The position numbers and the translations under genes are program-made. Of a DNA stretch of 64,000 bases, positions 1 to 64,000 are shown one piece after another. The notes beneath the pieces are model-generated. The model did no database searches. It was not told the origin of the DNA and saw nothing but the letters and a program-made list of their open reading frames with translations. The stretch's first letter is position 1; every line of letters begins with the position of its first letter. This stretch comes from Lysinibacillus sp. OF-1 (GTDB lineage Bacteria; Bacillota; Bacilli; Bacillales_A; Planococcaceae), in the NCBI RefSeq assembly GCF_028356935.1, contig NZ_CP102798.1, positions 2,542,001 to 2,606,000 on the forward strand. Reading direction: 5' to 3'.

Positions 1-1
1 T

Positions 2-415
2 GATTATTTTGTTGTCGGTATTCAACGCTATGGCAATACAAGAGAACTGTTCGAAAAAGCGGATGAATTACAGGTAAAGTATGTGTTTGAAGATCACATG
101 ACAGTAGCCAACCAACAGCAATTATTGGATGAGCTACAACACTATATGGATCAACATGATTATGTTCTTTTAACCTTATGTATGGATGTCTTGAATGCAG
201 CGTTTGCTCCAGGTGTAAGTGCACCTTCACCGTTTGGACTTGACCCATCAACTGTACGCACGATCCTACAAAAAGTCACTGCACATCCTCATACACATTC
301 ATTTGATGTTTGTGAGGTCAATCCGTTATTAGATGAAAATGGACGAACGGTTAAATTAGGTGCTTATTTTGTGTATGAAGCACTGAACAACTTACTTAGG
401 GGGCAAGGCTCATGA
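2..415 (+). CDS. hutG: Formimidoylglutamase, C-terminal part (5' end outside window)
   Basis: This is the last 137 codons of an arginase-family enzyme; the reading frame is open from the window edge, so the true start lies upstream. HutG hydrolyses N-formimidoyl-L-glutamate to glutamate and formamide, the last step of histidine breakdown. The visible part includes the family's FAPGVSAP segment and a C-terminal region with the VNPLLDENGRT motif typical of this branch. The segment before FAPG reads LCMDVLN, where many arginases have extra acidic metal ligands; whether this variation is normal for HutG I cannot tell. The stop overlaps the start of the following transporter gene (ATGA), so the two are translationally coupled. 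Confidence 0.85.
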   Translation, partial: DYFVVGIQRYGNTRELFEKADELQVKYVFEDHMTVANQQQLLDELQHYMDQHDYVLLTLCMDVLNAAFAPGVSAPSPFGLDPSTVRTILQKVTAHPHTHSFDVCEVNPLLDENGRTVKLGAYFVYEALNNLLRGQGS

Positions 416-1596
416 TCGAAATTAATCAAATAACAACGGTGTTTTTAGCCGTCGCACTCTTTGCATTGGGAAGCTTTCTTATTAATAAAATTGGATTTTT
501 AAAGCGATTTTGTATTCCAGCTCCAGTGGTAGGTGGTTTATTGTTCGCTGCTCTCGCTACCATCTTAAAAACAACTGGTGTTCTAGAAATATCGCTCGAT
601 ACGTCCTTGCAAAGCTTATTTATGATTACGTTCTTCACAACGATAGGCTTAGGGGCAAGCTTTAAATTAGTGAGACTCGGAGGAAAATTATTAGTTATTT
701 ATTGGCTAGCCTGTGGCTTCCTTGCTTTAATGCAAAATGTCATTGGGGTATCACTTGCCTCCCTCATGGGGATTCATCCTTTAATCGGAATGATGGCTGG
801 TGCTGTTTCCATGGAAGGTGGTCATGGGGCTGCTGCCGCATTTGGACAAACATTAGAAGATTTGGGCATTTCCTCAGCCATGACGATTGGGGCTGCTGCC
901 GCAACTTGTGGTCTAGTTGCTGGTGGATTAATTGGTGGTCCGATTGTCAAATATTTAGTCGGTAAATACAATTTAACACCTGATGAACAAGAAGCTGAAG
1001 CAGTCGAATATGAAAATAAACACGAACAAATTACATCTGACTCGTTCTTTACACAAGTCTTATTGATTACGTTCAGCATGGCTGTCGGCACATATGTTGG
1101 GACATTATTCTCAGAAGCAACAGGCTTCGTCCTACCAGGCTATGTAGGCGCAATGTTTGTGGCTGTATTAGTACGTAATATTATGGATAAAGTTAAACCT
1201 CAAGCAATTAATATGAAAAGCATTTCATTAATTGGGGATGTAACATTAGGCGTGTTCCTTTCAATGGCATTAATGAGTATCAAATTATGGGAAATTGCTG
1301 ATTTAGCGCTACCATTATTCATCATCGTTTTTGTGCAAGTATTCTTTATTGTCGTATTTAGTATCTTCGTTTTGTTTAAGCTACTCGGCAAAAACTACGA
1401 TGCAGCTGTGATGGTAGCTGGTTTTGCAGGACATGGTTTAGGGGCAACGCCAAATGCTATGGCAAATATGTCAGCTGTTGTGCAACGCTTCGGACCTTCT
1501 CAAAAAGCCTTTCTTGTTGTACCAATTGTCGGCGCCTTTTTAATCGACGTGTTTGGGATTCCTATTATTATTACAACCATTAATTTATTTAAATAA
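412..1596 (+). CDS. gltS: Sodium/glutamate symporter GltS
   Basis: A 394-aa polytopic membrane protein of the GltS (ESS) family, which couples Na+ entry to glutamate transport. It shows about ten hydrophobic segments and two inverted glycine-rich re-entrant stretches, one near residues 135-150 (GGHGAAAAFG) and one near 335-350 (AGHGLGATPNA), which is the family hallmark. Length matches the usual 400 aa. It starts inside the hutG stop codon (ATGA), so it belongs to the hut operon; since histidine degradation releases glutamate, the transporter may adjust glutamate pools during growth on histidine. That role is inference. A strong terminator follows directly. Confidence 0.92.
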   Translation: MIEINQITTVFLAVALFALGSFLINKIGFLKRFCIPAPVVGGLLFAALATILKTTGVLEISLDTSLQSLFMITFFTTIGLGASFKLVRLGGKLLVIYWLACGFLALMQNVIGVSLASLMGIHPLIGMMAGAVSMEGGHGAAAAFGQTLEDLGISSAMTIGAAAATCGLVAGGLIGGPIVKYLVGKYNLTPDEQEAEAVEYENKHEQITSDSFFTQVLLITFSMAVGTYVGTLFSEATGFVLPGYVGAMFVAVLVRNIMDKVKPQAINMKSISLIGDVTLGVFLSMALMSIKLWEIADLALPLFIIVFVQVFFIVVFSIFVLFKLLGKNYDAAVMVAGFAGHGLGATPNAMANMSAVVQRFGPSQKAFLVVPIVGAFLIDVFGIPIIITTINLFK

Positions 1597-1600
1597 AAGG

Positions 1601-1641
1601 AGCTGTGCAGTGGTCTCTAGAAGACAATTGCACAGCTTTTC
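1601..1641 (+). terminator. Rho-independent terminator after hutG-gltS
   Basis: Perfect 9-bp stem, AGCTGTGCA (1601-1609) with TGCACAGCT (1629-1637), followed by a T run. It lies between two convergent genes and has A/T-rich flanks on both sides, so it probably works in both directions. Confidence 0.85.
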
Positions 1642-1647
1642 TATTAT

Positions 1648-2910
1648 TTATTGTAATATCTCACTCACTGTAACAAATTCATAGCCTTGTTTCTGTAAAT
1701 AAAGAATGACATTTTCTAAACCATTCGCTGTCGTTTGATGAATATCATGCATTAAAATGATACTGCCATCTTTTACAGAGGCTTTCACATACGCTAAAAT
1801 TTTATCCGCATTATGATGTTTCCAATCTAGTGTATCAATCGACCATAAAATCGAAGGGATCGTCATGAACGAGCGCACTTGATCATTTGTCGCCCCATAC
1901 GGTGGACGGAAAACGGTTGGGTATTGGCCAATGGCTGTATAAATCGCATTACTTGTGCCATTGACTTCTTGTTTAACCTCCGCTATGGATAAAGCCGTTA
2001 ATTTTTTGTGATTCAAGGTATGGTTGCCAATTTCATGCCCAGCCTCATAGACTTGCTTGACGATAGCAGCATTTCTTGACACATTTTTTCCTACCATAAA
2101 GAATGTAGCCTTCGCATCGTATTTATTTAAAGTCGCCAATATTTGCGGTGTTACCTTGGCGTTAGGCCCATCATCAAATGTTAAAGCTACACGTTTTTTA
2201 GCACCCTTCACTACTGGCACACCTTTATTATACACTTTATTATCGGTTAGCTGAATATTGGCTAGCTCAGAAGCTTTGACATACCCTTTTTGGTCGCCCG
2301 CTTCTACATAGGCCCAGCCTGCAAGCGTTATGTAATACTGGACAGCTGTATTATTGGCAAGTGTACCAAGAACTTCTCCATGCGGGCTAGCAGTTAAACG
2401 TAATTCAGCACCAGCCACAGCGTTGATTCGTTTCTTCGTTGGAACAGGTTTTTTTAAAGCATTTGTTGCCACATATCCTATATCCTGCCCATATTGGACG
2501 AAAGACCAGCCTCCAGGTGCTGTGCCATACACATAAATCATGCGTCCTTCATAAAGCGATCCTGCCTGCTGTGCATTTTGGCTTGGCGCAGTAAATAGCG
2601 TCGCACCACCCTTTTGAATGACTAAATAGCCGACAGACTTCAACTTGACTAAAACATCAGATGGCACAAAGCCTGCCTGCTCTGGCGTTTGAATATGTGT
2701 CCACCCTTTGCTTGCTTGCGTCACTGTGACAAAGTGTCCCTTCGCCAGTTCCCCCATCTCATTGCTAGTTGTGGAAGGCTTTTCATAAATGACCGTATCC
2801 TTCATCACTTTTTGAATTACCACTGGCCCTTCAGCACTTGCTGATAATTGCCCAGCAAATAAACACATCATCAATGTCAACACGATTGCATAGGGTAAAA
2901 ATTTTGTCAT
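1648..2910 (-). CDS. Secreted polysaccharide deacetylase with SH3-type repeats
   Basis: A 420-aa exported protein. Residues 1-28 form a signal peptide ending ASA. Residues about 31-215 hold three bacterial SH3-like repeats (each with a Gly-Trp or Gly-Tyr core), which usually bind cell wall. Residues about 238-418 are a NodB-type polysaccharide deacetylase domain with every expected motif: TFDDG (244-248), HTLNH (297-301, metal ligands), RPPYG (335-339), DTLDW (359-363) and LMHDIH (386-391). The likely reaction is removal of acetyl groups from peptidoglycan or another wall glycan. It is a single gene convergent with gltS. The glycan substrate cannot be told from the sequence. Confidence 0.9.
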   Translation of the reverse strand: MTKFLPYAIVLTLMMCLFAGQLSASAEGPVVIQKVMKDTVIYEKPSTTSNEMGELAKGHFVTVTQASKGWTHIQTPEQAGFVPSDVLVKLKSVGYLVIQKGGATLFTAPSQNAQQAGSLYEGRMIYVYGTAPGGWSFVQYGQDIGYVATNALKKPVPTKKRINAVAGAELRLTASPHGEVLGTLANNTAVQYYITLAGWAYVEAGDQKGYVKASELANIQLTDNKVYNKGVPVVKGAKKRVALTFDDGPNAKVTPQILATLNKYDAKATFFMVGKNVSRNAAIVKQVYEAGHEIGNHTLNHKKLTALSIAEVKQEVNGTSNAIYTAIGQYPTVFRPPYGATNDQVRSFMTIPSILWSIDTLDWKHHNADKILAYVKASVKDGSIILMHDIHQTTANGLENVILYLQKQGYEFVTVSEILQ

Positions 2911-3384
2911 TGTTCTTCACCGTCCTTAGATGTCTTCCCATGTCGTTTGCTAAAAAAATGCTAAGAATTAACTATCATTATAGAGTAACCATTCAGACCA
3001 GAAAATAGTAGTAATCGACTAGATTCCATCTTCCAAGACCCTTCACATCTGTATAATATTAACCTTACTACATTTCTCCTTCCCTTTTTTCTATAAAACT
3101 ATGCGTAGATTATGATAATGACATGTTGAGCCCTCCTTTTTGTGGAGTGATTGAGTGGTTCGCTCCTATTTTGGAGCGAATTCCCCAGAGCTTCCCCAAC
3201 CATGAGAGCATCTTCCCCGCATCAATAAGCAAAGGGCTACAAAAAGTAATCGTTTTGCTTGATCCAGGAGAGACTTCCCTCAAAAATGGATTACCTAGCA
3301 CCATCACAAAACAAGAAATGTCTCCCTTTCAAATAAGACGTTGGAAACGATGAAAAAGTTGAGATGTTTTCATCTTTTTTCCAC
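2911..3384. other. Intergenic region with small hairpins, no supported gene
   Basis: No convincing coding region. Open frames exist on both strands (for example 3123-3353 +), but none has a ribosome binding site or recognisable protein. Two hairpins are visible: CTCC/GGAG at 3133-3147 and a perfect TTCGCTCC/GGAGCGAA at 3159-3180. A terminator-like hairpin lies at the right end. Confidence 0.5.
3349..3380 (+). terminator. Terminator-like hairpin on the plus strand
   Basis: Stem GATGAAAA (3349-3356) with TTTTCATC (3367-3374), then six T. The T run is on the plus strand, so it would end a plus-strand transcript from the apparently empty 2.9-3.35 kb interval, not the minus-strand carboxypeptidase gene. 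That hints at an unannotated small transcript. Confidence 0.45.
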
Positions 3385-4221
3385 TTACAGGGCATCATAG
3401 GCAGTTAAAGCATCTTCGATATGAGGGGGTGGCGTCCAAACATAGGTCGGGGCATTGGTTGTAATGAAAAGAAATGATTTTCCTTCTTTTTCGATAATGG
3501 ACGCCAGACAGAGCCCTGCTTCTGGTGTATACCCTGTTTTCCCTCCTAGTATGGGGCCATCTACACTAGGCACTTTTGTAAACAACGAGTTTGTGATAAT
3601 TAATTCATTAGGCACATAGGTTGTATAGCTTTTCGAGGTAAATATTTGATAAAAGATAGGGTTTTCTAACGCATAGCGTAGAAGCTTACTGATATCCCGC
3701 ACGCTAGATACATGTGCCTCATCATGTAGGCCACTGGTATTAACAAAATATGTATCATGCATGCCTAATTCCTGCGCCTTGTTATTCATCAAAGTGACGA
3801 ATTTGTCCTCACTGCCTGCGATAGCATCTGCAAGAGTTCCTGTTGCATCGGCACCTGAGGCAAGGAGTGTGCCATATAATAAATCCTCCATTGTAACAAA
3901 GTCTCCTGCTTGAAAGCCTGCCATCGAAGCATTTTGGGCCGTATAGTTGGCAATCGTTTGTGGTTCTACAATTGTTTGTCTTTGTAAATCCTCTGTCATC
4001 TCTATGGCAACGATGGCTGTCATAATCTTGGTTAAGGAAGCTGGATAAATAATAGCATCTGCATTTTTTTCGTATAATACTTCGCCTTGTTCATTGAGCA
4101 ATAAAGCATTATGACTATGTAATGATGGCAGTTCTAGCTGAGCGCGTTCATATATTTTGTTTGTATAATAAAATAAGAAAACCACGATACAAATACAACA
4201 ACATAACATCCATTTTTTCAT
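3385..4221 (-). CDS. D-alanyl-D-alanine carboxypeptidase family (peptidase S11)
   Basis: A 278-aa penicillin-binding-type serine peptidase, anchored by one N-terminal membrane segment (about residues 5-20). It would trim the terminal D-Ala from peptidoglycan stem peptides outside the membrane. The acyl-enzyme motif SxxK is PASLTK and the KTG motif is GGKTGYT. The third motif, normally SxN, reads SGADAT, so the Asn is replaced by Ala; I think some Firmicute relatives share this, but it may alter activity. The ATG at 4221 is chosen because GGAGG lies seven bases upstream; a longer frame starting at 4257 has no such site. Confidence 0.85.
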   Translation of the reverse strand: MKKWMLCCCICIVVFLFYYTNKIYERAQLELPSLHSHNALLLNEQGEVLYEKNADAIIYPASLTKIMTAIVAIEMTEDLQRQTIVEPQTIANYTAQNASMAGFQAGDFVTMEDLLYGTLLASGADATGTLADAIAGSEDKFVTLMNNKAQELGMHDTYFVNTSGLHDEAHVSSVRDISKLLRYALENPIFYQIFTSKSYTTYVPNELIITNSLFTKVPSVDGPILGGKTGYTPEAGLCLASIIEKEGKSFLFITTNAPTYVWTPPPHIEDALTAYDAL

Positions 4222-4309
4222 AAAAAAACGCCTCCTACACATTATAATAGGTGGCATTTCTGAATATTCCTTGAGAACAATGTGATGAACTCAAATATCT
4301 TTATATGTA

Positions 4310-4597
4310 CTAATCATCTTCGATATTAGAACAAATTCTTGAGATTTCTTTATTGGTTGACTTGAATAATACATCTTGAGTGCCTTTTTTTATTAAGTCC
4401 TGCATAGACACCCTGTAAAATTCGCCCAGTCAGACCATGCGAGACAATAATCACTTTTGGGAATTGTTGAATCCCGTCAAGCCAAGATGTTAGTCTGCGC
4501 ACAACAGTCTCATAACTTTCTCCATCCGGTGCACGAAAATACCAATTAAAGGCATCCGTGTTCGTTAACGATAGCGTATATTTTGTATTATATTACC
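4310..4597 (-). pseudogene. Histidine phosphatase family relic (C-terminal part)
   Basis: Reading the minus strand gives about 85 residues of a histidine phosphatase/phosphoglycerate mutase-like protein, with APDGESYETVVRRL and VSHGLTGRILQG, ending in a stop at 4310-4312. The catalytic RHG motif and the whole N-terminal half are missing, and a stop (TAA) precedes the fragment in frame. No start codon or ribosome binding site is available. It is a 3' fragment left by deletion, between the carboxypeptidase and the 37-aa peptide gene. Confidence 0.7.
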
Positions 4598-4614
4598 ATA
4601 TCAAGCATAACTCA

Positions 4615-4728
4615 TTAACTTTTATTGTTTTTATGGACATTTATATGATTATTTACTGTAACATGAATCGTTATTATCCGTGGTAAAATACAAGCACACA
4701 CTAAAATAATGGCAAACCATTTTTTCAT
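4615..4728 (-). CDS. Small membrane or secreted peptide, 37 aa
   Basis: A short gene with a good ribosome binding site (AAGGAG, seven bases before ATG). The product starts MKKWFAIILVCACIL, a positively charged N-terminus and a hydrophobic stretch with two Cys, followed by a polar tail rich in Asn, His and Lys. It could be a membrane peptide or a short exported peptide. It lies 16 bp downstream of the MORN-AAA gene on the same strand, so it is probably cotranscribed. I recognise no family. Confidence 0.55.
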   Translation of the reverse strand: MKKWFAIILVCACILPRIITIHVTVNNHINVHKNNKS

Positions 4729-4744
4729 TCGTCTACTCCTTATC

Positions 4745-6433
4745 TTAAAAAGTGTTATCAAATAGCTTTTCTGATAGGCCCTGTAAAATATCTTGCTCCT
4801 CAAAAGTCATCAATTCTTCTTTCGAGATTGTTGCCTGTTGAATCAATCGGTTTGATTGGATCGTCACCAATTTTTCAAACAGGTTTCGAATATAGCGACC
4901 ATTCGAGAAATTAGGAATTGTTTCAATTGGCATTTGGCGTAGCTGCACTTTCATATGTTGGGCAAATGCTTCTCCGAATTGATAATCATTCGTTTGACAA
5001 AGCATAGCAAAAATAGCAAAGAGTTCATCGGTGCTAAAATTATCGAACTGAACAAATTGATTAAAGCGAGATTTAAAGCCTGGATTCGCTTGTAAAAACT
5101 CCTCCATAAGCTCTGTATACCCAGCAACGATAATTACTAAGTCATCACGTAGATCCTCCATTGCTTTTAATAAACTGTCAATCGCTTCCTTACCAAATGC
5201 ATCCTGTTTATCATGAATTAATGAGTAGGCTTCATCAATAAAGAGAACCCCACCCTTTGCTTTGTTAACAACTTCCTGAACCTTGAGTGCTGTTTGCCCT
5301 ACATATCCAGCGACCAATCCTGCGCGATCTGTTTCAACAAAATGTCCGCTTGATAACACGCCAAGATGCTTGTAGATTTGGCCAATAATGCGTGCCACTG
5401 TTGTTTTACCTGTCCCTGGATTGCCTGAGAAAACAAGATGATACGTAATTGGAAAGCTTGTTAATCCATGATCGACACGCAGGCTTTGGATTTTAATGAA
5501 GTTTATTAAATTATGTATTTCTTTTTTTACGTTCGGCAATCCTACAAGACTGTCCAATTGCTTTTGTAGTTTAGTAATCTCCTGTTCGATTTCAGGTGTA
5601 ATGCGCAATCGTTCATCATTGATAAATTCACCACTGTAAATGATTTTGCCATCTTCATTAAAATAATCGCCTCGTCCATGTTTTTTGCCATGAACCAATT
5701 CCCCTCTATAGGAAGCCTGTCCATTGGCATAATAAAGCGTTCCATGCCCTGTCATCTTATCTTCTTTAAACTGTCCTTCCGCTTCCAGCATACCCTGCCT
5801 AGAAAAAACTTTCCCTTTGCCATGTTTCAGATCTTCAAAGAAATGACCCTCATAGTGGCATGTTGTGACACCACGGGCAAGCTCTTCAGCCGTTGGTGAT
5901 TCTGTCGGATAATAGAGCTTACCAGCCCCTTGCATATGATGCCAAATAAAATCACCCTCATATTGTAAAAACCCATTTGGATAATATTGCTTGCCTTTTC
6001 CTTTTTTCATGCCATGTACAAAATCACCCTCATACTGTGGCTGATTTAAATGAGGATATTGTGCTCGCAATGCTTGATAAGGAGACGTCACATCCTCTTC
6101 ATAATATAAGATGCCATAGCCATCCATTAAATCATTGCGAAAATGACCCTCATAATGCTTATGGCCATCCTTATATAAAATGCCGTGACCCTGTTTTTTA
6201 TTTTGAATGAATTCTCCCTGATAAATAAGTTGCCCTTTTAAATACATGATGCCATTGCCTTGCTTCATATGATTGACGAATTCCCCCTCGAATAAGAGCT
6301 CGCCATCTTGATCAAAAAGCATGCCTTTCCCATCATAGATATCATGGCCAAAATCATTTTTTTTGACGCCGCCTCGATACATAATTGTTCTATCTGGATA
6401 AAATAGTTCTTTTTCTGCATAATTATATGTCAT
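4745..6433 (-). CDS. MORN-repeat AAA+ ATPase (CbxX/SpoVK type)
   Basis: A 562-aa two-part protein. Residues about 20-285 contain nine to ten MORN repeats (pattern YEGxF...GxGxxYxxxG), which form a beta-rich scaffold often used at membranes or in protein contacts. Residues about 295-562 are an AAA+ ATPase of the CbxX/CfqX/SpoVK group: Walker A GNPGTGKT (337-344), Walker B LFIDEA (397-402) and a candidate arginine finger in GFKSRF (about 452-457). SpoVK acts in spore maturation, but the role here is unknown. The ATG at 6433 is used because AAGGAAGG precedes it; an upstream ATG at 6454 lacks a site. Confidence 0.85.
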   Translation of the reverse strand: MTYNYAEKELFYPDRTIMYRGGVKKNDFGHDIYDGKGMLFDQDGELLFEGEFVNHMKQGNGIMYLKGQLIYQGEFIQNKKQGHGILYKDGHKHYEGHFRNDLMDGYGILYYEEDVTSPYQALRAQYPHLNQPQYEGDFVHGMKKGKGKQYYPNGFLQYEGDFIWHHMQGAGKLYYPTESPTAEELARGVTTCHYEGHFFEDLKHGKGKVFSRQGMLEAEGQFKEDKMTGHGTLYYANGQASYRGELVHGKKHGRGDYFNEDGKIIYSGEFINDERLRITPEIEQEITKLQKQLDSLVGLPNVKKEIHNLINFIKIQSLRVDHGLTSFPITYHLVFSGNPGTGKTTVARIIGQIYKHLGVLSSGHFVETDRAGLVAGYVGQTALKVQEVVNKAKGGVLFIDEAYSLIHDKQDAFGKEAIDSLLKAMEDLRDDLVIIVAGYTELMEEFLQANPGFKSRFNQFVQFDNFSTDELFAIFAMLCQTNDYQFGEAFAQHMKVQLRQMPIETIPNFSNGRYIRNLFEKLVTIQSNRLIQQATISKEELMTFEEQDILQGLSEKLFDNTF

Positions 6434-6526
6434 TTTATTGCCTTCCTTTATCATTTCAGTATATGCTCAATTATAGCGTGGAAAAGAATACATATGTGCG
6501 AATTTTTAGAATTTAAGGAGACGAGT

Positions 6527-6958
6527 ATGAAAAAAAGATACAAACTACTTCTAGGCATTTTACTACCATTACTTATTCTGTATATCTCAACGATGCTACT
6601 AACAAGAGACACCGATTTTACAACAGAGGTAACAGAGCGTCTCGATTTGAAGGAAATTCATAAAATTGAAGTCATTCGTTCTTCGGATGAAAAAACGATC
6701 ATGCTTACAAATAAAGCAGAAATCGACCAAATAATGCAGCCTTTAAAAGACCTGCCATTAAAAAAAGTATGGTTTGCTAAATCCGATTTTAAAGAAGCTT
6801 ATTGGCTGACGTTATCGATCAATGATGACAGGGAAATCGGCTTACGTATAGATGATAATCACCATTTATTCGTTTATTTATATGAAGAAAATTATATGAA
6901 AGATTACAAGCTCAATCATGATGTCGATTTGACATTCATTGAACAACTTTTTCAGTAA
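6527..6958 (+). CDS. Membrane-anchored hypothetical protein
   Basis: A 143-aa protein starting MKKRYK after AAGGAGACGAGT, with one hydrophobic segment at residues 6-25 that is a membrane anchor or uncleaved signal. The rest is a mixed, charged, soluble domain that should sit outside the membrane. It resembles small DUF5301-like lipoprotein-like domains only loosely, and there is no lipobox Cys. It is a single gene divergent from the MORN-AAA gene and ends in a clear terminator. Function unknown. Confidence 0.65.
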   Translation: MKKRYKLLLGILLPLLILYISTMLLTRDTDFTTEVTERLDLKEIHKIEVIRSSDEKTIMLTNKAEIDQIMQPLKDLPLKKVWFAKSDFKEAYWLTLSINDDREIGLRIDDNHHLFVYLYEENYMKDYKLNHDVDLTFIEQLFQ

Positions 6959-6962
6959 TAGT

Positions 6963-6993
6963 AAAACCCGTGCTTAAAATTGCGCGGGTTTTT
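6963..6993 (+). terminator. Bidirectional terminator
   Basis: Stem AAAACCCGTG / TGCGCGGGTTTT region with wobble pairing, followed by T on the plus strand and by A-rich sequence on the other side; it separates two convergent genes. Confidence 0.75.
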
Positions 6994-7918
6994 AAATACA
7001 ATGATAATTTTGCTGCATTGCCTGTATAGTTTCTATCATCTCTTCTCTCAGCTCGATTGGCTCCAATATCTCTAGATCTGCTCCCTGACTTAAAAACCAC
7101 CTATTGATGTCGTGTCCAAACACATTTGCTTCAAATAAGTAGGCATGATCATTTTGCGATACGAGCTTGGCTGTCGGAAATCGATTGAAAACAGTTTGGG
7201 GGTACTTTCCTCTATAGAGAAATCGTATAGGCTCACTAACATCAATCAATGGCTGATCCTTGTGGAGCTCACCTATTTGAAATGTTTTATCCTGTTCACG
7301 AAGATGCTGAATACGATCCATTCGGTAAACAGTTGGACTATCTTGATTATCTGCTAGAACATAAAAATAGGGTGCTGAAAAGATCACAGCTAGAGGCTTC
7401 ACCATCTTTTCGGTGGAGATACTTTCTCCCTCAGCTACATAATCAATTGTCATGACCTTGTTCTTTTGAATGGCTTCTGAAATGCTCCAAATGAATGGTA
7501 CTAAGGATTGGTTATATTGTACATCTACCTCTACCGATTTTTCCTTTAATAGTATTTGAGCATCCTGATCTGCTGCCACAATAGAAATAAGCTTCTCCAA
7601 CAGTTCATTCATCTCAGTCTTACTAAATGCTCTTGATTGAATTAGTATTTTAATAATAACTAATACTTGTTCTTTAGATAAACGATTATGATCTGTTTGT
7701 ATTAGTTTATATACTTTTTCTGTACGAACATATTGTAAGCGGCAATTGAGTTTAGCCTTTCTCAGATATGTACGAATTTCGTCGATATCCCGTTGTATGG
7801 TTTTTTCACCAACCTGATGTGTCAATGCTTCCTGCTTCTTGTTGATTCCTTGGCCATCCATCAATCGATCAAATATCGAAAGAACACGATAGCCTTTGCT
7901 TTGTTGTGAATCTACCAT
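6992..7918 (-). CDS. WYL-domain transcriptional regulator (YafY type)
   Basis: About 308 aa. The N-terminal 70 residues form a helix-turn-helix (VGEKTIQRDIDEIRTYL is the recognition region of this family). Residues about 130-215 are the WYL ligand-sensing domain, and a C-terminal WCX-like segment follows. Such proteins sense nucleotides, DNA or small ligands and often control DNA-repair or defence genes. The start is uncertain: ATG at 7918 or 7942, both with weak ribosome binding sites. The upstream ATG lies inside a perfect inverted repeat, so I prefer 7918. No defence operon is adjacent. Confidence 0.82.
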   Translation of the reverse strand: MVDSQQSKGYRVLSIFDRLMDGQGINKKQEALTHQVGEKTIQRDIDEIRTYLRKAKLNCRLQYVRTEKVYKLIQTDHNRLSKEQVLVIIKILIQSRAFSKTEMNELLEKLISIVAADQDAQILLKEKSVEVDVQYNQSLVPFIWSISEAIQKNKVMTIDYVAEGESISTEKMVKPLAVIFSAPYFYVLADNQDSPTVYRMDRIQHLREQDKTFQIGELHKDQPLIDVSEPIRFLYRGKYPQTVFNRFPTAKLVSQNDHAYLFEANVFGHDINRWFLSQGADLEILEPIELREEMIETIQAMQQNYHCI

Positions 7919-7940
7919 ATATCCCACTCTTTCTTCTATC

Positions 7941-7967
7941 ATGCCCAACAGATTCTAAGTTGGGCAT
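7941..7967. promoter_or_regulatory. Perfect inverted repeat at the WYL regulator start
   Basis: ATGCCCAAC (7941-7949) and GTTGGGCAT (7959-7967) are perfect 9-bp arms around a 9-base loop, spanning the possible upstream start codon of the WYL gene. It may be an autoregulatory operator or an mRNA hairpin that limits translation. Confidence 0.45.
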
Positions 7968-8140
7968 CATTAACCTTTACTACCATAACCATTATACCTT
8001 ATCTGCATAATAGGTATTATACGCATCTTATGATAAAACATCATTAAAGCAGCACAATAGACTGTATTTCTAACATAATTAACTAAAATTTTACAATAAA
8101 TTCGATAAACGCAGCATTTTCGCAATAAAATAAAGTAAAG

Positions 8141-8265
8141 CCGTTGATTTCCGCTACAGGCGCAGTCAAGCTATTTCCCTCCGCTTCGCTTTCACACAGA
8201 AAACGTCCTCTCAGTCCAGAATCTCAACTTCCGCTTCTCCCGCAGGAGTCAGCGCTCTTCATTCC
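8141..8265. repeat. Degraded copy of a dispersed intergenic repeat
   Basis: The stretch containing GATTTCCGCTACAGGC and, further on, CTCCCGCAGGAGTC is more GC-rich than its flanks and resembles, from memory, an intergenic repeat found many times in Bacillus and Lysinibacillus genomes. It is interrupted and has no open frame. Confidence 0.35.
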
Positions 8266-8419
8266 ATCAGCTGCTACATAAAGAACTCCAACTACATATG
8301 TTGATGAAAAGCAAGCATTTGAGGTGACCAAGCCTACCAAAATGTACAGAAAGTAAGAACTCATTCAACTTCCTATTTGGGGATTCTATGTGAAGGAAGC
8401 TTTATATTTACGATAGTTC

Positions 8420-8522
8420 TATAACATCAAACAAATCAAAGAAACCATTGAGCATGGTTTTACGGATGCGATGGGTAACTTTAAGAGGTCTAAAAAAATG
8501 TCCATGCAAGCGCTCTTTTGGT
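8420..8522 (+). pseudogene. IS1182-family transposase relic
   Basis: The plus strand reads IKETIEHGFTDA in one frame, MRWVTLRGLKK in the next, then MSMQALF back in the first. Joined, these match the C-terminal signature of IS1182-type transposases (KETIERxFADAKEKHGMRW..LRGLKKVSMQAML). At least two frameshifts and a small deletion break it, and the rest of the element is gone. It marks an old insertion. Confidence 0.65.
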
Positions 8523-8556
8523 AATAGTTTACCAAATGTTGAATATGAAAGAGAGA

Positions 8557-8602
8557 AAAAAATGACAAAAGCCATCGAGAGCATATCAAACTTCTCGATG
8601 GC
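8557..8602 (-). terminator. Terminator of the GNAT-deoxyribosyltransferase-YbjQ operon
   Basis: Perfect 10-bp stem GCCATCGAGA (8571-8580) with TCTCGATGGC (8593-8602). On the minus strand it is followed by TTTTGTCATTTTTTT. Confidence 0.8.
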
Positions 8603-8625
8603 TTCTATCCCCTGGTCTGAAACTG

Positions 8626-8940
8626 TTATTTAAATCTCACAGCCGTTCCATATACCAACACTTCTGATGTGCCATCCATTACAGATGAAGTCGCATAACG
8701 GACACCTACAATGGCATCTGCTCCCATTTGTTGGGCTTCCTCTATCATTGCCTGTGTGGCGATTTCGCGAGAACGCACAAGCATCTCAGCATACTCTTTC
8801 ATCTCACCACCCACAATATTACGAAGACCAGCTATCATGTCTCGACCGATGTTTCTTGATTGAACAGAATTTCCTCGCACTAGTCCTAAAGTGTCGATAA
8901 TGTCTTTTCCTGCTATCACGTCTGATGTAGCTAACAGCAT
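8626..8940 (-). CDS. YbjQ/UPF0145 family protein
   Basis: A 104-aa protein of the YbjQ (putative heavy-metal-binding) family, recognised by the AYA-like core around GADAIVGVRYATSSV and the C-terminal EVLVYGTAV. The family forms pentamers; its molecular role is not established. It is the last gene of a three-gene operon: the GAGGAGG ribosome binding site sits inside the end of the upstream gene, leaving only a 2-bp gap. Length is normal for the family. Confidence 0.88.
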   Translation of the reverse strand: MLLATSDVIAGKDIIDTLGLVRGNSVQSRNIGRDMIAGLRNIVGGEMKEYAEMLVRSREIATQAMIEEAQQMGADAIVGVRYATSSVMDGTSEVLVYGTAVRFK

Positions 8941-8942
8941 GA

Positions 8943-9431
8943 TTATGCCTCCTCGTTGTTCAATTTTTGTACGGCTTCCACAGCCTCTTCAATGGAAGAC
9001 GTTATAACGCCATTACGTTTAATTAACCCCACAACAAATAGATTACGATAAACGAACTGATTCTCTAGCCCATCTCGAATTAGCGCCTCTATTTTTTGCA
9101 TATTGTCTCGTCCTTGCTGACGAACATCTGTCAGTACACCAATAATAGGACGATTCAGCATAGAGAACGCACCAATTTCAGCGGCCACACCTGAATCAAT
9201 TTCAACCCCATCCAATACAGCTATCAATACATCACTATTTTGCAGCATTTCTAAATCTGCTTGAGCAATGGCTAAGCTATCTGCATAGGCTGATTTATCA
9301 TTGATAGCATCGTTTTCCTGTGGTACGTATAAAGCGATGTCTGGCACGGCCTCCCGAATAGCTGCTGCCAATTGCTCATTGACGAAGCGATCTCCTAAAG
9401 AAAATAATCCGTTTGCTAAATATGCTTTCAT
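8943..9431 (-). CDS. Nucleoside 2-deoxyribosyltransferase family protein
   Basis: A 162-aa protein with the nucleoside deoxyribosyltransferase fold. The stretch SDVLIAVLDG followed by DSGVAAEIG holds the conserved Asp and catalytic Glu of the family, and the N-terminal AYLANGLFSLGDR fits the substrate-binding loop. Members cleave or exchange the base of deoxynucleosides, and some are nucleoside monophosphate hydrolases; the exact substrate is not visible. It has a good AAGGAG site and lies 12 bp after the GNAT gene. Confidence 0.82.
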   Translation of the reverse strand: MKAYLANGLFSLGDRFVNEQLAAAIREAVPDIALYVPQENDAINDKSAYADSLAIAQADLEMLQNSDVLIAVLDGVEIDSGVAAEIGAFSMLNRPIIGVLTDVRQQGRDNMQKIEALIRDGLENQFVYRNLFVVGLIKRNGVITSSIEEAVEAVQKLNNEEA

Positions 9432-9443
9432 GTTTAAAACTCC

Positions 9444-9878
9444 TTAATCGAATGTTTTTTCAAATATAATTTTATGTCTTCCTTTTTCATCAAGAAATGT
9501 TGAAACGATATCAAAGCCATGTTTGAGATTGGTAATGAGCATGGCTTTGCGTGTATTTCTACCATATGTACGAACTTTTTGAAATCCTACTTCCTGAATA
9601 GCCGCATGCTGCGCCTTCATTAATTGACTAGCAATACCTCGCCCCCGCATTGTCACATGAACACCACCCAACCAACTATAAAAAACACCATCTGGATGTG
9701 GATAGCCCAGTTTAAAGCCGAATAGCGCCTCATCTTCAACTGCCAATAAACAAAGAAGACCTTCTTTCTTTTCTAGCTTTTCGACTGGCAGTTTGGCACC
9801 GTCAAAGACGTGAGCATGAATTTCCTGTAATGGCTCAAGCCAAGCATAGGGTATGCCTTCAATCGTCAAAATATGCAT
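9444..9878 (-). CDS. GNAT family N-acetyltransferase
   Basis: A 144-aa GNAT-fold protein. The acetyl-CoA binding motif is GVHVTMRGRGIASQLM (Q/RxxGxG/A type), followed by the C-terminal NTRKAMLITNLKHGF region common to this group. It is the first gene of the operon that continues with the deoxyribosyltransferase-like and ybjQ genes. The ATG at 9878 is preferred because AGGTGAT lies just upstream; ATG at 9884 is possible. Acceptor unknown. Confidence 0.85.
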   Translation of the reverse strand: MHILTIEGIPYAWLEPLQEIHAHVFDGAKLPVEKLEKKEGLLCLLAVEDEALFGFKLGYPHPDGVFYSWLGGVHVTMRGRGIASQLMKAQHAAIQEVGFQKVRTYGRNTRKAMLITNLKHGFDIVSTFLDEKGRHKIIFEKTFD

Positions 9879-10070
9879 GTTCATCACCTCTGTCTGTCAT
9901 TATAACAGTTCTATAGCCTGATGAAAAAGGCGGCCTTCTGCTCCGAAAGCAATCGTTGCTATCACATAAAAGCAACTATTTTAACCATTTTTCACCCATC
10001 CTATTTTCGTCATCCGTCAAATTCAGTATACTTGACCCACATAACAAACATACGTAAGGAGGAAGTCTTA

Positions 10071-11237
10071 TTGACATTATTTACTAGTTGGCTAACAAAT
10101 TCACTACGCCCTTATTTCGGTCTACATATGCTAGAAAATCATTGGGACACACATCAAATTCGAGAAGATTACTTTATTTGCTTCGAGGGGGATGTGATTA
10201 AAAAAAGAATTTTCGTTAATGAGCATAGCTACCAGGAAGCTGATGTGGACATTTTAACACGTAATCGTGAAATGATTGTCCCACAAACCGCACGTGGAAA
10301 GGAAAAGAAATTAAATTACACAACGATTTCTGCCGTGAAAGCAACAGGTGTTATTTTTTCTGCTGGTCTAGGCAATGAACACCAGCCATCAAGCTATATT
10401 ACAGCTCGCAATGCAAAAACATATTATCAGCTTCCGCTTACAGGTTTTGAGCATTTAACGACTAAGTCGGCGATCATGGATTGGCTACTGCAATTTCCGA
10501 CTCAGCTTCCTACAGATTACGCAGACAAGCTAAAAAAGCTGACAAAGATGAAAAGTTTACGTTATAAGGCTGTACCAGGCGATATTTTTCGTGTAGAGAT
10601 TGATCTATTCGTCAACGGCTATGTGCTGGTTATTGGCGATTTACGGCAAATGCAAAAAGATCAGTTATTTGCAGAAGATAGTATTTGGCATAATGTGATG
10701 ACTATGCCTTTATTTATTCGTCCCTATCTGTTGACCACGACAGAGCGTTTGCCTTCTCTTGAGGAAATTACCGCTGCTCCATTAGCTTCCCAAACACAAA
10801 TCGTCATGGACGACTATTTTATGAGGGGCTGCTATGAAAAACTTGGTCATAAAACGTTAACAGAAGACGATATTTTATTCCCTCTAGGTTACGGACAGAC
10901 TCTCCACTATGGGAAGGAGCCTCGTTACCGTCTTTCATGGGGCACAGGAACGATTAGCAAGCCAGCATCTATCACTACATTTCAAACAGGCAATCGTTTT
11001 ACAAACCACGGTGTCTCTGCAGGCGTTGCAACTGATTGGTTGAAATCAGAGGAAGAAAATGTATCTAGATCACTGGCTCATCCGTACTATCATAAAGAAC
11101 ATCAACAGGCATTCGCTGAATTTGGCTTACCAGCAGATATTACTTATGATGAATTTAATCGTCAAACTGGCGGATTAACGCGTCATGAATATCTTCATTA
11201 TCTCCATAAATCCGAAAATCGCTCACACAAAAAATAG
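10071..11237 (+). CDS. Imm26-like domain protein
   Basis: About 388 aa, starting with TTG at 10071 after AAGGAGGAAGTCTTA; the frame is open further upstream, but no start there has a ribosome binding site. Residues about 160-230 (RYKAVPGDIFRVEID, then VNGYVLVIGDLRQM) look like the Imm26 domain, an immunity fold in polymorphic toxin systems. The remainder, with a C-terminal NRFTNHGVSAG segment, is unassigned. It stands alone, divergent from the GNAT operon. The domain call is by eye, so moderate. Confidence 0.55.
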   Translation: MTLFTSWLTNSLRPYFGLHMLENHWDTHQIREDYFICFEGDVIKKRIFVNEHSYQEADVDILTRNREMIVPQTARGKEKKLNYTTISAVKATGVIFSAGLGNEHQPSSYITARNAKTYYQLPLTGFEHLTTKSAIMDWLLQFPTQLPTDYADKLKKLTKMKSLRYKAVPGDIFRVEIDLFVNGYVLVIGDLRQMQKDQLFAEDSIWHNVMTMPLFIRPYLLTTTERLPSLEEITAAPLASQTQIVMDDYFMRGCYEKLGHKTLTEDDILFPLGYGQTLHYGKEPRYRLSWGTGTISKPASITTFQTGNRFTNHGVSAGVATDWLKSEEENVSRSLAHPYYHKEHQQAFAEFGLPADITYDEFNRQTGGLTRHEYLHYLHKSENRSHKK

Positions 11238-11270
11238 AGGGAGTATCGTCAGGCTCCCTCTTGTCATTTT
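11237..11270 (+). terminator. Terminator after the Imm26-like gene
   Basis: Stem GAGGGAG (11237-11243) with CTCCCTC (11254-11260), then a T-rich run. Confidence 0.7.
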
Positions 11271-11278
11271 GTCGATGG

Positions 11279-11306
11279 TTGATTTCGCCCAATTATGACT
11301 TATAAT
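11279..11306 (+). promoter_or_regulatory. Promoter of the YdcF-family gene
   Basis: TTGATT (11279-11284), a 16-bp spacer and TATAAT (11301-11306); the gene starts 45 bp downstream. Confidence 0.6.
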
Positions 11307-11350
11307 ATAAAGATATCATCAACCACTCCATCACTAGAGGTGCATTTTGT

Positions 11351-12385
11351 ATGTATTTTGGCATTATTCCACTCATTCTTTTTGTCATTTTTCTCATTTC
11401 TTATTTAAAAGACCCAAGAAAAATGATCAATGGACTATTATTTAATCTATTTATTTGTTCTTTTCTGTTATTCTGCGTCATCGCATCTTTAGCATCTGAC
11501 CATTACTTTTTAAGGCTCATTGTTATTATCCCTTTTATTGCCCTATTTATCTTGATTCCTTTTGGCATTCTTGCCTTAATGTTTGGTTTATTTTTAAATG
11601 CGAGAGTATTGATGAAGCGAGAAGGTCGACGTTTGGCCAATTCTTTAACATTACTGGTCGCCATAGGCATATTGCTATTTATCCTCTTACCGATTATCTA
11701 TCCAGCGAGTGTGTTTTCAATCCACCTCCAACCGATCTTTGGTGGGATCTCGCTGATCACGTTTTATTTCTTTATCCATTTATCTAATTTTTTGTCCGCC
11801 TATTTTCTTTATCAATTCAATCGACCAAAGCTGAATCAAGATTTTATCATCGTGCTAGGAAGTGGCTTGATCAATGACAAAGTACCGCCGCTGTTAGCTA
11901 GTAGAATTCAAAAAGCAATGGATTTCTACCATAAGCAAGCGGCTGTTACTACGCCACCAACCATTATTTTCTCTGGTGGACAAGGTCCTGACGAGAATCT
12001 ACCTGAAGCTGAAGCAATGCAACGATATGCGATTGAAAAAGGCATTCCAATTGAGCATACTTTACAGGAGAACAGCTCTGTCAATACCTATCAAAATATG
12101 TTATTTTCTAAACAACTGATGGATGATCGGAAACAAGGTAAGGACTATAACAGTATTTTTACGACGAATAACTTCCACCTATTTCGCGCTGGTATTTATG
12201 CAAGACTTGCGGGCTTGAATAGTCAAGGCATAGGATCAAAGACAGCCTTTTATTATTGGCCAAATGCCATGATTCGTGAGTATGTGGCGATTGTTGTGAT
12301 GGGACGAAAACGACATATGAAAATGATTGGACCTATTGTTGGCATTTCCATCATCTTATCTTTATTTAGTTTTTTCTTTGTATAA
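11351..12385 (+). CDS. YdcF/ElyC-family (DUF218) membrane protein
   Basis: A 344-aa protein with about five membrane segments in the first 155 residues, a soluble DUF218 domain at about 165-310 and a final membrane segment. DUF218 motifs are visible: FIIVLGSGL, IFSGGQGPDE with SEAEAM-like PEAEAM, ENSSVNTYQN, and TTNNFHLFRA. Family members such as SanA and ElyC affect envelope integrity, and some may act on carrier lipids; the exact reaction is unknown. It has its own promoter and terminator, so it is monocistronic. Confidence 0.88.
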   Translation: MYFGIIPLILFVIFLISYLKDPRKMINGLLFNLFICSFLLFCVIASLASDHYFLRLIVIIPFIALFILIPFGILALMFGLFLNARVLMKREGRRLANSLTLLVAIGILLFILLPIIYPASVFSIHLQPIFGGISLITFYFFIHLSNFLSAYFLYQFNRPKLNQDFIIVLGSGLINDKVPPLLASRIQKAMDFYHKQAAVTTPPTIIFSGGQGPDENLPEAEAMQRYAIEKGIPIEHTLQENSSVNTYQNMLFSKQLMDDRKQGKDYNSIFTTNNFHLFRAGIYARLAGLNSQGIGSKTAFYYWPNAMIREYVAIVVMGRKRHMKMIGPIVGISIILSLFSFFFV

Positions 12386-12397
12386 TGTCTTTCATAT

Positions 12398-12438
12398 GGA
12401 TTCGCGCACTCTCTATAGGAAGTGTCACGAATCCTTTT
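12398..12438 (+). terminator. Terminator after the YdcF-family gene
   Basis: Stem GGATTCG (12398-12404) with CGAATCC (12428-12434) then TTTT, extended by inner CACT/AGTG pairing. Confidence 0.7.
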
Positions 12439-12446
12439 ATGATTGG

Positions 12447-12914
12447 TCACACCATATAGTTCTTCATTTTTTGCTCAAATACCGTCTCGTAGTAGTATTT
12501 ACGAGGATAGCTTTGTTCCTGCAGTACCTGATAGAGAATAGATTGACCTTCCTCGTAGCGAATGCCCTCATCACAATTGTCAAATAGTTTCCGAGATAAC
12601 TGTCTTACTAGACAAACATCCTTCGCTGCCACCCTCCAGCCAAATCGAATTAAATCCTGCTGATCTAGTGGATCACGATAAGTATCAAGTACAATACAGG
12701 CATGCGGCAGATGCTTATTAGCAAATACTAAAACATGCCCTGTATGAATGGACTGATCAAAAAAACGTTCGTAAATTTCTTTTATTGGCACTTGGATATT
12801 AAGCACATCCATAATGGCTTGCAACGTTGGCTGAGGAATATAATGATCATTTTCCTCATCTGGATAGTCAAGCAATTCCATGATGGAAGCCATTATCCAA
12901 AAATCATAGGTCAC
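12447..12914 (-). CDS. Hypothetical protein in the immunity-type block
   Basis: About 155 aa, soluble, with no signal peptide. I recognise no family. It is acidic in the first half, with aromatic-rich C-terminal sequence (PRKYYYETVFEQK). The start is uncertain: GTG at 12914 is chosen because GGGAGG lies eight bases upstream, with TTG at 12920 as an alternative. It follows the DUF4259 gene with a 19-bp gap and is probably its operon partner; a pair of small soluble proteins next to SUFU and ankyrin genes fits an immunity role, but this is inference. Confidence 0.6.
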   Translation of the reverse strand: MTYDFWIMASIMELLDYPDEENDHYIPQPTLQAIMDVLNIQVPIKEIYERFFDQSIHTGHVLVFANKHLPHACIVLDTYRDPLDQQDLIRFGWRVAAKDVCLVRQLSRKLFDNCDEGIRYEEGQSILYQVLQEQSYPRKYYYETVFEQKMKNYMV

Positions 12915-12933
12915 TTCCAATGACCTCCCTTTT

Positions 12934-13401
12934 TTATTGCTGCAAACAGCTGATTTCTTGTTCAATCCTTTGTATAAGATAGGCTAGATTCGACTGCCAT
13001 TCTAGCCAACTCTCGGACTCTCTCCATAGTTCTGTCATTTCTCTCCCTCCATGCTGATCAGGCTTTTCATCTTGAATGTCCTTTAGATACTGTAAAATAA
13101 ATGTCAAAGAGTCTTCATTTGCTGTCCAGTGCACTTGTACATTCTTACTTTCGTAACCATAGATTTGACCTGTATCAAGATATTGGCAATAAAGCTCTGC
13201 CAGTGCCATAGCGCTAATATCGTAGAAAAAATCGATATCCTCAAAGTTGTCTCCAAAAAAGCCTTTATTTTTCATCATCTGGACAATGCTCCACAAGGTA
13301 ATCTGACTCGATTCTTTGTGATGCTTCATAAAATCTTGTAAAAAGCCCACTACATCCAAACCTTCGTCACTTTCCAATGCTTTGTATCCCCATGCACCCA
13401 T
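12934..13401 (-). CDS. DUF4259 family protein
   Basis: A 155-aa soluble protein. The N-terminal MGAWGYKALESDEGLDV is the DUF4259 signature (MGAWG...xxDxAxDW type). DUF4259 proteins are small, often found near polymorphic toxin or immunity genes; their biochemistry is not known to me. It is followed closely by another small soluble gene on the same strand and is separated from the next upstream gene by about 220 bp of apparently empty DNA. Confidence 0.75.
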   Translation of the reverse strand: MGAWGYKALESDEGLDVVGFLQDFMKHHKESSQITLWSIVQMMKNKGFFGDNFEDIDFFYDISAMALAELYCQYLDTGQIYGYESKNVQVHWTANEDSLTFILQYLKDIQDEKPDQHGGREMTELWRESESWLEWQSNLAYLIQRIEQEISCLQQ

Positions 13402-13624
13402 TTCCCTACACTTCTCCCTTCATCTATCTAATTAAAGCTTTTCGCAACCATTTGTATTTAAAATTAGCACACCATCAGCGCACATTACTAGGGGGCGTCT
13501 CCCAATGAACATGTCAACAGCAAACGATCAAATTAGAAGCATGCTAGAGCTCGTTCCATATGGTTGCGCTATCAGGATTGTCTAACAGAATATTGTCTTA
13601 TGAGTTGGCGTAGCTAGTCCAAAT

Positions 13625-14425
13625 TTACAGATAGGAGCCAAAGTAAAACTGCATCTTATCTTGCGAATAGCCATCTTGTCCTCTCCAGGTAGCCATTGAC
13701 ATAAAATCCGTTCCACGTCCACGCTCCTTGCGATAATCATCCTGTGATACTAGTAAACCAGCATAGCCCCAGATTTCCATCACAGCATCTCGTTCATATT
13801 GATTGGACTTAAATACATCCTTCCAGCGCTTCTCAAGCTGTCTAGCTGCATCCGTCTCATTACAGGATTCTATTGCCGCTATCATCTGTTTTACTATCAT
13901 TATATCTTCCTCACACACCGTAAACGTCTCTTGTTCTTTCACTAAACATTCTAAATCTAGCAAACAATATAAGAGCCAATTGAGACGAACACCTCCCCAC
14001 TTCATTCGTTCAAAATTAAGCACATTTAAATCTTCATTTACATATTCTTCATTTGACATGATTTTCTGCTCATTACAGTACCCACAGCCACTATAGGATA
14101 CTAATGTAACAGGTCGCTCATGATACGTGTGGATTAGTAGGTCATGGGTAAGAGCCCAGCTGGATAAGGCACTGCGCAAATATACTTTACGCGTCGATAA
14201 GCTATGCAAAAATGCTGTCACCACAAGCTCCTTTGTTACACCTTCTTCATGAAGATGTCGTAACCTCTGTACACATTCATCATGAGTAATGGTTAATCGG
14301 TCAAACATCAAGCCCTTACTTTTGGCATACTGAAAATCTTCTTCTGTATAAGTATATCCGCCTGACCGCCATCTACCTGATTGCCAATAGGTTTGCATTA
14401 AAATTTTTTTTGCTTTCTGATCCAT
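13625..14425 (-). CDS. Hypothetical protein, distal gene of the ankyrin operon
   Basis: A 266-aa soluble protein. No family recognised. It starts MDQKAKKILMQTYWQSG, contains a CxxC-like GCGYC motif near residue 115 and ends KMQFYFGSYL. The ATG at 14425 follows TGAGGA; upstream in-frame codons overlap the end of the ankyrin gene. The 13-bp gap to the ankyrin gene shows they are one operon. Its place among immunity-type genes suggests a related role, but nothing in the protein itself proves this. Confidence 0.6.
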   Translation of the reverse strand: MDQKAKKILMQTYWQSGRWRSGGYTYTEEDFQYAKSKGLMFDRLTITHDECVQRLRHLHEEGVTKELVVTAFLHSLSTRKVYLRSALSSWALTHDLLIHTYHERPVTLVSYSGCGYCNEQKIMSNEEYVNEDLNVLNFERMKWGGVRLNWLLYCLLDLECLVKEQETFTVCEEDIMIVKQMIAAIESCNETDAARQLEKRWKDVFKSNQYERDAVMEIWGYAGLLVSQDDYRKERGRGTDFMSMATWRGQDGYSQDKMQFYFGSYL

Positions 14426-14438
14426 TGCACATTCCTCA

Positions 14439-15143
14439 CTATCTATCACAGAATTTCAACTTTTCCTGTAGTATTTCTGCCATCTCTTTCCATGGTCGTT
14501 TCCAATAGGAGCTCGCTAGTTCTTCTTCTGTTTGTTCTAGCCAATACTCGCCTTCCATCAGTTCAAACATGTCCATCATGGTTATAGGTGCACATACTGG
14601 ATTGGCTAACGCTGCAAGCATGGGCTCTGGTCCATCATCCCAATTATAGCCATTCACAATGGCATGCAAAATGACAGCTGATGACACCTTACTTATTTCA
14701 TGGCACATTGTATCAAGGGATTCCTCATATAAAATGGACTCCACTTGCAGCTGTTCTGCTGCCTGCAAGGTCAGTCGAATGGCTCCAGGCGTATCCAGCA
14801 ATAAATCCGCAATCCCTCTATGGTCTCTTGCTGCATACCAAGCTGTAGCGGTAATCCCCTCAGGCGCCTGTAAATCTACACCCTCAGCAAGTAGTAATGA
14901 AAGTACCTCTGCTTGCTTAAATTTTACAGCCTTTTTAAGCGCCGTATCACCTAGCTTATCTCGTACCTCTAAATCAATATTTTGTGCCAATAGCAGCTTG
15001 ATTGCTTCAAGTGGCATTCGATTTGTTAGGAAAAGCATTAACGGCGTTCTCCCACGTACATCCCGCTCATTGACATCCAGCTTGCTTACCGCCTCTCGCA
15101 CGCGCTCAATATCCTTAGTTTTACACACCTTCGCCCATTCCAT
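14439..15143 (-). CDS. Ankyrin-repeat protein with DUF4274-like C-terminus
   Basis: A 234-aa protein. Residues about 1-115 hold three ankyrin repeats (DVRGRTPLMLFL, DKLGDTALKKAVKF and a third, more divergent one). Residues about 145-200 include NGYNWDDGPEP, which resembles the DUF4274 core. Ankyrin-repeat proteins are one of the classes listed as immunity proteins in polymorphic toxin systems. It has a good AAGGAGG site and sits 15 bp after the 553-aa gene and 13 bp before the 266-aa gene, so three genes form one operon. Confidence 0.75.
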   Translation of the reverse strand: MEWAKVCKTKDIERVREAVSKLDVNERDVRGRTPLMLFLTNRMPLEAIKLLLAQNIDLEVRDKLGDTALKKAVKFKQAEVLSLLLAEGVDLQAPEGITATAWYAARDHRGIADLLLDTPGAIRLTLQAAEQLQVESILYEESLDTMCHEISKVSSAVILHAIVNGYNWDDGPEPMLAALANPVCAPITMMDMFELMEGEYWLEQTEEELASSYWKRPWKEMAEILQEKLKFCDR

Positions 15144-15158
15144 TTAACTGCCCTCCTT

Positions 15159-16820
15159 TCATAAATCCATCCATTGCAATAATTTCTGCAGCTCATTTTT
15201 CATCGGTGCTTCTTCTTGCTTTAGACGTTGTGCGATCTTCTTGGAACTACCAAATATTCGATATAAAACAAATGCACGCTGGTAGTCTTCTTTTTTCTCC
15301 AGTTCTTGCACAAGTGCCGTAAGTAAGTCTAATCCCTTGATGTCCATGCCCTTTAATGGCTTAGCCGATTCACTCCCACCTAATAGAATAGCTACGAACA
15401 CAGGCATCCCCTCCACTGATAGGCCGTGTACCTCCTGAAAAGCCTCCGCATAAGCATCCTGTACAGATTGATGCTCTGTATCCACTAGTGCCATATAATG
15501 TTCAACGAGCGGGAAATAAGCCTTACTATAAAGACCTAAGCCAAAGACCCCATAGGTGCCAGGCATCGCTGATTTTTCGCTCGGCTCGACATCTTGATAC
15601 CATGCAAATTCCTCCATAGCAATCTGTGCATAATTCGCTACTAACGGAAAAAGGCTAGGATATTCAAGGCAATTGGCAAAAAACTGATGGAGCTTTGACT
15701 TGGCTAACTTTTTAACAGGAAGGTAATTTTTCACTTTACTCTTGAAGGTTAGCTTATAGCCCTTTGGAAAACCTTCCTGCAACAGTTGAATGATATAATG
15801 AAGCGCTTCACGATAAGCCGCTTCCTCTTCAACTATTACTCGTATATCAATTGTTTGTAAAACATCATTTGCTTGCCCTTGGAACATCTCACGCTTCCGC
15901 ATACTTTCAAAACGACCGCTTCCTTTTTGCAAATAATCAACAGCTTGCTGTGAGCCCAGCTGTTTGGCAAGCTCAAGATACTCTAAACGGGTAGCTGGCT
16001 CTTTTTGACCAATTTTCAATGCTACATAAAGAAAGAAATTTAGCTTTTCCTGCTCCAGTTGCTGTACCATATCCTCAGTTTTCAGCACCCACTCTTGGAT
16101 ATAATCCCCTGTTTGTTCAAAATAGTACGGTAAAAATTGTTTCTCTGCCCAGTGCTTAAACGCCATTGTATAATAATAAACCCATTGGTCTAGACGCTCT
16201 TTATTGGCACGATGTTTTACTTCTAGTTGACAAATAAGTGGTTCGATTTCACTGGCTGACTGATGAAAAAAATGCGGATTGACTAAATACTGTGCAAAGA
16301 AAAATTCATCATGATCACTTGGTCGTATAGGTAGCTCAGCCATTACCTTTGTTTCAATAAATGTGGCCAGCTGCTCTTTCACTAACGCTAGCTTATGATC
16401 ATGGAGAAGCTTTTTCTGATAGCTAAGCATCGTCCCGTCATGCTCAAATTCAAGGACTACTTGAAAATGGTAATCAAAAAATCGGAAACCATATTGCTCG
16501 GATTGAAACAACGTCTCCATTTTTGTACAGAGAGCCGAAAAAAGCTCCTCTATCTGATTTACTTTGGTAAACTCCTGTATGTATGGACCTGCTTCTACCC
16601 TATAGGCACTATCACTCCAACTAAATGGCTCATAGACATCAATAAAGATATTGCCATTAGGACTTTTCCCTTTTTTCCAGGCAACTTTTAAATAATGAAA
16701 GACACCTGCTTGTAATTTACTTTGTTCTTTTAAGTCCATTATCCGTTTACTTTCTTGTTGATAAACAGCTGTGAGTTGTTCCCACACAGCTGCTAGAAAA
16801 TGTTCTACACACTGTTGCAA
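15159..16820 (-). CDS. Hypothetical protein, 553 aa (possible DUF6138)
   Basis: A large soluble protein, first gene of the operon with the ankyrin gene. It begins with TTG at 16820 after AAAGGGAGGG. It is rich in aromatic residues and helices, with YGFRFFDYHFQVVLEF near residue 115 and a repeat-like helical C-terminal half. I have a weak memory that DUF6138 proteins look like this, but I cannot confirm it. No catalytic motif stands out. The neighbours suggest an immunity or toxin-response context. Confidence 0.6.
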   Translation of the reverse strand: MQQCVEHFLAAVWEQLTAVYQQESKRIMDLKEQSKLQAGVFHYLKVAWKKGKSPNGNIFIDVYEPFSWSDSAYRVEAGPYIQEFTKVNQIEELFSALCTKMETLFQSEQYGFRFFDYHFQVVLEFEHDGTMLSYQKKLLHDHKLALVKEQLATFIETKVMAELPIRPSDHDEFFFAQYLVNPHFFHQSASEIEPLICQLEVKHRANKERLDQWVYYYTMAFKHWAEKQFLPYYFEQTGDYIQEWVLKTEDMVQQLEQEKLNFFLYVALKIGQKEPATRLEYLELAKQLGSQQAVDYLQKGSGRFESMRKREMFQGQANDVLQTIDIRVIVEEEAAYREALHYIIQLLQEGFPKGYKLTFKSKVKNYLPVKKLAKSKLHQFFANCLEYPSLFPLVANYAQIAMEEFAWYQDVEPSEKSAMPGTYGVFGLGLYSKAYFPLVEHYMALVDTEHQSVQDAYAEAFQEVHGLSVEGMPVFVAILLGGSESAKPLKGMDIKGLDLLTALVQELEKKEDYQRAFVLYRIFGSSKKIAQRLKQEEAPMKNELQKLLQWMDL

Positions 16821-16847
16821 TGTCTCACCCTCCCTTTCTACTTTTAG

Positions 16848-16882
16848 AGAAAAATCTCCCGCTAAAAAGCCTTAGCGAGAGA
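16848..16882 (-). terminator. Terminator after the SUFU gene
   Basis: Stem around TCTCCCGCTA / TAGCGAGAGA with a T-rich run on the minus strand (ATTTTTCTC). It separates the SUFU transcript from the ankyrin operon. Confidence 0.65.
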
Positions 16883-16888
16883 TCAATC

Positions 16889-17950
16889 TTATCCGATTGT
16901 TTTCACAACCGCTCCTTCTTGATTTTTAATATGTGTTTTCAAAATTTGAAAGCTTACACCTGCTAAAGAAGACACAGTGAATTGGCTTTCTTGTGGCACT
17001 AGCTTTTGACTTAATTCTTCTACCGCTGCCCTGTTCAATGAAATGGTAATTTCCTGTCCATCCTCACGATAGCCAACTTGGGAATCCGCTTTAAATTGGA
17101 TTGTTATTTGTTGTCCGACTAAGCTTAGGTTTTTATCTTTTAAAATACGCCCACGTAGTAATTTACTAATGACCTCTGCCTGTTTCGCCCCGAGTTGAAT
17201 AACATTGGACTGTTTGTTAAACCAACCTTTTTTCCCAATCTCCCAAGCGAGCTGGTCTACAAAAAGAAAACCCGTATTGGAGCCATCTTCCTCCATTCCG
17301 TGCTCAACTGCTGCGACAACTTCTTGATTTTGCAGGAGAGAATTACGTGTTAAATCCGTAATATAGCTTGGTATTTGCTCAATACCAGCCTCTAGCACCC
17401 CAAGTGTATTCCACGTCTGCATCGCTTCTAGCTCATCCTCTGAAATACCAACCATTTGAATAAACTCCATTTTTCCATTTGGTGTATTTATTTCAGCAAG
17501 CTGTGGATCATATGTGAAGGCGAGTGCGGTTAATTGCGTGTCAGCATCAAGACAGATGGGTCCATTTGCATCTAAATAATCCCCTGCTCTAAAAACATTG
17601 CCACTATTAAAGACATATCTGCCCATATTTTGCAGTAAATTTAAAGCCCAAGCAGGTGGCTCCTCTTCATTCTCGTTGCGTACTAAGCGAAATGTCAGCT
17701 CAAATCCATACCCACTATATTCTTGATTGTCAAATTCTTTTTCATATAATTCCGAGAAACCATATGTAACAAAATGCCAATGCGGAATCGGGGTTTCACT
17801 TTTATAGGCACTTATCCCATCTAAAGGATCTTGTCCTCCTAGCGAGTAGGGAATCATGGTTCCGTAATGCATTGGCTCCTGCTCACTATACACCTGTCTT
17901 AATGCCTGATCAATCGCATCCCAACCAACTGCTGTTAGTTCTTCACTCAT
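16889..17950 (-). CDS. Suppressor-of-fused (SUFU) domain protein
   Basis: A 353-aa protein. The first 190 residues match the bacterial SUFU domain: HWHFVTYGFSELYEKE, GYGFELTFRL, and the GRYVFNSGNVFRAGDYLD segment are typical. SUFU is one of the best known immunity superfamilies of bacterial polymorphic toxins. The C-terminal 150 residues are not assigned. It has an AGGAGG site and its own terminator, so it is a single-gene unit. No toxin gene is seen within the window, which is the odd point. Confidence 0.85.
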   Translation of the reverse strand: MSEELTAVGWDAIDQALRQVYSEQEPMHYGTMIPYSLGGQDPLDGISAYKSETPIPHWHFVTYGFSELYEKEFDNQEYSGYGFELTFRLVRNENEEEPPAWALNLLQNMGRYVFNSGNVFRAGDYLDANGPICLDADTQLTALAFTYDPQLAEINTPNGKMEFIQMVGISEDELEAMQTWNTLGVLEAGIEQIPSYITDLTRNSLLQNQEVVAAVEHGMEEDGSNTGFLFVDQLAWEIGKKGWFNKQSNVIQLGAKQAEVISKLLRGRILKDKNLSLVGQQITIQFKADSQVGYREDGQEITISLNRAAVEELSQKLVPQESQFTVSSLAGVSFQILKTHIKNQEGAVVKTIG

Positions 17951-18104
17951 CTATATATCCTCCTTGCTGATGATTCAATCGTTACACATACGTACCTCGT
18001 ATTTATGATAGCAATTTTATGGTAGTACTTTAACAGGAATAGGACTTATTTTCAGCTTTCCAGCAATTAGGTGTATGGTCATCCTATATGAGGTAAATAT
18101 TACT

Positions 18105-18170
18105 AATAAAAAATCAGCAGGCAATCTTCTATTTTACGAAAAAATAAAATGGAAGATTGCCTACCTGATT
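18105..18170 (-). terminator. Long-arm terminator of the papain-like hydrolase gene
   Basis: Nearly perfect inverted repeat with arms of about 27 bp (18112-18138 and 18144-18170), including GGCAATCTTC / GAAGATTGCC. On the minus strand it is followed by six T. The arms are longer than most terminators. Confidence 0.7.
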
Positions 18171-18227
18171 CAATATATTGATATTAATACGTAATGAAAG
18201 GCATTTATAGATTGGAGTATGTCTTCG

Positions 18228-18776
18228 TTAGCCATACAGCATAACTGGCTCACGAGTAGCTTGTAAATAGTCTGCTAGTTTTCCAGCAAACACTTTTTCT
18301 AAATATGGTAATTGTGCTAGGCAATGAGGCGTCATTAATGCTGGATTTTGATAGATTTTTAGACCACCCACTTTTAATAGCGTCGCTACAAATTGGGAAC
18401 AAAAATAAGCACGCTCACGTCTCACTTCCTTTTGCATCACCACACCAAAAAGACCGATAAAATTATATTTATAGCGATCCCGATTCCAATACATATAGCG
18501 CACAATTTTCATCATCTCTAAATATTGATAATGGGATATCCGACAACGATAAATGACACAATCGGCAGACTCAAATAGGCCTCTTTCTGCATCCTCTCGT
18601 AAAAAGCCCCCACTTAACGGATTGTTTAATTGCCTTCGACCAAAGCTATACATCTCAGAAAGCCCCTCATCAAAGGCTATGGATGCATGATTCATCTCTT
18701 TGCCCGTATACATGCCTATCGCTTTCGATAGTAATGTCCCTGTTTTAGTTAATACTATGTAAATCGTATGTGCCAT
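18228..18776 (-). CDS. Permuted papain-like (YiiX/NlpC-P60 type) hydrolase
   Basis: A 182-aa protein of the circularly permuted NlpC/P60-like group. The putative catalytic His is in MNHASIAFDEG and the Cys in YFCSQFVATLL; His before Cys is the mark of the permuted fold. Related proteins cleave amide or ester bonds in peptidoglycan or lipids; no signal peptide is seen. ATG at 18776 is chosen (GGTGAAG just upstream); the longer frame to 18872 lacks a site. It is monocistronic with a strong terminator. Confidence 0.75.
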   Translation of the reverse strand: MAHTIYIVLTKTGTLLSKAIGMYTGKEMNHASIAFDEGLSEMYSFGRRQLNNPLSGGFLREDAERGLFESADCVIYRCRISHYQYLEMMKIVRYMYWNRDRYKYNFIGLFGVVMQKEVRRERAYFCSQFVATLLKVGGLKIYQNPALMTPHCLAQLPYLEKVFAGKLADYLQATREPVMLYG

Positions 18777-19159
18777 ATCTTCACCTACTCCAATATTCTC
18801 TCTCCTACTACCAATACGTTTTAAATCTTCAAATGGTTTCGTGAATTTCCTTTTTTTAATAAGTATACACAACGAATCTTAAATATTTCCTTAGTAGAAC
18901 CTGAAGTTTTTCTTAAGATTTAGTTTTATGGGGGTGTATTTAGAATTGAATAGGTACGTTGAAATCAAGATTTCTATGATTTTTTTACTACCTTTATTTA
19001 TATGAATTTAATTGTATTCTTATGTGGGGTATATTTGGAATCTGGAGACTTAATGCGGTTGCGATTTCCTCTAAGTTGAGTTCATCTCCCTTACATAGAA
19101 TGTTCGTTCGCACATACGATAGAATATGTATTAGCAAGATAAAATTTATGGAATTAATT
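18777..19159. other. Intergenic region, nothing supported
   Basis: About 380 bp, A/T-rich, without a supported gene. A CGAACGAACATTCT-like sequence near 19105 (minus strand) superficially resembles a LexA site but lacks the GTTC half. Confidence 0.5.
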
Positions 19160-19196
19160 AAACCAGGTACTCAATTTAACGAGAACCTGGTTTTTT
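19160..19196. terminator. Bidirectional terminator overlapping a small gene's stop
   Basis: Stem AAACCAGGT (19160-19168) with ACCTGGTTT (19185-19193), T run on the plus strand. The stop codon of the minus-strand small gene lies in the loop. Confidence 0.7.
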
Positions 19197-19370
19197 AATA
19201 TTTTCATATTTAAATTTAAAATACATATGTAGAATAACAGAAATTATTAATCCTGCTCCGCAAACTATGTAATTGAATGTAGATGATAATGAAAAGGTTT
19301 TTGAAACTATAAAAAAAACTACAAAATATAGTAATATAAAAATTGAAGCTATTTGCCTACCAGTACTCAT
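19176..19370 (-). CDS. Small membrane protein, 64 aa
   Basis: Two hydrophobic helices (about residues 8-25 and 35-52) with a lysine-rich tail, so an integral membrane protein. ATG at 19370 follows AGGAAGTG. No family recognised. The terminator is built from its last codons. Confidence 0.55.
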   Translation of the reverse strand: MSTGRQIASIFILLYFVVFFIVSKTFSLSSTFNYIVCGAGLIISVILHMYFKFKYENIKKPGSR

Positions 19371-19565
19371 AAAAATCACTTCCTAAAATTAATATCGTTC
19401 AAATTTCTAAATTAAAATTGAAATTTTTTTTCGTAAAATGACTATTCTTATCTTTTCCATAGTTAATTTTATAGATTTTGTATAAAACGGCTTTTGAATC
19501 TATTATTTTATTTTGATGAATCAGTTGAAAGGTCCAGGTACCTTCTAATAAATTAGGCGTAATTT

Positions 19566-20015
19566 TTAATCCTGCATAATAAATTCGTTCACCATTTTTT
19601 TATTCCTCATTAAGCACTCACAGTCCACAAAATGCAATTTTCCTTCTGGGTTAATTATTTGAAAAATAACCGCAGAGTCCTCGGTTATATTTTTTAAGTT
19701 TGCCGTATAACAAATTGCTGAATCTAAGGTTGAAAATACTTTTGTTTTATTTATTACTTCAAAAGTGTTATTATTCAAATCTTTTCCTGTACTCGAATTG
19801 TTTACAACCACTTTATTTATTGGCTGGGTTAATAAGTCTTCAATATACGAAAAATTCATCTCATCAATAACATGAATACGATAGCAGTTAGGATCACAAA
19901 CCCAAAATTGATCATTAATAATAAAAGAAAAGTATTCAACCTTACTTAATATTGAATTTTGATATGTAGGAATTAACCAAAGTAGACCATTTTCACTAAC
20001 TAATTCTAAAGTCAC
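19566..20015 (-). CDS. Hypothetical protein, probably 5'-truncated
   Basis: 149 residues, soluble, with a central Asn-rich stretch and NPEGKLHFVDCECLM near the C-terminus; no family recognised. The only start available is GTG at 20015, which has no ribosome binding site and follows an in-frame stop directly. Next to it lies a 70-bp imperfect inverted repeat (20020-20092). The simplest reading is that the gene lost its 5' end, so this may be a pseudogene. Confidence 0.35.
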   Translation of the reverse strand: MTLELVSENGLLWLIPTYQNSILSKVEYFSFIINDQFWVCDPNCYRIHVIDEMNFSYIEDLLTQPINKVVVNNSSTGKDLNNNTFEVINKTKVFSTLDSAICYTANLKNITEDSAVIFQIINPEGKLHFVDCECLMRNKKMVNEFIMQD

Positions 20016-20019
20016 TCAG

Positions 20020-20092
20020 ATGCAGTGAACCATAAAGTTGAACTATAACTACAATGAATTTCTTCATTTTATTTTAGTTGACTGCACTACAT
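20020..20092. repeat. Imperfect inverted repeat, possible MITE or insertion scar
   Basis: GATGCAGTG near 20022 is mirrored by CACTACATC near 20085 (one mismatch), with an inner AATGAA/TTCATT hairpin. It sits exactly where the neighbouring gene is cut. Confidence 0.3.
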
Positions 20093-20185
20093 CCAAGTTT
20101 CACTAGGCATAGCTACGGTCAAATCGCTAATATCAACCTTATTATTAACTGATTAACTATTAAATAACCTCGTTAAATACACCTG

Positions 20186-20235
20186 TTGACATAAATAAAA
20201 ATAAAATATAAAATTGAAATTGTTAACCAGTTAAC
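20186..20235 (+). promoter_or_regulatory. Promoter and operator of the MarR-MFS operon
   Basis: TTGACA (20186-20191), a 17-bp spacer and TAAAAT (20209-20214) form a near-consensus promoter. Just downstream GTTAAC-CA-GTTAAC (20222-20235) is a repeated palindromic half site, well placed for autoregulation by the MarR protein. Confidence 0.65.
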
Positions 20236-20263
20236 TAAAATAAAATAAGGCTAGGTGACACAA

Positions 20264-20725
20264 ATGGAGAAAAAAAATGATGTTATAGAAGCTTTGCAAC
20301 GATTAATTACAGAAAGAGAATCGGCTGACAGAAGAAGAAAAGGAATGAAAGTCAGTCAGGAGGAAGCAATTGTTTCAGATTGGACATTGACACAATTACA
20401 CATTGTTGCAGCAATTAAAGAGAAAGGAAAGGCGAATAACATCACACTCTCAGAAACTTTAAATGTTTCGAAACCAGCGATTACAAAAGCAGTAAAAAAG
20501 CTATTAGAGCATAATATCCTTGAAAAAATGCAGCAAGAAGATAATAAAAAGGAAGTATATTATATGCTAACAAAATCAGGGGAGATGCTTGCGCTTATCC
20601 ACCATCAATTACATGAGCAGGCAAAAAATCGTTACTTAAGTATCCTTAATGATTTTAACACTTCGGAATTAGAGACAATTATTCGATTTTTAAACGCTAT
20701 TACCGAAAACATGAAGTCACATTAA
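20264..20725 (+). CDS. MarR family transcriptional regulator
   Basis: A 153-aa winged-helix regulator. The helix-turn-helix spans about residues 55-85 (LSETLNVSKPAITKAVKKLLEHN) and the wing follows (DNKKEVYYMLTKSG). MarR proteins repress efflux or stress genes and release DNA on binding a small ligand. It starts with ATG at 20264 after AGGTGA and is followed 21 bp later by an MFS efflux gene, so it probably controls that gene through the operator upstream. Confidence 0.9.
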   Translation: MEKKNDVIEALQRLITERESADRRRKGMKVSQEEAIVSDWTLTQLHIVAAIKEKGKANNITLSETLNVSKPAITKAVKKLLEHNILEKMQQEDNKKEVYYMLTKSGEMLALIHHQLHEQAKNRYLSILNDFNTSELETIIRFLNAITENMKSH

Positions 20726-20746
20726 AGCTGTAAAAGGAGAATGTAT

Positions 20747-21928
20747 ATGTCTCGACTAGCTCAAACGAAAATACTTGCATTGTATTTGTTAAGTATAAGC
20801 AGTTTCTTCGCTTCTTTAAATCAAAATATTTATACGCCTGTCATTCCACTCATTCGGGATTCATTTAGCGTATCTATTAATTGGGTGAATTTCACTGTCA
20901 GTAGCTTTATTTTTATCATAGCCATGGTTCAAATTTTTTTAGGTGCAGTAATAGATACCCAAAATCAAAAACGGTTGTTGATCTTTAGTTTCTTGTTAAT
21001 TAGTATCTCAACCATCGTCTGTGCATTTACAACCAACTTTTTAGTATTTATGGTCTTTAGGGTTGTTCAAGCCATTGGAGCTGGTGTTATTCCCTTGGTT
21101 ACGATAAATATGATTTCACACTTATTTGATGGTGAAGCAAGGGGGAGCGCAATGGGGACGTATCAAATACTACTTTCCCTGGCCCCAGCAGTTTCTCCAA
21201 TAGTAGGTGGAATATTAGGCGAATATTATGGCTACCAAGGTATTTTTTTATGTCTATTTCTTATTGCAACCCTATTACTTGTGTTTATTATGCTGGCATT
21301 TCCTAACAACGGAAAAAGAAATAACGGTCAAGAAAATGCTAGTAGCTTTATCCAAATCTATCGAGCCATTTTTTTGAATCGTGTCGGTTTAATGACGATG
21401 ACGGTAAGCTTTTTTGTCTTCTTTATTTACTTTGTCATTCTAGTATTTTTACCGATCTTGCTCCACGATCATTATCATATATCGTTACAAAACATTGGAT
21501 TATTATACTTACCTTTAACTGTTAGTATGATTTTGGGGAGTGTTATCTTTAAAAAAATACAGAAGAAAGTGACGTTGAAAAAGCTATTTATCACTGTTTT
21601 ATTTTTCCTCCCGTTGTTAATTATAGCTTTTGGTTTCCTACATACTCAATCAATTATCGTATTAAGTACCCTGTTATTTGTGTATGGCTTAGCAATTGGA
21701 TTTGCCCCTCCACTATTTTCAACGATTATAAGTAATGAATATAGCGAATATAGAGGAGCTGCCTTAGGACTGTTTAATTTTATTCGCTATTCAGGTATGG
21801 CAATCGGTGGTATGTTTTCTGGATTAAGTCTTGTTCTGCCAAGTACCCTCCTCTTTGTTTTTTTGGGTGTTTTATTTTTTCTTATTTCGCTATTTCAGTA
21901 TTCTAGTTTAAAGCATTGTACTATGTAA
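20747..21928 (+). CDS. MFS drug efflux transporter
   Basis: A 393-aa major facilitator with about 12 membrane segments. The N-terminal LNQNIYTPVIPLIRDSF and the motif-C region (SPIVGGILGEYYGYQGIF) place it among proton-driven drug antiporters related to the Bcr/Tet groups. ATG at 20747 is eight bases after AAAGGAG; ATG at 20741 is too close. It is cotranscribed with the MarR gene. The substrate is unknown, presumably the compound sensed by the regulator. Confidence 0.88.
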   Translation: MSRLAQTKILALYLLSISSFFASLNQNIYTPVIPLIRDSFSVSINWVNFTVSSFIFIIAMVQIFLGAVIDTQNQKRLLIFSFLLISISTIVCAFTTNFLVFMVFRVVQAIGAGVIPLVTINMISHLFDGEARGSAMGTYQILLSLAPAVSPIVGGILGEYYGYQGIFLCLFLIATLLLVFIMLAFPNNGKRNNGQENASSFIQIYRAIFLNRVGLMTMTVSFFVFFIYFVILVFLPILLHDHYHISLQNIGLLYLPLTVSMILGSVIFKKIQKKVTLKKLFITVLFFLPLLIIAFGFLHTQSIIVLSTLLFVYGLAIGFAPPLFSTIISNEYSEYRGAALGLFNFIRYSGMAIGGMFSGLSLVLPSTLLFVFLGVLFFLISLFQYSSLKHCTM

Positions 21929-21991
21929 TAAATATGGTTGCTAGTAGGTTGAGCTATCTTCAAAAATTGGCCGCTTCCCCCATAATTATTA

Positions 21992-22000
21992 TGGTATAAT
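21992..22000 (+). promoter_or_regulatory. Extended -10 promoter of a 51-aa peptide gene
   Basis: TGGTATAAT (TGnTATAAT) without a clear -35 box; the small gene begins 29 bp downstream. Confidence 0.5.
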
Positions 22001-22028
22001 AAACCAATAAGGAGGTTTTCATACAATT

Positions 22029-22184
22029 ATGGAATTATTACTCGGCATTATCCCTGTTTTTCTGCTATTATTTTTTTATCTTGTCCCAGTTGTTTTCATT
22101 GTTTGGTTCTTACTTAAATTTATTAACTTACAAAAGGAACAAACTGAAATATTAAGAAATATTTCCGATAAGCTAAATAATTAA
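22029..22184 (+). CDS. Small membrane protein, 51 aa
   Basis: Starts MELLLGIIPVFLLLFF: one long hydrophobic helix (residues 3-33) followed by a charged coiled-coil-like tail (LQKEQTEILRNISDKLNN). AAGGAGG lies 13 bases before the ATG, rather far but strong. It has its own extended -10 promoter and a perfect terminator starting at its stop codon. This single-helix plus amphipathic tail plan is common in Firmicute small membrane proteins of unknown role. Confidence 0.65.
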   Translation: MELLLGIIPVFLLLFFYLVPVVFIVWFLLKFINLQKEQTEILRNISDKLNN

Positions 22185-22232
22185 AAAAATAATAGACAAA
22201 GTCCGAATTTCGACTTTGTCTATTATTTTTTT
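22183..22232. terminator. Perfect bidirectional terminator
   Basis: 21-bp perfect stem (22183-22203 with 22212-22232), A run on one side and T run on the other; shared by the small peptide gene and the convergent oleate hydratase gene. Confidence 0.85.
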
Positions 22233-22265
22233 GTGCTGATTCAAATTGTTAGGATGAGCTATTTT

Positions 22266-24038
22266 TTATATCAATTTACTTTCTTTTAGTAAATCATAAA
22301 TGATTGTATCCTTTGTTTTATGAATACCTAATTTACCGATTTGTTTTAAGATAAATGGCGCATCTATATCTGTCAATTTTTTACCATCTAGTAAGCGAGC
22401 CGTTGACGCTAATAACGTACGAATATCAAAGGCAGAAGCAAATACTTCAGGAACCCCTCGGTCAATTGCTAATAATTGATAAACCGCCTCCATTGCTGTT
22501 CTTACTGAATATTCTGTTGTGAATACGGTATCTCTTTCAGTTTCACTAAAATTCCCTATAAAGGCTAGGTTTACAGATCCTTTTGGGACAACTAACGGAC
22601 GATCGCCTATTGCTCTCGGCATAAAGTAAGATGTGATATATGGCATATAGCATGGGATTGTCTGACAAGAATTTTGCGCTAAATCTGGAATATCCTCAAC
22701 AGGTACACCCATATGGTACAACCACTCTTGTGCTATCTCACTGCCACTACATTCCGTAATACTTTTTTTAATAAAATCCCCTGGCTTATTAGATAGTAAA
22801 CCATAAATCCAAACAACTAATTGATCTTTTGGTTGATTTTTAAAATGAGGTTGTCGATTCAATGTATAGCTTAGCATCCAATTCGAATCTTTTGCTGTTA
22901 CAATACCACCCGTAACGACCTTCCCCGCATATGGATCTCTTTTACTAATCTTTTCAATATAAGGTGCTACTCGATCATCTAATGTAGTGAGTGTTGCTGA
23001 AACAAACCAACTTTCTTTCGGCAAATTATCACAGAATTTTTCTGGTCTTCCAAACGCAGCATCTTGGGCAGCGATGTTTTTCCAAAGAGACCAGCTTCCT
23101 CCTAAGTCAGTTGTTTCAGGGGCTGGTGTGTTATTGTCTCCATACGTTGTACTTTCCGTAATACTACCATTTGTCACAAAAACCAATTCATTTTCGGTTA
23201 GCTCTATATTTTTTTTCTCACCATTTTGCTTTAACACTAATGTATGAGCTACCTTTTTATCTCCAACATTGTCAATTAGAACATTTTCGACAACCGTATT
23301 ATATTGGAAATCAACATTATGTTTTTCTAAATAGTTGATCATCGGAAGTACTAGGGATTCATACTGGTTATACTTTGTAAATTTCAGTGCAGATAAATCT
23401 GGTAATCCACCAATATGATGGATAAAGCGCATAATGTAACGACGCATTTCCATAGCAGAATGCCATTTTTCAAAGGCAAACATCGTGGACCAATACAGCC
23501 AAAAATTCGATTCAAAAAATTCATCAGAGAAAACATCTGTAATTTTTTTATCCTCTAGCTTCTCTTCAGGCGTAAAGAATAATTTAATCATTTCTTCAGA
23601 CGATTGATCGGATAATGTGAACTTTCCGTCATCCTCTAATCTTTGTCCTCGATTCTCCATTAATCTACATTTTGAATAATTAGGATCTTCTTTATTTAAC
23701 CAATAAAATTCATCTAAAACCGAAGCATTTTCTATTTCTAATGATGGAATGGAACGGAATAAATCCCATAAGCATTCAAAGTGATCTTCCATTTCTCGAC
23801 CACCACGAATAATAAACCCTCTTGTCGGATTTAAAATTCCGTCAAGACTACCGCCTGAAATATCTAACTCTTCAAGAATATGAATATTCTCACCTTTCAT
23901 TTGGCCATCACGAATTAAAAAACATGCGGCTGAAAGTGAGGCAAGCCCCGAACCAATCAGATAGGCTGATTTTTCATCGACACCCTCGGGTTTTTTCGGA
24001 CGTGCGAAAGCTTCATAATTACCATTACTGTAATACAT
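22266..24038 (-). CDS. ohyA: Oleate hydratase
   Basis: A 590-aa FAD enzyme that adds water to the 9,10 double bond of oleic acid, giving 10-hydroxystearate (EC 4.2.1.53). The N-terminal dinucleotide fold is [16 protein letters not shown], followed by the family motifs GGSLDG, RGGREME (flavin loop) and, near the C-terminus, [22 protein letters not shown]. Length fits the family. ATG at 24038 follows TGGAGGC; the longer frame is not supported. In other bacteria it detoxifies unsaturated fatty acids. It is a single gene. Confidence 0.95.
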
Positions 24039-24089
24039 AATATCGCCTCCATAATTATTATTCCAATATAGAATAACACTCATTGGCAC

Positions 24090-24530
24090 CTAAATGGGAA
24101 AAAGAAAGATAAATTAACAAAAAATTCAAATTCGATAGCATGTCTCCTAAATGGATGCTCGTATCATTTGACATCACATCTTCTTGTATTTTTATAAATC
24201 ATTTCAAAAAACCCTTTTTTAAAAAGGAATTATACAGTATCTACAAATTACATAGCTCCATCTCGATAAAGCATTTATACACTGTTCCATGCTCATTCAT
24301 TATGCTATACCAGTGGGATAATTATACAATTTTCCGGTTGTTAAATTTGCATAATTATTATATTAAAAAATCTTTTTATAACTAAAAACACCTATTCACT
24401 GATCATTCTTTTTTCGGATCTCTCATTATCTCGTTTAAAATGACCTGTAATAGCTAATAATAATGGGACTTCTTTGATTTTAGCCTGCTACTTTCACTGA
24501 CGCTACAATTTACATACATTACAAATAGAG
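24090..24530. other. Intergenic region, nothing supported
   Basis: About 440 bp, very A/T-rich. An open frame at 24140-24385 has no ribosome binding site and a composition typical of noncoding DNA. A regulator gene often sits beside oleate hydratase genes, but none is visible here. Confidence 0.5.
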
Positions 24531-24539
24531 GTGTTTAAA

Positions 24540-24737
24540 TTGACTACATTCGGAAAATCTATATATATCACATTCATTATCGTTGTATTTTTATTATCAA
24601 CAGGATGGGATTATTTTAAAAATGGGCATTGGGCGTTGCTTGAAAATCTTTTCTATTCGTTATGGGTGGCAAGCTTCTTATTCCTGACATCATTTATACT
24701 TAGAAATAAAAAAAATGACACAAAAAACCAAAGCTGA
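24540..24737 (+). CDS. Small membrane protein, 65 aa
   Basis: Two hydrophobic helices (about residues 8-24 and 36-54), ending in a charged RNKKNDTKNQS tail. TTG at 24540 is taken as start because AGAGGTG lies eight bases upstream; GTG at 24531 is inside that site. No family recognised. A terminator follows. Confidence 0.6.
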   Translation: MTTFGKSIYITFIIVVFLLSTGWDYFKNGHWALLENLFYSLWVASFLFLTSFILRNKKNDTKNQS

Positions 24738-24763
24738 TGGCGTTATTTAATAGGTTACCCATT

Positions 24764-24799
24764 AAAAATCACTCATGATATTGGCATGAGTGATTTTTT
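24764..24799 (+). terminator. Terminator
   Basis: Stem AAAATCACTCATG / CATGAGTGATTTT with a six-T tail. Confidence 0.8.
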
Positions 24800-25176
24800 G
24801 ATAAATCTATCTAGATGGATAACTCCAAGAAGCACATTGAATAAATGATAAATCTTGAAAACGTTTTTCTAAATTTGTTTGGAGGACGATGTTCAAAAAC
24901 AAGTGTATATTGTTAATATCCAAATTAAGTACTTCTAATCTGCCCCTTTAGCACAGGAAGCGAGTGTACTAAATTGAACAATTGCTACCCGTTAGTTTAA
25001 GCAAATTTTATATTTCTCTTGAAAGAATTTTCCACCAAAGCATAAAGTATGCCTGCAATACCAAAAATAATAATAGAACTAATCATGCTAAAATTATATT
25101 CTTTTATAAAACGGGCATATAACGTGCACTATTAGTTTAAAAGAAAAAAAGAGCTGCCGATGCAACTCAATGTTCT
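24800..25176. other. Intergenic region with a possible membrane-peptide relic
   Basis: No supported gene. On the minus strand near 25003-25090 a short hydrophobic frame (MISSIIIFGIAGILYALVEN...) is open but lacks a ribosome binding site; it may be a relic. Confidence 0.4.
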
Positions 25177-25650
25177 TCAATACTTATACTTATTTAATAT
25201 TTCTTTTGGAATATGACAATAATCATTTGGACATCTAGCTAACCTATCTTGATGTTCTTCTGCACTTCTTACATAGTTTGTAAGAGGTAATACTTCAACA
25301 ACTATAAGATCGTAATCATTTCTCTCATCAAGAAACGCCTTCGCCTCTTGTAAGTGTTCAGGCTTTTCACTATATACTCCCGTTCTGTATTTCTCGCCAA
25401 TATCCTGTCCTTGTTGATTCAAACTGTATGGATCAATGATTTCAAAAAAATATCCCATTAATTCCCTGATTGTGACAATGGTCGGATCAAATTCCGTTTT
25501 TACACATTCGGCGTACCCATCATAATCGCCCTCCAGTGTATGACCTGTGCCATTAGCTCTTCCTGCTTCTGTAAACGTAACTCCAGGTAAAGTTTTTATA
25601 AAAGCTTGTACTCCCCATAAACATCCACCTGCAAAATATACTATCTCCAT
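25177..25650 (-). CDS. msrA: Peptide-methionine (S)-S-oxide reductase-like protein
   Basis: A 157-aa MsrA-family protein; MsrA reduces methionine-S-sulfoxide in proteins using a catalytic Cys and thioredoxin. The active-site motif is GGCLWG (residues 8-13; the usual form is GGCFWC/G), followed by the GYDGYAECVKTEFDP segment and the NQQGQDIGEKYRTGVYS segment that match the family. A second Cys pair near the C-terminus (RCPNDYCHIP) could serve in recycling. The Phe-to-Leu change next to the catalytic Cys is slightly unusual. Single gene. Confidence 0.85.
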   Translation of the reverse strand: MEIVYFAGGCLWGVQAFIKTLPGVTFTEAGRANGTGHTLEGDYDGYAECVKTEFDPTIVTIRELMGYFFEIIDPYSLNQQGQDIGEKYRTGVYSEKPEHLQEAKAFLDERNDYDLIVVEVLPLTNYVRSAEEHQDRLARCPNDYCHIPKEILNKYKY

Positions 25651-26392
25651 ACTGACTCTCCTTTTTATTTAAAAAAATTCATTTCAAGTAATATAGGAAG
25701 AACAAATGTAATTACTAAGTCTATTACACATTAAAATAATGACAAATTTTATTATGTCACATTATGGTCCGATTGTTGAACACAAGTCAAGCAACGCTCT
25801 TTAACTAACTGCGTCGTTAGTAAAAAAGCGTCTCTGTGTATGGTGGGAGATTATTAGACCAGCTATGGTAGGAGGCTGGTCGCGATTAACCTTTTTTACT
25901 TACAGTAATCATCAAAAGACATCATTACTTTAAAGAAAATTTTTCGTTTTTTCTAATTTACACACAGTGGTAATGTTTATAACCGTTTACACATACATTA
26001 ATGGCGGGATAGCACCTTTAACATCGCCCCCAAGATGTTTTTGTACAATGCTATCCCTTTTGTATGCAATAAAGAATAGATCAACATATCACTACATTCT
26101 TCAGTAACATGGTTGCATTCATATTGTCTTAAATAGCCTTCTTCTTATAAAGTTGAATTTTATCAGTAACTTCCTTGCTGCTTTGTTTTCTTCTGTGAAT
26201 AGTTTTTATCTTTACTTAAAAGAACCCCCTCTTGCTTTTTTATGTAAATCAATATTCCCACTGAAAATCAGAAACCCAATTATAACTCCTATTCCTTTAG
26301 GATAATGGCAATTTAACAAATAACAGAGGCTACGATTTAATGAAAGTCACTTTATAGGCAAGAACCTCTAGCCACCACCTTCATATATTATA
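25651..26392. other. 740-bp intergenic region with several hairpins
   Basis: No gene is supported on either strand. Visible structures: an ACGCT...AGCGT hairpin at about 25792-25831, GACCAGC/GCTGGTC at 25857-25881 and a nested hairpin at 26006-26057 followed by TTTT. A hydrophobic fragment (GVIIGFLIFSGNIDLHKK) can be read on the minus strand near 26240-26300 and may be a relic. Small RNAs are possible. Confidence 0.4.
26006..26061 (+). terminator. Nested hairpin with T tail
   Basis: GGGATAGCA (26006-26014) pairs with TGCTATCCC (26049-26057) and is followed by TTTT; an inner ACATC/GATGT hairpin lies in the loop. It could end a small RNA from the empty region. Confidence 0.4.
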
Positions 26393-26410
26393 ATGAAAGG
26401 AGTGGCTATT

Positions 26411-26629
26411 GTGCCTTGGCAACATAAAATTGCTTACTTAATCGGTCAGCCTGTCGGTGTTTCTTTGACAAATGGTCAAGGTACTTCAGGTGTCCTCTGT
26501 GGTGTTTCAGATGGGAAACTACTTGTCCTTGAATATTTGTATCAAAGTCAATTCGCCTTAAAGCAATATGATTTTCATGTGATTCAAGATGTCAACGGCT
26601 TTCCCCCTTGTCAGCAGCCGTTATACTAA
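26411..26629 (+). CDS. Small conserved-looking protein, 72 aa (possible Sm-like fold)
   Basis: Starts with GTG at 26411 after AAAGGAG; the ATG at 26393 is upstream of that site. The product carries IGQPVGVSLTNGQGTSGVLCGV, a pattern of alternating beta strands like small Sm-like or coat-associated proteins of spore formers, and ends VNGFPPC plus a short tail. I recall similar small proteins in Bacillaceae but not a function. It is monocistronic with a perfect terminator. Confidence 0.6.
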   Translation: MPWQHKIAYLIGQPVGVSLTNGQGTSGVLCGVSDGKLLVLEYLYQSQFALKQYDFHVIQDVNGFPPCQQPLY

Positions 26630-26656
26630 AAAACATCCGTCTAGGATGTTTTTTAG
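26628..26656 (+). terminator. Terminator
   Basis: AAAAAACATCC / GGATGTTTTTT, a perfect 11-bp stem ending in T. Confidence 0.8.
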
Positions 26657-26735
26657 CTTCTATTCCTTTATAGAAGGCTAAGGAAACAACTCCCGCAGCC
26701 TTCTCTTAGGTTTTTCTAGCTTTTTTATATGGACT

Positions 26736-26880
26736 TATAATTAAAAGCTAGTGTCTGAGATAGATAACTATCTTCAACAACTAGCTCAGGCATACTAATA
26801 GTAATGTAAAGTTCTTTCAACTTTACGTTATACTCCTTTATGGTACTTGAGGTCACTTTCGTCCAAGTGACCTCCTTTTA
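26736..26880 (+). ncRNA. Candidate structured RNA with three hairpins
   Basis: After a TATAAT box (26736-26741) come: AGCTAGT (26746-26752) pairing with ACTAGCT (26780-26786) around an inner AGATAG/CTATCT hairpin; a 13-bp stem 26801-26813 with 26819-26831 including two G-U pairs; and a terminator-like GAGGTCACT/AGTGACCTC (26849-26874) with T tail. No open frame explains this. It is either a small RNA or the 5' leader of the gene at 26978. I cannot match it to a known riboswitch class. Confidence 0.4.
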
Positions 26881-26977
26881 CACCTACCCTTTTGTTTGTT
26901 TCATCCTTTTACCCTATCAAACGGAATCATTGGCACATCGATACGACAAATTCGTTTTTGTAGGAAGGAGGGAAACA

Positions 26978-27262
26978 ATGGGAATTAATTTAAACTTTTG
27001 GTCATTTATTTTTTCTTTAGGTTGTACCCTACTATTTTTTCTATCAGGCACATTGAAAAACTTTTTTGACACCTACCTTCATGTTCATCCATTGACATTG
27101 ACACTACTTTTGTCCATTGTCTGTTTCTATCTTAGCCTTATGGGCATGAAAGATGTAAGAAATTTAACGACCTTGCTTCGGGGAATATTGACAATGGTTA
27201 TCACACTTATTTTGATTATTAGTATTTCTTTCATTTTATTTTTCGGTCACTTATTAAGTTAA
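26978..27262 (+). CDS. Small membrane protein, 94 aa
   Basis: Starts MGINLNFW after AGGAAGGAGGG. Three hydrophobic segments (about residues 8-22, 34-52 and 66-90) make it an integral membrane protein. An open frame extends upstream to 26840, but it runs through the hairpin region and has no ribosome binding site. No family recognised. The structured RNA region lies directly upstream and may control it. Confidence 0.65.
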   Translation: MGINLNFWSFIFSLGCTLLFFLSGTLKNFFDTYLHVHPLTLTLLLSIVCFYLSLMGMKDVRNLTTLLRGILTMVITLILIISISFILFFGHLLS

Positions 27263-27298
27263 AAAGTCCCAACTTGCGTTATTTTTATACAAGCCTCC

Positions 27299-27327
27299 TT
27301 GACGAACATTTGTTCTGTAGTTAAAAT
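27299..27327 (+). promoter_or_regulatory. Promoter with LexA (SOS) box, GNAT gene
   Basis: TTGACG (27299-27304), 17-bp spacer, TAAAAT (27322-27327). The spacer holds CGAACATTTGTTCT (27303-27316), which fits the Bacillus LexA box CGAAC-N4-GTTCG with one end mismatch. Confidence 0.65.
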
Positions 27328-27348
27328 AATAAAAAAGGAGGCTTTTTT

Positions 27349-27825
27349 ATGCAAACAACAACGAGCATTGAATTAGTACATTTCTCTGAAGACTATGTGG
27401 AGCAATTAAACAGCTTTGAACTACCTGAAGAACAACACCAGTTTACAGCCCTTCCAAAAGAAATTACGATCGAAAAGGTTGGACAATATCCTATTGTCAT
27501 TTTAAGTAATCATGTGCCAGTTGGTTTTTTTGTTCTTCATGCAACGGATAGAGTAAAAGAATATTCCAGTAATCCCCAAGCAATGTTACTAACCGCTTTG
27601 TCTATCGATTATCAACAGCAAGGTAAAGGTTATGCTAAAAAGGCCATGTTTGCACTAGCTGATTTTGTCAAACAGGAATTTAAAGAATGTAACGAAGTGG
27701 TGTTAGTTGTCAATCATAAAAACACGGCTGCCCAGCATCTATATGCCAAAGTTGGCTTTGTGGACCACGGAGAAAGAAGAATAGGCCCTATTGGTGAGCA
27801 AATCGTTATGAACTTGCCGCTTTGA
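27349..27825 (+). CDS. GNAT family N-acetyltransferase, SOS-box promoter
   Basis: A 158-aa GNAT-fold enzyme. The acetyl-CoA motif is IDYQQQGKGYAKKAM (about residues 84-98) and the C-terminal NTAAQHLYAKVGF matches motif B. It may acetylate a small amine or a protein; the acceptor is not evident. It starts ATG at 27349 with AAGGAGG upstream. Its promoter carries a LexA-type box between -35 and -10, suggesting induction by DNA damage, which is unusual for this family. Ends in a perfect terminator. Confidence 0.87.
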   Translation: MQTTTSIELVHFSEDYVEQLNSFELPEEQHQFTALPKEITIEKVGQYPIVILSNHVPVGFFVLHATDRVKEYSSNPQAMLLTALSIDYQQQGKGYAKKAMFALADFVKQEFKECNEVVLVVNHKNTAAQHLYAKVGFVDHGERRIGPIGEQIVMNLPL

Positions 27826-27829
27826 AGTA

Positions 27830-27876
27830 AACGTCACTCATTTGCATTGTTCAAATGAGTGACGTTGCTATTTTTA
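27830..27876 (+). terminator. Perfect terminator after the GNAT gene
   Basis: 15-bp perfect stem, 27830-27844 with 27852-27866 (core GTCACTCATTTG), followed by a T-rich run. Confidence 0.85.
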
Positions 27877-27884
27877 CGGTCCTT

Positions 27885-28391
27885 TCCTTATAGAACTAAC
27901 ACTTCATCACAAATAATGTCTATAAAAGCCTAATCATGTGTAATGACAAAAACAAATTTATTTTGATTTGCCATGTGCTACACCCATTTTTGCCCCATCT
28001 AACCCGCTAGTAGGCTCATCCAGTGGTACAATTTGTGCATCAGCTACAGAATACTGCTTGCTGCTAGTGTTTCACGCTGTTTTTCTCCACCTGATAGTGA
28101 TGCAGGGTGTCTGTCCTTTAGTGGGACAAGCAAAAAATTTTCCAGTGCTTCGATTGCCTTGTTTCTTAGAGTCTCTGTTACTTGCCGACCTAACATGATT
28201 TCATTCCCAACACTTGCCGCATAAAGTGGATAGTCTGGGTCCTGCATGACAAAATAGGTTAGCTTACTTCGCTTTGATGGTGATAACACTTTATCCTTTA
28301 AAAGAATTTGTCCTTTTTGCTGTCTGTATAGCCTCACTAATACCTTACAAAGCGTGGTTTTCCCTGCCCCATTTGAATGGTGTCTCTCCAT
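27885..28391 (-). pseudogene. ABC transporter ATP-binding protein relic
   Basis: The minus strand reads a fragment of an ABC ATPase of the EcfA/CbiO-like type: Walker A SNGAGKTTLCK, the Q-loop VMQDPDYPLY, signature SLSGGEKQR, then after a frameshift LDEPTSGLDGAK and, after another stop, VITHD. Both ends are missing and several stops interrupt it. The 5' end is fused directly to a yolD-like relic, so a deletion joined two decaying genes. Confidence 0.8.
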
Positions 28392-28486
28392 TGTTCATAA
28401 TTAGCCTGCTCCCATATAGTTAACATAATATCGTTATGTTGTACGAATGCATGTGTGATCGTCTGTTGTAATTTTTCAAGCTCCCA
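28379..28486 (-). pseudogene. yolD-like relic
   Basis: About 36 uninterrupted residues (WELEKLQQTITHAF, then IWEQANYEQWRDTI) align with the YolD-like protein encoded at 30224-30556 (WELEELQKAIDQAF, VWEDYKITQWTGII). No start or complete gene remains. It lies between a uvrX relic and an ABC ATPase relic. Confidence 0.65.
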
Positions 28487-28552
28487 TCCAGCGCATTGCT
28501 CACTACTGGCTCACCCAATGTAGAAAATAATGCCTTATGCATGATAATAGTA

Positions 28553-28640
28553 TTGATTCCCTAAAGCGTTTTGCTAATTCCGTTACATCTGCATGGGCTA
28601 TTCCACCAACTGTTTGGATGCCCATTGTATTTAAATTGAC
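28553..28640 (-). pseudogene. uvrX (Y-family polymerase) relic
   Basis: 29 residues, VNLNTMGIQTVGGIAHADVT followed by ELAKRF, match the helix-hairpin-helix region of the intact UvrX at 30570-31829 (ANLNAMGIQTVGGLANTDLK, ELEKRF). The rest of the gene is deleted. Confidence 0.7.
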
Positions 28641-28685
28641 TTACATATTTTTGCAATTCAGTTAAATAACAGGGATTTTTTCATA

Positions 28686-28694
28686 TGGTATAAT
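28686..28694 (+). promoter_or_regulatory. Extended -10 promoter of the phosphotransferase gene
   Basis: TATGGTATAAT at 28684-28694 contains TGnTATAAT; the gene starts 85 bp further on with AAGGAGGAG before it. Confidence 0.45.
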
Positions 28695-28778
28695 CAGGGA
28701 ATATACAGTGTTTTTTATCCTAATGACAAGTTTGACAATGTCTAATGGGATTAAAGATAAAAGGAGGAGTAAAAGATT

Positions 28779-29717
28779 ATGGAACAAAGGATACTTGAAT
28801 CACTTAACAAAATTTATCCAGTTAATATTATGGCAGTCGAATCAGTGACTAATGAAATGTTTCGATGTATTACAGAACATGGGGACTATTTTGCAAGAAT
28901 AACAAACTATAAAACATATGATGAACAGTTAGAAGAAATTAAATATACTAATTTTTTGTATAGCGAAGGATTTGGAGTATCCCCCATAATACAATCATTA
29001 AACGGAAAATTAATTGAAAAAATGACATTAAAAAGTGAAGTTCTAACTGTTCTATATAAGGGTGCTTCAGGTGCACACTTGCATAGAAGTCAATGGAATG
29101 CAAAGGTTTTAAAAGAATTAGGTCGACAAATTGGTCGTTTACATCGCCTATCAAAAACATTTGAAAATATAGAGACCGTTAAATACATTAACGATTGGTA
29201 TGAGAATGAAGAATATGCTTTTCTGAAATATATCCCTAAAGAAGAAAATATAATTAGAGAAATTGCAGATGAGGTTTTATCCTCAATAAAGGATATTCCG
29301 AAAAAACAGTCAGATTATGGTTTGATACACGGTGATTTATGGTTAGAAAACATATTGGTAGATAGTCATAATAATTTTACGATGATTGATTTTCAAGATT
29401 GCGAAAAAAACTTCTATATATTTGATTTAGCTGTTCCAATCTATAGTGCGATGGAATATTCATTTGTAGGAAACAGTAATATTGTTGACTATGGTCGTTC
29501 TATATCTAACGCAATAATTGAAGGGTATCAGGAAGAAAATTCTATATCATCAGAGATGTTAGAAAAACTCCCTCTATTTATAAAATTAAAGGAAATTTTT
29601 GAATACAGTTTAATGCATATGTATTGGGACATAGAAAAATTAACTGAAGAACAAATACGAATAATGAACCATTTCAGGATAAGAATTGAGCATAAACACT
29701 CCCTTCTGAAAATTTAG
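28779..29717 (+). CDS. Aminoglycoside phosphotransferase (APH) family kinase
   Basis: A 312-aa protein-kinase-like small-molecule phosphotransferase. The catalytic loop is LIHGDLWLENILVD (about residues 187-200) and the metal-binding motif is MIDFQDCEKNFYIFDLA (about 205-221). Such enzymes phosphorylate antibiotics, choline, homoserine or other hydroxyl compounds; the acceptor cannot be read from this sequence. It has AAGGAGGAG upstream, a promoter of the extended -10 type and a good terminator, so it is a stand-alone gene. Confidence 0.85.
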   Translation: MEQRILESLNKIYPVNIMAVESVTNEMFRCITEHGDYFARITNYKTYDEQLEEIKYTNFLYSEGFGVSPIIQSLNGKLIEKMTLKSEVLTVLYKGASGAHLHRSQWNAKVLKELGRQIGRLHRLSKTFENIETVKYINDWYENEEYAFLKYIPKEENIIREIADEVLSSIKDIPKKQSDYGLIHGDLWLENILVDSHNNFTMIDFQDCEKNFYIFDLAVPIYSAMEYSFVGNSNIVDYGRSISNAIIEGYQEENSISSEMLEKLPLFIKLKEIFEYSLMHMYWDIEKLTEEQIRIMNHFRIRIEHKHSLLKI

Positions 29718-29796
29718 GTGAATTTTGTCTATTCAACTAACAGAGCTTTAGTTGAATAAGGCTCATTTAATTAATCAAATAAAAATCTCATACTTA

Positions 29797-29838
29797 ACTC
29801 CATTTTGATCAATATTTTTTCAAAATGGAGTGTTTTTA
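29797..29838 (+). terminator. Terminator after the APH-family gene
   Basis: ACTCCATTTT (29797-29806) with AAAATGGAGT (29822-29831), then a T run. Confidence 0.75.
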
Positions 29839-29880
29839 CGTTTGCTGATAAATGAAGGAAAAATTTTCTTTAATCAATCT

Positions 29881-30231
29881 TTATTTTAAAGCTACATGTA
29901 TATGATGCATCAACAATTTTTCCACCTGTGATTTCAGAGCTTGATTTGCATAACGAAGTACTACATCATTACCTGCAGTGGCAACTTGTACGTCACTAAA
30001 GTATTCATCTACTAGTTGCCAGCCTACTACTCGTATACGTTTTTGTGCAAGTTCTCCTTTGAGGTGAAAATATTCCTGTCTTAGATCCTTTAGCAATGAA
30101 TCCATCATTGGAAGAAATACCGTTTTCATTTTAAACTGCTCCAATCTACAGTAGTCAACCTGTAATGATTTAACTGCTAGCTCTAACAAAAGATATTTAT
30201 GCAGTAACTGTCTTTCGTTGGCTTTAATCAT
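29881..30231 (-). CDS. Last gene of the SOS operon, unknown function
   Basis: A 116-aa soluble, helical protein starting at ATG 30231, overlapping the end of the yolD-like gene by 8 bp, so translationally coupled. It has a coiled-coil-like middle (MDSLLKDLRQEYFHLKGEL). I recognise no family; I would expect it beside uvrX in related genomes. Its position suggests a helper of translesion synthesis, but this is inference. Confidence 0.6.
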   Translation of the reverse strand: MIKANERQLLHKYLLLELAVKSLQVDYCRLEQFKMKTVFLPMMDSLLKDLRQEYFHLKGELAQKRIRVVGWQLVDEYFSDVQVATAGNDVVLRYANQALKSQVEKLLMHHIHVALK

Positions 30232-30556
30232 AATAATCAGCATCCAGTTGAGCTGATTGAATACTTTGAATTGGAATACGTTTCGTTATAAGTAGTGTTT
30301 CAAGTATGAGTTCATTAGTATTAATCGATTTAATTATTCCAGTCCATTGTGTGATTTTGTAGTCCTCCCACACTTCTAATTTTATGTGCAATTGCTGATT
30401 AAAAGCTTGATCAATTGCTTTTTGTAGTTCTTCCAGTTCCCACTCAGTCAATTCTCTTGGCTGTTCTGGATGCTCTTGTTTATACTCTCTAAGAAGCTCT
30501 AAATGCTCCGGCAACATCATCGACGCCCATTTAATATGACCTCTGTCTTGTATCAT
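30224..30556 (-). CDS. YolD-like protein
   Basis: A 110-aa YolD-like family protein. The N-terminal DRGHIKWASMMLPEHLELL is the family signature (DRGxxKWxxMMLPEHxxxL). YolD-like proteins are encoded next to Y-family polymerases in Bacillus and its phages and are part of the SOS response; a direct role in mutagenesis is thought likely. ATG at 30556 is used (TAGGAG upstream). It lies between uvrX and the 116-aa gene. Confidence 0.85.
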   Translation of the reverse strand: MIQDRGHIKWASMMLPEHLELLREYKQEHPEQPRELTEWELEELQKAIDQAFNQQLHIKLEVWEDYKITQWTGIIKSINTNELILETLLITKRIPIQSIQSAQLDADYYD

Positions 30557-30569
30557 TAATAAATCACTC

Positions 30570-31829
30570 CTATGCCAAATGACCACCAACTAAGCGATCG
30601 CGCTTAATAGCCGTCCCAGCTTTTGTGAAAGAAACTGCTCTTAATATTGAAGTAGCTCCAAACCTGTTGCGTATTGCATCCATTGTAGGACCGATTATTT
30701 GACGCTGTGGCTTACGATCATCGAATAAATCTAATTGGATACTATGCTCTCTTTCCAGGTTGGAGATTCGGACAGCTATTTGCCGAGTTGGTTCACCTGT
30801 AAAATATTTATCCAGTAATTCAATACAAGTTTTATACATCACAAGTGTTTCGCTTGTCGGTACTGCAATTGTTTTAGATCGATGGAATCCTTTGGTCATA
30901 GCGTTTCGACTATAAGAAAGACCAATACTAATTGTACGACCAACATAACCTGCATCCCGCGTTCGCTTCATTACGTCCTCACACATTTCAAGAAGTACTA
31001 CAGAGATTTCTTTACGTGTATGGTAATCCCTCATCAACATTTGGCCCTTCCCAAAACTTAACGCTCCGTTTGTTATTAACGGCTCCCCTAATTTGGATAG
31101 ATCTATTCCCCATGCATGGTAATAGAGTTGATTGCCCATTACACCAAAGCGCTTTTCTAATTCTTTTAAATCTGTATTAGCCAAACCACCGACTGTTTGT
31201 ATCCCCATAGCATTTAGATTTGCTTCCATCTGTTTACCGATCCCCCACATTTCAGAAAGGGGTTGAACTGGCCATAATTTTTTTGGAATATCTTCATATG
31301 TCCATTTAGCGAAACCTGTTTTCTTTGCTTCAAGGTCTAAAGCTAATTTGGCTATTAACATATTTGGTCCCATACCTACTGCACTAGGTATATTAAATTG
31401 GTCAAGAATAGCTCTTTGTATTTCCTTAGCCGTTTCCTCAGGTGAACCCCAAAGCTTTTCAGTGCCAGTTAAATCAACAAAACTTTCGTCCACACTATAC
31501 ACATGTATCGCATCAACTGGTACATAATTAGAGATTAATTTAGTAATCGTCATCGACATTTGAATAAAGAAACTCATTTTAGGCTCAAACAATCTAATGT
31601 CAGGATGTTTTGGTATCTCATAACGTCTACTTCCAGTTTTGATTTTAAATTTCTCTTTCATCAATGGTGATGCCGCAAGCACTACGCTACCTGGTTGGTC
31701 AAAATTTGCTACTACGGCAACTGGCGTTTTTAAAACATCTAGCCCATGTAACATCGCCACGATACTGGCATAAAAGCATCTCATATCGATACACATAATT
31801 GGTCTATTGGGCATACCCTCATAATTCAT
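30570..31829 (-). CDS. uvrX: Y-family DNA polymerase (UvrX type)
   Basis: A 419-aa translesion polymerase of the UvrX/ImuB-DinB group. The first catalytic Asp is in IMCIDMRCFYAS (residues 11-22) and the second acidic pair in YSVDESFVDLT (about 112-122). A helix-hairpin-helix follows (MGIQTVGGLAN). Such enzymes copy damaged DNA and cause SOS mutagenesis. The start overlaps the preceding gene's stop (ATGA), so expression is coupled. Two LexA boxes precede the operon. The C-terminus lacks an obvious beta-clamp motif that I can identify. Confidence 0.92.
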   Translation of the reverse strand: MNYEGMPNRPIMCIDMRCFYASIVAMLHGLDVLKTPVAVVANFDQPGSVVLAASPLMKEKFKIKTGSRRYEIPKHPDIRLFEPKMSFFIQMSMTITKLISNYVPVDAIHVYSVDESFVDLTGTEKLWGSPEETAKEIQRAILDQFNIPSAVGMGPNMLIAKLALDLEAKKTGFAKWTYEDIPKKLWPVQPLSEMWGIGKQMEANLNAMGIQTVGGLANTDLKELEKRFGVMGNQLYYHAWGIDLSKLGEPLITNGALSFGKGQMLMRDYHTRKEISVVLLEMCEDVMKRTRDAGYVGRTISIGLSYSRNAMTKGFHRSKTIAVPTSETLVMYKTCIELLDKYFTGEPTRQIAVRISNLEREHSIQLDLFDDRKPQRQIIGPTMDAIRNRFGATSILRAVSFTKAGTAIKRDRLVGGHLA

Positions 31830-32047
31830 ATAACTTCACGTCCCTTACTAACAAAAGGAATAACAGCTAGAACATTCCTAATCAAAAAAGTACGTTTTGC
31901 ATGTCTTGTAAAACAAAACGCCTGGAATGAATCACCAACAATTTTAATGACTTTTACACGCCTTTTTGTTATGGAGCCATCTTTTGCTATATACATCATA
32001 TTCACTAATTGTTTATGCTGCATAGCTTTAATCAGTTGTTCTCTCAT
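31826..32047 (-). CDS. Stand-alone WYL-like small protein, first gene of SOS operon
   Basis: A 73-aa protein that looks like a single WYL/SH3-like beta barrel: MMYIAKDGSITKRRVKVIKI, then FCFTRHAKRTFLIRNVLAV, the last part matching the R-x-F-x-x-x-R-I pattern of WYL domains. It is the first gene of the uvrX operon, with GGGAGG before ATG. A free WYL-like domain could sense nucleic acid or act as a small regulator. That role is inference. Confidence 0.7.
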   Translation of the reverse strand: MREQLIKAMQHKQLVNMMYIAKDGSITKRRVKVIKIVGDSFQAFCFTRHAKRTFLIRNVLAVIPFVSKGREVI

Positions 32048-32138
32048 CTTAGTTTCCTCCCATTGCCTCTCGTAATTTTTTGAAATGATTGTTATTTATT
32101 ATTAGCACAATGATTTTCCCTTTTACCTATATTACGTA

Positions 32139-32187
32139 AGAACATTTGTTTGTATACATAATAGAACGAATGTTCTTATCTTGGCAA
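32139..32187 (-). promoter_or_regulatory. SOS promoter of the uvrX operon with two LexA boxes
   Basis: Minus strand: TTGCCA (32182-32187), 18-bp spacer, TATTAT (32158-32163). The spacer contains AGAACATTCGTTCT (32163-32176), a perfect GAAC-N4-GTTC; a second box GAACATTTGTTT (32140-32151, plus-strand reading) has one mismatch. Confidence 0.7.
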
Positions 32188-32484
32188 TGTTCAATTTTTG
32201 GAAAAAGACCAAGTACTCAAATTTATCCCTGTCAAGTAGAAAGTTGTAAAAAACTAAGCAGCCATTTAGCATTGATATTCTATCAGTGCCAGTGAGCCCT
32301 TTTTGGAAATGTTGTATCATCTGTGATTAGGGAATAGGTAAAAAAATCTTGATCAAGAAGTGAACTATGAATGGGAGAAATAAAGAGGAACTGATTTATA
32401 TCAAATATGGCAAGAAAATTCGAAAGAATATGTCACAGTTAGTTTAGTAGGAGATAATTTTTTTAAAGGAACTTCTTTATAAAT
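32188..32484. other. Intergenic region with a short coding relic
   Basis: No intact gene. On the plus strand 32390-32482 reads about 30 residues (LYQIWQENSKEYVTVSLVGD...) up to a stop just before the terminator; this is probably the tail of a lost gene. Confidence 0.4.
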
Positions 32485-32526
32485 AGTAAAAAGAGAAATT
32501 GCGAGGTGCAATTTCTCTTTTTACTT
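32485..32526. terminator. 18-bp perfect terminator of the protease gene
   Basis: AGTAAAAAGAGAAATTGC (32485-32502) pairs fully with 32508-32525; T-rich on both strands, so bidirectional. Confidence 0.85.
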
Positions 32527-32535
32527 GAACTGAAA

Positions 32536-35500
32536 TTAACTATAAATCATCCACGGTGACTTCATTATTATATGATTGCCATTTCCGTTTCCGTTTCCAT
32601 TTCCGTTTCCGTTTCCATTTCCATTTCCATTTCCATTTCCATTTCCGTTTCCGTTTCCGTTTCCGTTTCCATTTCCATTTCCATTTCCGTTTCCGTTTCC
32701 ATTTCCGTTTCCATTTCCGTTTCCGTTTCCATTTCCGTTTCCGTTTCCGTTTCCGTTTCCGTTTCCGTTTCCATTTCCGTTTCCGTTTCCATTACCGTTT
32801 CCATTACCGTTTCCATTACCGTTTCCGTTGTCATCACCTTGCTTTACAAACACACCAAATGTTAGTGTATGCTCACCATACGTTACCGTAATCGTCGTAT
32901 TACCTTGACCTTTTCCTTTTACCACCCCTGCTTTTACAGTAGCTATTTTATCATTCGCTACTTCATAGGTTGCAAGCTTTGTAACATCTTTTTCTGTTGT
33001 TTTCCCATCAAAAGTAGTTACTTCAGTAATCTTCACGGCAACTTCCTTACCTATACTAGTTTCAACCTGAGATTGGTCAATTTCTAGTGTTACTACTTCT
33101 ACAACAGGTGCTTTAACTGTAACATTTACAGTAACTTTATTATCACCATATGAAATAGTAATAGTAGTCGTGCCCTCACCTACTGCAGTGACTAATCCAT
33201 TTGCTACTGTTGCAATGTTTTCATCTCCAACCACATAAGTAGCTTTTGTAGTTACATCTTCCTCTGTTGCATCACCTTTTGCAGGCGTTGACGTTTCTGT
33301 TACCGTCAGTTGTGCAGTTTCTCCAGCTTTTAGGTCTAGCTCAGTTGGATTTACAGAAAGTGCTGTTACTACTTCATTTTCATATATCTTTGCTTCACCA
33401 ACATTTCCGGCAGCGTCAGTAATTTTTACTGATACAGCATTAGTTTCTGCTGTTACTGGGAATGTAAAGCTACCGTCTTGATTTAATTCAAAAGGAACTG
33501 GTGCTTGTACTTCACCATTTATCGTCGAAATATAGGAAGCTTTTAATTTATCATTTAAATTATAATTTAAATCATATAAATCTAACTCTTCATTGTAGTC
33601 GATATACTTATCTGTTACCTGTCCTGTAGCGACACCATTAGCTACTGAACCTGTAATTTCTGGTTTAGTTGTTTTCACAACAATTGGCCCAACATAATCG
33701 GAAACTGCTCCTGATGCTGCAAGACCAGTGAAGTCAATTGTATACAGGCCATCTGGAATCGTTGTGGCAGGTTCTGATCCCCATGGTTTGTACTGCCCAC
33801 CAACATTTAGCGTATAAGAGCCTTTTCCTAGCGCAGTACCTGCATGTAGATAACCAATGTAGCCGTCTTCGTATTCTCCACCTTCAGGATTCATAATATC
33901 CCAAAGCTCGATATAGTTAGTTGTTACGTCTCCAGTTAATGTGAATGAAAGTACAGCTGAATCTTTCACTCCATCGCCGTTAAAGGATAGGTCTGTTTCT
34001 GTAATCTTATAATCTTTAATTTCCGTTACTGCCTCGCCACCTAAGTCAGCTGCAAATGGTAATGAAATTTCTGTAGATCCTCCATTGATATAAATATACC
34101 CTAATATTTCAGAGCCATTTGGTGCCGTAGCTTGTGAAGCAGTTAATGTAATATTTAACACTTGCTCACCAACTAGATTAAATGTCGGCTGATCTACTGT
34201 AACAGTTGCATCACCAAATGTTTTTGTCACATCAATCGATACGTTATAATTGCCGCCGTTCCCTTTAATATCTTTTACTAAAACTTGTTTCGTTACAGAA
34301 ATATCCTGATCTTTCAATGATTGTGGACCGAAAGTAACTGTCCCTTTCAAGTTTTCTGTAACTGCACCCGTACCATCCAAAATTGCGCTATCAAGTGCAT
34401 AGGCAAGAATTTCTGGATGAGCCGCTGCATAAGCATTTACACGCCCTGCACCCTGAGAAAACACATCGTATTTTGTTGTATCTAAAACCTGTGCTGTATT
34501 AGAAAGCGCCACTTTTACATCGAACGCGTTCCAACTAGGATTTGCTTGTTTAACTAATGCAACAATACCTGCAATATGCGGTGTTGCCATAGATGTTCCT
34601 GTTTTACGACCATAAGCTTCCCCATAATCTGCATCAGGGAAATCTTTTTTATACATTGGAATCGTTGACATAATATTTGTTCCAGGTGCACTTACATCTG
34701 GTTTAATATCAAAGTTTGGTGTAGATGGTCCGCGCGAACTGGAAGAGTTTACCTCATCCCCAAGTGTCTTTGTGGAAGCGAATTTACTAAAACTTACTTT
34801 TCCAGTTCCGCCTGCTAATGCAGCGCGAATTGCATTACCATCCGTTTGAGACATGTCGAATGTTGGCAGAAATTCAAATGAATCACCAAGGAATGTGCCT
34901 GAAATGTCCGGTGCATTTGTTCCGCCAGCAAAGTTATGAATTATTGTTGCGACAGCTCCATTTGCCTTTGCATTCGCAATTTTATCAACAAATGCGATAC
35001 CGCCACGGGAAATCAATGCCACTTTCCCTTCTACATCAATTCCTTCAAAGTCTTTTACTTCTCCGTTTCCAGGAACAGCAACTAGGTCAAATTCTCCTTG
35101 AAGCTGTTTTGCTACATCTTTCCCAAAAGTCGTTCCCATTAATGGAAGCTGTTTTGTTAAGTTGTAATTGCCAACTGTAACATTCACTTCCCCGTTATAC
35201 ATTGTTTCAGGATTTGTTGTGTTACCAACAGCAATGCCTAAACGAGCTGTTGCAGGAGTACCCATTGTTCCGCGATTTGGACCAGAGTTTCCTGTTGCAA
35301 CTACTCCGATTGTTCCAGCCATCATTGCATTATTAATAGCAAAAGAACCAGCATCCGTTTCAGAATTGGCTCCCCCGCCAAGTGAAAGGTTGATAACGTC
35401 CATTTTTTCTTTTACAGCAGTTTCAATTGCTTTAACAATACCAGATGTAGCTCCACTTCCGTATGCTCCAAGAACACGGTAAGCATAAAGGTCTACTTTT

Positions 35501-36429
35501 GGCGCAATTCCTTTAATACCAAATTCGTTAGCGCCGATTGCTGCAATTGTTCCAGCAACATGTGTACCATGAGAAGTATAGAACGAGCTTCCTTTTTCAT
35601 TAAATTCAGGTGTCCCGACTGGACGCTCTGAAGGTAATGTTTCCGATGCATCGTTATCTGCTCGAGGCTTCGTGTAAGTAGAAGAATTTGGAATAAAGTT
35701 TTTTCCGCCTTTATAAATTCCAGCAAACTCCGGGTGATCTGCATCAATACCAGTATCTAATACTGCTACTTTTATTCCTTGTCCTTCAATTCCTTCCTTC
35801 CAAAGCTGTTCGATACCAAGGAAAGAATTACTTGTATTCATTTGAGCTTCTACTGAATCTTTCTTCATAAGTTCCGATGATTTCATCGTATTATCTTCTG
35901 ATGCGTAAACAATTGCATCAGGTTCAATTAATGTAATTCCATCAACTGTAAGCAGTTTTGGGAGATCCTTTGCCTTCACAGTTGCTGCAAAACCGTTTAA
36001 AACAGTATCAAATGTGTAACCTTGAGTCATCTCCACATTTTTAATAGCTAACTCTTTTTTAACTTCTGCTTGTTGTACTTTTACATTGGAACGAACTTCT
36101 TTTGCTTGGGCATTAGAGAATTTTCGGCCTTTGACTTCACTTATTCCTTGCTCTAATGCAACAGGCTTTTCGGATAAATGAACGATGACTGCAACCTTTT
36201 GATTGCCTGATACATTTTCTAAGCTTTCATGGAGGGTTGGACCATCTTTAGACAAGCTTAGCTGTTCAGCAATAGCCGCCTTTAGTTGAATTATACTTTC
36301 ACTTTGACTATCTTGCTTGAATGGTTTCGATTCTTCAGCACTAGCACTCGACAATGGAACTAATAGAGAAAGCACCATAACGAAAACTAGAATACTACTT
36401 AAAAACTTCATAAACTTAAAATTTTTCAA
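32536..36429 (-). CDS. Large Vpr-like subtilisin protease with Big2 domains and (GN)n tail
   Basis: A 1297-aa secreted serine protease (peptidase S8). Signal peptide 1-30; inhibitor I9 propeptide about 65-175; catalytic Asp225 (VLDTGID), His287 (SHGTHVAG), oxyanion Asn381 (ATGNSGP) and Ser613 (GTSMATPH); a protease-associated insert about 440-545; accessory beta domains to about 1040; two Ig-like Big2 domains about 1040-1195; then DN followed by about 42 Gly-Asn pairs and a short HIIMKSPWMIYS end. Start is TTG at 36429, nine bases after AGGAGG. It likely degrades extracellular protein. No wall-anchor motif is seen. Confidence 0.92.
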   Translation of the reverse strand: MKNFKFMKFLSSILVFVMVLSLLVPLSSASAEESKPFKQDSQSESIIQLKAAIAEQLSLSKDGPTLHESLENVSGNQKVAVIVHLSEKPVALEQGISEVKGRKFSNAQAKEVRSNVKVQQAEVKKELAIKNVEMTQGYTFDTVLNGFAATVKAKDLPKLLTVDGITLIEPDAIVYASEDNTMKSSELMKKDSVEAQMNTSNSFLGIEQLWKEGIEGQGIKVAVLDTGIDADHPEFAGIYKGGKNFIPNSSTYTKPRADNDASETLPSERPVGTPEFNEKGSSFYTSHGTHVAGTIAAIGANEFGIKGIAPKVDLYAYRVLGAYGSGATSGIVKAIETAVKEKMDVINLSLGGGANSETDAGSFAINNAMMAGTIGVVATGNSGPNRGTMGTPATARLGIAVGNTTNPETMYNGEVNVTVGNYNLTKQLPLMGTTFGKDVAKQLQGEFDLVAVPGNGEVKDFEGIDVEGKVALISRGGIAFVDKIANAKANGAVATIIHNFAGGTNAPDISGTFLGDSFEFLPTFDMSQTDGNAIRAALAGGTGKVSFSKFASTKTLGDEVNSSSSRGPSTPNFDIKPDVSAPGTNIMSTIPMYKKDFPDADYGEAYGRKTGTSMATPHIAGIVALVKQANPSWNAFDVKVALSNTAQVLDTTKYDVFSQGAGRVNAYAAAHPEILAYALDSAILDGTGAVTENLKGTVTFGPQSLKDQDISVTKQVLVKDIKGNGGNYNVSIDVTKTFGDATVTVDQPTFNLVGEQVLNITLTASQATAPNGSEILGYIYINGGSTEISLPFAADLGGEAVTEIKDYKITETDLSFNGDGVKDSAVLSFTLTGDVTTNYIELWDIMNPEGGEYEDGYIGYLHAGTALGKGSYTLNVGGQYKPWGSEPATTIPDGLYTIDFTGLAASGAVSDYVGPIVVKTTKPEITGSVANGVATGQVTDKYIDYNEELDLYDLNYNLNDKLKASYISTINGEVQAPVPFELNQDGSFTFPVTAETNAVSVKITDAAGNVGEAKIYENEVVTALSVNPTELDLKAGETAQLTVTETSTPAKGDATEEDVTTKATYVVGDENIATVANGLVTAVGEGTTTITISYGDNKVTVNVTVKAPVVEVVTLEIDQSQVETSIGKEVAVKITEVTTFDGKTTEKDVTKLATYEVANDKIATVKAGVVKGKGQGNTTITVTYGEHTLTFGVFVKQGDDNGNGNGNGNGNGNGNGNGNGNGNGNGNGNGNGNGNGNGNGNGNGNGNGNGNGNGNGNGNGNGNGNGNGNGNGNGNGNGNGNGNGNHIIMKSPWMIYS
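32575..32832. repeat. Hexanucleotide repeat coding for (Gly-Asn)n
   Basis: About 42 consecutive 6-bp units, mostly GGAAAC or GGAAAT on the minus strand (GTTTCC/ATTTCC as written), with a few GGTAAT variants near the 5' side. In frame it encodes the Gly-Asn tail of the protease. Being a multiple of three, copy-number changes keep the frame. Confidence 0.95.
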
Positions 36430-36457
36430 ATCTCATTTCCTCCTCTTCCTTTAATTG

Positions 36458-36480
36458 TCACACTTTTCAGTTTAGTGTGA
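36458..36480. promoter_or_regulatory. Inverted repeat upstream of the protease gene
   Basis: TCACACT (36458-36464) and AGTGTGA (36474-36480) are perfect arms 9 bp apart, 29 bp before the start codon; possibly an operator for a protease regulator. Confidence 0.4.
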
Positions 36481-36955
36481 TATTTCCAATTTATCACAAT
36501 GGAACTAATTCGAGAATCGGAATATTTAAATATTCTGAAATATTGATAATTTGTATCAATTTATGAAAAATAGATTAAATCTATTTTCCTAGTAATTGTA
36601 TAAAAAACAGAACTTTCAAACCATAAATAACTCACAGTAATTCATAATATTTCCAATTAACCCCATCAAGGCATCAGTGGCAGATACAGTCAGTGATGTA
36701 GTTGCTTATAGAAAATTAGGAGGGCTGTAAAAGGAGGGATTGGAAGGGTCGGTTTATATGTAATCTAGGAAATTAAAATAGCCAGCGACTGTTTTAAAAA
36801 GGCCGCCTGCTAATAGATTGTGGATCAAGTGCATCAGTTTTACAGTAATAAGAACGGTATTTTGTTTATCTAGATTCCTTCTATGCCCTATAAGAGCAGT
36901 GTAAATTTCATGATTGGATAGGTGAATCATAGAAGAGGTGTATAGGTAAAAAAAG
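36481..36955. other. Intergenic region, nothing supported
   Basis: No gene could be supported. A short plus-strand frame near 36660-36730 (IKASVADTVSDVVAYRKLGGL, stop) looks like the end of a coding relic. Confidence 0.4.
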
Positions 36956-37225
36956 AGCAGTTATAATATCCATAGAATACTATAACTACTCCATATAAAA
37001 ACATTCCACATCAATATAAAAAATATCTTTTATGACCTTAGACTCTCGCTGTAAAATGGGCAGCATGGCTAAAATATTGTTTATAGGAAACGTACACCCC
37101 TCTTGCCTTGTAAAGTAAAAGATTCACCTGTTATGTTGATGATTTTTACACACCTTTTTGTAATGGCACCTGATTTCTCTATCTACATCATATGGACGAT
37201 TTGGTGACGCTACCGATTCTTTCCT
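36956..37225 (-). pseudogene. Relic of a second WYL-uvrX operon junction
   Basis: Minus strand, right to left: RHQIVHMM (stop) then EKSGAITKRCVKIINITGES match the stand-alone WYL-like protein at 31826-32047 (HKQLVNMMY, AKDGSITKRRVKVIKIVGDS), with the Tyr codon turned into a stop. Beyond frameshifts comes IKDIFYIDVECFY, resembling the UvrX N-terminus IMCIDMRCFY. So the 5' half of a uvrX operon decayed here. The WYL part is clear; the uvrX part is less certain. Confidence 0.6.
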
Positions 37226-37449
37226 GTTGAACGCCCCTTTACAGCTCTGCATATGCCTTTTACACATTTACAATACTTTATATAAAAAGAACAAATATCT
37301 ACTTTTCTTTACACGTACATACATTCTTAATTAGAGGTGGTAATTTTAGCTAATTTTTAAAAAGATACGTTCCGTAGCTGCTCTCTAGGCATCTGTGTAA
37401 GCCTATATGCTGTTGAAACATAATCTATGATGATGAATATCCCACTTTC

Positions 37450-38130
37450 ATGAGAAAGGATGTAAGTATTAGCTCAAATATCGACTATACCTCTCCCTCT
37501 ACAGAATTCACTTTTGATGTTAATAAAAGTACGCTTTTTAAAAAGGATTCACAAAATTACATTAATATTCTTAGTGTGGAACAATTAAATACAGTAGAAA
37601 ATACATCTTTACTCGATATTTTTTTGAGTAAAGAAAATATCGTTGAGCCACACTACCATCAAAATGCCGCTGAGCTCGTCTATTGTATCGCTGGGGCAGC
37701 GACGGTTTCCATCTTGAATCCCTTTACAAAGAAAATACAAAACTATCCCATTAGACCTGGGCAAGTTGCCAATATACCGCAGGGCTGGTGGCATTATGAA
37801 ATAGCAACAGAAGATAATACTCATTTACTTGCGATTTTTGATGCACCAACGCCAGAGGTCATTTTAGGTTCCGATATCTTGAAATTTACACCAGCAAATA
37901 TTATGGCGCATACGTATTGTTTAGATGAAGAACAATGGAAGAAAACAATTGCACCGATTGTTCCATCCACTTATATCGGACCACCAAAAGGCTGTCATCG
38001 TGTCCAGTCAGCAACCGATCAAACTCCGTCAAAACAAACAATGCCGCAGCACTACATGAAGCCATGTCCATACCCTTATCCATATCGCTACCCTAATCCT
38101 CACATGTCTCCTTATGGCACCTATTATTAA
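37450..38130 (+). CDS. Cupin-domain protein, probable spore coat protein
   Basis: A 226-aa protein with one cupin barrel at about residues 45-150. Metal-binding motif 1 is PHYHQNAAELVYCIAG and motif 2 is PQGWWHYE, like bacterial oxalate decarboxylase or coat cupins. The last 30 residues are rich in Pro and Tyr (KPCPYPYPYRYPNPHM), typical of cross-linked spore coat proteins. The ATG at 37450 lacks a clear ribosome binding site, so the start may be off by a few codons. Single gene. Catalysis is not proven. Confidence 0.75.
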   Translation: MRKDVSISSNIDYTSPSTEFTFDVNKSTLFKKDSQNYINILSVEQLNTVENTSLLDIFLSKENIVEPHYHQNAAELVYCIAGAATVSILNPFTKKIQNYPIRPGQVANIPQGWWHYEIATEDNTHLLAIFDAPTPEVILGSDILKFTPANIMAHTYCLDEEQWKKTIAPIVPSTYIGPPKGCHRVQSATDQTPSKQTMPQHYMKPCPYPYPYRYPNPHMSPYGTYY

Positions 38131-38225
38131 AGGCTCGTTAGTAAACTTTTATTGTAAAAGATGAATAGAATGTCATTTCCTGTCCATCCTAATCTTAGAT
38201 AAACTAAGAGTTAGGAAGTGCCATA

Positions 38226-38702
38226 ATGATAAAGGACAATCTAGCATCGTTACAATTTAAGGAAATTTTCAAGCTTTGGTCACAGCTTGGTGTCAATCAA
38301 AGCTATATTGCTTCAAGCCATGCCTTTTTTAAGCATACACGTGATAAACATTTAAAAATCATGATCTTGGAGTTTATTCAATGTTTAAAAGAGGAAAATA
38401 AGCAGTTGACATTATTATTAAAGGAAAATGGCATGTTGGCACCCACTACAGCAATCGAGTACAGTAAGATGAAACTAACGGATCTTCGTGGAAAATCGGC
38501 TATTAATGATGGCGAAATTAGTGCTATTTTATCCATGAATATTGCCTCATCTTTAATTGCTGTAAGCCAAGCACTGGATTTGTCAGTAAAAAAGCTCCAC
38601 TTAACTAAATATGGTGAACTTCATATGCGTTATGCACTATTAGGGGCAAAATTGATTGACCTCAGTAAGCGTAAAGGTTGGATAGTAGCACCTCAAAGCT
38701 AA
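38226..38702 (+). CDS. DUF3231 family protein
   Basis: A 158-aa all-helical protein. The pattern of long amphipathic helices and phrases such as FKLWSQLGVNQSYIASSHAF and MRYALLGAKLIDLSKRKGWI fits one half of the DUF3231 family, which resembles four-helix bundles of spore coat protein F and ferritin-like proteins. It ends at a strong terminator shared with the Ca2+ ATPase. Together with the coat-like cupin before it, a sporulation role is plausible but unproven. Confidence 0.75.
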   Translation: MIKDNLASLQFKEIFKLWSQLGVNQSYIASSHAFFKHTRDKHLKIMILEFIQCLKEENKQLTLLLKENGMLAPTTAIEYSKMKLTDLRGKSAINDGEISAILSMNIASSLIAVSQALDLSVKKLHLTKYGELHMRYALLGAKLIDLSKRKGWIVAPQS

Positions 38703-38742
38703 AAAGAAGCATCCGTTTTATCTAACGGAAGCTTCTTTTTTG
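38701..38742. terminator. Bidirectional terminator
   Basis: AAAAAGAAGC / GCTTCTTTTT with inner CCGTT/AACGG, between convergent genes. Confidence 0.8.
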
Positions 38743-38747
38743 ACCTA

Positions 38748-41354
38748 CTATCGATTTCTCACGAACAGTAGCTTATACCATTGGTTCACTAGGAATGGTA
38801 ATACCGATAAGCTATAAATAAAGCCTAGCTGAGCTGTCGTTAATGGAGCTACCTCAAAAACTGTTGTGAGCATTGGCATAAACAAGACAATGTGTAAGCT
38901 AAATACACCGATGATAAAGGCAAGCCAAGTATATTTATTCGAAAATACGCCAATAGCAAAGATTGATTGTTTGGATCTGGAGTTAAAGCCATGCACTAAT
39001 CTTGATAGGCATAATGTGGTAAAGGCCATTGTGCTGGCTGTTAACGTATCACCTGTCGATAAACCGATTTGAAACGCAATAATGGTGGAAATGGCGATTA
39101 ATATACCTTCAAGCACTACTTGTGTTGTAAAGGCTTTATTTAATAAAGGAGTATGGATATTTCTAGGCTTGTCCTTCATTGTTTTCTTATTATTTGGCTC
39201 TAAACCGATTGCGATTGCTGGTAGACTATCTGTCAATAGGTTAATGAATAATAGATGCACAGGTGCAAAAGGAACAGGTAAGCCTAAAACAGTGGCATAT
39301 AACACGACAAAAATAGCACCCGCATTTCCTGATAATAAAAACAGAATCGCATTTTTAATATTCGTATAGATGCTACGACCATTGGCAATTGCCTTGACAA
39401 TCGTCGAAAAATTATCATCAGTTAAAATCATGGACGAGGCATCTTTCGCAACCTCTGTGCCTGTCACGCCCATTGCTACACCAATATCGGCTTGTTTCAG
39501 GGCTGGCCCATCATTGACACCATCCCCTGTCATGGCGACAACATGCCCTTTATCCTGCCAGGCTTTGACAATTCGAATTTTTTGTGCTGGTGTAACACGA
39601 GCATACACAGAATAATCATGTATTTTTTCTTGTAGCTCTTGATCGGTTAAACCTTCGAGTGCATGTCCTTCTATAGCTTCTGCTGGATTTTGTAAAATAC
39701 CAATTTGTTGAGCGATAGCTGTTGCTGTAATTTTATGGTCCCCTGTAATCATGACGGGCTTAATACCTGCTTTTATACAGCTTTCCACAGCCTCTTTCGA
39801 CTCTTTTCTTGGAGGGTCCATCATCGCTACTAAGCCAACAAAGATTAAATCTCGTTCAGCTCTTGTATCGACTTTTTGTAGAGGCAATACCTCCTTATAA
39901 GCAATAGCTAACACCCTTAAACCATTCATAGAAAAATCACGATTCACTGCTTCAATTTTCTGGCGATGCTGCGCAGTCATCTCAAAAATACCAGTTGTTG
40001 TTTTGATTCGTGTCACTTTTGGTAAAAGTACATCTAAAGCCCCTTTAGTAATCATGATAGGTTGCTTGTCCATCTGATTAACAGTACTCATGAGCTTTCT
40101 CGCTGAATCAAATGGAATTTCAGCCAGTCGAGGATATTGCTCGCGAACTGTCAATTCATCTAAACCATATTGTTTCCCTAATTTCACGAGGGCAATTTCT
40201 GTAGGGTCACCAATTTCTTTTTGCTCACGCTCGACAGCGTCACTACATAGAAGCGCTTTTACCATCAGCTCTTTTTCCACTGGGTTCGTTGGATTCAGCC
40301 AATCGTGTGGAATCTTTTTCTGGTCGACGAAAACTTCCTGTACGACCATTTTATTTTCGGTTAAGGTACCCGTTTTATCAGAGCAAATAACCGATACACT
40401 TCCTAAGCTTTCAACAGCATAAAGCTTGCGGATGATCGCATTTTCCTTCGCCATTTTCTGGGTGCCAAAAGCTAATACAATGGTCACAATGGAGCTCAAT
40501 GCCTCTGGGATCGCTGCAACAGCAAGGGATACAGCAAACATAAAGGATTCCACTAAGGCCCTTCCTCGAATAAGGTCAATCGTAAAAATAGCTAAACAAA
40601 TTAGGGTAATGCCTAGTGCTAATTTTTCACCGAATTGATCAAGACTAATTTGTAATGGTGTTTTCTTCTCCTTGGCCGTATCGAGTAAATTCGCAATTTT
40701 TCCGATTTCGGTCTGCATCCCGATCGCAGTAACCATCACGATGCCACGTCCATTAGTCACAAAGCTTCCTGAATACACCATATTTTTCTTATCCGCAATC
40801 GTTACATTATTTTTCCGAATAGGGTCCGTACTTTTTGCTACAGCAATCGATTCGCCTGTGAGCGAGCTTTCATTGATGTGTAAATTATGGCTTTCCAGTA
40901 GCCTGCCATCCGCATTGATGTAGTCGCCTGCCTCCAACATCAGAAGATCGCCTACCACAATTTCTTCAGAAGAAATCTCCACTAGTTGATGATTACGCAT
41001 GACTTTGGCAATCGGAGAGGTCAATGCTTTCAGATTATCTAGTGACTGCTCTGCCTTCACATGCTGCACCGTGCCTAAAATAGCATTTAAAATGACCACG
41101 ATCATAATCACAATGGTGCTTCCCACTTCTCCTAGTAGAAAGGAAACGAAGGCCGCAACGAGTAAAATAATGACCAATAAATCTTTAAATTGACCCATGA
41201 AAACAGCCCATGTACTTGTTCTTTTCCCTTCCTCTAATACATTATAGCCATAGATTTGTTGTCTTTTTTTGACGTCATCATCGGTCAAGCCTTGTGTGGT
41301 GACGTTCAATATTTTCATGACTTCAGCAGATGATTGTTGATGATATTCAGTCAT
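38748..41354 (-). CDS. Calcium-transporting P-type ATPase
   Basis: An 868-aa type II P-type ATPase, related to bacterial Ca2+ pumps such as LMCA1/YloB. It pumps Ca2+ out of the cell using ATP. Visible motifs: TGES (actuator), IPEALSSIV (M4 ion site), SDKTGTLTEN (phosphorylated Asp), KGALD (nucleotide binding), TGDGVNDGPALK (hinge) and INLLTDSLPA (M6 ion site). N-terminal and C-terminal cation ATPase domains are complete. ATG at 41354 follows GGAAGGAG; the longer frame is unsupported. Substrate calcium is inferred from the motifs. Confidence 0.9.
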   Translation of the reverse strand: MTEYHQQSSAEVMKILNVTTQGLTDDDVKKRQQIYGYNVLEEGKRTSTWAVFMGQFKDLLVIILLVAAFVSFLLGEVGSTIVIMIVVILNAILGTVQHVKAEQSLDNLKALTSPIAKVMRNHQLVEISSEEIVVGDLLMLEAGDYINADGRLLESHNLHINESSLTGESIAVAKSTDPIRKNNVTIADKKNMVYSGSFVTNGRGIVMVTAIGMQTEIGKIANLLDTAKEKKTPLQISLDQFGEKLALGITLICLAIFTIDLIRGRALVESFMFAVSLAVAAIPEALSSIVTIVLAFGTQKMAKENAIIRKLYAVESLGSVSVICSDKTGTLTENKMVVQEVFVDQKKIPHDWLNPTNPVEKELMVKALLCSDAVEREQKEIGDPTEIALVKLGKQYGLDELTVREQYPRLAEIPFDSARKLMSTVNQMDKQPIMITKGALDVLLPKVTRIKTTTGIFEMTAQHRQKIEAVNRDFSMNGLRVLAIAYKEVLPLQKVDTRAERDLIFVGLVAMMDPPRKESKEAVESCIKAGIKPVMITGDHKITATAIAQQIGILQNPAEAIEGHALEGLTDQELQEKIHDYSVYARVTPAQKIRIVKAWQDKGHVVAMTGDGVNDGPALKQADIGVAMGVTGTEVAKDASSMILTDDNFSTIVKAIANGRSIYTNIKNAILFLLSGNAGAIFVVLYATVLGLPVPFAPVHLLFINLLTDSLPAIAIGLEPNNKKTMKDKPRNIHTPLLNKAFTTQVVLEGILIAISTIIAFQIGLSTGDTLTASTMAFTTLCLSRLVHGFNSRSKQSIFAIGVFSNKYTWLAFIIGVFSLHIVLFMPMLTTVFEVAPLTTAQLGFIYSLSVLPFLVNQWYKLLFVRNR

Positions 41355-41533
41355 TGGGTTCTCCTTCCATTTACAAGATTTGAAGGTTTCCTTTAAAAAG
41401 TAGTATTTACACTTAAATCTCAAACTCCTCAAGTCTGTAAATTCATTAACTACAACAATCTATTCCATAGAGAATTGGAGTATGCTAAGAAACCATAGAG
41501 AATTTAATTTTTGAAACGATTCGAAAATAGATT

Positions 41534-41569
41534 CAAAAAAAGGTATTGGGACGGCTTTCCCAATACCTT
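41534..41569 (-). terminator. Terminator of the purine efflux gene
   Basis: AAGGTATTGGGA (41540-41551) with TCCCAATACCTT (41558-41569); the minus strand continues with a T run. Confidence 0.8.
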
Positions 41570-41585
41570 ACAGGCAGTTGTTCTA

Positions 41586-42776
41586 TTACGAGTTATGATG
41601 TGCTGATGAATAATCTACGTGCTGCTCCTGACCAAGAGGTGCTCTTTTAATAGAGAAGATGGCACAAGCTAATGCACCGAGAACTAGAATCGTACCAAAG
41701 CTTGCTAAGTGCATAACGGACCCTGTCCAAGCAAACATAGCGCCTCCTACTGCTGATCCGATGGAGATCCCGATTTGCAGGGCAGCTGTATTTAAGCTTT
41801 GCTGAATATCAGATGATTGAGGATCTGCCTGAATTAAATAATTTTGTAATGGTGGTGTCAAAGCCCAGCTCAACGCCCCCCATAAAACCGTAAATACTAA
41901 AAACAGTGGCAGGGCAATAACTGTATAAGGAATAGTAAATAACACAATGGCAAAGGCAGAGACGATTAAAATAATAGCCTTGCTTGTGCCAATTTTATCA
42001 CTCACCCAGCCTCCTATAGCGTTCCCGCTAACAGAGGCAATACCGAAAATTAAGTAGCAAATACTAATCCATGAGGCACTCAGATCAAATGCTTCTACTA
42101 AGAATGGTGTTAAATAAGCGTAGAGCATGTAATGACCCGCTAACATAAACAGCGTAGTTAACTGTGCTGTTAGGATTTTCAAATTCGCCAATGATTTGAT
42201 TTGTGCCTTCAGTGGCACTACTTCTCCGATTGGCATTTTTTCAAGCAATAAGGCAATTAAAACCATTGAAATCGTTGACAGGATACTAATACCTAAAAAT
42301 ACAGCACGCCAGCCAAACGCTTCTGTAATAAAAATACCCATTGGCACACCGATTACAAGCGCGGAACTTACGCCCATAAAAACAAGCCCTAATGCTTTGG
42401 CACGGTGGCGGGGCTCTACGATTTTAGTAGTAATCGTTAATGATAATACGATGACTAACGCTGTACTCATCGCTGTGAAAATACGAGCAATTAGCACAAT
42501 GATGAACGTTGTACTAAAGAAGGTCATTAGATTCCCTAACGTGAAAATAAATAAAGAAATAAGGAATAAGCGCTTCCGTTCCACCTTGGCTGTCAAGGAT
42601 AGTAGGACTGGCGCAGAAATCGCATAAACCAGTGCAAAAATTGTGATTAATTGTCCTGCTGTTGCTAATGATACATGTAAATCCTCTGCAATATTTGGCA
42701 GGATTCCACCAACAATTAATTCAACTAACCCTACTGCGAAGGTTGTCACTGCAAGAATATAAACTCTCCAATTCAT
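41586..42776 (-). CDS. pbuE: MFS purine efflux pump, PbuE-like
   Basis: A 396-aa major facilitator with 12 membrane segments, of the DHA1/AraJ branch. N-terminal LAVTTFAVGLVELIVGGILPNIA is typical of PbuE and its relatives, and B. subtilis PbuE has a similar length. PbuE exports purine bases and ribonucleosides. What makes the call strong is the purine riboswitch directly upstream, very similar to the one controlling B. subtilis pbuE. GGGAG lies before the ATG. The gene is monocistronic. Confidence 0.85.
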   Translation of the reverse strand: MNWRVYILAVTTFAVGLVELIVGGILPNIAEDLHVSLATAGQLITIFALVYAISAPVLLSLTAKVERKRLFLISLFIFTLGNLMTFFSTTFIIVLIARIFTAMSTALVIVLSLTITTKIVEPRHRAKALGLVFMGVSSALVIGVPMGIFITEAFGWRAVFLGISILSTISMVLIALLLEKMPIGEVVPLKAQIKSLANLKILTAQLTTLFMLAGHYMLYAYLTPFLVEAFDLSASWISICYLIFGIASVSGNAIGGWVSDKIGTSKAIILIVSAFAIVLFTIPYTVIALPLFLVFTVLWGALSWALTPPLQNYLIQADPQSSDIQQSLNTAALQIGISIGSAVGGAMFAWTGSVMHLASFGTILVLGALACAIFSIKRAPLGQEQHVDYSSAHHNS

Positions 42777-42832
42777 CGTAATCTCCCTTTCATTACACTT
42801 CCATTTTTATAGGAGATTCTTTTAAAACATAA

Positions 42833-42880
42833 TAAAAAAATCCTGACTACAAAAATGAAGCAAAGTTTTGTAGTCAGGAT
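42833..42880 (-). terminator. Riboswitch expression platform (terminator)
   Basis: Stem formed by 42865-42880 with 42840-42855, followed by seven T on the minus strand. Its 5' arm is the 3' part of the aptamer (P3 and P1), so purine binding should prevent termination and turn the gene on. Confidence 0.8.
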
Positions 42881-42935
42881 TTTATGGTTCCTGGTAGAGA
42901 CCCTCAATCCATATTATTGAGGTTATACAGATCAA
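42864..42935 (-). ncRNA. Purine riboswitch aptamer upstream of pbuE
   Basis: Minus strand shows the conserved purine aptamer: TATAACCTC, P2 CCTCAAT/ATTGAGG with loop ATATGG, junction GTCTCTACC, and P3 CAGGA/TCCTG with loop ACCATAAAA. Loop GG/CC pairs for loop-loop contact are kept. The J3/1 specificity base is C (42873), in CTGACTAC, whereas the B. subtilis pbuE adenine switch has T. By the established rule C means guanine-type binding. P1 looks short, about four contiguous pairs. Confidence 0.85.
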
Positions 42936-43110
42936 ATATTTACTTTAGCTATAGTAGCACATCAAAATTTCATTGACAATAGATTTTTTTCATAGAATGA
43001 ACGCCATCATAAAACCGTGGAATCGAGAGAAAATTTTGAATTTCTGCTTATATTTCGACGAATTTGACCATACATATTAACATACAATAACTATTTTAAG
43101 AGGTGATTGT

Positions 43111-43314
43111 TTGCGCATAGTAGGATTTGTTTGCTATTTTTTAATACTATTTTATGGCGTAGAATTAGTAGTAGAAGAGTTCACGATTGAAGAACCAGCA
43201 ATCCATTCTCCAGCAAAAAGTAGGCCGTCGCCCATTAAAGAAACCGTTGAAAACTCAAGAATTTGTGTCTATTATCCCACGTATAAAAGCTGTACAGATT
43301 TACCCCAAAATTAA
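43111..43314 (+). CDS. Small exported or membrane protein, 67 aa
   Basis: TTG start at 43111 after AAGAGGTGAT. One hydrophobic segment at residues 3-20, then a Glu/Pro-rich soluble part with two Cys (RICVYYPTYKSC). It could be a small secreted protein with one disulfide. No family recognised. A terminator overlaps its stop. Confidence 0.6.
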   Translation: MRIVGFVCYFLILFYGVELVVEEFTIEEPAIHSPAKSRPSPIKETVENSRICVYYPTYKSCTDLPQN

Positions 43315-43346
43315 AAAGAGGCTACTCAAGGGAGTGACCTCTTTTT
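43313..43346. terminator. Bidirectional terminator
   Basis: AAAAAGAGG (43313-43321) with CCTCTTTTT (43338-43346) and an inner ACTC/GAGT stem, between convergent genes. Confidence 0.8.
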
Positions 43347-43348
43347 CA

Positions 43349-43909
43349 TCATTTTGAACCAATATGAAAATGGCTAAATGGATATAGTATTAATTTTGAT
43401 TCACCGTAAACTGCATCCTCGGAAATTAAACCATAATGGCGACTATCACTACTTTTTAGGCGATTGTCACCAAGCACAAAAAACATTCCCTTTGGCACTT
43501 CTTGTTCATTCACTAATTGTTCCAACGTAAAGTTTTCCGTAATGCGTAATTGATTAGGATCCTCTGTTTGGCGATTGACATAATCTTCTTTGTACGCTTT
43601 GCCATTGACATACAATACATCATCTTTCATTTCGACTTTATCTCCTGGAAGACCAATTACACGTTTAATATATAACTCATCCTCTACAGGTGATTGGAAA
43701 ACAATTTGATCGAAACGTTCGATTTTACTTGTTTTACTTACAATAATAATATCCTTATCATGATACGTCGGATACATCGATGCTCCCTGCACTTTGATCG
43801 GCGCAAATAAAAATTGCTTACAGCCAAAAACGACAACTGCTGTAATGACAATAATTTTAATGTAGGATAGTATTTCTTTTTTAAAATTAGATGTTTTTTC
43901 CTCTTGCAT
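43349..43909 (-). CDS. Type I signal peptidase
   Basis: A 186-aa membrane-bound serine/lysine peptidase (S26) that removes signal peptides from exported proteins. One N-terminal membrane helix (about residues 15-35). The catalytic Ser is in VQGASMYPT and the Lys in ELYIKRVIGLPGD; the last signature is FVLGDNRLKSSDSRHYG. Length is typical of Bacillus SipS-type enzymes. ATG at 43909 follows GGGGAA; longer frames are possible. Single gene. Confidence 0.92.
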   Translation of the reverse strand: MQEEKTSNFKKEILSYIKIIVITAVVVFGCKQFLFAPIKVQGASMYPTYHDKDIIIVSKTSKIERFDQIVFQSPVEDELYIKRVIGLPGDKVEMKDDVLYVNGKAYKEDYVNRQTEDPNQLRITENFTLEQLVNEQEVPKGMFFVLGDNRLKSSDSRHYGLISEDAVYGESKLILYPFSHFHIGSK

Positions 43910-44000
43910 GCTCATTCCCCGATACTGTTTTTTTATATAGTATAACATTTTCTCTATACTATTGACGAATGAATCACATAAATAGTTTCCAATTTATCGA

Positions 44001-44143
44001 CTAAGCTTTCGTATAATTGCGTCCAGATTTTTTCATGCTGACGAGTAAAAATGAACCTGTGATACCTGCTGAAATAACATAAAAAATAGACAAGGCTACA
44101 AGGTAGCATTGTCTAAAAATGAACGTTTTAGTTGTTTGGTCAT
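44001..44143 (-). pseudogene. Frameshifted small membrane protein
   Basis: Its ATG (44141-44143) overlaps the previous stop as TAATG. The frame reads MTKQLKRSFLDNATL and stops, but a two-base shift continues as ALSIFYVISAGITGSFLLVS, a membrane helix, with a charged end and a clean stop at 44001. This looks like a coupled small membrane protein gene broken by one frameshift. Weak evidence. Confidence 0.3.
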
Positions 44144-44253
44144 TATGAATGGTTAGATAGTGTAGTAGAGTGACGCTGCTCGTTTAATAAATCTGCTGCT
44201 AATACGATACCCACTGGTAATGCAAATGCTAATAAAATTGTGCCTATAATCAT
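44143..44253 (-). CDS. Small membrane peptide, 36 aa
   Basis: ATG at 44253 with AAGGAG seven to eight bases upstream. Starts MIIGTILLAFALPVGIVLA: one membrane helix and a polar tail. No family recognised. It may be translationally coupled to the frameshifted gene that follows. Confidence 0.5.
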   Translation of the reverse strand: MIIGTILLAFALPVGIVLAADLLNEQRHSTTLSNHS

Positions 44254-44341
44254 CACAATCACTCCTTTAACCATTTCTAATGTCAGTATACACTTAATTT
44301 TCTGATATTTCAAGAAATATTGGAAAATGATTGATGAAGCC

Positions 44342-44390
44342 ATAAAAAAATCATTCAACTAGGCATGCGCCCTACCTGAATGATTTTTTA
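44342..44390 (-). terminator. Terminator after the 41-aa gene
   Basis: AAAAATCATTCA / TGAATGATTTTT stem with T run on the minus strand, directly after the small gene at 44395. Confidence 0.7.
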
Positions 44391-44394
44391 TCTC

Positions 44395-44520
44395 TTACAT
44401 AAACAATTTTAAACACAATACTTGTAGGCCTCTTATCGCTGATTGGACTGGATTTTTTCGCACTTTACGTTTAGGTACATAGCTTTGCATGCAATGATTC
44501 AGTGCTGTATACCTAAGCAC
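44395..44520 (-). CDS. Small basic protein, 41 aa, downstream of the LCP gene
   Basis: GTG start at 44520 with GGGAGGA six bases upstream. The product starts MLRYTALNHCMQSYVPKRK, is basic, contains two Cys and is followed within 10 bp by a terminator. A nine-codon frame (44513-44542) with its own GGGAGGG overlaps its start, like a coupled leader. Signal strength suggests a real gene; function unknown. Confidence 0.45.
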   Translation of the reverse strand: MLRYTALNHCMQSYVPKRKVRKNPVQSAIRGLQVLCLKLFM

Positions 44521-44542
44521 CTGGGTCCTCCCATTCATTCAT
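44513..44542 (-). CDS. Nine-residue leader frame
   Basis: ATG at 44542 preceded by AAGGGAGGGAG encodes MNEWEDPGA then stop; the stop overlaps the start region of the 41-aa gene (GTG inside GGTGCTTAG). It may be a translational coupler. Confidence 0.3.
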   Translation of the reverse strand: MNEWEDPGA

Positions 44543-44576
44543 CTCCCTCCCTTCATGGCCCAAAGTTGTAGCTAAC

Positions 44577-45518
44577 TTACTTACTTTTTTGTAAATGATT
44601 TTTTAAATCCGTTTGTATTTCTTCAAGCTCTGTCTCATTCGGAATGTAGTACCAAATATGGTTAATCCTTTGACCATCCCCCTCGTCAAATGACAACTGT
44701 TCAATATCTGCATCCATCTTTTTATAAAGACCTTGCAGCTGAATAAGATCCTTGACAGAAAAGTTCATACGCACATTATCACCTAGAACATTCAGCATAT
44801 CTGTTGCTTTTAATAACGTAGATGGTGTAGAAGCTTTTTTCATTACAGCTTCAATAATTTGGCGCTGACGAATTTGGCGACCAAAATCACCGCGCGGATC
44901 TTCGTAACGAATACGTGAAAAAATCAGTGCCTCATTACCGTCTAACGTAATTTCTCCCTCTGGGAAATGATATTCATCAAAAGTTAAATCCATATCATTA
45001 TTGATGGTTACGCCCCCAAGCGTGTCAATAATTTGTAGAAAACCCTCCATATTAATAAACACATAATAATCAATAGGTATATTTAGAAAATTTTCCACTG
45101 TATCTACAGCCATCGGAACGCCACCAAAGGCATAGGCATGATTAATTTTATCAATGGTATCATGACCAATAATTTCTGTACGTGTATCACGGGGAATACT
45201 AAGCATTTTCATTGTCTGTTTTTCAGGATTCACAGTAATCACAATCATAGTATCGGAACGGCCGCTATCATCTTTTCGTTCATCGACCCCAAGCATGAGA
45301 ACCGAGAATGGTTCTTTTTTGATCACTGTTTTTTCTTCGAGTTGTGCAGCATCCGTTGTTTGAATAAGTGGTGTATTTATTTTATTCATAGTTTTTTGGA
45401 TGGTAAAGTAAGCAGCACCTATAAAAATTAAAAATATTGCTAGTAGGCTACCGACTATCCACAGCCATAATTTTTTCTTGCTCTTTTTCTCTTTTGAGCG
45501 TTTCATATTTTTTTCCAT
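44577..45518 (-). CDS. LytR-CpsA-Psr (LCP) family glycopolymer ligase
   Basis: A 313-aa membrane-anchored LCP protein. One N-terminal membrane helix (about residues 18-38) after a lysine-rich start, then the LCP domain with VLMLGVDERKDDSGRSDTM, the IPRDTRTEI motif, KINHAYAFGG, and RIRYEDPRGDFGRQIRQR, whose Arg residues bind pyrophosphate. LCP enzymes attach wall teichoic acid or other glycopolymers to peptidoglycan. AAAGGA precedes the ATG. It is followed by two very small genes. Confidence 0.92.
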   Translation of the reverse strand: MEKNMKRSKEKKSKKKLWLWIVGSLLAIFLIFIGAAYFTIQKTMNKINTPLIQTTDAAQLEEKTVIKKEPFSVLMLGVDERKDDSGRSDTMIVITVNPEKQTMKMLSIPRDTRTEIIGHDTIDKINHAYAFGGVPMAVDTVENFLNIPIDYYVFINMEGFLQIIDTLGGVTINNDMDLTFDEYHFPEGEITLDGNEALIFSRIRYEDPRGDFGRQIRQRQIIEAVMKKASTPSTLLKATDMLNVLGDNVRMNFSVKDLIQLQGLYKKMDADIEQLSFDEGDGQRINHIWYYIPNETELEEIQTDLKNHLQKSK

Positions 45519-45814
45519 ACATTAGTCCTTTCTTGCTTAACAATTTTGCCCCTCTTTTTGACGTATTAAGTTGGAAAAAAGTTTATCTAGTCTACTTATA
45601 TGCATAATGGACGAAAAAAAGACGTACACTAGTATTTACTAAATTAACAGCATACTATTCCCTCATTTGTAAATTCCCTTCCTATTAGAGCCACCTATTA
45701 GGCTGACATTCACTTTATTTATTGAAAATTCATTATTATTAATATATAATTTTAAGATACACTGTATCTATAATAGAAACAATTAATATAACTTATTTTA
45801 GGAGGAATGACCCT

Positions 45815-46903
45815 ATGTTTCAAAATAGAAGAGAGAAACTAGTTTCCTATATGCAGCAACAGCAAATTGATGTGGCGATCCTTGTACCTGGGTCGAATAT
45901 GTCTTATTTTACAGGTCTCCAGTTAAAGCAAAGTGAACGCTTAACGTTAGTGGCTATCACGGCTAACAATCAATTATATTTTCTAGTACCACAAGTAGAA
46001 CTAACAAAAGTTGATACGGAGTGTGCGAATGCTATCGTATCTTATTCAGATGAAGAGGGACCGACACAGGCCATCTGGCAATTAAAAAAAGAGCTGGGAG
46101 CGTCGCAAACACTTGGTGTGGAATTTGACACGATGCACGTAAAGGAACAAAAAGCAATCGAACACCTTACATATAACAATTTATGTGACATCGGTGAATC
46201 CATTCGTGAACTCCGTATGAAAAAAGAGCATCATGAAATAGCCTTGATGCGACAGGCTGTACAAATTGCAGAAGAAAGTCTTGAAGCAACATTGCCAACG
46301 ATACGAGCTGGTGTTTCAGAAATGGAAGTCGCTGCACAATTAGAATATGAAATGAGACGACGTGGTTCAGAGGGAACACCTTTTGGAACCATTGTGGCAT
46401 CAGGTTACCGAGGAGCGCTTCCCCACGGCAGAGCAAGCATGAAAAAAATAGAGACAGGCGAATTGATCGTCATCGACTTTGGGGCCATTTATAAGGGCTA
46501 TGTGGCAGATATGACTAGAACGGTAGCTTTAGGGGAGATTTCTCCAACTTTAAAAACGATTTACAGCATTGTTAAACAAGCCAATGAAACGGCAATAGAA
46601 GCGATCAAACCAGGCATGACAGCACATGACATCGATGCTATAGCAAGAGGCATTATTCACGCCGCAGGCTATGGTGACAATTTCACACACCGACTTGGCC
46701 ATGGTATTGGTTTAAGTGCACATGAGGAACCTTATATCATGCAGCATAATCAGCTAGTATTAAAACCTGGTATGGCATTTACAGTGGAGCCAGGTATCTA
46801 CGTTCAGGATGTCGGCGGTGTTCGTATCGAGGATAATTTAATTGTTACAGAAAATGGTTATAAGAATTTAATGACCTATTCGAAAGAATTAATCATTTTA
46901 TAA
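45815..46903 (+). CDS. M24 Xaa-Pro peptidase family protein
   Basis: A 362-aa metallopeptidase of the creatinase/aminopeptidase P fold: N-terminal creatinase-like domain (1-125) and C-terminal pita-bread domain. Metal ligands are visible in VIDFGAIYKGYVADMTR (two Asp), GHGIGLSAHE (His), TVEPGIY (Glu) and RIEDN (Glu). It likely cleaves Xaa-Pro dipeptides. AGGAGG precedes the ATG. It is followed 14 bp later by a class V aminotransferase gene, suggesting a shared catabolic task. Confidence 0.9.
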   Translation: MFQNRREKLVSYMQQQQIDVAILVPGSNMSYFTGLQLKQSERLTLVAITANNQLYFLVPQVELTKVDTECANAIVSYSDEEGPTQAIWQLKKELGASQTLGVEFDTMHVKEQKAIEHLTYNNLCDIGESIRELRMKKEHHEIALMRQAVQIAEESLEATLPTIRAGVSEMEVAAQLEYEMRRRGSEGTPFGTIVASGYRGALPHGRASMKKIETGELIVIDFGAIYKGYVADMTRTVALGEISPTLKTIYSIVKQANETAIEAIKPGMTAHDIDAIARGIIHAAGYGDNFTHRLGHGIGLSAHEEPYIMQHNQLVLKPGMAFTVEPGIYVQDVGGVRIEDNLIVTENGYKNLMTYSKELIIL

Positions 46904-46917
46904 GGCTGGTGCGCACA

Positions 46918-48120
46918 ATGTTAAATATGATGAAAATACAAAAAGATATGCCGCTACTAGAGCACTATATTTATTTAAACACGGCTGCTGCTTCTGCCAT
47001 GCCCCAGCCAGTAGTGGATGTAATGACTAGCTATCTTCAAAAACAAGCGAGTATTGGTCCCTACTTACCCTCTTTTCGTCAAGAAATATATGCACAGGTA
47101 GAGCGTATACGAGAGAAAAGCGCATTATTTATCGGCGCCAAAAAAGAAGAAATTGCCTTTGTGCCAAACGGTTCAATGGCTATTAATTATATAGCAGGGG
47201 GCTTGCAATGGGAACAAGGTGATGAGGTCATTGTGCTCGATACAGAAATGTTAAGTAACTATGTGCCTTGGCTTGCCCTTCAGCAACAAGGTGTTCAGTT
47301 AAAAGTTTTGAAAACTAATGCGGAGTATCTAGTAGATTTACAAGAGCTGGAGCAACTCATCACGCCACACACAAGATTGATTGCCTTTGCCCATATGTCC
47401 AATGCTGCTGGTGCACTCCAGCCCGCCAAGGAAATTTGTCAGCTGGCACAGCAACACCATGTATTAACATTGATTAATGCCAATCAAACTGTTGGTTTAA
47501 CACCGATACATGTTGCAGAGCTTGGCTGTGACTTTTTAGTTGCCTGTGGCCGAAAATGGTTGCGCGGCCCTGAGGGTTCAGGTATTTTATATGTGCGCCA
47601 AGCGCTTATCCCAGCACTCACACCTATTATGATTGGCTGGGGTAGTACCCAGTGGGATTATCAAAACGATGAGTATTCTTTTTTAGAAACAGCGAAACGT
47701 TTTGAGCCAGGCTGTCCAATCATCCCAAGTATTTTGGGATTGGGAGCAGCGATTGACTATGCCAACGCTATTGGTATTCACTCTATTTATGAAAGAGTAC
47801 AACAATTAACAAACTATTTAGTAGAACAGCTCTCAACCATCCCAGGTATTGTGTTATATGGTCCACAAAATAGTGCACATCGATTATCCATTACGCCGTT
47901 TAATATAGAAGGGATTTCTCCAGATGAGCTAACGAATGAATTAGCAGAACGTGGGGTCATTATTGAGGCTGGCACATTTATGGCCAATACCATTATGGAA
48001 CGTAATCAGATTAGTCAAATGGCTCGTTTTTCCCCACATTATTTTAATACGTTTGAAGAAATAGACACGGCTGTATCGTTCATGAAGGAAATCAGAGCAA
48101 AGGCCCAAGATAGATATTAA
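46918..48120 (+). CDS. Class V aminotransferase family protein
   Basis: A 400-aa PLP-dependent enzyme of the aminotransferase V/cysteine desulfurase/isopenicillin epimerase-like group. The PLP Lys is in VACGRKWLRGPEGSGIL; ANQTVGLTPIHV and CPIIPSILGLGAA fit the fold. The reaction (desulfuration, lyase or epimerase) is not clear from sequence. Start taken at ATG 46918 (GTG 46909 possible), following AAGG. It is cotranscribed with the M24 peptidase gene; an IclR gene lies convergent beside it. Confidence 0.85.
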   Translation: MLNMMKIQKDMPLLEHYIYLNTAAASAMPQPVVDVMTSYLQKQASIGPYLPSFRQEIYAQVERIREKSALFIGAKKEEIAFVPNGSMAINYIAGGLQWEQGDEVIVLDTEMLSNYVPWLALQQQGVQLKVLKTNAEYLVDLQELEQLITPHTRLIAFAHMSNAAGALQPAKEICQLAQQHHVLTLINANQTVGLTPIHVAELGCDFLVACGRKWLRGPEGSGILYVRQALIPALTPIMIGWGSTQWDYQNDEYSFLETAKRFEPGCPIIPSILGLGAAIDYANAIGIHSIYERVQQLTNYLVEQLSTIPGIVLYGPQNSAHRLSITPFNIEGISPDELTNELAERGVIIEAGTFMANTIMERNQISQMARFSPHYFNTFEEIDTAVSFMKEIRAKAQDRY

Positions 48121-48139
48121 CTATCTTGAGCCTTGTTTC
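48099..48139. terminator. Bidirectional terminator
   Basis: AAGGCCCAAGATA-like arm and TATCTTGAGCCTT arm around a short loop, between convergent genes. Confidence 0.65.
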
Positions 48140-48143
48140 AAGC

Positions 48144-48917
48144 TTATTCATGATACAGCTTAAAGCTATACTGATCGAAATAACGTTGAATATTCATCGC
48201 TCCATATTGAAGAACATTCACCATTTCAGGTAACTTTTCCTCTGTTGGTTTACGATAAATAGGTCCTGCAATCGTTAAAGAAGCAATTACTTCTTTTTTG
48301 CTGTTAAAAAGAGGTACACCAAGCCCAAAAACAGAATGAGCATATTCCCCCGTCGAGAAGCACCAGCCTTGTTGTTGAATTTTTTCTAAATCGGCTATCA
48401 TTTCTTCGGGGTCAGTAATCGTTTCTGGGGTTAATCTTTTCATACCATGCTCCATAATCTCCTTCTTCCGATCCTCAGGTAGATAGGCCATGATGACTTT
48501 ACAAGAAGCCCCAATATGTAGTGGTGTTCGTGTGCCCATTGATACCGAAAACTTAATTGTTTGAGAGCCTTCAGCTATTTCCACGGTGACGCCATCTTTG
48601 CCATCTAGCCAAGTTAGAAATACCGACTCTTTAATGGTTTCTGCAAGATTTTTCATAATTGGCAAAACAAAATCAGAAAGATTTAATTTATCTTTCACCA
48701 TCTGACCATACTCTAAAAAACGAAGCCCTAATTCATATTTTTTTGTCTCAGGATTTTGAATCAGAAATCCATGACTCTCGAATGTAACTAAAATTCGATA
48801 AATAATAGAATGACTAATATTCATCTCCTTTGCTAATTCACGCACACCCCATGTAGGATTTTCTTTATTAAAATATTTTAAAACCTCTAATGAGTTATCC
48901 AATGTTTTTAATGTCAT
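48144..48917 (-). CDS. IclR family transcriptional regulator
   Basis: A 257-aa regulator. Winged helix-turn-helix at residues 1-65 (WGVRELAKEMNISHSIIYRILVTFE) and IclR effector domain at about 75-250 with GASCKVIMAYLPEDRK and SLTIAGP. These proteins sense small carbon compounds. GAGGTG lies before the ATG. It is convergent with the M24-aminotransferase operon, which may be its target, though the promoter of that operon shows no obvious site that I can assign. Confidence 0.88.
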   Translation of the reverse strand: MTLKTLDNSLEVLKYFNKENPTWGVRELAKEMNISHSIIYRILVTFESHGFLIQNPETKKYELGLRFLEYGQMVKDKLNLSDFVLPIMKNLAETIKESVFLTWLDGKDGVTVEIAEGSQTIKFSVSMGTRTPLHIGASCKVIMAYLPEDRKKEIMEHGMKRLTPETITDPEEMIADLEKIQQQGWCFSTGEYAHSVFGLGVPLFNSKKEVIASLTIAGPIYRKPTEEKLPEMVNVLQYGAMNIQRYFDQYSFKLYHE

Positions 48918-49038
48918 TTCACACCTCGATTGTCTCTATAATAGAACCGTATCTTGATTATAAAATGAAGCTGGACAATTTTCAATAAATTCAACTATTT
49001 TACAATTAGATTTTAAACAAAATATTGAGTTCGGGGGC

Positions 49039-49572
49039 CCTATCTGTTTAGAGTGATTCTATTCGGGTAAAAGGTGCGCTCTATCCACTAGTTTTCCTGT
49101 TCTATCCTTCACATATTGAGTTCTATCCTTCACTTTGAGTATTCTATCCGTTCAAAGCCATTCTATCGGGCAAAAGGTGCGCTCTATCCACTAGTTTTCC
49201 TGTTCTATCCTTCACATATTGAGTTCTATCCTTCACTTTGAGTATCCTATCCGTTCAAAGCCATTCTATCGGGCAAAAGGTGCGCTCTATCCACTAGTTT
49301 TCCCGTTTTATCCTTCACATATTGAATTCTATCCTTCGGTTTGGATATCCTATCCGTTCAAAGCCATTCTATCAGGCAAAAGGTGCGCTCTATCCACTAG
49401 TTTTCCTGTTCTATCCTTCACATATTGAGTTCTATCCTTCACTTTGAGTAATTCTATCCGTTCAAAGCCATTCTATCGGGCAAAAGGTGCGCTCTATCCA
49501 CTAGTTTTCCCGTTTTATCCTTCACATATTGAGTTCTATCCTTCAGTTTGAGTATCCTATCCGTTCAAAGCC
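49039..49572. repeat. Nested tandem repeat array (about 103 bp x 5)
   Basis: Five units of 103-104 bp start at 49056, 49160, 49263, 49366 and 49470, plus a partial one at 49039. Each unit is itself five subrepeats of 19-21 bp starting CTATC (for example CTATCCTTCACATATTGAG), so the array has about 25 CTATC motifs. Substitutions differ between units (for example TTCTATCC / TTTTATCC). No gene is encoded. Confidence 0.95.
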
Positions 49573-49664
49573 ATAGACTTCCACCACCTATGACATTAAT
49601 ATAAATATCCAGCAAAAAATCAACTCACCTCTATAAAATTTCTTAGAGGCGAGTTGATAATTAG

Positions 49665-50099
49665 CTAGTCATTTTTCTGTTGAATTCCCTGTACTAATTT
49701 CTCTTGAATCAGCAAATATTGGGCAATTTCCTTGTCATCTAATACTTCAAAAAGCTGTACAAAGACCTCTTTCCCGATGGATTGAGCCTTCGCCAAAGCT
49801 ACTTTCCCCTCTTCCGTAATTTGCAAGCGAATGGTGCGACGGTCAGATGGATCATAAAGTCTTTCCGCTAATCCAAGCTTAACCAATTTTTCTGCAATGC
49901 TTGTCATAGCACCTTTCGTATAGCCAATGGTTTCAGCTAATTCTGCTTGTTTTTGAGGGCCTTTAACATGTAGCTCGTTTAACACTAAAATCGGTGAAAT
50001 TCCTAAAGGATATGGAAACGCTTTTGTAAAGCGTATAATATTGGCATTATTCACCTGTTCAATCATATGAATGAGTTTAAAAATATTTGTCTGTTTCAA
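49665..50099 (-). CDS. MarR family transcriptional regulator
   Basis: A 144-aa winged-helix protein. Helix-turn-helix at about residues 50-75 (QAELAETIGYTKGAMTSIAEKL) and the wing YDPSDRRTIRLQITEEG are diagnostic. TTG start at 50099 after GAGGAGG. It lies 25 bp after the SDR gene in the same operon and likely represses it through the palindrome upstream. Ligand unknown. Confidence 0.9.
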   Translation of the reverse strand: MKQTNIFKLIHMIEQVNNANIIRFTKAFPYPLGISPILVLNELHVKGPQKQAELAETIGYTKGAMTSIAEKLVKLGLAERLYDPSDRRTIRLQITEEGKVALAKAQSIGKEVFVQLFEVLDDKEIAQYLLIQEKLVQGIQQKND

Positions 50100-50124
50100 A
50101 AAAATCCTCCTCGAACGCCGAGAA

Positions 50125-50880
50125 CTAATGAAGCATTAGTGAACCTCCATCCACCATAATCGTTTGACCCGTGATGTATTGGGAATCGTCAGAAGCTAAG
50201 AAAACAGCTACTCGACCGATATCTTGCTCAATATCACCAAAACGACCAAGTGGAATTTTACTTCTAACCGCTTCATAATATTCTGGTTGTGCTTTTGCCC
50301 ATGCCTGTACACCTGGTGAATCCGCAAGTGGACTAATGATATTGACATTGATACCAAAACGTCCCCATTCATTTGCGGCAACACGAGAAATACCGCGGAT
50401 TGCTTCCTTAGCTGCGGCATAAGCTGCCTGTGTCTCATGGCCTTGAATACCTGCCCCAGATGCAAAGTTAATAATATTGCCCTTCGTTTCTTTTAAATGT
50501 GGGAGTGCTGCTTGCATTAAATAGAAGGTTGGATAAAAACCTGTCCCAAACGATAAATCAAGATCTGCTTGTGTTGTTTCTTCTATTGTAACTTGTTTCG
50601 CAGCATGAGCGTTATTAACTAGCACATCTAGTTTACCGTATTTTTCTACGACTGTATCAATAATTTTTGGTAATTGATCGCGTTCCATTAAATTTGCCTG
50701 CAAAAACATAGATTTTGGTGAGATTTCTTGCAATTCTTTTGCCATTACCTCACCCGCCTCTGCATTTAAATCAACAATTGTAACGACAGCCCCTTCCTTT
50801 GCCATTGCTTTTGCCATCCCACTACCGATACCGCCTGCTCCCCCAGTAATGATAACCACTTTGTCTTGTAGTTTACCCAT
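50125..50880 (-). CDS. Short-chain dehydrogenase/reductase (SDR)
   Basis: A 251-aa classical SDR. Cofactor motif TGGAGGIGSG (about residues 11-20), NNAH (NNAG variant) near 90, catalytic Ser in NFASGAG, Tyr/Lys in YAAAKEA, and the C-terminal TGQTIMVDGG. It reduces or oxidises an alcohol/carbonyl with NAD(P)H. ATG at 50880 is used; GTG at 50889 is very close to AAGGAG. First gene of an operon with a MarR regulator. Confidence 0.88.
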   Translation of the reverse strand: MGKLQDKVVIITGGAGGIGSGMAKAMAKEGAVVTIVDLNAEAGEVMAKELQEISPKSMFLQANLMERDQLPKIIDTVVEKYGKLDVLVNNAHAAKQVTIEETTQADLDLSFGTGFYPTFYLMQAALPHLKETKGNIINFASGAGIQGHETQAAYAAAKEAIRGISRVAANEWGRFGINVNIISPLADSPGVQAWAKAQPEYYEAVRSKIPLGRFGDIEQDIGRVAVFLASDDSQYITGQTIMVDGGSLMLH

Positions 50881-50911
50881 CGCTAACACATCTCCTTTTC
50901 TTTCATTCCCA

Positions 50912-50946
50912 AATAGTTTAACATTAAACTATTTAATTTTAAACTA
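50912..50946. promoter_or_regulatory. MarR-type operator of the SDR-MarR operon
   Basis: AATAGTTTAA-CA-TTAAACTATT (50912-50933) is a perfect 22-bp palindrome; another TTAAACTA half site follows at 50939-50946. It lies about 30 bp before the SDR start. Confidence 0.65.
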
Positions 50947-51026
50947 AATTGTTTTACCTTTATTAATCCGTCACTACTATCGCTTAATAATCATTCAACT
51001 AGCTATTATTTTTTGTTAAACGCATA

Positions 51027-51244
51027 AAAAGAAAAGCCTATTTTGGAGAAAGGTTAATCCAAAATAGGCTTTTCAAAATTCAATTAACCCTGTCTGCATT
51101 CAACGCCGACTATCCAATAAAATTTTTATTGTAAAACCATTTAAATGCTTTTTAAGTTATCTATTTTCAATCAGATATTACGACACTTTTAATGTATGTA
51201 TATCCTTGTAATGACAAAGCCCCACTTTTATGAAGTGGGGCTTT
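51027..51244 (-). terminator. Tandem terminators after the ABC exporter operon
   Basis: Two strong hairpins: AAAGCCCCACTT/AAGTGGGGCTTT (51216-51244) and a perfect 16-bp AAAAGCCTATTTTGGA arm (51032-51047 with 51058-51073) followed by a T-rich tract on the minus strand. Confidence 0.7.
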
Positions 51245-51253
51245 CCATAGGTT

Positions 51254-52987
51254 TTATTGTAAGGAATTCGCTTGCATTTGATACATTTTGTTATAAATAC
51301 CGCCAAGTGCTAGCAGTTCATCATGCGTGCCATTCTCTATAATTTGTCCTCGATCAAGTACAAGGATACGATCGGCATTTTTAATCGTAGACAGTCGATG
51401 GGCAATAATAAATGTTGTTCGTCCTTTTTTCAGGACATCCATTGCATGCTGAATAATTTCTTCCGTTTCCGTATCAATATTCGATGTCGCTTCATCTAAA
51501 ATTAAAATCGCTGGATCGAAGGCAAGTGCCCGCGCAAACGAAATCAGCTGACGTTGCCCTGAGGATAACGTACTACCCTTCTCAATCACTGGCTCATCAT
51601 AACCATTAGGTAAGTTCGATAAAACCCGTTCGCCTCCTACAGCATTTAAAGAAGCTTCTATTTTTTCGGATGATATATTAGGGTTGTTTAAGCCGACATT
51701 TGAAGCAATCGTACCTGTAAATAAGTAAGGATCCTGTAGCACTATTCCCATATGTTCACGCATCGTTTGACGAGGAACAGAGGTGATATCAATGCCATCA
51801 ATGGTAATTTTGCCTTTTGATGGGTCATAGAAGCGGAATAACAAGTTCATAATGGAACTTTTTCCAGAGCCCGTATGACCAACTAAGGCAATCGTTTCAC
51901 CTTGATGTGCCTCAAATGATAGGTTTTTCAGCACGTATTCATTGTCTTTATAAGCAAAGGAAACATCCTCGAAAACGACATTGCCTTTATATCGTGGGAG
52001 GCTTTTTTCAGAGACAGGCTCACCGTCTGTATCTAGCACCTCGAAAACACGTTTCCCAGCAATTAGAGAACGCTCAAGCTGAGAAAATTGGTTCACGATA
52101 TTCGTAATTGGATTAAATAGCTTTGTTAAATAATCGACAAACGCATACAAAGTACCCGCTGAAACCACTTGGGTTGCTGTAAATGATTGCGTACCAAAAT
52201 AGAAAATAAAGACCGTAAACATAATTAGTCTTAACGTATTCACAAGGTTAAAGGATGTGGCTGAATCGAGCACTAATAGCTTACGTTCGTATGCATAATG
52301 CTCATTATTCATGTCATCAAATTCCTTCGTCATTTGCTGCTCACGACGGAATGCCTGAATAATGGTCATGCCTTGAATGGATTCATTAATCATGGCATTA
52401 ATGTCAGCGATTTTTGTACGAATGACATCATTATACTTTGAGGCAAATTTTCGATACAAAATCATCCATACGTAAACAATAGGAATCATCGTTAAAGCTA
52501 GCATTGCCATTTTCCAATTTAAAATAAAGAGTGCGATATATACACCAATGATGGAAATAAAGCTCGTAACAAAATTGGATAGCACCTGTACATATAAATT
52601 ACGCACCGCTTCTGTATCATTTGTTACACGCGCAACAATTTTACCTGCTGGTAAATTATCGAAATACTGAATTGGTAAAGTTTGAATATGCTCAAAAACA
52701 TCCTTACGTAATTTTTGAATGACGCGGTTTGCACCAATTTGTAAATAGATATACATAAAATAGCGTAATATAGCCGTTGCAATGGCTAACAGTAAATAAA
52801 CGAGTAGTAGCCATGTAATCGGTTTGATTTCAATATGACCAATTGTCATGTAATTATCAATAATATGCTTGGCAATAAATGGCCCAACAAGCTCCGTAAA
52901 TACGGCGATTGTAAGGAAGAATAAGCCTAGTAATATCGGCTTTTTAAAATGCATCGCATAGCGTGTTAAACGTTGACTCGTACTCAT
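51254..52987 (-). CDS. ABC exporter subunit, BmrD/YheH-like
   Basis: A 577-aa half-transporter: six membrane segments (about 15-300) and an ATPase domain (about 335-570). Walker A is GHTGSGKSS, Walker B ILILDEATSN with the catalytic Glu, but the signature is TLSSGQ instead of LSGGQ. This matches heterodimeric exporters in which only one ATP site is active, the partner being the gene just upstream (4-bp overlap, ATGA). BmrCD in B. subtilis exports drugs; the substrate here is unknown. Confidence 0.88.
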   Translation of the reverse strand: MSTSQRLTRYAMHFKKPILLGLFFLTIAVFTELVGPFIAKHIIDNYMTIGHIEIKPITWLLLVYLLLAIATAILRYFMYIYLQIGANRVIQKLRKDVFEHIQTLPIQYFDNLPAGKIVARVTNDTEAVRNLYVQVLSNFVTSFISIIGVYIALFILNWKMAMLALTMIPIVYVWMILYRKFASKYNDVIRTKIADINAMINESIQGMTIIQAFRREQQMTKEFDDMNNEHYAYERKLLVLDSATSFNLVNTLRLIMFTVFIFYFGTQSFTATQVVSAGTLYAFVDYLTKLFNPITNIVNQFSQLERSLIAGKRVFEVLDTDGEPVSEKSLPRYKGNVVFEDVSFAYKDNEYVLKNLSFEAHQGETIALVGHTGSGKSSIMNLLFRFYDPSKGKITIDGIDITSVPRQTMREHMGIVLQDPYLFTGTIASNVGLNNPNISSEKIEASLNAVGGERVLSNLPNGYDEPVIEKGSTLSSGQRQLISFARALAFDPAILILDEATSNIDTETEEIIQHAMDVLKKGRTTFIIAHRLSTIKNADRILVLDRGQIIENGTHDELLALGGIYNKMYQMQANSLQ

Positions 52988-54726
52988 GAGGCACCCCCTT
53001 CTAGCTGCTGACGGTCAAATTGCTCTTTATACCATCCTTGTTGCGAAAGAAGTTCCTCATGTGTTCCCTGCTCTACGATTTGTCCATCATCCAACACGAT
53101 GATAACATCCGCATGCTGAATACCAGATAGGCGATGCGTAGTAATAATCGTCGTTTTCCCATGACGTTCACGCTGAATATTTTCAATAATTCTTGCCTCT
53201 GTCTTGGCATCGACAGCCGAAAGCGAATCATCAAGCATTAAAATTTCAGGATCTTTAATCAGTGCACGAGCAATAGATACACGTTGTTTTTGACCGCCTG
53301 AAAGAGATACACCTTTTTCCCCAACAAGTGTTTCAAGGCCCATTGGTAAATTTTCTAAATCTTTTTCAAAATATGCGGCACGAATCGCCTGCTGTAATTC
53401 AGCTTGTGTCGCATCTTCTTTCCCAAATAATATATTTTCACGAATAGTACGTGAGAATAGCACATGATCTTGCGGCACATAGCCTATCCAATCAAGAATC
53501 TGCTCCTTGGTTTGAGAGGTGATGTCGATACCGTCAATGGAAAGCTGCCCCTGTCCGATTGGATACTCTCGCAATAATTGGCGAAGGAAGGTTGTTTTTC
53601 CCGCACCCGTCTTGCCGACAATGCCCAGCGTTTGACCTTTTTTCAGGGCAAGTGAAATTTGCTGTAAGTTTTTCACCTGACTCATTGGATATTGGAATGT
53701 TAAAGCATCAAAACCAATTGCATTAGGTGTCGCAATCATTTGTGGATTCGGAATATTTTGAACATCCGCATCATAGTTCAATGTTTCCTGCACACGATCC
53801 AGTGAGGCATTCCCTTGCTGCATAACATTGATGAGCTCTCCAATCGCAAAGATTGGCCAAACCGCTAATCCTAAATACACATTAAATGTGACCAGTTGCC
53901 CAACCGTCATTGCCTCTATCGCCACTAAATGAGCCCCGTAACCGAGTGCTACAACATAGCTAATACCTGTTCCGACTTTCGTAATCGGGCCGAATAATGC
54001 ATTAATTTTAGCTGTATGAATATTTTTGGCATACACAATCTCACTCATATCCGCAAAATTAGCCTCATCCTTTTTTTCCTGCACATAGGCGCGCACCACT
54101 CGAACTCCAGCAACAGATTCCAGTACACTATCGTTCAGCTCACCAAAAGCGTCTTGAGCCTTCATATAGCGTTCATGAACAATTTTACCTAAATATTGTA
54201 TGAGGATGGCCATAATAGGAACTGGTAACATCGCAAAAAATGTGAGCTTCCATGAAATCATATAGCCCATCGCAAAAATGATAAAGCCCATATAAATCGT
54301 TGAATCAATCAACGTCATAATGCCAAAACCAGCTGTCATGGATACGGCATTTAAGTCATTTGTTGCTCGTGCCATTAAATCCCCTGTACGGTTTTTCTCA
54401 TAAAACGTTGGGGTCATGCGTAAAAAATGCTGCATTAAATTTCGACGTAATATTTTCTCAAGGTTTATAGCTCCTTCAAATAGTCGGAATTGCCACACAA
54501 AATTTAATAGATAGCCCCCAATAATAATCCCAATAAAAATGAATACATATTTTGTTAAAATAGCTGGTGTCATTTCTCCTGCAGTCAATAAATCGATAAT
54601 GGAGCCTAATAAATATGGAGGAATGACCTCTAATCCACTGGCAATCATGAGTACCACAATGGCAACCGTATATTGCTTCCAGTATTTTTTAAAGAACCAG
54701 CCTAATTTACTTAACACATCAAACAT
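52984..54726 (-). CDS. ABC exporter subunit, BmrC/YheI-like
   Basis: A 580-aa half-transporter with six membrane segments and an ATPase domain (about 340-575). Walker A is GKTGAGKTT and the signature SLSGGQKQR is intact, but Walker B ends LMLDDSLSA: the catalytic Glu is Asp, the known mark of the inactive site in BmrC-like subunits. The two subunits thus form one proper ATP site. The gene is first of the operon and lies behind two small frames and an attenuator. Confidence 0.88.
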   Translation of the reverse strand: MFDVLSKLGWFFKKYWKQYTVAIVVLMIASGLEVIPPYLLGSIIDLLTAGEMTPAILTKYVFIFIGIIIGGYLLNFVWQFRLFEGAINLEKILRRNLMQHFLRMTPTFYEKNRTGDLMARATNDLNAVSMTAGFGIMTLIDSTIYMGFIIFAMGYMISWKLTFFAMLPVPIMAILIQYLGKIVHERYMKAQDAFGELNDSVLESVAGVRVVRAYVQEKKDEANFADMSEIVYAKNIHTAKINALFGPITKVGTGISYVVALGYGAHLVAIEAMTVGQLVTFNVYLGLAVWPIFAIGELINVMQQGNASLDRVQETLNYDADVQNIPNPQMIATPNAIGFDALTFQYPMSQVKNLQQISLALKKGQTLGIVGKTGAGKTTFLRQLLREYPIGQGQLSIDGIDITSQTKEQILDWIGYVPQDHVLFSRTIRENILFGKEDATQAELQQAIRAAYFEKDLENLPMGLETLVGEKGVSLSGGQKQRVSIARALIKDPEILMLDDSLSAVDAKTEARIIENIQRERHGKTTIITTHRLSGIQHADVIIVLDDGQIVEQGTHEELLSQQGWYKEQFDRQQLEGGAS

Positions 54727-54764
54727 ACATTATAACCTTCTTTCTTCCGTGCTGTTGTGGATGA

Positions 54765-54821
54765 CTACCCACTTTCTAGAAATTCCTTTTTGAAAATCAT
54801 TCGTTGTACTGTGTTTCTCAT
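54765..54821 (-). CDS. Small upstream frame, 18 aa, before the exporter
   Basis: ATG at 54821 nine bases after AAAAGGGAG encodes MRNTVQRMIFKKEFLESG. It ends 38 bp before the exporter gene, between the attenuator and the exporter. It may be a second leader peptide. Confidence 0.4.
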   Translation of the reverse strand: MRNTVQRMIFKKEFLESG

Positions 54822-54865
54822 ATACATACACTCCCTTTTAGTATTCACTACAACCTTTTTGGCAC

Positions 54866-54901
54866 GAAAAAAGACACATACCCTAAAAAGAGCATGTGTC
54901 T
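54866..54901 (-). terminator. Attenuator terminator in the exporter leader
   Basis: AGACACAT (54872-54879) with ATGTGTCT (54894-54901), followed by six T on the minus strand. An overlapping AAGAG/CTCTT hairpin (54888-54904) uses the same bases, so the two structures exclude each other. Confidence 0.7.
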
Positions 54902-54954
54902 CTTATAAAAGGCAGGATTGAACCCATACCTTTTTATGCAATCTTAAATAAGCG

Positions 54955-55011
54955 TTAGGCATGGACAATGTATGTAACTGTAATTGAATTTGATACTGAT
55001 AAAATTAACAT
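54955..55011 (-). CDS. Leader peptide, 18 aa (BmrB-like)
   Basis: ATG at 55011, eight bases after GGGAGG, encodes MLILSVSNSITVTYIVHA then stop; another ATG at 55017 is in frame. It is the first frame after the promoter and lies just before the attenuator, the same layout as the bmrB leader that controls bmrCD by ribosome stalling in B. subtilis. The peptide itself is not similar to BmrB as far as I can tell. Confidence 0.55.
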   Translation of the reverse strand: MLILSVSNSITVTYIVHA

Positions 55012-55038
55012 TGCCATGCCCTCCCTTGGTTTATTTGT

Positions 55039-55082
55039 TATAGTGTTCTTGAAGATTATCACACTATAGAAATATTTGTCAA
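55039..55082 (-). promoter_or_regulatory. Promoter and operator of the exporter operon
   Basis: Minus strand TTGACA (55077-55082), 16-bp spacer, GATAAT (55055-55060) preceded by TGT (extended -10). Perfect inverted repeat TATAGTGT (55039-55046) / ACACTATA (55061-55068) brackets the -10, a likely repressor site. Confidence 0.65.
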
Positions 55083-55445
55083 CTATCACCCTGTTATTTT
55101 TTTATCATTTTCAGGAAATAGTTAGTGCTTTAAAGCGTTGAATTATTGAAAAGAACCAAAAGGAAAGCATAGGCATAAGTGGTTGATTGACTTTAACATT
55201 ACAGTAAATGTTAAGTCGCTTATATTGACCAAAAGGATGAAATGAACAAAAAGGGTAAAGAGAAAGAAAGCTCCTTCACAAGATTCAAGCACTCAAGGCT
55301 CGTTTCTTTAACAAAGCTATTGATCATAACAAAATGATTATTACACAAAATCATTTTATAGGAAGGCTAACAGAAGAAATATTTCTAAAATTTTCATCTC
55401 ATGATACACTTTCAATATAGTCATTTTTAGTAAGGGGTCTTTACG
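55083..55445. other. Intergenic region with a dyad and a short frame
   Basis: A dyad GACTTTAACATT / AAATGTTAAGTC (55189-55217) starts at a TTGACT box, like MerR-type promoters with long spacers. A 31-codon frame (55242-55337) with AAAGG before ATG follows, basic and unrecognised; a second frame to 55422 is open. Both may be relics. Confidence 0.4.
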
Positions 55446-55808
55446 TTGAAGACATTTTTAGTAGTTGGGATCGGCGGATTTTTTGGCGCAATCAGTCGAT
55501 ATGGTCTTAATCTGATTTGGCCAAGCACGAACGGTTTCCCTTATACAACACTTTGTATAAATATAGTTGGATGCTTTTGCTTAGCATGGCTTTTCACCAC
55601 TTTTATAAAACGCACACCGATTGTAGTAGGACTTGGGACTGGCTTTTGTGGTGCTTTTACTACTTTTTCGACATTTTCCTTAGAGACACTGCTACTCCTT
55701 GAAAATAATGAGTGGCTACAGGCTGTACTTTATGTTGTCGTAAGTGTTTTAGGAGGACTAGCAGGTGCATGGCTGGGGATACGACTTGCAAGGGGGCGCA
55801 TGGTATGA
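55446..55808 (+). CDS. crcB: Fluoride channel FluC/CrcB, subunit 1
   Basis: A 120-aa protein with four membrane helices, of the FluC fluoride exporter family. GGFFGAISRYGL at the N-terminus, NIVGCFCLAWL (the Asn lining the pore) and GFCGAFTTFSTFSLET (the Phe box and Na+ site) are all present. TTG start at 55446 after TAAGGGG. It overlaps a second crcB gene, so the channel is probably a heterodimer. No fluoride riboswitch is visible upstream. Confidence 0.9.
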   Translation: MKTFLVVGIGGFFGAISRYGLNLIWPSTNGFPYTTLCINIVGCFCLAWLFTTFIKRTPIVVGLGTGFCGAFTTFSTFSLETLLLLENNEWLQAVLYVVVSVLGGLAGAWLGIRLARGRMV

Positions 55809-56134
55809 TTTTGGTCGGGATTGGGGGAATTTTTGGCGCTTTGTCAAGATTCTATTTAGGAAAATTACTTGTACATCCATATCCATGGGCAACTTTTATC
55901 ATTAATTGTACAGGCTCCTTTGCACTTGGTTTTTTATTCGCCCTGCATGTCGGTGACTGGTTGTGGCAATTGATAGGCATAGGCTTTTTAGGAGCCTACA
56001 CGACATTCTCTACGTTTGGGTTTGAAACACTACAGCTTATAGAGCAACAAAAATGGAGACAAGCCATTAGCTATATTGCCAGTACCTTGCTAGTTGGAAT
56101 TCTATTTGCTGCTATCGGTTATCTTGTTGTGTAA
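55805..56134 (+). CDS. crcB: Fluoride channel FluC/CrcB, subunit 2
   Basis: A 109-aa four-helix membrane protein, partner of the previous gene. Motifs GGIFGALSRFYLG, INCTGSFALGFL and GFLGAYTTFSTFGFET repeat the family pattern. ATG at 55805 overlaps the stop of the first subunit (ATGA) and follows AAGGGGG. The frame is open upstream to 55712, but that part overlaps subunit 1 and is not used. Paired FluC genes in Gram-positive bacteria export fluoride as heterodimers. Confidence 0.9.
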   Translation: MILVGIGGIFGALSRFYLGKLLVHPYPWATFIINCTGSFALGFLFALHVGDWLWQLIGIGFLGAYTTFSTFGFETLQLIEQQKWRQAISYIASTLLVGILFAAIGYLVV

Positions 56135-56148
56135 AGAGGTGATATGTA

Positions 56149-56496
56149 TTGACACAACCATCAAATGAGCAACTCCAAGAACTTGAAGCTGAAATAGAAC
56201 AAACACTCTATTCACTTATTGAGCTAGAATTAGAAGAAAATTATGCCGCAATGAATACACAATTTGCCTATTTACTAGCAAAGATTCAGGCAGCACGGCT
56301 AATTGATTACAAGCTGGATGTTCTCGTAGAACCTCAAGCTTATACAACGGAAACTTGTATTCTGCTACAAAGCTTAATTGAGGCCAAGACGAGGACAAAT
56401 AAAAGGCATAGATTATTAACACACCGTATGATTTTAAAAATATGGTTACGTAAAAATCAACGATTCATGAGGGAATTTTTACCTCAAATGTTTTAG
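56149..56496 (+). CDS. Hypothetical protein, 115 aa
   Basis: TTG start at 56149 after GAGGTGAT. A helical, soluble protein with an acidic N-terminal coiled-coil-like region (LQELEAEIEQTLYSLIELELEEN) and a basic C-terminus (HRMILKIWLRKNQRFMREFL). No family recognised. It lies 14 bp after the second crcB gene, so it is in the fluC operon, and ends at a terminator. Confidence 0.6.
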   Translation: MTQPSNEQLQELEAEIEQTLYSLIELELEENYAAMNTQFAYLLAKIQAARLIDYKLDVLVEPQAYTTETCILLQSLIEAKTRTNKRHRLLTHRMILKIWLRKNQRFMREFLPQMF

Positions 56497-56530
56497 GCGC
56501 CTTCTAGTTTTATAAGGGCGCCTCTTTTAA
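56495..56530 (+). terminator. Terminator of the fluC operon
   Basis: AGGCGCC (56495-56501) with GGCGCCT (56517-56523), then CTTTTAA. Confidence 0.75.
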
Positions 56531-56710
56531 ATGTATACGTTCTTTTCCAAATAAAGTTGTCTGTTGTAAAATATCTAAATTAATATAGATGTTTTTCCTT
56601 CTATCATCATGGGCAGTTTTGGTTGACGGGATATACCTCAAGGCTCGCCCCATCGCATGCTGTTGCCCTTAACCTACTGAAAATAGGAAGTCCCTACTAC
56701 TTTCAGCAGA

Positions 56711-56760
56711 AAAGGAAAAAGTTCGATTTGGAAAACGAATCGTTCTCCAATCGAACTTTT
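56711..56760 (-). terminator. Terminator of the NRPS operon
   Basis: AAAAGTTCGATT (56717-56728) with AATCGAACTTTT (56749-56760); the minus strand goes on with a T-rich run. The remaining 56531-56823 stretch has no gene that I can support. Confidence 0.75.
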
Positions 56761-56823
56761 AAGGGCTTTAAGAACAACCTTTTTTTATGTTGAGGTTCTA
56801 TAATTTAAAGTCGTTATTAACTG

Positions 56824-57579
56824 CTATTTTTTTATAGCTTCATACGTAAATACCTCTGAACCATTTGTTGGATATTTATTATACTCATAATCCGCAGAAA
56901 TCGTAACATCTTTAAATCCAATATCTTGTAAAATTGCTCGAAACTCTTCTACTCCATACCACTTTAATGGGAAAACTTCTAACTCAGTGTCAATTAGTTT
57001 CGTATTTTGCCATTTCTGATATTTATTGTGAGTAATAGTAAATTGATTAATGTAGTCCACATCTACCAATACTTCTTCCAACGTTATAGAGTCACCGTCT
57101 TGATTTTTTAATATTCTAGTTGAAACATAACCCTTCTCAAACGACTCAGGAAGAAAAGTATCTACTATTAAGCGGCCTCCATCCTCTAGGTGATCATAAA
57201 AACACTTTAAGGCTTTTAAAGAATCTTCTCTTTGATGCAATAATAGGAACGAGCCAGTCGGAATAATAATCGCCTCATATTTTTGTTCCAAAGAAAAATT
57301 GCACATATTTAATGAATATAGATTTGGTGAAAGCTCTCTTTCTGCACAATTTTTTTTGCATAATCGTAACATGTCATCAGAAAGGTCAAAACCTTCAATA
57401 TTTAGCCCTTTATGCAATAGAGGTATTAAGATACGTCCATTACCAACGGCAGGCTCTAATATCTTTCCCTTAACGCCTTCTAACCTTTCTGAATAATACT
57501 CTACATCGCCAAATGTTTTACCAATATATTTATCTATATCATATAATTCTGTAGATAAACTACCATAAAAACTTACCAT
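56824..57579 (-). CDS. Class I SAM-dependent methyltransferase (NRPS operon)
   Basis: A 251-aa class I methyltransferase. SAM-binding motif I is ILEPAVGNGRILIPLL (about residues 43-58), motif II IEGFDLSDDML, and the C-terminal part is a mixed fold. FYGSLSTELYD at the start is common in this subgroup. ATG at 57579 follows TAGGAG; it lies 14 bp after kamA. It is the last gene of the NRPS operon and may N-methylate a peptide or beta-lysine; the acceptor is unknown. Confidence 0.85.
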   Translation of the reverse strand: MVSFYGSLSTELYDIDKYIGKTFGDVEYYSERLEGVKGKILEPAVGNGRILIPLLHKGLNIEGFDLSDDMLRLCKKNCAERELSPNLYSLNMCNFSLEQKYEAIIIPTGSFLLLHQREDSLKALKCFYDHLEDGGRLIVDTFLPESFEKGYVSTRILKNQDGDSITLEEVLVDVDYINQFTITHNKYQKWQNTKLIDTELEVFPLKWYGVEEFRAILQDIGFKDVTISADYEYNKYPTNGSEVFTYEAIKK

Positions 57580-57593
57580 CTCTAGTCTCCTAT

Positions 57594-58982
57594 CTAGCAT
57601 TTATTTATTTTCTGTGCTTGTACTATTTTCTTTTGTTTTAAAAGATCTCTATTTTCTCTTTTATCCTTTAATGTCTCCGCCCCCTCTTCTTTATATCTTT
57701 CTCTTAATTTATATCGCGGAAGATTTGTAGGTACTAAGCTTTTCGAAGGTTCAGCCTCTAAAAGCTTTGAAACGCCTGTTGATTCGTATGATTTTAAATC
57801 ATACACTTCAGAGAAATAACTATCGGCTGTACCTGACTCATAGTGCTTTATCTCTGGATAAGAAGAAATAACGCCTTCATAATTTCTTAAAACGACTTTC
57901 TCAGGACTGTGAGAAAGTATATAATTTGGCTGTAAAGCTATCTTCCCACCTCCGTTTGGTGCGTCTACTACGAATGTTGGTACAGCATAACCAGAAGTAT
58001 GTCCTCTTAAAGATTCAATTATTTCCAATCCTTTAGAAATAGGCGCTCTAAAATGGCTAATCCCTTCAGACAGATCACACTGATAAATATAGTATGGTCT
58101 AACCCGGATTTTAACTAAATCATGTACTAATTTTTTCATTATTGGCACGCTATCATTTATGCCTGTCAGAATAACAGATTGATTCCCAACTGGAACCCCC
58201 GCATTGACCAATTTCTCACAGGCTTCTTTCGCTTCATCGGTTAATTCTATCGATGTATTGAAGTGTGTATTTAGCCATACAGGATGATATTTCTTTAAAA
58301 TCGTACACAAATCATCCGTTATTCTTTGAGGAAATACTACTGGTGCTCTAGTACCAATTCGAATGATTTCAACATGCGGTATGTCTCTTAAACTGCTTAA
58401 AATATATTCGAGAATTTTGTCATTAATTAATAAGGCATCTCCGCCCGATAATAAAACATCTCTGACTTCTTTATTATTCCTAATATAATCAATAGCTCTA
58501 TCAAGCTGCTTTTTAGGTACTGCCATCCCCACCTGTCCAGAAAACCTTCTTCTTGTACAATATCTACAATACATGGAGCATTGATTGGTTACCAAGAACA
58601 ATACTCTATCAGGATACCTATGAGTTATACCTGGTACAGGAGAATCTTCATCTTCATCCAACGGATCTTCTAGATCATAGTGACTCTTCATAATTTCAGC
58701 AGATAATGGAACAGATTGCATGCGTATTGGACATCGTACATCATCTGGATTCATTAAAGATGCATAATAAGGAGTTATATTCAAAGGTATTGTTTGTAGA
58801 GAAATTTTCACTCCTTCTTCTTCTTCAGCAGTTAAGTTTACAACTTTCTTTAAATCATCTAACGTTTTAATAGTGTTCGTTAATTGCCAATGCCAGTCAT
58901 CCCATTGCTCTTGGGTAATATCTTTCCAAAGTTCAATTTCCCTATAATGTCTTCTTTCACCTGGTTTAAGTTTAGTCTGCAT
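57594..58982 (-). CDS. kamA: L-lysine 2,3-aminomutase
   Basis: A 462-aa radical-SAM, PLP enzyme that turns L-lysine into L-beta-lysine. The [4Fe-4S] motif CSMYCRYC (Cys135, 139, 142) is followed by TRRRF; the PLP Lys is Lys347 in DAPNGGGK. Asp303 (QCDLSEG) and Asp340 (VVDAPNGGGK) correspond to the two Asp that hold the lysine side-chain amine in the Clostridium enzyme, so lysine, not glutamate, is the likely substrate. It overlaps the thioesterase gene by 11 bp and so belongs to the NRPS operon. Confidence 0.92.
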   Translation of the reverse strand: MQTKLKPGERRHYREIELWKDITQEQWDDWHWQLTNTIKTLDDLKKVVNLTAEEEEGVKISLQTIPLNITPYYASLMNPDDVRCPIRMQSVPLSAEIMKSHYDLEDPLDEDEDSPVPGITHRYPDRVLFLVTNQCSMYCRYCTRRRFSGQVGMAVPKKQLDRAIDYIRNNKEVRDVLLSGGDALLINDKILEYILSSLRDIPHVEIIRIGTRAPVVFPQRITDDLCTILKKYHPVWLNTHFNTSIELTDEAKEACEKLVNAGVPVGNQSVILTGINDSVPIMKKLVHDLVKIRVRPYYIYQCDLSEGISHFRAPISKGLEIIESLRGHTSGYAVPTFVVDAPNGGGKIALQPNYILSHSPEKVVLRNYEGVISSYPEIKHYESGTADSYFSEVYDLKSYESTGVSKLLEAEPSKSLVPTNLPRYKLRERYKEEGAETLKDKRENRDLLKQKKIVQAQKINKC

Positions 58983-59766
58983 GAATCACCTCTCCTTTGA
59001 TGTTGGTATAAATAGTCATGAGTTCCTTTGTCAATTCTTTCGCAGGCTCCTCATTCTCACTTAAGTAAAAATGACCACCATTAAAATACTTACACTTATA
59101 GTCATTGAGCGTCATTTTCTCCCATAGCTTCACTTCCTCATCAGGAACTGCTGAATCTTGTGCACCTAGCCAAAGTTCCATTGGATAGTTGATAAATGCT
59201 TTGTCATCGAATTTAAATGTATCAAGTAAATGAAAATCTCTGCCTGTAACATCAACGATTGAATTAAACAGCTTCGAGTCAGACTCAAGCTCATTTGGCA
59301 CTCCACCTAGCCTTCTAATATCTGCTATGACACTTTCCCTCGTTCGCCTCGTAAACGGAGCTTCAGGATGCGTCGCATTATTAGATACAGTTATAGGGGA
59401 CCTAGCAGCTGAAATGATTAATTTTTGAATATATTGACTTTTATCATCCAGTAAACTTGATAAAGCATAGACAAATAGTCCACCTAAACTATGACCAAAT
59501 AAAACGGCTGGGCGATCAATATAATGAAATACTGTTTTAAAAAGATATTCTTTTGCCTCACAAAATGTTGATAGAAACGGTAAATCATTAGTCATTCCTC
59601 TACCAGGTAATTCGAACAAACATACTTCTATATCTTCAGATAAATCTCTCACTAAAGGAACCATCGAAAGTGCCGAACCTCCAGCATGATGAAAACATAG
59701 CAATTTTAATTTTGCATGTGGATTTGGGTTATATACTAGATATCCTTTTTCTTGTTTCATCTTCAC
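58972..59766 (-). CDS. Type II thioesterase (NRPS editing enzyme)
   Basis: A 264-aa alpha/beta hydrolase of the GrsT/SrfD type, which removes wrong acyl groups from carrier proteins. The N-terminal LLCFHHAGGSAL motif, Ser93 in GHSLGG, Asp204 and His232 in GGHFYLSE form the triad. GTG start at 59766 overlaps the NRPS stop (GTGA). No integrated thioesterase is seen in the downstream NRPS, so this enzyme or another protein may release the product. Confidence 0.9.
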   Translation of the reverse strand: MKMKQEKGYLVYNPNPHAKLKLLCFHHAGGSALSMVPLVRDLSEDIEVCLFELPGRGMTNDLPFLSTFCEAKEYLFKTVFHYIDRPAVLFGHSLGGLFVYALSSLLDDKSQYIQKLIISAARSPITVSNNATHPEAPFTRRTRESVIADIRRLGGVPNELESDSKLFNSIVDVTGRDFHLLDTFKFDDKAFINYPMELWLGAQDSAVPDEEVKLWEKMTLNDYKCKYFNGGHFYLSENEEPAKELTKELMTIYTNIKGEVIHAD

Positions 59767-62700
59767 AATCTATGACCACCTATTATTTTCATAGCTTCCT
59801 CCACTGAAAGCTCGCCTTGTTTCACTTTTTCAAGTACTTCAATTTTGCTGTAAGATGGAACAGTACTTTCTTGGATAGGCACAGCTTCTTTTCTAGCCGT
59901 AATTTCTTCTACAAACCGATTAATCGTTGGATATCTGAAAAGATCACCAACTACAAACTCATACGAAGGCAACACTTTTCTAAGTAAGTTATATAATTTC
60001 AGTACAATTAAAGAATGGCCACCTTGATCGAATAGGCTACGATTCAACTGTACCTTTTTTCCTAAAACTACTTCCCATGTCTCTCTTACAATATCAACCA
60101 TATCTCCTGACATTGAGATAGTCGATGTATCGGTTAACTGATTAAGTAATTCTTCAGCTTGTTTCCTTAGCAAAACTCTATCAATCTTGCCATTCGTATT
60201 GCGGGGTAGCCTTTCTAAAGGAACAATAATATTCGGAATAGCGAAATCCGGAAGTATCTTAGAGATACTACTATTAATGGTCTCAATACTTTGGTCTGTT
60301 CCACTTATAAAGGCAATTAAAGTATTTTCACCGTTATTACTTGGAAGACAGATAACAAAACATTCCATACCTGGTTGAAGGGATAATAACGCGTTCTCTA
60401 CTTCTCCTAATTCTAATCGATAGCCTCGAATTTTTACTTGCTGATCACTGCGCCCATAAAATTCAATCACTCCATTAGCGTTCAACCTAACTAAATCACC
60501 AGTCCGGAAGTAGTTAACATCATTCAGAGTATAACTATTTGAGGTAACTAAACCCTCCTCGGTTACATAGCCTTTTGTTACTTGTTTCCCTCCAATGTGT
60601 AGTTCACCTATCATGCCAGGGGCTACCGAATTACCTGATTTATCAACAATTCTCACCATTGTTCCTGGTAATGGTTTACCTATTGGACAAAGTCCGGATT
60701 TAGAACTGTCATGATTGTTATTACACGTATAAACTAGAGACTCAATTGTACATTCACTTAGACCATAACCATTGTAAAAATTGACGCCGTCCCAAAGCAT
60801 GTCACATATTTCATTCTTTTCTTCAAGTCTGAACGTATCAGCACCTACCACTATCGTTTTTAAATCTTTTAAGATAATATTTACCTCATTTAAATAGTGA
60901 ATAAATTCCCTTACTAAAACAGGTGTTGACTCCAAAAACGAAATTTTATATTTAGCTGCCATTTCTGCTAAATATGCCATATCAATTTTTTTATCTTCCT
61001 CGCAAACGAACAAGCAGCCATTCGTTGACCATGCCTTCAGCAAATCACCTAAAAAAACATCGGATGTCCAACTCCCTAGTTGAAGAACATGTTGTTCACT
61101 AGAAAGGTCATAAAATTGTTTCCAGCTTTGGATTAGTTGTGACAACCCTTCTGTTTTTAATGAAACGATTTTAGGTTCCCCTGTACTACCAGAAGTAGAA
61201 ATATAATATGCCACATCTTCCGATTTAAATCTGTAAGCCTCGCTTATCATTTCTTTTTCATCCATACTACGTTCAATAATGGTTGGAATGTTATCTAGGA
61301 ATAATGATGTTTTTGGCTGCAATATGTCTAATGTACGTTTAGTTCTTGCTTCAGGTATACTCGTATCAATAGCACACCATGCCGCACCTATTGTCCAAGC
61401 AGCAAAAATACCGATTGCTGTTTCAATACTTTTCTTTCCTACCAGTGCAACTGTATCCCCGCTCTGTACTCCTTCTTCGAGCAGTTGATTTGCCACAATA
61501 TTGCTATATCTTTTCACATCACGATAACTTAAATTTCTTTGACCATCTGAAATGGCTAAGGAATCATCCCTATGGTCTCCTAAAATGGATTGAATTGAAA
61601 AATTTTCAGACGTAGTAGAAAATTCTGTCGTCAAAACATTTTTTAAATATAGCTCTTCGCCTTGTGTTAAGTTAATATTTTGGACCAACATATTATTATA
61701 GTTATCTATATTTTCAAATATATACTCAAGTGAATCTAGAAGTCTTAGAAGCTCCGTTTTCTCATAACGTTGTTGATCCCAACCTAATCGTAAGCATATG
61801 GAGTCTTGCGTAATATCAAATGTTACCGATAATGGATCAGAGCTTGTTCCATATTGGTGAACCAAATCACCATTCTTTTTATTATTTAAAGTTCCCTTGA
61901 AATTTTGGAAAATAACAGAGGTTTTAAAGATTTCTGTATCTCCAGACACCCCACCAAACTGTAATAATTTAGAATACGGAACTCCGCTGTTTTCAGAAAC
62001 ATCTTGCAGATGATCCATTGTCTGTAGACATACTTCTTTTAATGTTAGTTCATCTTCTATATCTATTTTGACGGGTAATGTGTTTATAAGCATTCCATTC
62101 ATATCACTCGACTCTATTAATTGATATGGTCTTAATGCAAAAGTCGATCCTACGTATAGCTTATTCGTATGTTGATATCGATTGATTAACACGCCCCATA
62201 TTGTTAAAGCAATACTTGAAGTTGTAACTCTATTCTTTATGCTATAGGCATGAAGATTTTCTGCCGCTCTCTTGCTTAACTCTTTATCGATATACATGAA
62301 TAATGGCTTTTGAGTAATATGTTGTGACTTTTCTATAGCTAATGTTTCGGCTTCAGCTAAATCACTTAATACATTTCCCCAATATTTTTCCAGTCCTTTT
62401 TGATACATTGGATCACTAATATAATGTAAATAAGGTTCTATATCTGGACGAATGGCTAATGAAGTGACATCCTTATTTAACAGCTTAAAGAAATCTTCAA
62501 GTGTTTGAGCAATTGACCAACCATCCATAATGATATGATGATGCACCCATACTAATAAGTTTTTAGATGGTTTCCAATTTTGAATAAGATAAAATTGTTG
62601 CGTCTTATTCAGCATCGTTTGCTGTAGCCTACCAATCTCACTTTTAAACCAATTCTCTATATTCATAAATTCATCTTGAATCCTTAAATAATTAACCTCG

Positions 62701-62960
62701 ACTACATTGATGTCTTCTACATTGTTTTGAATAATTTGGATTGGTTCTATCTCTTGCTGCCACTCAAATTTTGTTCTTAATGCTGGGTTGGCTTTGGCAG
62801 TATTTAACCAAGCATCTTGAATCTCTTCGAATGTAAATGAATTAGGAATTTCATAAGATAAAATTTGCCAATATGCATCTGATGTTGGGTCCTTTAACGT
62901 TTCCATTAACATAACTAGCTGCAATGGTGTTAACGCGAGTTTCTTATCATTTTGTAGCAT
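59763..62960 (-). CDS. Nonribosomal peptide synthetase, C-A-PCP module
   Basis: A 1065-aa NRPS module. Condensation domain about 1-440 with HHIIMDG (141-147); adenylation domain about 455-955 with ISTSGSTGEPK, GYGLSE, FRTGD and NTNGKIDR; carrier domain about 965-1040 with the phosphopantetheine Ser in DQGGHSL; and a short tail (LSVEEAMKII). Aligned to GrsA by eye, the ten-residue code reads DVGEVGGIEK, close to the ornithine code DVGEIGSIDK, so a diamino acid (Orn, Lys or beta-Lys) is likely. No thioesterase domain. Second NRPS of the operon. Confidence 0.92.
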   Translation of the reverse strand: MLQNDKKLALTPLQLVMLMETLKDPTSDAYWQILSYEIPNSFTFEEIQDAWLNTAKANPALRTKFEWQQEIEPIQIIQNNVEDINVVEVNYLRIQDEFMNIENWFKSEIGRLQQTMLNKTQQFYLIQNWKPSKNLLVWVHHHIIMDGWSIAQTLEDFFKLLNKDVTSLAIRPDIEPYLHYISDPMYQKGLEKYWGNVLSDLAEAETLAIEKSQHITQKPLFMYIDKELSKRAAENLHAYSIKNRVTTSSIALTIWGVLINRYQHTNKLYVGSTFALRPYQLIESSDMNGMLINTLPVKIDIEDELTLKEVCLQTMDHLQDVSENSGVPYSKLLQFGGVSGDTEIFKTSVIFQNFKGTLNNKKNGDLVHQYGTSSDPLSVTFDITQDSICLRLGWDQQRYEKTELLRLLDSLEYIFENIDNYNNMLVQNINLTQGEELYLKNVLTTEFSTTSENFSIQSILGDHRDDSLAISDGQRNLSYRDVKRYSNIVANQLLEEGVQSGDTVALVGKKSIETAIGIFAAWTIGAAWCAIDTSIPEARTKRTLDILQPKTSLFLDNIPTIIERSMDEKEMISEAYRFKSEDVAYYISTSGSTGEPKIVSLKTEGLSQLIQSWKQFYDLSSEQHVLQLGSWTSDVFLGDLLKAWSTNGCLFVCEEDKKIDMAYLAEMAAKYKISFLESTPVLVREFIHYLNEVNIILKDLKTIVVGADTFRLEEKNEICDMLWDGVNFYNGYGLSECTIESLVYTCNNNHDSSKSGLCPIGKPLPGTMVRIVDKSGNSVAPGMIGELHIGGKQVTKGYVTEEGLVTSNSYTLNDVNYFRTGDLVRLNANGVIEFYGRSDQQVKIRGYRLELGEVENALLSLQPGMECFVICLPSNNGENTLIAFISGTDQSIETINSSISKILPDFAIPNIIVPLERLPRNTNGKIDRVLLRKQAEELLNQLTDTSTISMSGDMVDIVRETWEVVLGKKVQLNRSLFDQGGHSLIVLKLYNLLRKVLPSYEFVVGDLFRYPTINRFVEEITARKEAVPIQESTVPSYSKIEVLEKVKQGELSVEEAMKIIGGHRL

Positions 62961-62982
62961 TCTATACTAACCTCCTTCCATA

Positions 62983-64000
62983 TTATTTAAGTATGAGAGA
63001 CATTTCTGATACCGTCGGGTGCTTCAAAAAGTCTTTCGGAGTAATGTCAATACCATTGGTACGCAATTTAGATACTATTTGAAGAGATTTAATGGAATCT
63101 CCACCGATTTCAAAAAAGTTATCATCAATACCTATTTCATTAACCTTTAGTACTTCAGCCCATATTTCTACAATTGATTTTTCCAGTTCAGTTGTTGGCT
63201 CCCTGAAATTATTTTGAGCACCATCGGAAAGGTATTGTGAAGCTTCTAAGCTAAGTAGTTTTCTGTCTCTTTTTCCGCTAGATGTTAATGGTAATCTATC
63301 TAACTCAACGAACATTGATGGGATATACGTTGCCGGTAAATCTTTAGAGACAGCTTTTTTCAAGTCATTTCTACTTAGACTATCTTTTAAATTTAAAGTG
63401 TAGAAGCAAACTAAACATGGTTTGTTATTTTGATCATTCCCTAATACTACCGCTGCATCATTAACTTGTGGTTGCTGTATTACACATGCTTCAATTTCTT
63501 CTATCTCAATCCTTACACCGTTTACCTTAACTTGTGAATCCTTTCTTCCTAGAAAATCTAAACTGCCATTCGCTGAAATTTTTACCAAATCACCAGATTT
63601 GTAAAAGGTTTTACCATTTCGCTCTACAAAAGCTTTGCTCGTTTCTATTTCATCCTTGAAATAACCTTTTGCTAAAGAAGGCCCTCCAATCATTAATTCA
63701 CCTGGAAAACCTTTTGGAACTGGTAGCCCAGCTTCATCGACAACTTCTATTTCTACATAAGGTAATGGAAAACCAATATTATAGTGATCTTTTGTTACCT
63801 GTTGAACAGTAACTTCAATCCCTGCCTCAGTTGGACCATATAAATTGAATGCTTCGACTTGTGGTAACAACTCATTTATTTTTTTAGCTAATGGAGCTGG
63901 CAGAGCTTCCCCACTTAAATGAAGATATTTTAATGGTAAATTGTAATCTTTTTGAGAGTCCATTTCATTGAGCATTAATTGCAACACAGAAGGGACAAAA
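62983..64000 (-). CDS. Nonribosomal peptide synthetase, partial (A-PCP), runs off window
   Basis: The C-terminal 339 codons of an NRPS whose 5' part lies outside the window; the frame is open to the edge (FVPSVLQLML at the end). The adenylation C-terminal half shows LYGPTE, KSGDLV and the Lys motif TSSGKRDR; the carrier Ser is in IGGDSIKSL. Partial code positions 299, 301, 322, 330, 331 read H, S, L, I, E; S-L-I recalls serine codes, but the N-terminal code residues are missing. It ends 22 bp before the next NRPS. Confidence 0.9.
   Translation of the reverse strand, partial: FVPSVLQLMLNEMDSQKDYNLPLKYLHLSGEALPAPLAKKINELLPQVEAFNLYGPTEAGIEVTVQQVTKDHYNIGFPLPYVEIEVVDEAGLPVPKGFPGELMIGGPSLAKGYFKDEIETSKAFVERNGKTFYKSGDLVKISANGSLDFLGRKDSQVKVNGVRIEIEEIEACVIQQPQVNDAAVVLGNDQNNKPCLVCFYTLNLKDSLSRNDLKKAVSKDLPATYIPSMFVELDRLPLTSSGKRDRKLLSLEASQYLSDGAQNNFREPTTELEKSIVEIWAEVLKVNEIGIDDNFFEIGGDSIKSLQIVSKLRTNGIDITPKDFLKHPTVSEMSLILK

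Follow-up and report, generated by a model that had tools for sequence, protein, structure and literature searches.

A pbuE-type purine riboswitch with the guanine-selecting base in Lysinibacillus, and apparently recurrent swaps of its likely signal among relatives

Introduction

The pyrimidine at position 74 is described as the specificity-determining base of purine riboswitch aptamers in passages of PMC9756952, and also of PMC9295807 and PMC7707468. Passages of PMC9295807 present the adenine class as a guanine-class variant and define guanine-I riboswitches by C74 in combination with U22 and U51. The laboratory swap of the single base at 74, chimeras joining guanine aptamers to the pbuE expression platform and natural ligand variants of the scaffold are all already known, as passages of PMC7707468 and PMC9295807 document; according to the former, induction of about 14-fold was obtained when a guanine/hypoxanthine aptamer was combined with a modified pbuE platform. 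The same source reports, in its passages on strand exchange of the pbuE type, that an A-A mismatch under loop L3 and a paired P2 base are important, and according to a passage of PMC9756952 pbuE needs no more than three P1 pairs. Covariation in purine riboswitches, terminators included, has already been studied (PMC3723493, in passages). Class switching goes unmentioned in passages of PMC3723493, PMC2258182, PMC3766115 and PMC10907184, and a literature search returned no report of C74 pbuE leaders or of repeated class switching, which is weak evidence of absence, subscription papers falling mostly outside the coverage of the search.

Results

A C74 aptamer ahead of a PbuE-type gene

The window analysed is a stretch of 64,000 nucleotides from Lysinibacillus sp. 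OF-1. A single purine aptamer was found in it by Rfam search (RF00167, 42950-42851, minus strand, flanks included), with 77.9 bits (gathering score 37) and an E value of 3.4e-12; the three-stem junction and its joints are intact. All features described below lie on the minus strand. Aptamer core, terminator and T run together cover 42929-42834, of which 42929-42869 make up the aptamer itself. P1 joins 42926-42929 (U18-A21) to 42872-42869, P2 and its loop L2 (AATATGG) occupy 42902-42922, J2/3 (U47, C48, U49, C50, U51, A52, C53) spans 42894-42900, and P3 with its loop L3 (CCATAAA) spans 42875-42893, an A-A mismatch (42888/42880) being located below the loop. These parts were delimited from the letters, the Rfam match and the predicted fold. 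J3/1 reads G(42875)-A(42874)-C(42873)-T-A-C, and the C at 42873 is base 74 in the numbering that follows xpt. It is the guanine-selecting base, found where the adenine class has T; the U at 74 of the adenine class is missing, and the guanine-I set C74, U22 and U51 is complete (42873, 42925 and 42896). U22, U47, U51 and the remaining pocket letters are standard.

The leader was compared to the pbuE leader L262 of genome G623, which we take to be B. subtilis or close kin from its leader letters, those of the B. subtilis pbuE leader. The two are identical at 59 of 63 letters, from GTATAACC to TACAAAA, and the four differences are base 74 and three other aptamer letters. The near-identity to the B. 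subtilis type and the GACTAC in J3/1 are as described in the original prediction, on the minus strand.

A terminator hairpin is predicted at 42840-42880, where the arm 42880-42866, common to P3, J3/1 and P1, pairs with 42854-42840 across a loop of 11; a run of seven T follows (42834-42840). J3/1 and the 3' strands of P3 and P1 together form the 5' arm of the terminator, as in the ON layout of the pbuE type. In the 3' arm, which reads GTAGTC, the G at 42847 faces C74, and the pair is kept, as had also been noticed. A simple scan for terminators of 42700-43200 found none; the scan accepts loops of 3-8 only, and that of the predicted hairpin is 11. Predicted folding energies of -32.0 kcal/mol with the terminator and of -16.1 kcal/mol with the aptamer enforced, calculated with no ligand term, suggest that the switch is OFF by default and that ligand is needed to hold the aptamer. 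Both the A-A mismatch under L3 and the paired P2 base are present in the letters of the leader. A promoter-like sequence (TTGTCA-17-TACTAT, with TG ahead of the second hexamer) is located upstream at 42951-42979; the promoter scan around the leader gave 3 sites where shuffles predict 2.5, and there is no excess.

The gene downstream (41586-42776, ATG at 42776-42774, 57 bases beyond the T run) encodes a PbuE-type protein of 396 aa matching MFS_1 in Pfam. This protein and the PbuE of G623 are reciprocal best hits with 53% identity: the match scores 429 bits in the window genome, where the runner-up has 155, and 430.5 in G623, where the runner-up has 211.8. On this basis the gene is orthologous to B. 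subtilis PbuE. The window protein stays below the cut-off of every NCBIfam model, and the top-scoring one, a chloramphenicol efflux family, is at about half its own. The guanine-specifying base and the ON design ahead of a PbuE-type gene, which formed the core of the original prediction, are all found at the locus. Homology at this level points to a likely purine-export pump.

The window protein is 100% identical to that of Lysinibacillus fusiformis strain Juneja 3 (L065), and named relatives group the genome with L. fusiformis. L. fusiformis M5 was picked for sequencing for its production of hypoxanthine, given there as unpublished data, and pbuE is named by the same authors a putative hypoxanthine transporter of the strain (PMC5105109); the title of a further paper states that L. 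fusiformis M5 alters B. subtilis colony biofilms via hypoxanthine. The M5 sequencing report fits the purine-export reading circumstantially. Alternatively, guanine might be sensed by the leader of a gene that is not a purine exporter here, the substrate of the transporter having changed along with the sensor; in favour of this, the MFS family is large and diverse and the NCBIfam naming is weak. Such a double change is unlikely: the reciprocal best hit has a wide gap to the next protein, the PbuE proteins of C74 and T74 sisters are closely similar on the tree, and the hypoxanthine report for M5 speaks against a non-exporter.

In the favoured mechanism, the leader is a pbuE-type riboswitch which, with C74, probably binds guanine or hypoxanthine, blocks the overlapping terminator and lets the likely purine-export pump be made; the ligand is deduced from C74 as specificity base. 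With no ligand, the terminator arm would invade P1 and P3 and transcription would stop. Guanine or hypoxanthine pairing with C74 would hold P1 and P3, and transcription would continue. Apart from C74, the window leader closely resembles an adenine switch, and a C74 aptamer might be imagined to go on using adenine, or to use xanthine or 2'-deoxyguanosine, its signal not having been swapped to guanine/hypoxanthine. We hold this highly improbable, because C74, U22 and U51 are the guanine-I set, and the U51G of the xanthine variant and the joint insertions, as given in passages of PMC9295807, are absent here.

Distribution of C74 and T74 leaders

The pbuE ortholog was identified in 31 of the 32 Lysinibacillus-genus genomes searched, the exception (G005) being 86% complete. 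C74 faces G in all 31 same-genus leaders (L035-L064 and L102), and the same C/G pair is found in 18/18 named Lysinibacillus records. This recurrence excludes a sequencing error, which had been thought unlikely from the start, and the alignment of Lysinibacillus pbuE leaders that had been proposed bears out the co-varying pair. The base change is not private to the strain, being fixed in the genus sample and having arisen several more times elsewhere. A T in related strains had been named as an observation that would count against the prediction: none occurs within Lysinibacillus, and T is the base of the neighbouring Metasolibacillus, where its place on the tree leads us to read it as switching and not as contradiction.

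In the family, the ortholog (E <= 1e-110) was found in 144 of 261 genomes and is preceded by the leader in all 144, with C74 in 55 and T74 in 89. The order-level sample consists of the same 261 genomes, and samples of the class and of a second family were added. Among 398 genomes sampled evenly across the class, at least 40 match the leader pattern. At least 18 of the 40 belong to other families and have T74, apart from one extra site in G545, where the two strands give C and T, respectively. Sixteen of the 18 outside-family loci were taken up, and a PbuE ORF lies behind the leader in 12 of these. In the family of G478, at least 46 of 80 genomes match; 44 have T74 and two (G672, G681) have C74 facing an unchanged A. 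Twelve of the 46 loci were taken up, all with PbuE downstream. The class and G478-family counts are lower bounds, as the leader pattern misses divergent leaders.

Among 201 loci, 25 were dropped as duplicates or near-duplicates, 19 of them C/G (L065-L080, L083, L084, L099) and six T/A (L082, L087, L093, L260, L261, L268), to obtain a non-redundant set of 176 leaders. L249, L250, L256 and L257, in which no PbuE ORF was found, were excluded, and L255, cut by a contig end, was excluded from the trees only. L256 and L257 (genomes G615 and G576) are pbuE-pattern sites with no PbuE ORF in the examined stretch, that of L256 ending with the contig.

Constraint on the pocket and on the terminator pair

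The 176 non-redundant leaders divide into 57 with C and 119 with T at base 74, and none has A or G there. C74 faces G in 55/57 leaders and A in the other two (L263, L264), and T74 faces A in 115/119 and G in four (L133, L188, L201, L258). L263 and L264, in which the terminator base is unpaired, may be leaky. G19-A23, U47, U49-C54, the GG of L2, the CC of L3, G72 and U75-A78 are invariant in both classes, and the variation of J1/2 and J2/3 is limited to position 48 and to one A24G. The leader parser required part of the invariant letters, and zero loci failed it. As the pocket and loop letters do not vary in either class, the C74 aptamers look kept as ligand binders, and decay of the aptamer in C74 leaders, which had been considered, is unsupported. 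One leader of the 176, L215 (genome G102), has C instead of A at position 73; its terminator carries the matching G, and T74 is retained.

As a group, C74 leaders have shorter P1 stems and weaker predicted terminators, with a mean of -18.4 kcal/mol vs -22.5 kcal/mol for T74 leaders. P1 has at most four contiguous pairs in 52/57 C74 and in 37/118 T74 leaders. The original prediction had pointed to a short P1 in the window. Its four contiguous pairs are confirmed in the predicted fold; as an unusual trait the shortness does not stand, considering how many T74 leaders share it. Independent pairs on the tree show no trend of P1 length with base 74, and a short P1 was rejected as a partner change of C74, shared ancestry explaining the association equally well. 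The shorter stems and weaker predicted terminators could also reflect relaxed selection.

If ligand sensing had been lost and the leader were a constitutive attenuator, C and T might drift neutrally at base 74 as long as the terminator pairs. The exchange is a transition, the terminator partner follows base 74, and the stems and terminators of C74 leaders are on average the poorer ones, all of which would suit such a loss. It is nevertheless very unlikely, since the other pocket and loop-loop letters are as fixed in the 57 C74 leaders as in the 119 T74 ones, purines never occur at 74, and the terminator pair is broken in two C74 leaders.

History of base 74

On a carefully built tree with 72 representatives of PbuE, base 74 requires 11 C/T changes, 10 of which are forced by well-supported branches; the bootstrap range is 11 at both ends. 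Quick trees gave 10 changes (8 forced) with 160 rows, 11 changes (9 forced) with 175 rows and 9 changes with the 144 family rows. A single origin of C74 was rejected on the 72-protein tree, where constraining C74 to one clade lowers lnL by 1129 (p-AU 2.7e-76). When the tree is rooted on L258/L259, a T at the root needs 11 changes and a C needs 14, and we infer that the ancestral base was T. With a T root, between 2 and 5 of the 11 changes are C->T returns. The root and return figures are the same in 181 of 200 bootstrap trees, and in two of the bootstrap trees the minimum falls to one return. Genus g10 (Metasolibacillus), which branches within C74 Lysinibacillus, shows a return most clearly; inside g10, Bacillus ndiopicus (L084/L104) has C74 again. 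L188, in which T faces G, is the tree sister of L169, in which C faces G. C and T sisters have clade-specific letters beside base 74 in common, e.g. the TTCTGA arm of L103 and L104, which suggests change in place.

The scatter of C74 lineages on the tree might alternatively be due to the spread of C74 by leader exchange or by transfer of the whole leader-gene unit, and the latter would leave no mark on the PbuE tree against the species. We consider spread of this kind improbable in comparison with repeated origin in place. The count of changes comes from the phylogeny of the linked gene, sister leaders with different bases at 74 have the same neighbouring letters, and the halfway states, with T facing G or C facing A, suggest point mutation. 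Under repeated origin in place, an ancestral adenine-class switch with T74 would have been shifted to the guanine class several times by single T->C changes, with some returns, and the facing terminator base would have changed before or after base 74.

Other purine aptamers and metabolic context

The window genome hosts four other purine aptamers, all with C74, ahead of genes for a xanthine phosphoribosyltransferase and a pbuX-like permease, for a Xan_ur_permease-family protein, for guaA and for purE-purK; its whole set of purine aptamers accordingly reads as guanine class. The same bases that would shut the guanine-class import and synthesis switches of the genome would then open the export valve. 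C74 was found in 63/63 non-pbuE purine aptamers (33 from the window genus and 30 from genus g17, best-scoring and not a random draw), and among those examined toggling at base 74 looks special to pbuE-type leaders. In the L004 aptamer ahead of guaA in the window genome (1501-1602; C1:4119061-4119162, minus strand), G54-C72 replaces C54-G72 and U73 replaces the otherwise near-invariant A73, with C74 kept; this is a possible pocket variant.

In two genomes of another family (L249 in G308, L250 in G348), a pbuE-type T74 leader with an overlapping terminator is located ahead of an adenine deaminase gene (TIGR01178, above the cut-off). These leaders are apparent ON adenine switches of adenine breakdown, judging from their letters and neighbours, and they fit adenine sensing by T74. 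C74 aptamers ahead of adenine deaminase were found in L300-L302 (G208, G176, G203), genomes which also have a C74 pbuE leader. Among 12 adenine-deaminase upstream regions, three have a C74 purine aptamer and nine have none detected by the parser. Adenine deaminase (TIGR01178, above the cut-off) is encoded by 24/55 C74 and by 40/89 T74 family genomes. A metabolic cause acting via adenine deaminase was rejected, as its content does not track base 74; 7 independent pairs on supported branches, and 9 on all branches, show no trend.

Discussion

Taken as a whole, we think it probable that one orthologous switch-pump pair of Lysinibacillus and related bacteria has toggled between adenine and guanine/hypoxanthine about eleven times, two or more of these being returns to adenine, by one pocket base each and via surviving T-G or C-A intermediates, and that the guanine form is a self-triggered hypoxanthine overflow valve in which the pumped base is its own inducer. 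Going by the leaders and the trees, the swap of the likely signal is natural and recurrent, and apparently also reversible.

That a single base determines the ligand of a purine riboswitch is classically demonstrated in the laboratory by the swap at position 74. Nature appears to have run this experiment repeatedly and in both directions, at a place where the base must also fit a terminator. The natural sister pairs L103/L104, L156/L184, L188/L169 and L267/L263, in each of which the first leader has T74 and the second C74, are suited to measuring both the signal swap and the refitting of the expression platform. With a guanine-class aptamer on an export ON switch, one ligand would turn import off and export on, and the reported hypoxanthine output of L. 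fusiformis would have a candidate mechanism. In annotation, base 74 should be read before a pbuE leader is called an adenine riboswitch.

The closest known system is the adenine riboswitch of B. subtilis pbuE (ydhL). It shares with the window leader the orthologous gene, the ON layout and a terminator that overlaps P1, J3/1 and P3, as well as the A-A mismatch under L3, according to passages of PMC7707468 for the layout and the mismatch. The differences are T74 and a terminator A there against C74 and G in the window, with three more aptamer letters. With the guanine-I riboswitches of xpt-pbuX and yxjA the window leader has the pocket in common, C74 included; those two are described as OFF switches, whereas the window leader has an ON layout ahead of an exporter. 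Engineered swaps (xpt C74U, and the xpt aptamer on the pbuE platform) likewise change the ligand class by one base at 74, as passages of PMC7707468 tell. In contrast to them, the Lysinibacillus swap occurs in nature, is fixed across the genus sample, comes with a fitting terminator change and is repeated. Natural changes of ligand preference on one scaffold are likewise known from the xanthine, guanine-II and 2'-dG variants (PMC9295807, in passages). These variants are presented there as separate, narrowly distributed classes, whereas the pbuE leader appears to move between the two main classes many times.
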